From contig JASJCN010000034.1 of assembly GCA_030065975.1 (NCBI GenBank), positions 1-34,110 of the forward strand: a stretch of DNA of 34,110 bases, in the 5' to 3' direction. Under the pieces are notes generated by a model. The model did not search any database. It saw only the letters and a list, made by a program, of their open reading frames with translations, and had not been told where the DNA came from. A program made the position numbers and the translations under genes. The first letter of the stretch is position 1; the number at the start of each line of letters is the position of its first letter. Positions 1-34,110 of this stretch are shown piece by piece. This DNA is from Myxococcota bacterium. Lineage in GTDB: Bacteria > Myxococcota_A > UBA9160 > UBA6930.

Positions 1-570
1 GGCGCGCGGCTTCACGTCGGGGTGCGTGAAGGTCAGCTTCCGATGGTCTGCGCTTCGGGTGATCAGGCCACCCCCGTTGGTCTCCGACGCCGTTCCGGAG
101 GTCGTCGGTACGGCGACGGTGGGAATGCACGGAGCACTGGCCTGCGCCGCGGGTGCCAGCGTGGCGAAGTCGATCCGGTCCCCGGCGTCGAGCTCGGGTG
201 AGAAGGCCAGCGCGAGGTCGTCGATGCCCGACGGGGCGGCCATGGCGATGTACTTCCCGCAGTCCATCACGGATCCGCCACCGACGAGCAGGATCACCAC
301 GCCCTCCAGCCCGAACCCCTGCAGAGCCGCGACCCCGGCGGCCACGTTGGCGTCCGTCGGATTCGGGTCGACGTCGACGAAGGACGTCCACTCGACGCTC
401 TCGGCGGTGAGTGCTTCCGTCACGGTGTCGAGGACCCCGGCCTGGCTCACGCCGGCATCACTCACGACGAACGCGCGGCTGCCGTGAGCGCGCACGATCT
501 GGGCGAGGCCGGCGATGCTGCCTTCGCCGGCGGTGGTCGTCCCCATCGGCTCGAGGGTGAAGGTGCTCAC
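1..570 (-). CDS. iron-containing alcohol dehydrogenase (3' end cut by the window edge)
   Basis: The first 190 codons of a class III (iron-dependent) alcohol dehydrogenase or maleylacetate-reductase-like enzyme, which would oxidise or reduce an alcohol/carbonyl with NAD(P) and a divalent metal. The nucleotide-binding signature GGGSVMDCGK is present, followed by the family's PTTSGTASETN motif. The metal-binding histidines lie further downstream, beyond the window edge. The start is GTG at 570, chosen because AAGGAGA lies 8 bases upstream and because the protein then begins just before the Rossmann-like N-terminal domain. It lies 52 bases downstream of the FAD/NAD(P)-binding oxidoreductase on the same strand, so the two are probably co-transcribed. 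The substrate cannot be told from sequence. Confidence 0.88.
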   Translation of the reverse strand, partial: MSTFTLEPMGTTTAGEGSIAGLAQIVRAHGSRAFVVSDAGVSQAGVLDTVTEALTAESVEWTSFVDVDPNPTDANVAAGVAALQGFGLEGVVILLVGGGSVMDCGKYIAMAAPSGIDDLALAFSPELDAGDRIDFATLAPAAQASAPCIPTVAVPTTSGTASETNGGGLITRSADHRKLTFTHPDVKPRA

Positions 571-622
571 TTCGGGGTTCTCCTTCGTTGCATGTCGAAT
601 GACGGACTGTAATGAACCGGGC

Positions 623-1855
623 TCATCGTCGACTCCGCCGCGAGCGGCGCCCGCGAGCGACGGCCACGATCCGCTCGCCGGCCCGTTGCGCACCCGAGAG
701 ATTCCGCGAGACGGGGCCCAGCTCCAGCTCGGCGAGGGCTCCCGTCACGAGGATCCGCGGATGCCAGCGGAGCCCGCGGTCGATGATCGGATAGCCGCAG
801 GTTGCACACGGCAGCTGGAGCTCGGACGCCGCTTCGTCGAGCCAGGCTCCACCTGGCCTTCGAGCCGGGAATCCGGTGGCCAACAGGACCCGGTCCGCCC
901 GGATCCTCTTCCCTGCGAGCTCGAGCGAGACTGCTCTCTCGAGGGGTTGCGCCGATCGGACGTCACGCTCCTCGAGGAGCTCGATCCGACCCTCTCCGAC
1001 GGCCTGACGAAGCTCGGTATGGACGTCGGGCGGCATCGATCCGCGATGCCGCGCCGCACGGATCCGTTCGCGCCGCTCGTCCGGATCGCGGAGCCGGCTG
1101 AAGGCCGCCATGTTCTTCGGCCCCTGCCAGCCCGGGTCGCTGTCGAACTGCTCGATGCGAAGCTCCTGCCGCGAGATCAGGGTCACGCGCCGGCCCTTGC
1201 GAGCGAGCCGAAGGGCGACCTGAGCCCCCGTGATCCCGGCTCCAATCACGGCGATGTCGGCGTCGTTCTCGTCGTCCACGAGCTCGAAGCCCGGGTCGAA
1301 GACGTGGCGGATGCGCGAGGCGGAGTCGGGCTCGGCTGCAGCGGCGACGTCTCGAGCACAGTCGGGCCACGCGGGCTCGCGCGGCGCACCGATCGCGAGG
1401 ATCACGCGCCGCGCCGAGAGCTCCCCATTTGCGCCCTCGTTGCCCCGCTCCTCGAAGCCCACCCGCGCGCACTCGCCCCCGACATCGAGGCGATTCACTC
1501 GCCCCCGGACGTGCAGGCTCTCGAGCCCGTGCCGGGCGATCAGGTCGTCGCAGTGGAGGTCGAAGAGCTCGAGTGCGGGCCGCGAGTAGGGGCGCGTGAA
1601 AGGCTTCCTGACCGTTCGTCCCTTGCCCTTTGCGAAGCGATCGAGCGCCGGCGCGGAGAGGCCGACGTGGTGGACGCTGGGCGACCGCAGGTATCGCATC
1701 CCGGTGTTGCGGGTCGATTGGCGCCATCGCGCCATCAGGTGCGGCGCGTCGTCGAGGATGCGGACGGCTTCGGGCATCACTCCGCCCTCCTCGACGAGGC
1801 GAAGGGCCGCGTGGACCCCGTGCGGTCCCCCTCCGATCACGAGCCACTCGAGCAT
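623..1855 (-). CDS. FAD/NAD(P)-binding oxidoreductase, lysine/ornithine N-monooxygenase-like fold
   Basis: A 410-residue flavoprotein with two dinucleotide-binding sites. The N-terminal FAD motif IGGGPHG (residues 7-13) starts almost at the first residue, and the internal NAD(P) motif VIGAGITGAQVA lies at about 203-214. The ATGF motif near the C-terminus is typical of FAD-dependent N-hydroxylating and Baeyer-Villiger-type monooxygenases and of the related FAD-NAD(P)-binding family. The start at 1855 places the FAD motif in its usual position. An in-frame ATG at 1948 has no ribosome binding site and would add 31 unlike residues. The gene is divergent from the MerC-like gene and precedes the iron-containing dehydrogenase. 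The C-terminus is Arg/Ser-rich. The substrate is unknown, and the choice between monooxygenase and reductase is open. Confidence 0.85.
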   Translation of the reverse strand: MLEWLVIGGGPHGVHAALRLVEEGGVMPEAVRILDDAPHLMARWRQSTRNTGMRYLRSPSVHHVGLSAPALDRFAKGKGRTVRKPFTRPYSRPALELFDLHCDDLIARHGLESLHVRGRVNRLDVGGECARVGFEERGNEGANGELSARRVILAIGAPREPAWPDCARDVAAAAEPDSASRIRHVFDPGFELVDDENDADIAVIGAGITGAQVALRLARKGRRVTLISRQELRIEQFDSDPGWQGPKNMAAFSRLRDPDERRERIRAARHRGSMPPDVHTELRQAVGEGRIELLEERDVRSAQPLERAVSLELAGKRIRADRVLLATGFPARRPGGAWLDEAASELQLPCATCGYPIIDRGLRWHPRILVTGALAELELGPVSRNLSGAQRAGERIVAVARGRRSRRSRR

Positions 1856-2093
1856 CAGCGAATCGCTGCTCCCGGGGTCGATGACGCCCCTGAGCCGCCC
1901 GACGGCGACCTGCGCGATGCGGCGCAGTCGACTCGCATCCCAGGCCATGAGTGCCGGCGGATGCCCAGGAGTTCCAGATTCGCCCGTGGATCGAGGCGAA
2001 CGTGCGCTCCAGGCTCGAGATCCACCTATCGGGAACCAACCCGGCGCGGCCGGCACTACCTCATGGTCCCCGCAGAGCGTGACGAGAGGAGCC

Positions 2094-2516
2094 ATGGAGG
2101 GAACTCGATCGGCCGGGGTCCGGTCCTTCGCGGATGGGATCGGCATCCTGGGATCCGCCACCTGCGCCCTGCACTGCGTGGCGGTTCCGCTCCTTCTCGT
2201 GGCGGGGACGACCCTGCCTGCCTCGTTCGTGACCGACGAACGCTTCCACCACATGCTGCTCTGGGCGATCTTCCCGGCATCCACCGTGGCCTTCGGGCTC
2301 GGCTGCTGGCGCCACAAGGACCGCTGGGTATTCGGGCTGGGACTGCTCGGACTACTGGGCCTCTCATCGTCCGTCGCGTTGCCCCACGAGTGGATCGGGG
2401 AGGCGGGGGAGAGAGTGCTGACCGTCGGATCGGCCGCGATCCTGATCACGGCCCACCTCCGCAACTTCGAGCGATGCCGAGACCACGACTGCGACCACGA
2501 AGCGGTCTCCGGCTGA
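2094..2516 (+). CDS. MerC-like small membrane protein
   Basis: A 140-residue protein with about four hydrophobic segments. It begins with the MerC-family hallmark of an early Cys pair inside the first membrane helix, here ATCALHCVAVPLL at about residues 22-34. MerC proteins carry Hg(II) or related metals across the inner membrane, and many chromosomal MerC-domain proteins have no tested substrate. The C-terminal tail has Cys and His residues (ERCRDHDCDHEA), suggesting a cytoplasmic metal-binding end. The start ATG at 2094 follows GAGAGGAG. No merA, merR or merT is present, so mercury resistance is not implied. The gene converges on the permease gene, whose product is also predicted to move metal. 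I infer a role in zinc, copper or other soft-metal homeostasis. Confidence 0.8.
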   Translation: MEGTRSAGVRSFADGIGILGSATCALHCVAVPLLLVAGTTLPASFVTDERFHHMLLWAIFPASTVAFGLGCWRHKDRWVFGLGLLGLLGLSSSVALPHEWIGEAGERVLTVGSAAILITAHLRNFERCRDHDCDHEAVSG

Positions 2517-2562
2517 CGAGAGCGCGGGCCTGGGACTCGGCGCTCGAGCGCGACGAGCGTTG

Positions 2563-4332
2563 CTAGCCGTCGCAGTCGGCGCGGCCGTGGTCGTGGTCGT
2601 GCGTGTGCCCCCGGAGGCCGAGTCTGCCGAGGAACTCGCGCGGGCCTTGCCGAAGGATCGAGGCGGCGAGCAGACCGGCGAACGCGATGGCAGCCAGCTG
2701 TCCTTCGAGGCCGGCGTGGGGGGTCGGGTCCGGGCTGGGGACCGGTACGCTCGCGCCTGCGAGGAGGTTCACCATCGCCGCCAGGAGGAGCGTGGCTCCG
2801 AGGAGGATGGCTCCCACCAGTAGCGTGGCGCGTCGGCCATGGAAGGCACGCACGGCCCCGTAGGTGGTGACGTTCGTGGCCGGGCCCACCAACAGGAATG
2901 CGACGACCGCGCCCGCGCTCACGCCCTTTGCGAGAAAGGCCGCGCCCACGGGAGTGGCTGCCGAAGCACAAACGTAGAAGGGCGCCGCAATCGACGCGAA
3001 GAGCGGGATCTCCGCAAGGGTCGGGACGGCCGCGATCCACGCGGGGTCGAGCAGGGGTTCGAGGAGCGCGGCCAACGCGATGCCGGCCACGATCCACGGC
3101 CCGAGCTCGTCCAACGAGTCGACGAACCCGTAGCGGAGCGCGCCGCTCAGGCCTCGCGGCCCGCTCTCCTCGGGAGCGAGGGCACCACTGGCGGGACGGG
3201 GCTCCGGTGCGCGAGTGAGCGCTGCCACCGCAACACCCACGCACAGCGCCAGCACGGCCGCGCAGACGATCCGGATCAGGGTCATCTCCCAGCCCAGCAG
3301 CGGGAGCGAGATGGCTACCGCGTCCACACCGAGCTCGGGCGTCGCGACCAGAAAGGCGGCCGCGGCAGCCGGAGGCAGGCCCTTGTCCATGAGTCCGCGG
3401 TAGAGCGGAACCACGCCGCAGGAACAGATCGGAATGGGCAGGCCGAACACCACGCCGCGCACGGCGCTGCCGAGGGCGGTCTTGCCGCGCATCCATCGGC
3501 TGAGGGTCTGCTGGGGCACCAGGCTCAGGAGACCCGCGCCGAGGAACCCGATCAGGATCGCGGGGCTCGCCTCGACGAAGACCCGCGCGCCCGCTTCGAA
3601 GGATTGAAGCAGCGCCGGGTGGAGGTCGACCGGCAGCAGCGAGAGCAGCCCCATGGCGGCCAGAGCACCCGCTCCGCCCCATCGGCCGTTCGTCGTCTCC
3701 GACCTGGGCCCGTGCTGCACGACGACGTGAAGGAGGCCGCCGGCCAGAAGGGCCTCCACCACGCCTGCACCCGCCACGTGCCCACCGGCCGCGGATAGGA
3801 GGTGCGGGCCGAGGAGGAACCCCGCAGCCGTGGCTGCCATGAGGCCGAGGAGTCCGGCGGAGGCCAGACGTCGTCCAGCGACGGGCGCGAGGGCCGACCA
3901 GACGAAGAGCCCCACCGGAAGCCGATGGGAGACGATCGCCAGGGTGACCCCAAGGGGTTCGGCGGATGACGCCGCGTGGGAGTGGTCTCCCGTCACGGCG
4001 AGTGCAGCGCCATCCACCGCGCAGTGGAACACGAGCCCGGCAACCGCGAGCGAGAGCACGAGCCGAGAAGTCTCGTGCCGCGTGGGCTTCAACGACCGTT
4101 CCGCCAGGCTGGGCAAGAAGAAGCCCAGCAGCGCCACGGGGAAGGCCCACAGGCCGGTGTCCTCGTAGGCATGCGGCAACAAGAAGAGGAGCGACAGCCC
4201 CGCGGTCATCACGAGGACGAACCCGTCCAGAGCGGATCGCAAGGTGGCGCGCCGTTCCAGCAGCGACGCCAGGAGCGGTCCGACGGCGAGGCTCGCGATG
4301 GCGAGAGGTAGGGCGAGGTGGGCGGCGCTCAA
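2563..4332 (-). CDS. ZIP-like domain fused to a CSCG permease (SO_0444/DUF318 type)
   Basis: A 589-residue polytopic membrane protein in two parts. Residues 1-210 look like a ZIP-family metal transporter: helices separated by a short His-containing loop, with HCAVDG (103-108) at the place of the ZIP helix-4 HNxxDG signature and SHRLPVG (135-141) at the helix-5 HExPHE signature. Residues about 240-589 are a permease of the DUF318/SO_0444/ArsP group, with PIPICSCGVVPL (CSC at 303-305), ATPELG and GPATN (483-487). Known members export Cu, Zn or arsenicals. Several ZIP ligands are changed (N to C, E to R, H to V), so the first half may sense or bind rather than import metal. The start is TTG at 4332 without a clear Shine-Dalgarno sequence and is uncertain. 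Confidence 0.85.
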   Translation of the reverse strand: MSAAHLALPLAIASLAVGPLLASLLERRATLRSALDGFVLVMTAGLSLLFLLPHAYEDTGLWAFPVALLGFFLPSLAERSLKPTRHETSRLVLSLAVAGLVFHCAVDGAALAVTGDHSHAASSAEPLGVTLAIVSHRLPVGLFVWSALAPVAGRRLASAGLLGLMAATAAGFLLGPHLLSAAGGHVAGAGVVEALLAGGLLHVVVQHGPRSETTNGRWGGAGALAAMGLLSLLPVDLHPALLQSFEAGARVFVEASPAILIGFLGAGLLSLVPQQTLSRWMRGKTALGSAVRGVVFGLPIPICSCGVVPLYRGLMDKGLPPAAAAAFLVATPELGVDAVAISLPLLGWEMTLIRIVCAAVLALCVGVAVAALTRAPEPRPASGALAPEESGPRGLSGALRYGFVDSLDELGPWIVAGIALAALLEPLLDPAWIAAVPTLAEIPLFASIAAPFYVCASAATPVGAAFLAKGVSAGAVVAFLLVGPATNVTTYGAVRAFHGRRATLLVGAILLGATLLLAAMVNLLAGASVPVPSPDPTPHAGLEGQLAAIAFAGLLAASILRQGPREFLGRLGLRGHTHDHDHGRADCDG

Positions 4333-4381
4333 CGGGCGGAGTCTACCGTTCGCCGCCCCGCAGCTCCCGAGGGGGTCGGCT

Positions 4382-4399
4382 GGCCGGCGGAGGCCGGCC
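4382..4399 (-). terminator. GC-rich hairpin between the His-rich gene and the permease gene
   Basis: A 7-bp perfect stem (GGCCGGC / GCCGGCC) with the 4-base loop GGAG lies 17 bases after the stop codon of the His-rich gene, before the permease start. There is no T-tract, so it may be a weak terminator, an attenuator or only an mRNA structure that lowers permease expression relative to the His-rich protein. Confidence 0.35.
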
Positions 4400-4415
4400 T
4401 TCCGAGGCTAGAAGC

Positions 4416-4760
4416 TCAGACCTGCTCCACCGGGCCGTGGTCGTCGCAATGGTCGCCGTGGGCATGGTGCAGGTGGCCGTTCACCAGGTAGTCCACGTGG
4501 TCGCCATGCGGCATGGCTTCGTGCCCACATCCGGGGCCGTGCTCGTGGCCGGCCTCGTGCGAGCCGCACTCGTGGTCGGGCGTGCAGCTCGCCGGGTTCC
4601 TCCCTCCGACCTCCAGACGATGCTCGTCGACGTGGTCCGAGTGGGGGTGATGCAGATGTCCGTCGTGCAGGTAGTCGGTGTGATCCGCGTGTCGTACGGC
4701 GACGTGACCGCACCCTGCTCCGTGGACGTGGTCGTGACCCTTGTGCTGATCGCAGGACAT
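4416..4760 (-). CDS. His-rich, internally duplicated metal-binding protein
   Basis: A 114-residue cytoplasmic-looking protein in which about a quarter of the residues are His, with several Cys and Asp. It consists of two copies of a roughly 37-residue unit. Both units contain H-G-x-G-C-G-H, then D-H-x-D-Y-L-x-x-G-H-L-H-H, then H-x-D-H-x-D-x-H. A Cys/His linker (CTPDHECGSH) joins them. The composition implies binding or buffering of Zn, Ni or Cu. Short proteins with this DHxDYLxxGHxH pattern are known in many bacteria, often misnamed threonine dehydratase. The start at 4760 follows CGGAGGGG at good spacing, and a longer in-frame start at 4874 adds an Arg-rich stretch unlike the rest. It precedes the ZIP-permease fusion, so donor or sink for that transporter is a reasonable inference. 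Confidence 0.85.
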   Translation of the reverse strand: MSCDQHKGHDHVHGAGCGHVAVRHADHTDYLHDGHLHHPHSDHVDEHRLEVGGRNPASCTPDHECGSHEAGHEHGPGCGHEAMPHGDHVDYLVNGHLHHAHGDHCDDHGPVEQV

Positions 4761-4905
4761 GGCGCCCCTCCGTAGGAATCGTCTTTCCCATTCTAGCAAT
4801 CGGACACTTCGGGGGCGGGGTTGAGTGTCGCGGAGCCGTTGCCAACCCGGGTACACCTGCGCGGCGCTCGACACGCGGGGCGCAGGCCCCGGCTACGAGC
4901 CCTCG

Positions 4906-6270
4906 CTACGCAGTGCGCCGCCTGATCTCTGCGGCGACGAGCCAGAGCCGGTCCTGGCCCCAGACGGCCAGGTCCGCCTCGCCCTCGGGGCCGGACAGCC
5001 GGAAGCTCGGCACACCCCACAGGCCGAGTCCGTCGACCATCTCGTCCTGGTTCCGCTCGACCATGGCCTTCCAGTCGTCGCCGTCGATCACCTTCTGGGC
5101 CTCGGCCCAATCGAGGCCCGCCGCCTCGACGGCCTTCCGCATCCCGGCATCCTTGTGCAGGCCGACACCGAGGGCGAAGGCGTGCCGGAGGAGCGAGCTC
5201 ATCAGGGCCTCGTCCTTCCCCTGCGCCATCGCCCAGGGGAGGAGCGAGTAGGCGCGGCGGGTGGGTGTGCCGATCGGCATCACGAGATTGCCGAAGGCAA
5301 CTCCTTCCGCGTCCGCCTCTCGCTTCGTATCGAAGACGATGTATCGGGCCTTCGGCGGTGGCGCCGGAACGCCGCGCATCACCATCGGCAGGACCGGCTT
5401 GTGGTGGAACTCGATTCCGCACGCATCCTTCAAGGCGATGGTCCGGTCGAACACGATCGACGTGTAGGGCGAGTTCAGGGACGGATAGAAGTCGAGCCGG
5501 AGTCGGCTGGCATCGATGCCGGCGACGTCGGCATCCGGACGCGGCGCGATCAGGGGCGCCTCGGGCTCCTTGCATGCACCCAGCTCGCGCAGGCGGTTCT
5601 CGAGGTGGAAGAGGCGATCGACGCCCCAGTACCACTCCCCCCCGTAGAGGAACATCGCACCGGAGTAGTGCTTGTTCTTGGCGAGCCGGGCGGAGCCTCG
5701 ATCCAACGCCGCGTCCAGCTCGGCGACGCTCGCTCCCTTCTCCGCCAGGCCGGTGAGCGCTCCTTCGTCACCGGACCAGAGCGCTTCGGAGACCGCTGCG
5801 ATGCTTGCGATGCGTTCCTCGTCACTGCTTGCGGCGAGCGCGCGGCCGGCGAGCACCTGATGGCTCGGGTCGGGCACGGTGCCGGACTGCGAAGGGAACG
5901 AGAGGCCGAGATGGGGCGCGATGAGCTCCGCGTCGCGACGCGCCCAGACGGCCAGCTTCTCGAGCTCGGGCTGGCTCGCTCCTCCCGTGGCTCGGATCAG
6001 GTGGACCCGAAGGGTCACGTCGTAGTGCGAAGCGAAGGCCGCGAGCACCTGGGCGGCAAGATGCGAGTAGGGATCGTCCAGCTGGTGGAAGTAGTCGACG
6101 ACGTGGGGCTCGTTCCGACGGCGGCGCTGCGCCTCGGCCTTCTTCCGCCGCGCCTGGATCACGGCCGGGTTCGCCTCCGGGCCCAGGACGCGCCGGCTCG
6201 TGAGCCAGCGCAGCCAGGCCGGCGGGTCGACGAAGAAGCTCGGGTTCGGGTTGTTCTCGGGCTCCAGCAT
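4906..6270 (-). CDS. tandem DsbA-fold protein, 2-hydroxychromene-2-carboxylate isomerase-like
   Basis: A 454-residue protein with two thioredoxin-like DSBA/kappa-GST-type domains. The first (about 55-240) starts with the strand and turn VDYFHQLDDPYSHLAAQ. The second (about 265-450) starts with LDFYPSLNSPYTS and ends with the family's cis-Pro loop GVPSF and WGQDRL. Both carry the DPYS/SPYT type of active-site turn used by HCCA isomerases and kappa GSTs, and neither has the CxxC of oxidoreductive DsbA. This suggests a glutathione-using isomerase or transferase, or a pseudo-oxidoreductase. Single-domain enzymes are about 200 residues, so this is a fused duplication. There is no signal peptide, so it is probably cytoplasmic. 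The start at 6270 has GAGG 8 bases upstream. It stands alone, with 145 bases to the His-rich gene. Confidence 0.85.
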   Translation of the reverse strand: MLEPENNPNPSFFVDPPAWLRWLTSRRVLGPEANPAVIQARRKKAEAQRRRRNEPHVVDYFHQLDDPYSHLAAQVLAAFASHYDVTLRVHLIRATGGASQPELEKLAVWARRDAELIAPHLGLSFPSQSGTVPDPSHQVLAGRALAASSDEERIASIAAVSEALWSGDEGALTGLAEKGASVAELDAALDRGSARLAKNKHYSGAMFLYGGEWYWGVDRLFHLENRLRELGACKEPEAPLIAPRPDADVAGIDASRLRLDFYPSLNSPYTSIVFDRTIALKDACGIEFHHKPVLPMVMRGVPAPPPKARYIVFDTKREADAEGVAFGNLVMPIGTPTRRAYSLLPWAMAQGKDEALMSSLLRHAFALGVGLHKDAGMRKAVEAAGLDWAEAQKVIDGDDWKAMVERNQDEMVDGLGLWGVPSFRLSGPEGEADLAVWGQDRLWLVAAEIRRRTA

Positions 6271-6336
6271 GGATCGTGCCTCGCAAGCTCGCTGTCCGAT
6301 TCCGGAGCCTAGTGCAGGCAGCGGCCACCTCGCTGG

Positions 6337-7086
6337 CTACGGAGCCGGTGCAGAGCTCAGCCGGACGTCGTCGAAGTCGACCTCGAGGTCCGAGCCGGGG
6401 AACGCGGGGTCGACCTGGTTGAGGTTGACCAGCCGGATGCCGAGGGGCTGTCCCTCGAGCGGCGGGGCCGCCCCGGTCGTGAAGGTCACCACGCTGGTGC
6501 CGAACTCGCCTTCGCCGAGGACGCTCGCAAGCGTGTTGTCGTCCTGGGCCAACACGGTCCCCCCCGCCAGCAGGTCGATCCGATAGCCCGGAAACCCGGC
6601 GAGGTCGAAGAACTGGCCGCTGCTCGAAACGCCCGAGTCGATGTTCCCGACGGCGACGCGCAGCGTGTAGGTGCGGTTCGGCTGCAGGGTCGCGGCCAGG
6701 GTCTGCTGGAAGCCGTACTCACCCTCACCGCCACTGCCGGCAAAGTTGAAGGCGATTCCGACCCGGTCGCCCTGGGGAGCGCCTTCGGGAAAGAAGCTGA
6801 AGACGCCGGGATTCCCGACGGGGTCCGGCTCGACCGGCGTCAGGGTCCCGATGAAGTAGGTCCCACCGGCGCCGCCCCCGGCGATGCCCAGCGGATCGTA
6901 GAGGTCCCAGCCCGAGAGCGGGCCGAAGGTGAACTCGTTGGCCGGGGTCTCGCCAGTGAGGTCCTCGAACCCCGGATTCAGCACGAAGAGCGCCGAGACA
7001 CAGCTCGTGAGGAGCCCGGCTCCGAGGGCGAGGATCAGGGCGAAGGGTGCGGCCAGGCGGTGGTCAGGGCGGGGCAGGCGGGTCAT
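6337..7086 (-). CDS. predicted lipoprotein with a jelly-roll-like domain, function unknown
   Basis: A 249-residue protein with an N-terminal type II signal: a basic start, a hydrophobic stretch and a lipobox ending LLTSC, putting the acylated Cys at about residue 27. The mature part is low in Lys and rich in Gly/Thr. It begins LNPGFEDL, runs through predicted beta strands and ends in DLEVDFDDVRLSS. The opening NPGFED and closing DFDDVRL are common to carbohydrate-binding or choice-of-anchor beta-sandwich domains, so a surface or periplasmic binding role is possible. The start ATG at 7086 follows GGAGGAAG. It is divergent from the propeller gene at 7298, with 211 bases between them. I do not recognise a specific family. 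Confidence 0.75.
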   Translation of the reverse strand: MTRLPRPDHRLAAPFALILALGAGLLTSCVSALFVLNPGFEDLTGETPANEFTFGPLSGWDLYDPLGIAGGGAGGTYFIGTLTPVEPDPVGNPGVFSFFPEGAPQGDRVGIAFNFAGSGGEGEYGFQQTLAATLQPNRTYTLRVAVGNIDSGVSSSGQFFDLAGFPGYRIDLLAGGTVLAQDDNTLASVLGEGEFGTSVVTFTTGAAPPLEGQPLGIRLVNLNQVDPAFPGSDLEVDFDDVRLSSAPAP

Positions 7087-7297
7087 GTGGACTTCCTCCA
7101 GGGGTGGGTCGGGCTCGACCCGGTGCCTGCAGACTAGAGCGGGGCAGCCCCGGGCAATTGAGGAGGACTTGATCGTTCTTTGACGACGCAAGCCGGGCGG
7201 GGACGCTCCGGGCACGAGAGCCCCGCAGGGCGTGCCGCGTCGCGGCAAGGGAACCGCGTCCGCGCCACCGGCCTCTCAGCCGCAGGGGAGGTCCATC
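7087..7297. promoter_or_regulatory. divergent intergenic region
   Basis: 211 bases separating two outward-reading genes for exported proteins. Both ends carry good ribosome binding sites (GGAGGAAG on the minus strand, GGGGAGGT on the plus strand). The central 7145-7195 stretch is less GC-rich than its surroundings and is the likeliest place for the promoters, but I see no convincing -35/-10 pair or operator. Confidence 0.35.
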
Positions 7298-8620
7298 ATG
7301 CCGCGCGTCTGGATGCTCTTGCTCGCCCTCTGGATGCCCGGCGAGGCGACGGCGCGGGTCTTCCAGTTCGAGAACCTGACGGATCGGCCCGGGGGGCCCG
7401 GCGAGGGGAAGGATCCCCAGATCAACGATCGCGGCGACGTCGCGTTCTTCGCCGGAACGGAGGTGTGGCTCTACCAGGAAGGCGCCGGGAGCTTCACCGA
7501 GATCACGGCGCTCCCCGGGGCTCCGGCCGCCGCGATCTTCCCGAAGATCAACTCGGCCGGCGATCTCGTGATGATCGATCCGGGGTCGAGGGATCTCTGG
7601 CTCTACGAGGCCGACACCGGGAGCTTCACCAACCTCTCGAGCCTCCCCGGCCATCCGGGCAACACCGAGAACTTCGACCTCGGGCGGGTCTTCGACCTGA
7701 ACGACTCGCGGCAGGTGTCGTTCCACTCGGGCGATCGGAACCTGGGCCGCGTCTGGCTCTACGATCACGCGACGGGTGGGATCTCTCCCGTGACGGGGCG
7801 TCCCGGCGGGGCTCTGCGCGGGCGCACCAACGCCCTGAACGACCAGGGGCAGGTGCTGTACATGGGCTTTCCCGACGCCTACCTGTACGACCCGGCCACC
7901 GACTCGACCGTCAACGTGAACGATCTGCCGGGAGGTCCGCAGGTCGTGACGGACAACCTGCTGCTCTCGAACTCCGGCGACGTGGCCTGGGTCTCGACGG
8001 ACGTGACGCTGTACCGGGCCGACCTCGGCGACTTCCTGTCGCTGGCTTCGCTCCCGGGCTTCCCCGCGTCGTTCGTCTCGACCAATCGCAACGGGCTGAA
8101 CGAACGGCGCGAGATCGTCTTCTGGAAGGATGCGACCTGGTACTTCGATCCCTCGGACTCGACGTTCACGCAGCTGAACGGGAGACCGGGCGTTCCGGCC
8201 GGGGGCATGGAAGGCTCGATCAACGAGGTGGGTGTCATCGCCTTCACCGGCGGCACCGACGTCTTCCTGGCGATCCCCGACGCCGACCTGGACGGCGTGC
8301 GCGACGACCTCGACAACTGCAGCCAGGTCGCGAACGCCGACCAGGCTGACGTCGACGCCGGTAGCGACGACGATTCGTCGTTGCCGGGAGTACAGCACTA
8401 CGGCGATGCCTGCGACGCCGACCTCGACGACGACGGCCTGGTCGGGCCGAGCGACTTCTTCGCGGAGTTCCGACCCTGTCTCGGGTCCGACGTGACGGTC
8501 ACCCCGAGCTGCCTCGAGGCCGATCTGGACGGGGACGGCGTGGTGGCCGCGGCCGACTTCTTCACGTCGCTGCGTCCCGCGCTCGGGCTGGCCCCCGGCC
8601 CCGGTGTGACCGAGCCGTAG
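7298..8620 (+). CDS. secreted seven-repeat beta-propeller with TSP3/dockerin-like C-terminal module
   Basis: A 440-residue exported protein. A signal peptide ends near residue 19 (GEATA). Residues about 20-325 hold seven imperfect repeats of some 45 residues. Each begins (I/L)N(D/E)xG(D/Q)V, as in INDRGDVAFF, LNDQGQVLYM and INEVGVIAFT, and continues with a WLY/LYxxxTGSFTxLxxLPGxP hairpin, the HAF-like pattern of a seven-bladed propeller. The last 113 residues contain a thrombospondin-type-3 unit, then two canonical dockerin/EF-hand loops (DLDDDGLVGPSD and DLDGDGVVAAAD), and end GPGVTEP. The same tail ends the protein at 25708-26568. ATG at 7298 is chosen for its ribosome binding site GGGGAGGT. 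An earlier in-frame ATG at 7232 would bury the signal peptide. Confidence 0.85.
   Translation: MPRVWMLLLALWMPGEATARVFQFENLTDRPGGPGEGKDPQINDRGDVAFFAGTEVWLYQEGAGSFTEITALPGAPAAAIFPKINSAGDLVMIDPGSRDLWLYEADTGSFTNLSSLPGHPGNTENFDLGRVFDLNDSRQVSFHSGDRNLGRVWLYDHATGGISPVTGRPGGALRGRTNALNDQGQVLYMGFPDAYLYDPATDSTVNVNDLPGGPQVVTDNLLLSNSGDVAWVSTDVTLYRADLGDFLSLASLPGFPASFVSTNRNGLNERREIVFWKDATWYFDPSDSTFTQLNGRPGVPAGGMEGSINEVGVIAFTGGTDVFLAIPDADLDGVRDDLDNCSQVANADQADVDAGSDDDSSLPGVQHYGDACDADLDDDGLVGPSDFFAEFRPCLGSDVTVTPSCLEADLDGDGVVAAADFFTSLRPALGLAPGPGVTEP
8279..8617 (+). repeat. copy 1 of the shared TSP3/dockerin-like C-terminal module
   Basis: Encodes 113 residues that align without gaps to the module at 26227-26565, with 81 identical positions by hand count (72%). 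The longest identical run is 17 residues centred on QHYGDACDADLDDDG. Two 12-residue calcium loops fit D-x-D-x-D-G-x-V/I-x-x-x-D. Each is followed by FF and a short helix ending in RPCLG or RPALG. Confidence 0.9.
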
Positions 8621-8698
8621 GGGCCCGGGGACGCGCCTCGCTGCCGGACGATCGAGCGGGCTAGGATCGGGGTCGAGCCGCCGCTCCGAGGAGCCCCC

Positions 8699-9589
8699 AT
8701 GGCAGATCCCGAAATCACCCGCGCGTACCTGGAGTCCGAGGTCGATCGCCTGGAGCCCTTCGGCTTCCTGGCGATCGTCCCGACGGAGCGACCGCTCGAC
8801 CGCGTCGAGGTGCGGCGGGCGGAGGACGGATCGCTGTCCGTCTCCGTGCCCGGTCGCCCCCCGGTGATTCCGCCGCTCGACGAGGCGGCCCGCACGGCGC
8901 TCCGAGAGGCCGGGCTCGAGTGCGAGGACGCGGCCGACGCGAGCCAGCCCTGGACCGCATCGACTGCGGATCCCGGCGCTTCGGTCGCGCTGGCCGGACG
9001 CGTGCTCCGCGAGGCGTTCGATCAGAAGCCGGATTCGCCACTCGACGTGCTGCACGGGAGCAGTCGGGCCGAGCACGAGGCGAAGGTCAAGCTCGAAGCC
9101 CTGCGCCGGCGCGTCGAGGGAGTGCTGTCGGAGATGTTCGGCGAGCTCCCCAAGCAGGACGCGGACGAGGACTACCTGCTGCGGATCGGAGAGGTGCAGG
9201 TCGTGGTGGCGCCCCGGGCGATTCCGGGTGGCCCGGCGATCGTGCGTGTGTTCGCGGTCACGAACGTGAGCATCGCCGTGGTTCCGGAGCTCGGCCTCTT
9301 TCTCGCACGCCTCAACTTCGGGCTGATGTTCGGCCGCTTCGCTCTCGACACGGAGAACCAGGCGATCTGGTTCGACGAGACGCTGCTCGGCGACCAGCTG
9401 AACGAGGAGGCCCTGCGCTTCGCGATCCGCGTGGTGGCCGAGACCGCAGACGGGTGGGACGACCGTCTGAAGCAGATGTTCGGCGGCCTGACCCACTACG
9501 AGGTGCTGCAGGCGCGCGGCGACGTCGAGTCGCCCACCGTGAAGCCGGGTGAGGCGGGCTCCAGAGAGGGCACGGGCCTCTATCTCTGA
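8699..9589 (+). CDS. YbjN / T3SS-chaperone-like (TY-Chap) protein
   Basis: A 296-residue soluble protein without a signal peptide. The C-terminal half (about 145-265) fits the CesT/YbjN-like chaperone fold: a strand with the pattern GEVQVVV, then a central hairpin, then a segment FALDTENQAIWF followed by TLLGDQLNEEALRFAI and a helix. This is the arrangement of T3SS-chaperone/YbjN peptide-binding proteins in which a short peptide or partner is bound. The N-terminal 75 residues (EITRAYLESEVDRL onward) look like a smaller related domain. The ATG at 8699 follows GAGGAG. The last ten bases overlap the end of the convergent gene. There is no secretion system in the window, so a house-keeping peptide-binding role is more likely than type III secretion. 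Confidence 0.65.
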   Translation: MADPEITRAYLESEVDRLEPFGFLAIVPTERPLDRVEVRRAEDGSLSVSVPGRPPVIPPLDEAARTALREAGLECEDAADASQPWTASTADPGASVALAGRVLREAFDQKPDSPLDVLHGSSRAEHEAKVKLEALRRRVEGVLSEMFGELPKQDADEDYLLRIGEVQVVVAPRAIPGGPAIVRVFAVTNVSIAVVPELGLFLARLNFGLMFGRFALDTENQAIWFDETLLGDQLNEEALRFAIRVVAETADGWDDRLKQMFGGLTHYEVLQARGDVESPTVKPGEAGSREGTGLYL

Positions 9590-10902
9590 TCCTCGAGGAG
9601 CCGGTCCACCCATGCGCCGAGACCCGGCTCCTCGGCATCCTCGTACTCGTACCGGGCGCGCACGACCGGCAGACGGAGAGGAACGAGGGCCGCCAGGTCC
9701 ACGGGTGTACCCGCGACGATGCAGTCCGCGTCAGCGGCATCGAGGGTGCGCCGCAGCGCGTCGAGCTGCGCCTCGCCGTAGCCCATGGCGGGCAGCACCC
9801 GCTCGAGGTGGGGGTACGCCCGGTAGACGGCGAGTATCTCGGGAGCGGCGCCCGGCCGCGGGTCCACCACCTGCGCCCCGGCGGCCACCGCGGCCTGATG
9901 GCCGGCGCCGAAGGCCATCCCGCCGTGCGTGAGGGTGGGCCCGTCGTCCACGACCACCACGCGGCGCCCGCGCACCGCCTCCGGGTCGTCGAGTCGCACG
10001 GGGGAGGCCGCGCGCAGGATCGGCACGTCCGGGCGCAGCTCCCGCACGGCCGAGACCGCACGCTCCACCTGCTCGGGCTCCGCGCTCCGGACCTTGTTGA
10101 CCACCACCACGTCCGCCATGCGGGCGACGACCTCCCCCGGGTGGTGGCTGGCGACCTGATCGGGGCGGAGGGCGTCGACCAGGACGACGTGCAGATCCGG
10201 GCGCACGAAGGGGAAGTCGTTGTTGCCGCCGTCCCATACGATCACGTCGGCCTCGGTCTCCGCGGCAGCGAGGATCGCCGCGTAGTCCACACCCGCGAAG
10301 ACGACGCCGCCCGCCTCGAGGTAGGGCTCGTACTCCTCGCGCTCCTCGGTCGTGCAGCTCGCGGCTGCGAGATCCTCGTGCTTCGCGAAGCGCTGCACGC
10401 GCTGTCTCTCGAGGTCGCCGTAGGGCATCGGATGCCGCAGGGCGGCGACGCGCACGCCGCGGTCGCGCAGGCGCCGCACGATCCAGCGCGCGGTCTGCGA
10501 CTTGCCGCAGCCGGTACGCACCGCCGATACCGCGATCACGGGCAGACCCGAGCGCAACATGGTGCGACCGGGGCCGGGGATCTCGAAGTCCGCACCGGAG
10601 GAGAGCGTGCGCGACGCCAGGTGCATCACCCAGGCGTGCGGGACGTCGCTGTACGCGAACACCACGCGGTCCACCGCCTGCCGACGGATCAGCGCCTCGA
10701 GCTCGGACTCCGGCAGGATCGGGATGCCGTCCGGATGGTTGGGCCCGGACAACGAGGGCGGGTAGCGGCGGTCGGCGATCCCGGGGATCTGGGTGGCGGT
10801 GAAGGCCACGACCTCGACTTCCGGGTCGTCCCGGTACAGCAGGTTGAAATCGTGGAAGTCCCGGCCAGCCGCGCCCAGGATCACGATGCGCGCTCTCGGC
10901 AT
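9580..10902 (-). CDS. cpgS: cyclic 2,3-diphosphoglycerate synthase-like P-loop protein
   Basis: A 440-residue protein. An N-terminal Rossmann-like segment begins RIVILGAAGRDFHDFN, followed by a P-loop domain with RTGCGKSQTAR at about 129-139 and acidic strands (VIVWDGGNNDFPF; VVVVNKV). The layout matches the archaeal cyclic 2,3-diphosphoglycerate synthetase (CpgS), which closes 2,3-diphosphoglycerate with ATP, and the bacterial homologues usually called GTPase or cDPG synthase. The NKVR strand resembles a G4-like motif, so the nucleotide used is uncertain. The start ATG at 10902 has GAGG 11 bases upstream. It is divergent from the phosphotransferase-fold gene and overlaps the 3' end of the YbjN-like gene by ten bases. 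Whether this organism makes the thermolyte-like product is unknown. Confidence 0.78.
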   Translation of the reverse strand: MPRARIVILGAAGRDFHDFNLLYRDDPEVEVVAFTATQIPGIADRRYPPSLSGPNHPDGIPILPESELEALIRRQAVDRVVFAYSDVPHAWVMHLASRTLSSGADFEIPGPGRTMLRSGLPVIAVSAVRTGCGKSQTARWIVRRLRDRGVRVAALRHPMPYGDLERQRVQRFAKHEDLAAASCTTEEREEYEPYLEAGGVVFAGVDYAAILAAAETEADVIVWDGGNNDFPFVRPDLHVVLVDALRPDQVASHHPGEVVARMADVVVVNKVRSAEPEQVERAVSAVRELRPDVPILRAASPVRLDDPEAVRGRRVVVVDDGPTLTHGGMAFGAGHQAAVAAGAQVVDPRPGAAPEILAVYRAYPHLERVLPAMGYGEAQLDALRRTLDAADADCIVAGTPVDLAALVPLRLPVVRARYEYEDAEEPGLGAWVDRLLEDQR

Positions 10903-11159
10903 CGGCCGTCAGGCCTCGCGCTTCCGGCCCACCTGCAGGGCTCCCATGGGGCCGGAGTCCCGACGGTCGATGCTGCCCTGGCATGTGTGGATCACGGCGT
11001 GGGGTCTCCGACGAGGGTCGACTCGACGGCACAGGATTCCCCATCCCACGAGATCCCGCGCCCCCTGCCCGACGCCGGGCCCCCGTGCGCGCGGCTGCGC
11101 GCTCCTCCACGGGGTACGATCTCGCGGGCGGGGGCCGAAGCGGAGCTGCAGAGCGAGCG

Positions 11160-14394
<3,235 letters not shown>

Positions 14395-14402
14395 CCCGTT
14401 CC

Positions 14403-14436
14403 GGTCGGGCGCCGTCGGGGTGGCACCCGGCCGACC
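14403..14436. terminator. possible bidirectional hairpin between convergent genes
   Basis: GGTCGG (14403-14408) pairs with CCGACC (14431-14436), and an inner stem GGGT/ACCC with loop GGC sits inside it. It lies in the 48 bases between the foldase stop and the stop of the convergent monooxygenase gene. There is no T-tract in either direction, so it is a candidate only. Confidence 0.35.
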
Positions 14437-14442
14437 CGGGTC

Positions 14443-15621
14443 TCAGACCATCGGGCTCTCGAGGCGCTGGCCGAGCAGTAGCCGGCCATGGTCGGCGTAC
14501 CGGGACTCGCGATCGAAGACGACGTGGTTCGAGGCGGTCATGACGTCGCGCACGGCGCGCTGGATCGGATTGTCCAGGCGGCTTCCGCTTGCGCCGGTGA
14601 CCGAGCCGATGTCCTGCACCGCCTCACGGCACAGGCAGACGGCGTGCGACATGCGCGCGAGCCAGCGGCTCCGCGTCTCGACGGGCGCCGCGTTCCGCTC
14701 GGCCATCACCTCGGCGAGCACGTCGCGGAAGAGCAGCTCGGCGGCGTCGAGCGACAGCGCCGCCCGCGCCACCACCGCGGCCTTCCCCTCGTTGCGGCTC
14801 GCGCCGCCGACCGGGACCTGCTTCGCCGCGATCTTCGCCTTCGTCTGCGAGACGTACTCGTCGAGTGCCAGCTGCGCCGCGCCGAGGATGGGCAGGCCTG
14901 CCGCGAAGCCGAGGATGGGCATGAGCGGCGTGCGGTAGAGGCCGCCGGGGTGGAGCCGGCTGCCCTCGCCGGTCGCGTTCACCAGCTCGATCATCGGAAC
15001 GGTCCGCTCTTCCGGAACGAAGACGTCGTCGATCGCGATGTCCCAGGAGCCCGTGCCGCACATGCCCGCGACGTGCCACGTATCGATGGCGTCGACGTCC
15101 TCGCGAGGGAGGACGAAGATCACCGGGGCGGGGCGAGCATCCCCTTTCTCCACCATCGCGCCGGCCAGCACCCAGTCGGCGTGCACGATGCCGGTGGCCC
15201 ACTGCCAGAGGCCCTTCAAGCGGTAGCCCCCGTCCACCTCGATCGCCTGGCCCCCGGCGACGTTGATCGAGCCTGGTGCCAGGACGTGGTCGCGCTCGGC
15301 GAAGAGCTCCTTCTGGAAGCTCTCCGGGTAGCCGCAGAGCCAGAAGTTGTGCTCGATGTAGAAGCCGATGATCCAGCCCGTCGAGGGGTCGGCGCGTGAG
15401 AGGCGGAGCGTGACCTCGAAGAACGTGTCGATGTCGGCCTCGTGGCCCCCGTAGCGTTTCGGGACCATGAGCGAGAAGAGGCCGCTCTCACGCACCGCGT
15501 CGATCACCTCGTCGAGCGGACGTCTCGCCAGCTCGGCCTCCCGCGCCTTCGCGCGCAGCAGCGGGGTGAGCTTCTCGGCGGCTTCGATCAGGGCCGCGTG
15601 ATCCATCGGGGCCTTCGTCAT
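14443..15621 (-). CDS. flavin-dependent monooxygenase, acyl-CoA dehydrogenase fold (HsaA/HpaB-D type)
   Basis: A 392-residue protein with the three-part acyl-CoA dehydrogenase fold. It starts with the helical ESGLFSLMVPKRYGG segment and continues with the beta domain (GLWQWATG, GMCGTGSWDI, VFVPEERT) and a C-terminal helical bundle containing RRAVRD-like and DIGSVTGA stretches. Instead of the acyl-CoA-dehydrogenase catalytic Glu region it has the group-D two-component monooxygenase pattern, close to HsaA (3-HSA hydroxylase of steroid degradation) and DszC. Such enzymes hydroxylate an aromatic or sulfur substrate using reduced flavin from a separate reductase, and none is in the window. The start ATG at 15621 follows AGGAGC. 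It is 19 bases downstream of marR, so the regulator probably controls it. Confidence 0.85.
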   Translation of the reverse strand: MTKAPMDHAALIEAAEKLTPLLRAKAREAELARRPLDEVIDAVRESGLFSLMVPKRYGGHEADIDTFFEVTLRLSRADPSTGWIIGFYIEHNFWLCGYPESFQKELFAERDHVLAPGSINVAGGQAIEVDGGYRLKGLWQWATGIVHADWVLAGAMVEKGDARPAPVIFVLPREDVDAIDTWHVAGMCGTGSWDIAIDDVFVPEERTVPMIELVNATGEGSRLHPGGLYRTPLMPILGFAAGLPILGAAQLALDEYVSQTKAKIAAKQVPVGGASRNEGKAAVVARAALSLDAAELLFRDVLAEVMAERNAAPVETRSRWLARMSHAVCLCREAVQDIGSVTGASGSRLDNPIQRAVRDVMTASNHVVFDRESRYADHGRLLLGQRLESPMV

Positions 15622-15640
15622 CGGTTGCTCCTGGCGATGG

Positions 15641-16123
15641 TCATCGGCGGCTGGTCGTCCTTCTCGTGCGCGAGGGCTGGATCTCGGGCACCTCGCCCCA
15701 GCTCTTCGCCAGGGTCGTTCGGAGCGCCTCGAGCCGCGTCTTCCCCAGACGCTCCGCGAGCTCGCGCTCCATGCCCGCGATGATCTCCACGGCGTCCCGG
15801 CCGATGGCTTCGCCCGAGGGCGGGAAGCCGAGGACCTTGCGACGCCCGTCCGAGGGATCGGTCTCGAGGACGAGGAGGCCCCGCTCGATCATCGATTTCG
15901 TCGCCTGGTTGATGGCCTGGCGCGAGACCCCGAGCGCTCGGGCGATGTCGACGGGGCTCGTGGTTCCCTGGTCGACGAAGAGCATGATCGACGACTCGGT
16001 GCGGGAGAGCGGCTGCCAGCCCCGCGCGGCGAGGTTCTCCTGGAGGCAGCGGTCCATCCAGCCGAAGGCGCGGATCAGCCCCCACATGAGGTCGGTGCGG
16101 TGGGGTCCCTCGACGCTCGCCAT
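15641..16123 (-). CDS. MarR-family transcriptional regulator
   Basis: A 160-residue winged-helix regulator. The recognition helix region SPVDIARALGVSRQAINQATKSM is followed by the wing with SDGRRK (the family's DxRxK motif is DPSDGRRK), and N- and C-terminal helices would form the dimer. MarR repressors usually release DNA on binding a phenolic or other aromatic ligand, which suits the flavin monooxygenase gene 19 bases downstream. ATG at 16123 is chosen because it gives a normal MarR length; the ribosome binding site is weak. A perfect 8-bp inverted repeat at 16151-16171, 28 bases upstream of the start, is the probable operator. The C-terminus is short and Arg/Thr-rich. Confidence 0.9.
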   Translation of the reverse strand: MASVEGPHRTDLMWGLIRAFGWMDRCLQENLAARGWQPLSRTESSIMLFVDQGTTSPVDIARALGVSRQAINQATKSMIERGLLVLETDPSDGRRKVLGFPPSGEAIGRDAVEIIAGMERELAERLGKTRLEALRTTLAKSWGEVPEIQPSRTRRTTSRR

Positions 16124-16150
16124 CCGGCCAGCATGCCCCGCTGGATCTGA

Positions 16151-16171
16151 TTCGTCAAGTAGATTGACGAA
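16151..16171. promoter_or_regulatory. perfect inverted repeat, probable MarR operator
   Basis: TTCGTCAA and TTGACGAA are exact reverse complements separated by the 5 bases GTAGA. The site lies between marR (minus strand, start 16123) and the propeller lipoprotein gene (plus strand, start 16246), in an AT-richer patch of very GC-rich DNA. TTGACG within the left arm, read on the minus strand, could be a -35 box for marR, and a repressor bound here would block it. TTGACG in the right arm, read on the plus strand, faces the other gene. Confidence 0.65.
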
Positions 16172-16245
16172 ATGGGCCGCCCCGCTCAAGGGCCCCTGCG
16201 GCCTCGTCGATGTCTCGTTCGTCAGCGTGAGAGGGGGTCTACGGG

Positions 16246-17826
16246 ATGAGTGCACCGAGTCGGGACATTCGGACGGACTTCGAGGCCAGGCGCCCGCCGT
16301 GGGCAGCGGCTCTCGCGCTGGGGGTGGCTCTTGCCCTCACCGCCGCGTGCGTACCCGCCGACACCGACGGCGACGGCGTCGTGGACAGCGTGGACAACTG
16401 CCGGCTCGTCCCCAACCCGGATCAGGCGCCGGGCAGCGTTCCCGGCCGCGGCGCGGCGTGCGCTCCGATCCTCCTGAACGACTACGACGGAATCGTGGGT
16501 TTCTCGGTCCCCCATGGCAGCGTGGTCTACTTCGAGACGCTGCCCGGCGGCGACCGTCGGCTGGTGGCCTCGCCCTACGCCGGCGGTTCCGTCACCCCGC
16601 TCTCCGGCGCGTTCGCCTACATCCCCCAGGCCGAGGTCTCGCCGGACGGTCTGCGCGTCGTCTTCACGGCCAGCGTGGCGGGGTTCCCCGGCGACGATCG
16701 CCTGCTCTACTCCGCTCCGGTCGACGGAAGCGGGAGCATCCAGCTGGACACGCCGCTTCCGGCGCCGAACGTGCTGAAGAGCTTCCGCATCCATCCTGGC
16801 TCCCAGAGCGTCTTCTTCCACACCGAGGAGGTCGGTGCGTCGCCGCTGCTGAACCACCTCTATCGGGTCGGGATCACGGGAGGCGTGGCCGAGTACGTCT
16901 CCGATGCGCCCAACACGACCATTCCCGACTACGAGTTCACCGCCGACGACACGAAGATGGTGCTGAACTACGAGGCGACCGGCTCCAGCAACGGACTGCG
17001 GGTCTTCGAGCTGTCCGATCTGAGCGAGACGTTCATCCCCTCGAACCTGAGCAGCACGCCCGCGTACCGGCGCTTCATCCTGAGCCCCGACTCCCAGCGG
17101 GCCGTCATGATGGTCCGCAAGAACTCCATCCTGGACGACATCTACAGCGTGAACCTCGACGGCACCGGGATGATCCAGCTGACCGACGTCGCGGTGACCG
17201 GCGCGGCGCCGGCCGCAACGGCGCTGAATCGACGCGAGCAGGTGAAGATCTCTCCGGATTCCCAGTGGCTCGCCTACCAGGAGTCGCTCTTCTCCACGCT
17301 GATCCGTCTCGACGGAAGCGAGGCGCGTCGCTTCCTCGCCTCGGGCGCTCGCTGGGAGTTCTCTCCGGACGGCCGGTACCTCGTGACCTACCACCTCGTC
17401 GACTCGATCGACGTCTTCGAGATCGCGACCGAGACCAACGAGCGGGTCGACTTCTCCGGGCTGACGACGGACCGCCTCGAGGTGACGCTGAACTCGTCGC
17501 ACCTCGTGTTGACCCACGAGAACCCGACGACCGGCTTCGATCTCGTCTCGGTTCCCCTGGGCGGTGGTACGCCCGTGCCGCTCGCCTCGGCGATCGACCA
17601 GGACGACTTCGATCTCGCTCTCATCGGCGGCTACGTCGTCCACTCGGGAGGCGACCCCTCGGAGCTCTTCCTGAGCTCGATCGACGGATCCGGCGGCTTC
17701 CCCCTCAACGCCGAGCTCGGCAGCTCGTCCGGTCTGAACCTCGGCTTCGGGGTCCGGATCGAGCCCTTCTCCCAGTGGATCGTCTTCCTCCAGGGAGCCG
17801 GCCTCTACTCGGTTCCGCGCTTCTAG
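16246..17826 (+). CDS. lipoprotein with a TSP3 unit and a TolB/PD40-like beta-propeller
   Basis: A 526-residue exported protein. After a basic N-terminus and a hydrophobic stretch the lipobox LTAAC places the acylated Cys at about residue 35. It is followed at once by one thrombospondin-type-3 calcium unit (DTDGDGVVDSVDNC and NPDQA). Residues about 75-526 carry repeated PD40/TolB-type blades with motifs such as EVSPDGLRVVFTA, ISPDSQWLAYQ and FSPDGRYLVTY. TolB-like propellers bind peptides or proteins in the periplasm or at the cell surface. The start at 16246 follows GAGAGGGGG. The stop codon TAG shares its bases with the stop of the convergent gene (CTAG, 17823-17826). The binding partner is unknown. 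Confidence 0.85.
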   Translation: MSAPSRDIRTDFEARRPPWAAALALGVALALTAACVPADTDGDGVVDSVDNCRLVPNPDQAPGSVPGRGAACAPILLNDYDGIVGFSVPHGSVVYFETLPGGDRRLVASPYAGGSVTPLSGAFAYIPQAEVSPDGLRVVFTASVAGFPGDDRLLYSAPVDGSGSIQLDTPLPAPNVLKSFRIHPGSQSVFFHTEEVGASPLLNHLYRVGITGGVAEYVSDAPNTTIPDYEFTADDTKMVLNYEATGSSNGLRVFELSDLSETFIPSNLSSTPAYRRFILSPDSQRAVMMVRKNSILDDIYSVNLDGTGMIQLTDVAVTGAAPAATALNRREQVKISPDSQWLAYQESLFSTLIRLDGSEARRFLASGARWEFSPDGRYLVTYHLVDSIDVFEIATETNERVDFSGLTTDRLEVTLNSSHLVLTHENPTTGFDLVSVPLGGGTPVPLASAIDQDDFDLALIGGYVVHSGGDPSELFLSSIDGSGGFPLNAELGSSSGLNLGFGVRIEPFSQWIVFLQGAGLYSVPRF

Positions 17827-19115
17827 ATGGGCCCCGTCAGCTGGCGGCGGGGGAAGGTGCCGTTGATTCCCGCGATCAGCTGGACGACGCGGATCACGTG
17901 GAGGCTGGCGATCGGCTTGCCGCTGGTCACGAGCGCCACGGCGATCTCACGCTGGGGGTCGGCCCAGCCCCAGATGTTCGTGAAGCCCAGGTGGCCGAAG
18001 GCCCGTGCCGTGTTCTGGCCGAAGATGCCGACGGGGTTGTCCCCGAGCATGAGCCCCAGGCCGTAGCGGAGCGGGATTCCCAGGGTGAGATCGAAGTCCC
18101 GGTAGCTCTGCTCCCCGATCGCGTGACGTACCGAACGCGGCTCGAAGACCCGCACGCCGTCGAGCTGGCCCTCGTCGAGCAGGCACTGGTAGAAGGCGGA
18201 GAGCTCGCGAGCGTTCGACATGACGTTGGCCGCGGGGATGATGCCCGTGACGAAGCGCGGATCGTTCGAGAGCTCGACGACCGAGCGCAGGTCGGTGCCG
18301 AGCGCCCGCTCGAGCAGCGGGCCGACGGGCCACGGCGGCGGCGGGCCCGTGAGCGCGTTCAGAGCCACCTCTTCCACGTCGTCGGCGGCCACGCCGTAGT
18401 TCATCCAGCGGAAGCCGAGCGGCTCGCACACCTCTTTCGCCTGGACGGCGCGGATGTCCGTACCGGTCGCCCGGCGCACGACCTCGGCCAGGACGAACCC
18501 GCCGCTCACGGCGTGGTAGGCGACCAGCTGCCCGACGCGCGACCGCGGCTTCATCTCGCTCAACATCGCGCAGAGCGCGTCCGGATCCTCGAGCAGGTCC
18601 AGGTCGAGAGCGTCGGGCGGGATGTTGGGGATGCCGGCTCGATGGGCAAGCAGGTGCCGGATCGTCATCCACTGCTTGCCGTGGGTTCCGAACTCGGGGA
18701 TGTAGTCGGCGACCCGGTCCTCGATGTGCAGCACGCCCAGCTCGTCGAGCTTGTGGATGACCATGGCGGTCATCGCCTTCGACGCCGAGAACAGGCAGAA
18801 GGGCGTCTCGGTGCTGACCGGGATCCGGGGCGTGTCGGGTCCTTCGCCGGGCGCGTTCCCGCGCGCGTGGCCGAGAGCCCGGTCGAGCACCACGCGGCCG
18901 CGGCGTCGGATGCAGAGCTGGATCGCAGGGTGAGCCCCCGTCCGGTAGAGCGCCTCGGCCAGGCCCCAGATCCCCTCGACGGCCGCCCGGCTCACGCCGG
19001 TGCCACGAACGCCGTCTTCCTCGCCGCGATCGAGCACGCTCGGCACGTCTCGCGGCACCTGGCAACGGGCCAGGAAGGGAAGAGGGGCACGGGCGACGAG
19101 ATCGAGAGGGTCCAT
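17823..19115 (-). CDS. beta-lactamase-fold serine hydrolase (class C / EstB-like)
   Basis: A 430-residue protein of the beta-lactamase/transpeptidase-like family, usually esterases or peptidases. The SxxK motif is SASK (Ser110, Lys113), the second-motif Tyr is in AYHAVSGG, and the third motif is GHLGFTN, where penicillin-recognising enzymes have K/H-x-G. MTIRHLLAHRAG is the family's conserved segment after the first motif. There is no signal peptide, so it probably works in the cytoplasm, more like the EstB-type esterases found near lipid catabolism genes than a true beta-lactamase. ATG at 19115 is chosen; TTG at 19124 would add three residues, and neither has a clear ribosome binding site. 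Confidence 0.87.
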   Translation of the reverse strand: MDPLDLVARAPLPFLARCQVPRDVPSVLDRGEEDGVRGTGVSRAAVEGIWGLAEALYRTGAHPAIQLCIRRRGRVVLDRALGHARGNAPGEGPDTPRIPVSTETPFCLFSASKAMTAMVIHKLDELGVLHIEDRVADYIPEFGTHGKQWMTIRHLLAHRAGIPNIPPDALDLDLLEDPDALCAMLSEMKPRSRVGQLVAYHAVSGGFVLAEVVRRATGTDIRAVQAKEVCEPLGFRWMNYGVAADDVEEVALNALTGPPPPWPVGPLLERALGTDLRSVVELSNDPRFVTGIIPAANVMSNARELSAFYQCLLDEGQLDGVRVFEPRSVRHAIGEQSYRDFDLTLGIPLRYGLGLMLGDNPVGIFGQNTARAFGHLGFTNIWGWADPQREIAVALVTSGKPIASLHVIRVVQLIAGINGTFPRRQLTGPI

Positions 19116-19148
19116 GTCAGGCAACCATAAGCACCCGAGCGGCCGTGG

Positions 19149-22100
19149 CTAGGGCGCCGTTTCCGCGCGCGGCGTCGGCCGTTCTCCGGGCTCCGGCGCG
19201 CTGCCGATCGACGCGAGTCGGGCGAGAAGGCGGCGGGCGCGGACGGTGGCGCCGTCCACGAGGCTGTAGATCACGGGAACCACCACCAACGTGAGCAGGG
19301 TCGAGGTCAGGAGCCCGCCGATGGTGATCACTCCCATGGGGCGCCGGAACTCGGCGCCGATCCCGGTCGAGAAGACGATCGGGAGCATCCCGAAGATCAG
19401 GGTGAAGGCAGTCATCAGCACCGGTCTCATGCGCACGGGACCCGCTTCGAGGATCGCGGCGTGGCAGTCGCGACCCGCGTCGCGCAGCTGGTTCGTGTAG
19501 TCGACGAGGAGGATGCCGTTCTTCATCACCAGGCCCATCAGCACGAGCAGGCCGATGCCACTCATCATGTCCATGGGGAGGCCCGAGATCTTGAGGGCGA
19601 CGAAGCCGCCGATGAACGAGAGCGGGGCGGACATCATGATCGTGAAGGGATGCGTGAGGGAGTTGAACAGCGAAGCCAGCACCATGTAGAGCGCGGCCAT
19701 GGCGAGGACGAATGCGAAGAGGATGTCGTCCGCCGTCTCCTGCATGGTGCGGGCGCCGCCGCCGGCCACCAGCTCGTACGGGGCCTCGATCCCGAGCTCC
19801 TTGCCCCAGCGAACGATCTTCTCGGCCCCGATGCCCAGTGGTACGCCGCCCTTCATGTTGCCGGTGACGCGGATCTCGCGAGAACGGTTCTCGCGCCGGA
19901 TCTGGACGGGCCCCTCTTCGAGTTGGACTCGTGCGGCGTTGCGGAGCGGGACCAGCTCGCCCGTGTTCGAGCGCACCCGCACCAGATCGATCTTCGACGG
20001 GTCGTCCCGGTAGTCCGGGAGTACCTGGACCCGCACGTCGTGGCGTCGGCCGGCCTCCTCGAACGAGCCCACCTTCTCACCCGCGAGCAGAGTGCGGATC
20101 GTGCGACCCACCGACACCGACGAGACCCCGAGGTCCGCGGCGCGACCGCGGTCCATCTCCAAGGTGATCTGGGGCTTTCCCGTCTCGAAGGAGCTGGCGA
20201 CGTCGACGAAATCGGGGTCGGCCTTCATGCGCCGCACCAGCTCGTTGGCATGCCGCTCGAGCTGCGCGAGTTCGGGCCCGCGCAGGCTGTAGCTGATGTC
20301 GGTGAAGCTCCCGGTGCCCTCACTCTCGCCGAACTGCGGGTAGCCGACGGAGATCTCCTCCGCCTCGGGCACGGCGTCGAGGAGCGCCGCGCGAAGCTCG
20401 CCGAAGGTGGTCTCGATGTCGGCGTCGCGCTCGTTCTTGGGGTGGAGCACGACGTCGAGGCGGATGCGGTGCGGCTCGTGGCGGATCTGGTTGCCGGCGG
20501 CCGCGAAGACGTCCTCGACGTCCGGGTGAGCGAGCACAGCCGCCTCCATGCGGCGCATGGTGCGCCCGCTGGCGGCGAGCGGCGTACCCACCGGGAGCTT
20601 GGCCCGGATGGCTGCCTCGTTCATGTCTCCCATGGTGTAGAGGTCGAAGGGCAGCGTCGAGGCGACTCCGCAGCCGCCCGCGATCGCTCCGAGCGCGAGC
20701 GCCACGGTGGCGGCGCGGTGGCGTAGCGCGCCGGCGAGGAGCCGGCCGTAGGCCTTCTCGAGAGCGCGATTGGCCGTCTCGAGCGCCCGGAAGGCGCGGC
20801 CGGGCTCGCGCCCGGGCGTGAGCATCAGACTGGCGAGCATCGGCGTGAGCGTGAGCGCCACGAGCGTCGAGATGCAGACCGCCACGGTGACGGCCACGCC
20901 GAACTCGAAGAAGTAGCGACCCATGGTGCTCGTCATGAACATGATCGGGACGAACACCGCGCAGACGGCGAGCGTCGTCGATACGACGGCGAGCCCCACC
21001 TCCCGAGAACCGTCGTGGGCCGCCGGGATCGGCTCCTGGCCCGCCTCGACGCGCCGGAAGATGCTCTCGAGCACGACGATCGCATCGTCGATCACCAGTC
21101 CGATGGCGAGGGAGAGCGCCATCAGGGTCATGGTGTTCAGGGAGAGGTCGAGCCAGTAGAGAAAGGTGAAGCTGGCCACCACGCTCGAGGGGATGGCGAG
21201 GGAGGAGATGAACGTGGAGCGCCCGTCGCGCAGGAAGACCAGCACCACCAGCACGACCAGGATTGCTGCAAGGGCCATGTCCACGAAGAAGGAGCGCACC
21301 TGCTCCTCGATGAATTCGGCGTAGTCGCGGGAGATGTCGATCTCCATGCCGGGGGGCAGGCCGGCGCGGATGCTCTCGACTTCGGCGCGAACGCCGCGGG
21401 CGATCGCCACGATGTCCGCTCCGCTCTGGCGCTGCACCTCGAGAGCGACGCCGGCCCGACCGTTCAAGCGGGCGATGCTCCTGGCTTCGGCCATGCCGTC
21501 CTCGACGATGGCCACGTCGCGAAGCCGGACCACGCGGCCCTGCCTCTCCGAGACGATCAGGTCCCCGAAGTCCTCGACGCTTCGCGCCTTGCCCTGGGTG
21601 GTGACCGACCACTCGCGCTCGCTGCTCTCGATGCGCCCGCTCGCGAGCTCGGCGTTCTCGGCACGGAGCGTCGAGGCCACGTCCTGGATCGCGAGCCCGT
21701 AGCCGGAGAGCCGGAGCGGGTCGAGCCAGATGCGGATCTCGCGCTCCCGCGAGCCCACGAGGCCCACGCCTCCCACGCCGGGGATGCGCTCGAGTCTCTG
21801 TTTGACCTCGTGCTCGGCGTAGTCCGAGAGTTCGCGCACCGAGAGCTCGCCGCCGAGCACGATCGTCAGCATCGAGATCGCGTTGAGGTCGAACTTCTCG
21901 ACGATCGGATCCTCGACGTCGATCGGCATGAGGGGCCGGGCGAGGGCGACCGCGTCGCGCACCTCCTGCGCCTTCAGGTCGACGTCGTGTTCGAGACCGA
22001 ACTCGACGGCGACCACCGAGAGGCCCTCGGAGGAGGCCGAGCTCAGCGTGCGCACACCCTCGATCGCGTTGATGTGCTCCTCGAGGACGTCGCTGACCTC

Positions 22101-22283
22101 GCGCTCGATCGTTCCCGGTGAGGCGCCCCGCAGCTCCGTTCGCACGAACACGAAGGGGAACTCCATGTCGGGATCGAGCTGCATCTCGAGCCGGGTGAGG
22201 GAGATCAATCCCAGCACCACGAGCCCGAGGACGAGCATGGCGGCGAAGACGGGCCGCCTGACCGAAACGTCCGACAGGCTCAC
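19149..22283 (-). CDS. RND multidrug/xenobiotic efflux pump, inner-membrane subunit (HAE1/AcrB type)
   Basis: A 1044-residue proton-driven transporter of normal length for the family. Helix 4 contains the proton-relay pair Asp399-Asp400 in IGLVIDDAIVVLES, and helix 10 has Lys921 in GLVMKNGILLVDY, the partners of AcrB Asp407, Asp408 and Lys940. Two large periplasmic loops follow helices 1 and 7, as expected from the internal duplication. The start GTG at 22283 overlaps the stop of the membrane-fusion gene as GTGA. No outer-membrane channel gene is present, so the pump must use a TolC-like protein encoded elsewhere. The TetR gene at the head of the operon is the likely repressor. Substrates cannot be read from sequence. 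Confidence 0.95.
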   Translation of the reverse strand: MSLSDVSVRRPVFAAMLVLGLVVLGLISLTRLEMQLDPDMEFPFVFVRTELRGASPGTIEREVSDVLEEHINAIEGVRTLSSASSEGLSVVAVEFGLEHDVDLKAQEVRDAVALARPLMPIDVEDPIVEKFDLNAISMLTIVLGGELSVRELSDYAEHEVKQRLERIPGVGGVGLVGSREREIRIWLDPLRLSGYGLAIQDVASTLRAENAELASGRIESSEREWSVTTQGKARSVEDFGDLIVSERQGRVVRLRDVAIVEDGMAEARSIARLNGRAGVALEVQRQSGADIVAIARGVRAEVESIRAGLPPGMEIDISRDYAEFIEEQVRSFFVDMALAAILVVLVVLVFLRDGRSTFISSLAIPSSVVASFTFLYWLDLSLNTMTLMALSLAIGLVIDDAIVVLESIFRRVEAGQEPIPAAHDGSREVGLAVVSTTLAVCAVFVPIMFMTSTMGRYFFEFGVAVTVAVCISTLVALTLTPMLASLMLTPGREPGRAFRALETANRALEKAYGRLLAGALRHRAATVALALGAIAGGCGVASTLPFDLYTMGDMNEAAIRAKLPVGTPLAASGRTMRRMEAAVLAHPDVEDVFAAAGNQIRHEPHRIRLDVVLHPKNERDADIETTFGELRAALLDAVPEAEEISVGYPQFGESEGTGSFTDISYSLRGPELAQLERHANELVRRMKADPDFVDVASSFETGKPQITLEMDRGRAADLGVSSVSVGRTIRTLLAGEKVGSFEEAGRRHDVRVQVLPDYRDDPSKIDLVRVRSNTGELVPLRNAARVQLEEGPVQIRRENRSREIRVTGNMKGGVPLGIGAEKIVRWGKELGIEAPYELVAGGGARTMQETADDILFAFVLAMAALYMVLASLFNSLTHPFTIMMSAPLSFIGGFVALKISGLPMDMMSGIGLLVLMGLVMKNGILLVDYTNQLRDAGRDCHAAILEAGPVRMRPVLMTAFTLIFGMLPIVFSTGIGAEFRRPMGVITIGGLLTSTLLTLVVVPVIYSLVDGATVRARRLLARLASIGSAPEPGERPTPRAETAP

Positions 22284-23410
22284 GGTGCGCGCTCCGCGGC
22301 GGCCGTCTCGACCCGCGGCGTCGCCTTCACCCGGTCGCCGTCAGCGATGCGCGAGGCCGACTCGCCCAGCACGATCTCGTCGCCGGCCGCGACGCCGAGG
22401 AGGATCTCGGCGCGTTCGGTGCCGACCACACCGACCCGGACGGGGACCTGCTCCACGCGGCCCTCGATCACGCGGAACACGAAGGTCCGCCCGTCTCGCG
22501 CGACCAGCGCAGATCGGTGGATCACGGCGCGCGGCTCGCCTGCCTCGGTGTGGACCTCGGCGCGTACGTAGCTCCCCGCCTTCAGCGCGCCGCCCGTCGT
22601 CTCGATCGGGCAGCGGATCTCGTAGGTACGGGTGTCGGCGTCGATCCGGTCGCTCACACGGGACACGCGGGTCTCGAGGGGCGCGGCCCGGCCCTCGGCG
22701 AAGAGCGCGACACGATCCCCCGCTCGTACGGCCACCAGTGCCGCCTCGGGAATGTCGAGAACGGCCTCGAGGGCCCCGCTCTCCTGCACCACGACGATGG
22801 GCTCGGGGCCGGACATGGCGCCCTCGTGGGCGAGACGCTCGACCACGCTGCCCGGGTAGGGGGCAGCCACCGTGGTGCGCGCGAGGTCGCGCTCGGCGCG
22901 TGCCACGCGCGCCTCCATCTGGGCGACGCGAGCCCGGGCCACTGCGGCCTGGGTGCGGAGCCGGTCGTTGCGCTGCTCGGAGACGGCGTCCTGCTCGACG
23001 AGCTTGCCCACCCGGCTGGCCTCCTGCAGGGCATTGTCCTTCTCGGCCCGCGCCAGGGCCAGGCCCGCACGCGCCTCGGCGAGGGCCAGCTCGTAGGGGA
23101 CGGCATCGATTCGGAACAGGGGCGCGCCCTCCTCCACCTCGTCTCCGACCTCGACGAAGACCTCGACCAGACGTCCGGGCACCTCGGCACCGATGGCGGT
23201 CACGCGACGCGCTCGGACCGATCCCGAGGCGGAGATCCGGGCAGGAACCCGACCGGAGACGACGCGATGGGTGTGGACCGGCACGACCCGGACGTCCGCG
23301 GGCGCGGCTTCGTTCGAGGTCGGAGCCGGGTTGGTCTCCGCCGTCCTTCCGCAGGCGAACCCCGCGGCGAGGAGGAGGCCGAGCAGCGCAGCCATGGCAC
23401 GCGTCTTCAT
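22280..23410 (-). CDS. RND periplasmic membrane-fusion (adaptor) protein
   Basis: A 376-residue adaptor linking the RND pump to the outer-membrane channel. A signal sequence ends in a lipobox-like AAGFAC, so it is probably lipid-anchored. The biotinyl-lipoyl half-motif GRLVEVFVEVGDEVEEGAPLF is followed by a long Ala/Arg-rich alpha hairpin (about 110-175), the second lipoyl half (TVAAPYPGSVVERLAHEGA), a beta-barrel and the membrane-proximal domain. The start ATG at 23410 overlaps the tetR stop as ATGA. A longer reading from 23491 would begin inside tetR. The 3' end overlaps the pump start by 4 bases. Confidence 0.93.
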   Translation of the reverse strand: MKTRAMAALLGLLLAAGFACGRTAETNPAPTSNEAAPADVRVVPVHTHRVVSGRVPARISASGSVRARRVTAIGAEVPGRLVEVFVEVGDEVEEGAPLFRIDAVPYELALAEARAGLALARAEKDNALQEASRVGKLVEQDAVSEQRNDRLRTQAAVARARVAQMEARVARAERDLARTTVAAPYPGSVVERLAHEGAMSGPEPIVVVQESGALEAVLDIPEAALVAVRAGDRVALFAEGRAAPLETRVSRVSDRIDADTRTYEIRCPIETTGGALKAGSYVRAEVHTEAGEPRAVIHRSALVARDGRTFVFRVIEGRVEQVPVRVGVVGTERAEILLGVAAGDEIVLGESASRIADGDRVKATPRVETAAAERAP

Positions 23411-24039
23411 CGAGCTCGCTCCCTCGCGAGCCCGTTGCAGAGCACCGCGATGCCCGCCTCCACCAGGCCGTCGTCGGACGCGTCGATCCACTCGGGATTG
23501 AGCACGTGATCGATGAACGCCATCTGCTGGATGCGGATCAGGTCGGCGACGTGAGTCACGTCGAGGTCGTCGCGGAGCTCGCCCGTGGCCATCCCCTCCT
23601 GCAGCAGCTCGACCAGCTCGGTGTGCATGCGTTCGAGCGACTCCTTGACGACGCCGCGGCTGGCCGTGTCGAGCAGGACCAGCTGGTCGAGCCGGAAGAG
23701 CGCGTGCAGCAGCGGGTTGTCCTTCGCGTACGCGAGCGCCCGGCGGAGCATGGCCGCGATGCGCTCGAGCACCCGACCGCCCTCGCCCCGACAGGCTTCG
23801 TGCCAGTCGTCGAGGGTGCGGCGCAGGACGGCCCGGTGCACCGCCTCCTTGCCGCGGAAGTGGTGGTAGACGAGGCCCTTGGACACGCCGGCTCGCGCCG
23901 CGATGTCCTCCACGGTCGTCTTCGCGTAGCCGGCGGCTGCAAAGGACTGTCCCGCGGCATCGAGGATGCGCTGGCGTGTCCGCTCCGCGCGGCCGGGACG
24001 GGCCGGGGCCGGCTCGAGGGTGATCTGCGACATACTCAT
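23407..24039 (-). CDS. TetR-family repressor of the efflux operon
   Basis: A 210-residue regulator with the TetR N-terminal helix-turn-helix (about 20-66; TVEDIAARAGVSKGLVYHHF is the recognition part) and a helical ligand-binding C-terminal domain. It is the first gene of the tetR-MFP-RND operon, so autoregulation with efflux induction is the usual arrangement. Two in-frame ATGs, at 24039 and 24033, compete. There is no Shine-Dalgarno sequence, but a TACAAT -10 box lies directly upstream (24045-24040), which puts transcription start close to the ATG at 24033 and suggests a leaderless mRNA. An imperfect inverted repeat overlaps this promoter. Confidence 0.9.
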   Translation of the reverse strand: MSMSQITLEPAPARPGRAERTRQRILDAAGQSFAAAGYAKTTVEDIAARAGVSKGLVYHHFRGKEAVHRAVLRRTLDDWHEACRGEGGRVLERIAAMLRRALAYAKDNPLLHALFRLDQLVLLDTASRGVVKESLERMHTELVELLQEGMATGELRDDLDVTHVADLIRIQQMAFIDHVLNPEWIDASDDGLVEAGIAVLCNGLARERAR

Positions 24040-24076
24040 ATTGTACGAATTAGAGGGAATTCATCTAGTTCGAATA
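24040..24076. promoter_or_regulatory. AT-rich divergent promoter with a candidate TetR operator
   Basis: CGAATTAG (24046-24053) and CTAGTTCG (24065-24072) are inverted copies with one mismatch, 11 bases apart. On the minus strand TACAAT (24045-24040) is a good -10 box for tetR. On the plus strand TTGTAC (24041-24046), 17 bases, then TCTAGT (24064-24069) form a plausible promoter toward the acyltransferase. The AT-richness contrasts with the surrounding DNA. A repressor on this repeat could control both directions. Confidence 0.55.
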
Positions 24077-24128
24077 CTCCTGGGAGCCCTCGGTTGGACG
24101 CGGCCAGCACGCCAGGTACCCGTTGAGG

Positions 24129-24878
24129 ATGAGCCCGAGGCCTGGAGCTTTGGTTCGCGGAGCCCGCACGGGGGCCCGTGCCCTGCGAACGCTCGCTGCC
24201 CTGGCGGTCATCCCGCTCGGGATGGGCGCCGGCCTCGTGACCGGGCTCGCGCACCGCGACCGCCGCCGCGCGCTCAACCGCACCTTCGAGGCCTGGGGCG
24301 ACTGGGGTACGCGCGCCGCGGGGATCCGTCTCGAAGTCCTGGGCGCCGAGAACCTCGCGCTGCGGCCGGCCGTGTTCCTGATCAACCACCGGAGCGGGGT
24401 CGATCCGATCCTGGTGTGTGCCCTGCTGAGGCGGGACTTCACGGCGATCGCCAAGCAGGAGATCCGGCGCAACCCCGTGCTGGGGCCGGCCTTCTCCTTC
24501 GCCGGCGTCGCCTTCGTCGATCGGGCGGATCGCGCCCAGGCCGTGCGCGCCCTGGAGCCTGCCACGCAGGCGTTGGGAGGCGGCATGGCGCTCGCCGTCG
24601 CACCCGAAGGCACGCGACGCGAGCGCGGTGCGGGCGTGGGCCCCTTCAAGAAGGGAGCCTTTCGCGTGGCCATGGCCGCCCGGGTTCCCATCGTGCCGAT
24701 CGTGATCCACGACGCGGACGACGCGCTCCCCCGTGGCGGTTGGCTGATGCGGCCCGCGCGTGTTCACGTGGAGGTGTTGCCACCGATCCCCACGTCCGGC
24801 TGGACGCTCGACGAGCTGGACGAGGAGATCGCCTCGGTTCGCGCGCTCTACGAGGAGCGGCTGAAGCCCGCCGGCTGA
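24129..24878 (+). CDS. plsC: 1-acyl-sn-glycerol-3-phosphate acyltransferase-like (PlsC family)
   Basis: A protein of about 249 residues that would transfer an acyl group to lysophosphatidate or a similar acceptor at the inner membrane. The catalytic HxxxxD motif is NHRSGVD, and the acceptor-binding EGTR motif is in APEGTRRERG. A hydrophobic N-terminal segment (LAALAVIPLGMGAGLVTGLA) would anchor it. It ends with a helix containing IASVRALYEERL. ATG at 24129 is chosen; TTG at 24123 is an alternative and neither has a strong ribosome binding site. It is divergent from the efflux operon and shares its AT-rich promoter region. Several PlsC homologues per genome are common, so the acceptor is uncertain. 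Confidence 0.85.
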   Translation: MSPRPGALVRGARTGARALRTLAALAVIPLGMGAGLVTGLAHRDRRRALNRTFEAWGDWGTRAAGIRLEVLGAENLALRPAVFLINHRSGVDPILVCALLRRDFTAIAKQEIRRNPVLGPAFSFAGVAFVDRADRAQAVRALEPATQALGGGMALAVAPEGTRRERGAGVGPFKKGAFRVAMAARVPIVPIVIHDADDALPRGGWLMRPARVHVEVLPPIPTSGWTLDELDEEIASVRALYEERLKPAG

Positions 24879-24921
24879 GGACTCGCTTCGCGACCGGTAC
24901 GCGGCGATCTACACTCGCCGC

Positions 24922-25054
24922 GTGACCTACGCTCCCACCCTCGAGAGCCCGCGTAGCCACCCGGTGCCGGCCTGGTTCGAGGACGCCAGCCTGGGAGTGC
25001 GTTCGCGGGATGGACAAGAGCTTCGGATACGACGCGGCCTCCCGACCCGAGGAC
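24922..25054 (+). pseudogene. deletion remnant of a GH29 alpha-L-fucosidase
   Basis: Two pieces of the family meet here. GTG at 24922 opens a frame reading TYAPTLESPRSHPVPAWF and then EDASLG (to 24996), which matches the N-terminus of bacterial alpha-L-fucosidases (SHPVPEWFxDAKLG, normally followed by IFIHWG). From 24992, in the next frame, TGG begins WECVRGMDKSFGYDAASRPED (to 25054), which resembles the later WExxRGMDKSFGYN segment of the same enzymes. Some 250 residues between the two are missing, including the catalytic nucleophile region. The first frame then runs to a stop within about 23 codons. The match rests on recalled family motifs. The rest of the 302-base gap (24879-24921 and 25055-25180) shows nothing I recognise. 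Confidence 0.68.
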
Positions 25055-25180
25055 TGCTCGAGTGAGGGTCGCCCCACCCCACGCGTGGCGTCGGTCTACA
25101 GCGCGGTCGCGCATCGGGCCACGAGCTTCGGCCCAAGCGGTGGTATGCGCCTTGCACCGTCCCGGGAGCGGAGGTCCTCC

Positions 25181-25693
25181 ATGCGAACCCTCTTCCCCCT
25201 GCTCCTGCTCGCGACGTTGCCCTGCGCCGTTCATGCCCAGGTGATCCGGACCGTGCCGGTGACGGTAGTCAACCAGCCCGACGTCCAGGCGACCGAGGAC
25301 GTCGACAATCCGGCGTTCCAGCCGGTGCAGTTCTCGGGCCTCGATTCCGGGGATTTCTCGAACCCTACGGTCTGGGGTACGGGAGTCACGGGGGACCCGG
25401 TGCCGGACGGGAAGCGTCTCGTCATCCAGCACGTCTCGGGCCGAGTCTCGAGCGAGGGTCTGGACGGGGTGCAGTGTCGGGCGAGAGTCCTGACCAGCTC
25501 CTCCGAAACGTTCCGCCACGCCTTGGTCCCCCATCGCTCGACCTATTTCACGAGCCGCATCGACACGTTCTCGCAGCCGATCGCCATGTATGCCGAGGCT
25601 GGACAGAGGGTCAGTGTGGCGTGCTGGGTCCGCACCGATGACTTTACGACGATCGAAGCCGGGTACTCGGGCTACTTCGTGGATACGAATTGA
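25181..25693 (+). CDS. secreted protein of unknown function
   Basis: A 170-residue exported protein. The signal peptide MRTLFPLLLLATLPCAVHA is followed by QVIRTVPVTVVNQP. The mature part is beta-rich, has two widely spaced cysteines (in VQCRAR and VACWVR) that could form a disulfide, and lacks any motif I recognise. ATG at 25181 follows GGAGCGGAGG. A longer in-frame ATG at 25010 lies inside the fucosidase remnant and is not used. The next secreted gene starts 14 bases after this stop, so the two are probably one transcript. Confidence 0.75.
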   Translation: MRTLFPLLLLATLPCAVHAQVIRTVPVTVVNQPDVQATEDVDNPAFQPVQFSGLDSGDFSNPTVWGTGVTGDPVPDGKRLVIQHVSGRVSSEGLDGVQCRARVLTSSSETFRHALVPHRSTYFTSRIDTFSQPIAMYAEAGQRVSVACWVRTDDFTTIEAGYSGYFVDTN

Positions 25694-25707
25694 ACGGGGG
25701 TGAGGCC

Positions 25708-26568
25708 ATGCCGCGCTCGGTGCTCCCCTCCGGCCCCATTCTCTGCATGCTGGCGAGCCTGCTCGCCACTCCGCAGGCCCACGCCGCGGTCATCGACTTC
25801 GACCAGCTGCGACCCGGTGACAAGGTCACGCAGATCTCCGGCGTGTCCTTCTCGAGCTCCGTCTCCGACCCGCTGATCGCCTCCTTCCGCTACCAGACGA
25901 CGTCGGGATCTTTGAGCCTCGGCGTCGGCGACCAGAGCCACGAGCTGTTGCTGTCGGAAGACCGGGTGACCCTGGTGTTCCCCGTGCCGATCAACAGCCT
26001 CCGAGCGCGCTTCGTATCGACGCCCGCCGCCACCCCCGGCGCCTTCCGGATCGAGACCCCGCGAGGCTCGATGACGAGCTCCGCGATCCCCGACGCGACC
26101 CTCGGCGACGGCGCCGAGGTGTTCAGCGTCCAGCTGAGAACCGAGAAGACGTTCACGACCGCGGATCTCGTCGCCGATGCCGACGCGCTCGTGGCCTTCA
26201 CCCTCGACGACCTCCGCTTCGGCCTCGACTCGGACGGGGACGGCGTTCCCGACGAGGACGACAACTGTCGCGACGTCGCGAACCCGGACCAGGCCGACGT
26301 GAACGCGCCGTCCGACGACGACTCGTCGCTTCGGGGCGTGCAGCACTACGGCGACGCCTGCGACGCGGACCTGGACGACGACGGGATCACGGCGCCTTCG
26401 GACTTCTTCGGGGTGTTCCGGCCGTGTCTCGGCAGCGACCTCGTCCTGCAGCCCGAGTGCCTGGCCGCCGACTTCGACGGCGACGGCACGGTGGGGCCCT
26501 CGGACTTCTTCGTCGGGCTGCGGCCGGCCTTCGGCACACGGCCGGGCCCGGGGGTGACGGAGCCCTAG
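25708..26568 (+). CDS. secreted beta-sandwich protein with TSP3/dockerin-like C-terminal module
   Basis: A 286-residue exported protein. A signal peptide ends at PQAHA, then VIDFDQLRPGDKVTQISGVSF opens a beta-sandwich-like domain (to about residue 170) that resembles choice-of-anchor or PEP-CTERM-type exported domains. Residues 174-286 are the module also found at the end of the propeller protein at 7298-8620: a TSP3 unit (DSDGDGVPDEDDNC), two dockerin-type loops (DLDDDGITAPSD and DFDGDGTVGPSD) and the ending GPGVTEP. ATG at 25708 follows GGGTGAGG. The stop codon is part of the CTAG shared with the convergent CBS-DksA gene. Confidence 0.82.
   Translation: MPRSVLPSGPILCMLASLLATPQAHAAVIDFDQLRPGDKVTQISGVSFSSSVSDPLIASFRYQTTSGSLSLGVGDQSHELLLSEDRVTLVFPVPINSLRARFVSTPAATPGAFRIETPRGSMTSSAIPDATLGDGAEVFSVQLRTEKTFTTADLVADADALVAFTLDDLRFGLDSDGDGVPDEDDNCRDVANPDQADVNAPSDDDSSLRGVQHYGDACDADLDDDGITAPSDFFGVFRPCLGSDLVLQPECLAADFDGDGTVGPSDFFVGLRPAFGTRPGPGVTEP
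26227..26565 (+). repeat. copy 2 of the shared TSP3/dockerin-like C-terminal module
   Basis: The 113-residue counterpart of 8279-8617, aligned without gaps. Cysteines, both calcium loops, FRPCLG/LRPA(F/L)G and the final GPGVTEP are in register. The upstream domains of the two proteins are unrelated. Confidence 0.9.
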
Positions 26569-27362
26569 CCCTGCGCCTCCAGCTCGCGCGCACAGCGGAT
26601 GCACAGGTTGGTTCCGGGAAGGGCTCGCAGGCGAGCGTCCGGAATGCGCCCCTCGCATCGTTCGCAGATGGCGAGCTCGCCGCGCCGCTGGCGCTCGAGC
26701 GCGTGATCGATGGCGCGCAGCCGGCGTGAGGCCAGCTCGGCGAGCTGCTCGGTGAGAAAGCCGTCCTCCCGCGCACTGCCCTCCTCGGCTTCGTCGAGCG
26801 GGGTGTCTCGGCGCGTCTCGGTGATCTCCTGCTCGTGCCGCCCGTAGGCGGCCAGCTGCTCGGCCAGATGGGCCCGCTCGGCTTCGAGCGCGCCGACGAG
26901 GTCGAGGGGCGCCGGGGCCGGCTCGGTGCGGCGCTCGGCCCAGAGCATCGTGACCAGTGCGTAGAGCAGGTCCGTCTCGCTGAGGATGCCGTCCAGCACG
27001 CCGTTCTCGTCGACCACCGGCAGGCAGCCGAACCGGCCTTCCGCCATCAGCTGCGCGGCCTCCTCGAGCGGGGCGTCGTAGCGGATCACGACGGGCGAGT
27101 ACGTCATCACCTCGCCCACGGCGATCTCGGCCGCGTCGCCCCGTTGCTCCACGTCCAGGGGCACGCCGAGGCTGATCGCCATGGGCAACGCCGCGCGAAG
27201 GTCGTCGAAGGACAGCACGCCGCAGACACGAGAGGAGGGGTCGATCACCGGCAGGTGGCGGATTCCGTGCTCGACCATCAGATCGAGCGCGGCCAGCGCG
27301 CTCGCGTCCGGCTCGATCGAGATCGGTTCGCCGGTCATGTGGGACTTCACTTCCGACTTCAC
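26565..27362 (-). CDS. tandem CBS domains fused to a TraR/DksA zinc finger
   Basis: A 265-residue cytoplasmic protein. A CBS pair fills residues 1-140 (first: VKSHMTGEPISIEPDAS to GVLSFDDL; second: VGEVMTYSPVVIRYDAP to GILSETDLL). A coiled-coil segment (about 155-230) with an acidic tip DTPLDEAEEGSA follows, then a C4 zinc finger of TraR/DksA type with Cys233, Cys236, Cys254 and Cys257. DksA proteins enter the RNA polymerase secondary channel and act with ppGpp, and CBS pairs bind adenine nucleotides. The fusion suggests a DksA-like factor under nucleotide control, which is an inference. GTG at 27362 follows GAGG at 8 bases. It converges on the secreted gene through a shared CTAG. Confidence 0.88.
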   Translation of the reverse strand: MKSEVKSHMTGEPISIEPDASALAALDLMVEHGIRHLPVIDPSSRVCGVLSFDDLRAALPMAISLGVPLDVEQRGDAAEIAVGEVMTYSPVVIRYDAPLEEAAQLMAEGRFGCLPVVDENGVLDGILSETDLLYALVTMLWAERRTEPAPAPLDLVGALEAERAHLAEQLAAYGRHEQEITETRRDTPLDEAEEGSAREDGFLTEQLAELASRRLRAIDHALERQRRGELAICERCEGRIPDARLRALPGTNLCIRCARELEAQG

Positions 27363-27439
27363 GAGTCGTACCTCAACATCCGACGCCCGATGGTCAGGAT
27401 AGCAGCGTCGGGGTACGCAGCCTGGGGTACGCTCGTCGG

Positions 27440-28303
27440 ATGTCGAAACGGACGGTCCTCGTGACCGGAGCGTCCACCGGAATCGGGCGCGATGCGGCCA
27501 TCCGGCTCGCGCGTGAAGGGGTCCACGTGTTCGCGGGCGTTCGCCGCGAGGAAGACGCCCTGGGGCTGCGCGGGGAAGGTCTACCCGACCTCGAACCGGT
27601 CTCGATCGACGTGGCGGACGCCGACTCCATCCGACGCTGTGCCGACGAGCTGGCGGGACGACTCGAGTCCGAGGGCCTCCACGCCCTCGTGAACAATGCC
27701 GGGATCGTCGTGAGCAGCACCCTCGAGTTCGTGCCCCTCGACGCCTTCCGTCGGCAGCTCGAGGTGAACGTGACGGGGCAGCTGGCGGTGACCCAGGCCC
27801 TGCTGCCGCTGATTCGCCGGGCGAAGGAGCGCGACCCGGCGCGGGGCCGGGTCGTCTTCACCGGTTCGACGAGCGGCTACTTCGCGGCGCCCTTCGTCGG
27901 CCCGTACAACGCGTCGAAGTTCGCGATCGAGGGTCTGGTCGACTCCCTTCGCAGGGAGCTCCGACCCTTCGGAATCCCGGTGTCCCTCGTCCAGCCGGGG
28001 GCCATCGCGACGCCGATCTGGGAGAAGTCGGAGGCTGCAGCCGACGAGCTGATCGACGCGATGCCCGAGCACGGGCGTGCCCTCTACGGCGACGCGATCC
28101 GGGCCGTGAAGCAGCAGGTCGCGCAGCGGTCCGGGTCGGCGGCTCCCGTCGCGCTCGTGTCCAAGGCGATCCGGCACGCGGTCCTCTCCGAACGTCCGCG
28201 GCCCCGCTACAAGGTCGGTGCCGACGCCTGGGCCCAGCTCGCCCTCGCGCGCCTGCTCCCCGACCGGGCCGCGGACTGGCTGATCGGCCGCGTGCTGGGC
28301 TGA
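27440..28303 (+). CDS. short-chain dehydrogenase/reductase (SDR)
   Basis: A 287-residue classical SDR. The cofactor motif TGASTGIG (9-16), NNAG (85-88), and the catalytic Ser143, Tyr156 and Lys160 (YNASK) are all present. Arg34-Arg36 after the second strand favours NADP(H). The sequence resembles the SDRs that reduce or oxidise steroids, retinoids or acyl chains, but the substrate is not clear. The ATG at 27440 has only a weak ribosome binding site, and the gene is divergent from the CBS-DksA gene. The 3' end is 12 bases from the stop of the convergent TetR gene. Confidence 0.92.
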   Translation: MSKRTVLVTGASTGIGRDAAIRLAREGVHVFAGVRREEDALGLRGEGLPDLEPVSIDVADADSIRRCADELAGRLESEGLHALVNNAGIVVSSTLEFVPLDAFRRQLEVNVTGQLAVTQALLPLIRRAKERDPARGRVVFTGSTSGYFAAPFVGPYNASKFAIEGLVDSLRRELRPFGIPVSLVQPGAIATPIWEKSEAAADELIDAMPEHGRALYGDAIRAVKQQVAQRSGSAAPVALVSKAIRHAVLSERPRPRYKVGADAWAQLALARLLPDRAADWLIGRVLG

Positions 28304-28315
28304 CCCCGGGCTCGG

Positions 28316-28978
28316 CTACGCCGGACCCTCGTCGGGATCGTCTTCCTCCGGCCCTGCCTCGAGGCTGGTGAGCAGGTAGCGGAGATCCTTCTTGGCGCGC
28401 TCGAGGTCGACGCCGTCCGGGTCCGACAGGGCGTCGAGCGAGTAGCCCTGGAGGAAGAGGTGGACGATCCGGCCGTCGCGGGCGGGCTTCGGCGAGCCGA
28501 GGCGCCGGGCGAGGTCGGCCTGGTAGGCGGCCACGCTCTCGCGGTAGCTCGCGTAGTGGGCCTGGAGCTCGGGGTCGCGAGCCACGGCCAGGATCAGCTC
28601 GACCTCGGCGATCTTCGAGAGCGCATCGCCCAGCTCTTCTTCGACCATGGTCACGAGGGGATCGACGATCTCGGCGAGGTCGCTGCTCACGACCTTCTTC
28701 GAGACCTCCTCCAGGCTCTGCAGCTGGCGAGCAGCAAGATGCTTGAACGCCGCGCGCACCAGGTCGGCCCGCTGGCGGAAGTAGAAGGTCATGCTGCCTT
28801 CGGGAATGCCGGCCTCCTGGGCCACCGCCCGATGGGTCAGCTCGCCCAGGCCCTCGCGCGCGATGATCCGAACGGCCGCGTCGAGGATCAGCTCCATGCG
28901 GCGGCGTTTGGAGTCGGCCCCGTCCCGGGACTTCCCGAGGGTCGCGCCGCTCGTTCTGGCGATCTTGTCTTCGTTCAT
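28316..28978 (-). CDS. TetR-family transcriptional regulator
   Basis: A 220-residue regulator with an N-terminal TetR helix-turn-helix (recognition part LTHRAVAQEAGIPEGSMTFYF) and a long helical ligand domain. The C-terminus is acidic (GPEEDDPDEGPA). ATG at 28978 begins MNEDKIART; an in-frame upstream start at 29023 would add 15 residues and is less likely. The gene reads away from the RidA-like gene, with its start 87 bases beyond that gene's stop on the same strand, and converges on the SDR gene. Either neighbour could be the regulated gene; no operator-like repeat was found. Confidence 0.88.
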   Translation of the reverse strand: MNEDKIARTSGATLGKSRDGADSKRRRMELILDAAVRIIAREGLGELTHRAVAQEAGIPEGSMTFYFRQRADLVRAAFKHLAARQLQSLEEVSKKVVSSDLAEIVDPLVTMVEEELGDALSKIAEVELILAVARDPELQAHYASYRESVAAYQADLARRLGSPKPARDGRIVHLFLQGYSLDALSDPDGVDLERAKKDLRYLLTSLEAGPEEDDPDEGPA

Positions 28979-29065
28979 CGCTCGCCCCCGGGCTCCCCCC
29001 GAGTTCCCGGAGGGCGACAGCATAACGACCGTCGGCCCGTCGAGGCTGCCCCCGGCGCTCCGGAT

Positions 29066-30247
29066 CTACGCGTCCCGCAGGGTCGAGTCCGGCAGGATGG
29101 CGATCGCCTCGGTCTCGCACAGCAGCTCCGGCCGACAGATCGGCGATGCCACCAGGACGTTGGGGAACCCCTCGTAGCCCGCGGCCCCGAGCTTCCCGCG
29201 AAGGCAGTCGGCGTCCTCGGGCCGCTTCACGTACGTGACGGCGGACACCAAGTCCGAGAACGTGGCGCCCTGCCCCTCGAGGAGCGTGGCCACGTTGAGC
29301 AGCATCCGGTCCACCTGGGCCTCGAAGTCGCCGACGTGCGCCGTCGCACCGGCCTCGTCGACGCTCGCCGTTCCCGAGATCAGCAGCGCGACGCGGCCGC
29401 CGCTCGGGACGCGCATGCCGCGCGCGAAGTCCGCTCCGTACTGGGGAGCCTCGTTCAGGGTCGGAGTCGACATCGGCTGGCAGCGTCGGCGCGAAGCCGC
29501 GTCGACGGCCACGAAGCTCAAGCAGAGGTCGCTCTCCGGCGCCACGGGCCCGCCACCGATCCCGGTACTGGCCGGTACGGCGGTGATTCCCCGGGACGCG
29601 AAGAAGTCGCGCCGAGCCCGATTGAGCGCGTCGTAGTCGCGCTCCATCTCCCGCAGGTGGATCCAGGTGCGAACGACGTTCCCGAAGTCCAGGTTCGCTT
29701 CGGCGAGGAGCTTCTCGGCGCCCGAGAAGAGCGAGAGCGCCTGGTCGTAGGCGGTCTCGCCCTTGCCCTGGATTCCACCGGCTCCCACGAAGACGCCGTC
29801 GCCCATCGTGAAGCGAAGCCCCCCCGATGCGAGCGGGTGGAGGGCGAGCGCGTCGCCCACGGGCACGACGACGTGCGCCGACAGCTCGAGGGCGGCTCCG
29901 CCGAGCGGCGGCTGCTCGATCTCGAGCGTGGCGGGGCGAGGTTCGCGCGCCGCGTCCGGAGGGCTTCCCAGGACGCGCCGCCGAGCCTCGCGAATCGGCT
30001 CGAGCTCCCCGGCCGCGTCTCGAAGGTACACCGCCTCGGAGACGATCGACTCGAAGCCGAGCCCCCGCTCCTCCAGCATGCCTTGCAGCGACTGGTAGAC
30101 GGCCTCCGCCTGCTCCGAGGGGGATCGGGTGGGGTCGAGCGGCCGACACGCGACGAAGTACTCGACGGCGGCAGGCCCCGCGACGCGGCGGAGCGTGAGG
30201 GCGCATCCGTTCGATTCCGTCACCTGATGCTGGGACTTCTGATCCAC
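29066..30247 (-). CDS. triple RidA-fold protein, chorismatase-like C-terminal unit
   Basis: A 393-residue protein made of three YjgF/RidA-like units. Unit 1 (about 1-130) runs from VEYFVACRP through a helix-and-strand segment (EERGLGFESIVSEAVYLRD) to ATLEIEQPPL. Unit 2 (about 140-260) contains GAGGIQGKGETAYDQAL and FGNVVRTWIHLRE. Unit 3 (about 270-390) has LLISGTASVDE, HVGDFEAQ and SPICRPELLCETEAI, which match the chorismatase (FkbO/Hyg5, also called pteridine-dependent deoxygenase-like) pattern and carry the Arg/Glu pair used by RidA-type catalysis. Known chorismatases have two such units. Start GTG at 30247 follows AGGA at 6 bases; an ATG at 30313 is possible. Function could be imine deamination or chorismate hydrolysis. 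Confidence 0.8.
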   Translation of the reverse strand: MDQKSQHQVTESNGCALTLRRVAGPAAVEYFVACRPLDPTRSPSEQAEAVYQSLQGMLEERGLGFESIVSEAVYLRDAAGELEPIREARRRVLGSPPDAAREPRPATLEIEQPPLGGAALELSAHVVVPVGDALALHPLASGGLRFTMGDGVFVGAGGIQGKGETAYDQALSLFSGAEKLLAEANLDFGNVVRTWIHLREMERDYDALNRARRDFFASRGITAVPASTGIGGGPVAPESDLCLSFVAVDAASRRRCQPMSTPTLNEAPQYGADFARGMRVPSGGRVALLISGTASVDEAGATAHVGDFEAQVDRMLLNVATLLEGQGATFSDLVSAVTYVKRPEDADCLRGKLGAAGYEGFPNVLVASPICRPELLCETEAIAILPDSTLRDA

Positions 30248-30320
30248 TGGCGATCCTGGTTCCTTCACTCCCGGAGGCGTCGCGGAGACATGCCGGAGCC
30301 ATCGCGGAGCCATCGAACGG

Positions 30321-30356
30321 CTCAGCCCCAGAGCCGCGACGGGCCCTGGGGCTGAG
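30321..30356 (-). terminator. 11-bp perfect hairpin downstream of the beta-helix gene
   Basis: CTCAGCCCCAG (30321-30331) and CTGGGGCTGAG (30346-30356) are exact reverse complements with a 14-base loop that can pair further (GCC/GGC). It lies 24 bases after the beta-helix stop and before the RidA-like start on the same strand, so it probably ends the beta-helix transcript. There is no T-tract. Confidence 0.65.
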
Positions 30357-30380
30357 TGTCCGATTTCGTCGGGTGGCTCG

Positions 30381-31568
30381 CTAGCAGCCGTCGTCCGGAA
30401 GGCCGCCGCCGGGGAAGTTGGAGTCGAACGAGGGCGGCACGCCCGCCTGGTCGTTCCTCTCGAAGCAGTTTCCGGTTCCCGTCTCGTCCGGGGGCGTCTG
30501 CAGGTAGAGCAGGTCCACGCCCGGGAAGGGAGCGACGGGGTTCGACCCGTTGTCGTCCAGGAAGTTCCTGGCGATGTAGTTGTCGTTGGCCGACGGGTCG
30601 GTGATCGGAGGCTGCGCCAGGCAGTTCCGGTTCGGGTCCGCGAACGCGATGGCCGAGCACCAGCCTGCGAGCGCGAGGCCGAACGTCTCGTGACCCGTGA
30701 TGGTGTTGTTGCGCATCTCGTGGTTGGAGACGCCGAGGAGCAGCACGCCCACGCCGGGGAAGAGGGCGGACTGGAAGGTCCCGGGCGGCGCGGGGTTCGG
30801 CAGGTTGTTGTCGTAGACGTCGTTGTTCACGAACACCCAGTTCTCCATCACCGGGAGCGGCGGGTTGCCGGCCGCGTTGGGATGGAAGAGGCCGATTCCG
30901 AGGGTGTTGTTGTAGACCTCGTTGCGGGCCGAGAACACGTTGTTCGAGACGGTGATCTCGTACCCGATGGTGCTGCTGTGCACCTTGTTGCCGATCACGC
31001 GGACGTTCTCCGAGCCCGCGACCCACATGGCCGTGTCGAGCGACCCGTAGGACTCGTTGTTCGCGACGTAGCCGTTCGCCGAGAGGGTCGGGTAGATGCC
31101 GTTGTTCAGGTTGTTCGCGGACTCGTTCCGGATGAACCGGAAGCCGTCCACGAAGCGCGTCTGGATGCCGTTGACCGGGAAGCCCTCGACGGTGAAGCCG
31201 CGGATGTAGAAGTTCTGCAGCGTCTCGGGGCACGAGCCGTCCCGGTACTCGCAGCCGGCGGGCGCCGCGTAGATGCCCGTCTCCTGGGTGCCCGTGTGCA
31301 GGACGCGGACCTTGCCGGCGTCGCCGTCGCCCGCCCGGGGCTTGCCGATCAGGCGGATGTCGTTGGTCGAGATCCGGAGCCCGTACAAGGCGTTGCCGGC
31401 TTCCTGGTACGTCCCGGGCCAGACGAGGATGGTGTCGCCCGGGCTGGCCGCGTCGATCGCGTCCTGGATCGACTCACCCGGGAAGACGCGGTGCACCGCC
31501 GACTGGGCGGATGTGCCGATTAGCAGCAGCGCCGCGACGAGCAACGCTGCGGGACGGGTACGGGACAT
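30381..31568 (-). CDS. secreted right-handed parallel beta-helix protein
   Basis: A 395-residue exported protein. The signal peptide MSRTRPAALLVAALLLIGTS ends at AQSA. Next comes the usual beta-helix entry VFPGESIQDAIDAASPGDTI, with VWPGTY, as in pectin-lyase-like and NosD-type proteins. The remainder is a series of short coils rich in Asn (NNLNNGIYP, NKVHSSTIG, NNVFSARNEVYNN, NNTITGHETFG), with a few Cys that may pair. Such proteins are usually polysaccharide lyases, adhesins or surface structural proteins, and no catalytic triad is recognisable. ATG at 31568 follows AGGAGA. It is divergent from the large lipoprotein gene, with a 106-base gap. Confidence 0.87.
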   Translation of the reverse strand: MSRTRPAALLVAALLLIGTSAQSAVHRVFPGESIQDAIDAASPGDTILVWPGTYQEAGNALYGLRISTNDIRLIGKPRAGDGDAGKVRVLHTGTQETGIYAAPAGCEYRDGSCPETLQNFYIRGFTVEGFPVNGIQTRFVDGFRFIRNESANNLNNGIYPTLSANGYVANNESYGSLDTAMWVAGSENVRVIGNKVHSSTIGYEITVSNNVFSARNEVYNNTLGIGLFHPNAAGNPPLPVMENWVFVNNDVYDNNLPNPAPPGTFQSALFPGVGVLLLGVSNHEMRNNTITGHETFGLALAGWCSAIAFADPNRNCLAQPPITDPSANDNYIARNFLDDNGSNPVAPFPGVDLLYLQTPPDETGTGNCFERNDQAGVPPSFDSNFPGGGLPDDGC

Positions 31569-31674
31569 GGGGTTCTCCTACGAGGGCAACACGGCGAACC
31601 GGGGCCTTCCGGCCCCAGCTCTGCGTCCGCGCCAGAGGTCTGTATGGCACTATTCAGTAGTATGGTCCGCCGTC

Positions 31675-34083
31675 ATGGTCAATGAAAACTTCGCTCGGAT
31701 GGCTTCCCCTGGGGGGTCGAGCCTGGTGGCCCTCGCCCTCTTCTCGCTGCTCCTGGGCTCCGCCTGCGAGCGGGCCCCGGTCGAGGTCGCCTTCCCGAGC
31801 GCCGACCAGGGGAGCCTCGCGATCGCCTACCCGGCGTCCGGCACCCTCTTCCCGCCGGAGATCGTCGCCCCCACCCTCCTATGGAAGGACGAGACGGCGG
31901 GGGTCGAGAGCTGGCGAGTGCTCGTGCGACTCGCCCCGGGCGAGGAGGTCGTGCGCTTCTCCGCCGACGAGCCGCGCTTCCGGCCCCCGGAAGCGGCCTG
32001 GACCGAGATCAAGCAGCGCAGCCTCGAGCAGGACGCCGAGGTCGCGGTGGTCGGCGTCGACGCCCGATCGCGGCCCGTCTCGTCGGCGACGCTTCGCATC
32101 CGGACCTCCCCGGATCCGGTGGGCGACTCCATCTTCTATCGCGAGGTCCCGCTCCCGTTCATCGAGGCGGTCCAGGACCCGTCGCGGATCCGCTGGCGCT
32201 TCGGGTCGATCGACTCGACCGAGCGGCCCCCGATCGTCCTCGAGGACCTGCCCGTCTGCGGCAACTGCCACTCCTTCTCGGGCGACGGCAGCACCCTCGG
32301 CCTCGACGTCGACTACGGAAACGACAAGGGCGGCTACGCCATCCTCCCCGTCTCCGAGCAGATGGTGCTGAACGACGAGAAGATCATCACCTGGAGCGAC
32401 TACCGGCGGGACGACGGCGAGCTCACCTTCGGCCTGCTCTCCCAGGTGTCGCCGGACGGCCGCTACGTGATCAGCACGGTCAAGGACCGCGCGGTGTTCG
32501 TGGCCACGCCCGGGATCGAGTACTCCCAGCTCTTCTTCCCCATCAAGGGGATCCTCGTCGTCCATGACCGCGAGACGGGCGAGTACACGCCGCTCCCGGG
32601 CGCGGACGATCCGCGGTACGTCCAGAGCAATCCGACCTGGAGCCCGGACGGGAAGTCGATCGTCTTCGCTCGCGCCGAGGTCTACCGGAAGGAGTCGGTC
32701 GCCGACGCGGACGCCATCCTGCTGAGCGAGAAGGACGTACCCGAGTTCATCGAGGACAACGAGCCGTTCAAGTTCGACCTCTACCGGGTGCCCTTCAACG
32801 AGGGCCGCGGCGGGGAGGCGACGCCGATCGAAGGCGCGTCGCAGAACGGCAAGAGCAACTTCTTCGCGAAGTTCTCGCCCGACGGAAAGTGGATCGTCTT
32901 CTGCAAGGCCGAGGACTACATGCTGCTGATGCCGGACAGCGAGCTCTACATCGTGCCGGCCGAGGGGGGCGAGGCGCGGCGGCTCGAGGCGAACACGCCG
33001 AACATGAACTCCTGGCACAGCTTTTCGTCGAACGGCAAGTGGCTGGTCTTCTCCTCGAAGGTGAACGGGCCCTACACCCAGCTCCACCTCACCCACATCG
33101 ACGAGGAGGGTCGCTCGACGCCCCCCGTCGTGCTCGACCGCTTCACCGAGCCGGATCGCGCCGCCAACATCCCCGAGTTCGTGCCGCTTCCGATGGACTC
33201 GATCGCGTCGATCCAGGAGCAGTTCCTGGACGCCTACTCGTTCCTGCGGGCCGGGATGGCCAACGAGCGGACGGGAAACTACGCGGCGGCGATCCGCGCC
33301 TACCGGCGCGGCCTCGAGTCCGAGCCCGAGAACGTCGAGCTCCTCAACTCGCTCGGGTTCTCGCACTTCCAGAAGGGCGAGTCCCACGAGGCGATGGAGG
33401 TGCTCACCAGGGCGGTCTCGATCGACCCGACGCACTGGAAGGCGCACAACAACCTCGCCCTCGCGGCGATCGACGCCGGCGAGCTCGAGGTGGCGGAGGC
33501 GCACTATCGGGAATCCCTCGGCATCAAGCCCCAGGCGGCCGTCGCCAACGACCTCGGCTACGTGCTGCAGCAGCAGGGCCTGTCGGAGGAGGCCATCGAG
33601 ATGTATCGCAGGTCCCTCGAGCTCGATCCCGAGTCGACCTCCGCCAACTTCAACCTGGCCGCCCTGCTCGCGTTCGAAGGCGCGCACGCCGAGGCCGAGC
33701 GCCATCTCCGTGCGGCCCTCGCGACGGAGCGGACGTCGAGAGGACTCTCCGCCCTCGCGGTCGTGCAGGCCGCCCAGGGCAAGCTCGACGAGTCCGCCAC
33801 GAGCCTGAAGGAAGCGATCGAAGCCGACCCCGAGAACGTCGAGGCCTACGGCCGCCTGGCCTCGCTGCAGACGAGTCAGGGCAAGCTCGAGGACGCCGCC
33901 GCCACCTACCAGCAGCTCCTCCGCCACCAACCGAGCCCCGCCGCGCATCGCGCGCTCGCCGCGGTGCTGGTCGGTCTCGGCCAGCCCGACGCCGCGCAGG
34001 AGCAGAACGCGCGGGCCGACATGCTCGAAGCGAGTGGGTCGGCCGGAGGCGGGTCGCCTTCGAGGGGCGCCGGCGCCCCGTGA
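31675..34083 (+). CDS. lipoprotein with CxxCH, PD40 propeller and TPR repeats
   Basis: An 803-residue exported protein. Signal and lipobox-like LLGSAC put the acylated Cys at about residue 31. A domain of unknown function runs to about 190. A single CGNCH (195-199) in VCGNCHSFSGDG looks like a c-type haem-attachment site. PD40/TolB-like blades at about 200-520 include NPTWSPDGKSIVFA, AKFSPDGKWIVFC and HSFSSNGKWLVFS. TPRs from about 530 to 790 recur with the pattern NLALAAIDAGELEVAEAHYRES. Related PD40 proteins with this CxxCHSFS motif are often called cytochrome c biosynthesis proteins without evidence. ATG at 31675 is used; 31699 is possible, and neither has a clear ribosome binding site. 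Confidence 0.85.
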   Translation: MVNENFARMASPGGSSLVALALFSLLLGSACERAPVEVAFPSADQGSLAIAYPASGTLFPPEIVAPTLLWKDETAGVESWRVLVRLAPGEEVVRFSADEPRFRPPEAAWTEIKQRSLEQDAEVAVVGVDARSRPVSSATLRIRTSPDPVGDSIFYREVPLPFIEAVQDPSRIRWRFGSIDSTERPPIVLEDLPVCGNCHSFSGDGSTLGLDVDYGNDKGGYAILPVSEQMVLNDEKIITWSDYRRDDGELTFGLLSQVSPDGRYVISTVKDRAVFVATPGIEYSQLFFPIKGILVVHDRETGEYTPLPGADDPRYVQSNPTWSPDGKSIVFARAEVYRKESVADADAILLSEKDVPEFIEDNEPFKFDLYRVPFNEGRGGEATPIEGASQNGKSNFFAKFSPDGKWIVFCKAEDYMLLMPDSELYIVPAEGGEARRLEANTPNMNSWHSFSSNGKWLVFSSKVNGPYTQLHLTHIDEEGRSTPPVVLDRFTEPDRAANIPEFVPLPMDSIASIQEQFLDAYSFLRAGMANERTGNYAAAIRAYRRGLESEPENVELLNSLGFSHFQKGESHEAMEVLTRAVSIDPTHWKAHNNLALAAIDAGELEVAEAHYRESLGIKPQAAVANDLGYVLQQQGLSEEAIEMYRRSLELDPESTSANFNLAALLAFEGAHAEAERHLRAALATERTSRGLSALAVVQAAQGKLDESATSLKEAIEADPENVEAYGRLASLQTSQGKLEDAAATYQQLLRHQPSPAAHRALAAVLVGLGQPDAAQEQNARADMLEASGSAGGGSPSRGAGAP

Positions 34084-34110
34084 GCCCTCCCAGGTAGGGC
34101 CGCTCAGGGG

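Follow-up and report, generated by a model that had tools for sequence, protein, structure and literature searches.

The window, by which we mean the whole 34,110-nucleotide stretch of Myxococcota DNA analyzed here (contig JASJCN010000034.1), contains on its reverse strand a single intact open frame of 589 residues that has no internal stop and is the only gene of its kind in the window genome. The frame joins a ZIP-like domain to an ArsP_1/SO_0444-type permease in one chain. The features of the locus are listed below, with their basis in parentheses.

623–1855, reverse strand: FAD/NAD(P)-binding oxidoreductase (Pfam; homolog neighborhoods)
2094–2516, forward strand: MerC-family protein, convergent with the fusion (PF03203, 5.1e-24)
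2563–4332, reverse strand: ZIP-like domain plus ArsP_1/SO_0444-type permease in one chain (589 aa, TTG start)
2566–2610, reverse strand: His-rich C-terminal tail, residues 575–589 (sequence)
2770–3579, reverse strand: permease half, ArsP_1 (PF03773), residues 252–521 (Pfam, 1.5e-39)
3415–3426, reverse strand: CSCG core of the permease half, residues 303–306 (sequence)
3613–4332, reverse strand: ZIP-like N-terminal half, residues 1–240 (eight predicted TM helices, N-terminus outside)
3910–3930, reverse strand: TM5 motif SHRLPVG, residues 135–141 (BbZIP alignment)
4009–4026, reverse strand: TM4 motif HCAVDG, residues 103–108 (BbZIP alignment)
4416–4760, reverse strand: small His-rich protein, upstream of the fusion on the same strand (homolog search)

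A preliminary description of this DNA had proposed one polypeptide made of a ZIP-like half and a permease, with HCAVDG, SHRLPVG and CSCG as its landmarks. The intact frame and the family evidence confirm this, and all three motifs lie at the residues listed. The same domain order, which it had suggested looking for in other genomes, is present in full-length homologs at 73% identity (L002) and at about 35% (L003 and L004), and in another, L129, whose alignment with the window protein spans 589 columns (35% identity, E = 2.7e-71). An assembly error or a chance join of two genes is ruled out by these homologs and by the spread of the N-terminal domain (N-domain), which 191 of the 379 genomes sampled from the phylum possess, for the most part in frames some 590–720 amino acids long. 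Within the class, the N-domain is found in 8/91 genomes fused to the permease or as fragments of that fusion, and in one genome in a stand-alone form. Homologs of the fusion also carry His-rich tails. A sequence search of genome contigs returned distant Paenibacillus permeases and nothing closer, and a plasmid search gave one match, to a permease alone.

The N-terminal half of the window protein does not match Zip in Pfam because its sequence is too divergent, and its assignment comes by way of its homologs. Five of seven homologous N-domains match PF02535 (best 3.1e-7), and Zip and ArsP_1 are found together in seven of ten full-length homologs from the wider phylum. In L129, for example, Zip scores 43.0 bits (curated cut-off 35.1) and ArsP_1 reaches 4.7e-34 in the same chain. 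In an HH profile comparison, the N-domain profile aligned over 202 columns with a profile of ordinary ZIPs (probability 96.6%, E = 5.5e-10), the latter built from seven ZIPs of the same order as the window genome that themselves match BbZIP (5TSA) at 7.5e-22. TM4 and TM5, which lie in the region that the preliminary description had wanted compared with ZIP transporters, are in register between the two profiles. We therefore read the N-terminal half, by homology, as a probable divergent ZIP domain. A chance likeness to ZIPs, or an unrelated domain that accompanies permeases, would fit the missing Pfam match and the outcome of single-sequence AlphaFold, which produced no usable model (pLDDT 43.7 for the full protein, 48.5 for the N-terminal half); Foldseek found no ZIP with the low-confidence N-half model. 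Searches against PDB sequences gave weak photosystem PsaK matches alone with phmmer and none with the N-domain profile. Such a reading is highly improbable in view of the L129 score above the curated cut-off, the weaker Zip matches of several other homologs, the profile comparison and the full conservation of the metal-site residues described next.

Upon alignment with BbZIP, His103, Asp107 and His136 fall on the M1 positions H177, E181 and Q207, and Cys104, Arg137 and Val140 on the M2 positions N178, D208 and E211. The M1 ligands are kept in 67/67 aligned N-domains (position 107 is Asp in 58 and Glu in 9), and His103, Gly108, His136, Pro53 and Gly198 are invariant, with some bias in this invariance because the members were collected with the N-domain profile. 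Farther along the chain, His202 is kept in 64/67 and His206 in 63/67. At TM7 the window protein has Gln206 and His207, which align with H275/E276 of BbZIP in a register that takes the LLHV motif as its anchor and may be shifted by one position. A seven-sequence alignment had suggested His207 as the invariant TM7 histidine; we rejected it, as the 67-sequence alignment puts the conserved histidine at 206, which is glutamine in the window. The tree places the window protein in a clade of 24 sequences (support 1.0), 22 of which have Arg137; five members retain Glu140, the usual ZIP ligand.

The preliminary description had thus placed correctly the replacement of ligands by Cys, Arg and Val. Its further suggestion, that the domain had become a sensor or an otherwise altered module, finds no support in these residues. 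M1 is kept, only M2 is lost, and Arg137 takes the place of Lys203 in human ZIP2, and so transport need not have been lost along with the replaced residues. Human ZIP1 and ZIP2 (subfamily II) also lack M2 and have a lysine at that position (Lys218 and Lys203, respectively; PMC9530640), where the window has an arginine; M2 therefore does not define the ZIP family. ZIP2 transports metal by way of His175, Glu179, His202 and Glu276 and requires Lys203 for its full rate, and its K203R mutant loses about 72% of transport (PMC6527156). In ZIP4, the loss caused by taking M2 away is only about 30% (PMC9530640). Given the invariance of the M1 residues, we rejected the idea of a degenerate relic; the residue pattern looks like that of an M1-only ZIP rather than a dead one.

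The predicted topology agrees with this assignment. Averaged over the 67 members, lysines and arginines number 2.1–2.9 per loop in loops 1–2, 3–4, 5–6 and 7–8 and 0.15–0.28 in loops 2–3, 4–5 and 6–7. Hydropathy, helix count and positive-inside charges fit a ZIP half of eight TM helices with both termini outside. With eight predicted helices, an outside N-terminus, the TM4 HxxxD/E motif and the TM5 histidine of M1, the domain resembles BbZIP and the ZIP/SLC39 family (PF02535), and differs from that family in being fused to a second permease. The first helix of the permease half (251–270) is followed by a basic stretch, LVPQQTLSRWMRGK, as in stand-alone permeases, and therefore the two halves could join in the periplasm with neither one inverted.

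The permease half belongs to ArsP_1 and resembles SO_0444 while falling short of the equivalog threshold: it scores 136.4 bits against the ArsP_1 profile (curated cut-off 32.3), 190.5 bits against the SO_0444 equivalog NF033936 (cut-off 300) and 99.8 bits against SaoE, NF040736 (cut-off 325). Of its earlier description as a DUF318/SO_0444-type permease, the ArsP_1 profile and the CSCG core uphold the broader type, whereas the SO_0444 cut-off is not reached. The likeness to the SO_0444 Cu/Zn efflux transporter comprises the ArsP_1 profile over residues 252–521, the CSCG core and the His-rich tail; the difference lies in the lower score and the N-terminal ZIP domain. When zinc or copper is in excess, growth depends on SO_0444 (PMC3219624); Cd/Cu induces a relative (PMC10092412).

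These phenotypes raise the possibility that the fusion, too, exports zinc or copper in the manner of SO_0444, with a ZIP half that would act as a membrane-embedded metal sensor, loading or gating domain and hand metal from M1 to the CSCG permease. The intact CSCG core, ArsP_1 profile and His-rich tail of the window protein agree with it. The fully conserved M1 triad speaks against it, as the loss of M2 is compatible with active ZIPs, and so do the scores below the SO_0444 and SaoE cut-offs. The variants of the family count against it as well, in that many fusions lose the permease core and keep the ZIP half. Only 38 of 62 complete frames examined retain the CxC[G/S] core. In the fused frames L112 and L119 the permease half is degenerate and has no CxCG core, yet every M1 residue of the ZIP half is present. 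Stand-alone ZIP-like N-domains of about 205–235 amino acids also occur (L110:4709–5407, reverse; L111:5608–6306, forward; and L032); around the L110 and L111 copies, no permease gene was found within about 5 kb. The tree scatters degenerate-permease and stand-alone forms among the fused ones. Because M1 is kept in 67/67 N-domains versus 38/62 for the permease core, it is the ZIP half that stays constant across the family. The gene neighborhoods described below bear on the exporter reading from both sides, and overall we regard it as somewhat unlikely.

The two families also meet unfused: in L074 (G020), an ordinary ZIP gene adjoins a fragment of an SO_0444-type permease.

The genes around the fusion have relatives in zinc-limitation clusters. 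In Paraburkholderia, the genes around a homolog of the small His-rich protein include ZnuABC, ZigA, a Fur-family gene and HflK/HflC; HflK/HflC paralogs are members of the P. aeruginosa Zur regulon (PMC9431628). The FAD protein, too, has homologs in such settings: in Halorubrum within a ZnuABC cluster, in Metabacillus next to a GTP-binding (CobW-type) protein. One genome, G040, has the window's set of fusion, His-rich, MerC and FAD genes and, adjoining the FAD gene, a CobW_C protein. Compared with Zur-type zinc-limitation clusters (ZnuABC, ZigA/CobW, HflK/HflC, His-rich), the fusion loci share the His-rich, FAD, MerC, CobW and Fur-family genes; the window differs in that its contig lacks ZnuABC and no regulator or recognizable Zur box lies beside the gene. 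Next to the zinc cluster of the window, a reverse-strand frame at 4906–6270 has a DsbA-like domain (PF01323) in its C-terminal half and a similar-looking N-terminal half, and the reverse-strand frame at 6337–7095 encodes a protein that has an HpiC1-like domain (PF22825, 1.2e-58) and begins like a lipoprotein.

In 9/66 loci across the phylum, the fusion has a Fur-family gene close by, against an expectation of about 0.13 that assumes about two such genes per genome (Poisson P about 3e-14). These neighbors are plausibly Zur, which in some species controls ZupT, a ZIP (PMC6103462). The clearest case is the complete genome G210, in which genes on one strand encode ZnuA and, after 13 bp, the fusion, followed by an ordinary ZIP, a Fur-family protein, MerC and CobW. 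No znuB or znuC is found within 19 kb of this operon; ABC-3 genes are present elsewhere in the genome. Two near-identical 19-bp sites, GATAAYGCACTYSCRTTAT, precede znuA-fusion and merC-cobW (L170), and the next best matches in the 8 Mb have three mismatches. The pattern was derived from these two sites, so that only their likeness to each other counts as evidence; we consider them a candidate Fur/Zur-type operator. This shared site was seen in G210 only, and no Zur-like palindrome was found upstream of the fusion in the window, L002 or L017.

The setting of the fusion amid zinc-homeostasis genes, most clearly in a zinc-uptake operon, suggests that it contributes to zinc acquisition and is not simply an exporter. 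It also makes doubtful the earlier contrast of an importer half with an exporter half, since the neighborhoods hold zinc-limitation functions and the C-terminal half scores below the SO_0444 cut-off. The ZnuA/ZIP/CobW operon of G210 is a further point against the exporter reading. That reading draws support from other loci: in L118 the fusion directly follows a CDF exporter gene, and ArsR/SmtB-type regulators occur at L115, L118, L125 and L136.

A different fusion of an SO_0444/ArsP_1-type permease occurs in G001, of the same genus (L071:6733–13500), where the permease is fused to an SPFH/Band_7 (HflK-like) domain. Two SPFH genes and a ZnuA gene come next, with 4-nt overlaps, and then ZnuC- and ZnuB-like frames. 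L072 is arranged similarly. Here too an SO_0444-type fusion is linked to zinc uptake.

We also compared the complement of zinc-transport genes. The window genome has three CDF exporters and no match to ZnuA, an ABC-3 permease or an ordinary ZIP, absences that are weak evidence because the genome is 85.5% complete. In G040 and G059, likewise, no ABC-3 permease or ordinary ZIP was matched. Within the class, ABC-3 permeases at E<1e-20 occur in 0/8 fusion genomes versus 41/83 others (one-sided Fisher P 0.006), a correlation that ignores kinship, as four of the eight belong to one genus. In genera g1 and g27, the fusion and ABC-3 swap within the genus; in G210, G160 and G096, both are present.

Taken together, these observations lead us to propose, with a probability of about one half, that the fusion is a transporter for zinc homeostasis that most likely works in uptake and whose conserved metal path is the ZIP half. 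In this model, it would be an inner-membrane protein of two complete modules: a divergent ZIP of eight TM helices, N-terminus out, with a single M1 site (His103, Asp107, His136) and Arg137 at M2, and an ArsP_1/SO_0444-type permease that has the CSCG core and ends in a His-rich tail. Zinc would take the M1 route through the ZIP half, serving acquisition or re-balancing, and the permease half may be an accessory or a second metal path. We favor the uptake side because of the ZnuA, ZIP, Fur and CobW context, the lack of ZnuA, ABC-3 and ZIP matches in the window genome, and the ABC-3 correlation in the class. Several observations weigh against it. The phenotype of SO_0444 and the induction of its relative point to metal excess, and efflux-type neighbors stand near some fusions, namely the CDF gene in L118 and the ArsR/SmtB-type regulators in the four loci named. 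Moreover, fusion and ABC-3 permeases coexist in three genomes, most fusion loci in the phylum have no detected zinc-gene neighbor, and no Zur-like palindrome lies upstream in the window.

The occurrence of both uptake-type and efflux-type neighbors across the phylum would also fit a protein whose two halves both transport, carrying different metals or working in opposite directions, for exchange or metal balance (for example, zinc in and copper out). The core residues are intact in both modules of the window protein and the topology is compatible with such a scheme. If the halves shared a substrate, however, a futile cycle would result, and we consider this arrangement unlikely.

Building on the uptake reading, the order znuA-fusion-zip-Fur-merC-cobW in G210, with no znuB or znuC nearby, allows a bolder proposal, which we hold to be unlikely: an ATPase-free zinc uptake machine, in which a ZnuA-type protein would hand zinc to the ZIP-permease chain and which would have replaced ZnuABC and ordinary ZIPs in part of the phylum.

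The ZIP and ArsP_1 domains are each already known; their fusion appears to be new as far as we found, and no published description of it turned up in the literature searched, which covered a subset of papers. ZIPs and SO_0444/ArsP_1 permeases are regarded as separate transporters that act in opposite directions. A fusion that is widespread, keeps its ZIP metal site invariant and has Fur-family neighbors and, in one complete genome, ZnuA and CobW beside it would instead place both families in one zinc pathway. It makes the role of SO_0444-type permeases testable and may offer a natural M1-only ZIP for studies of mechanism. Should the ATPase-free uptake machine prove true, SO_0444-type permeases could serve in zinc acquisition.
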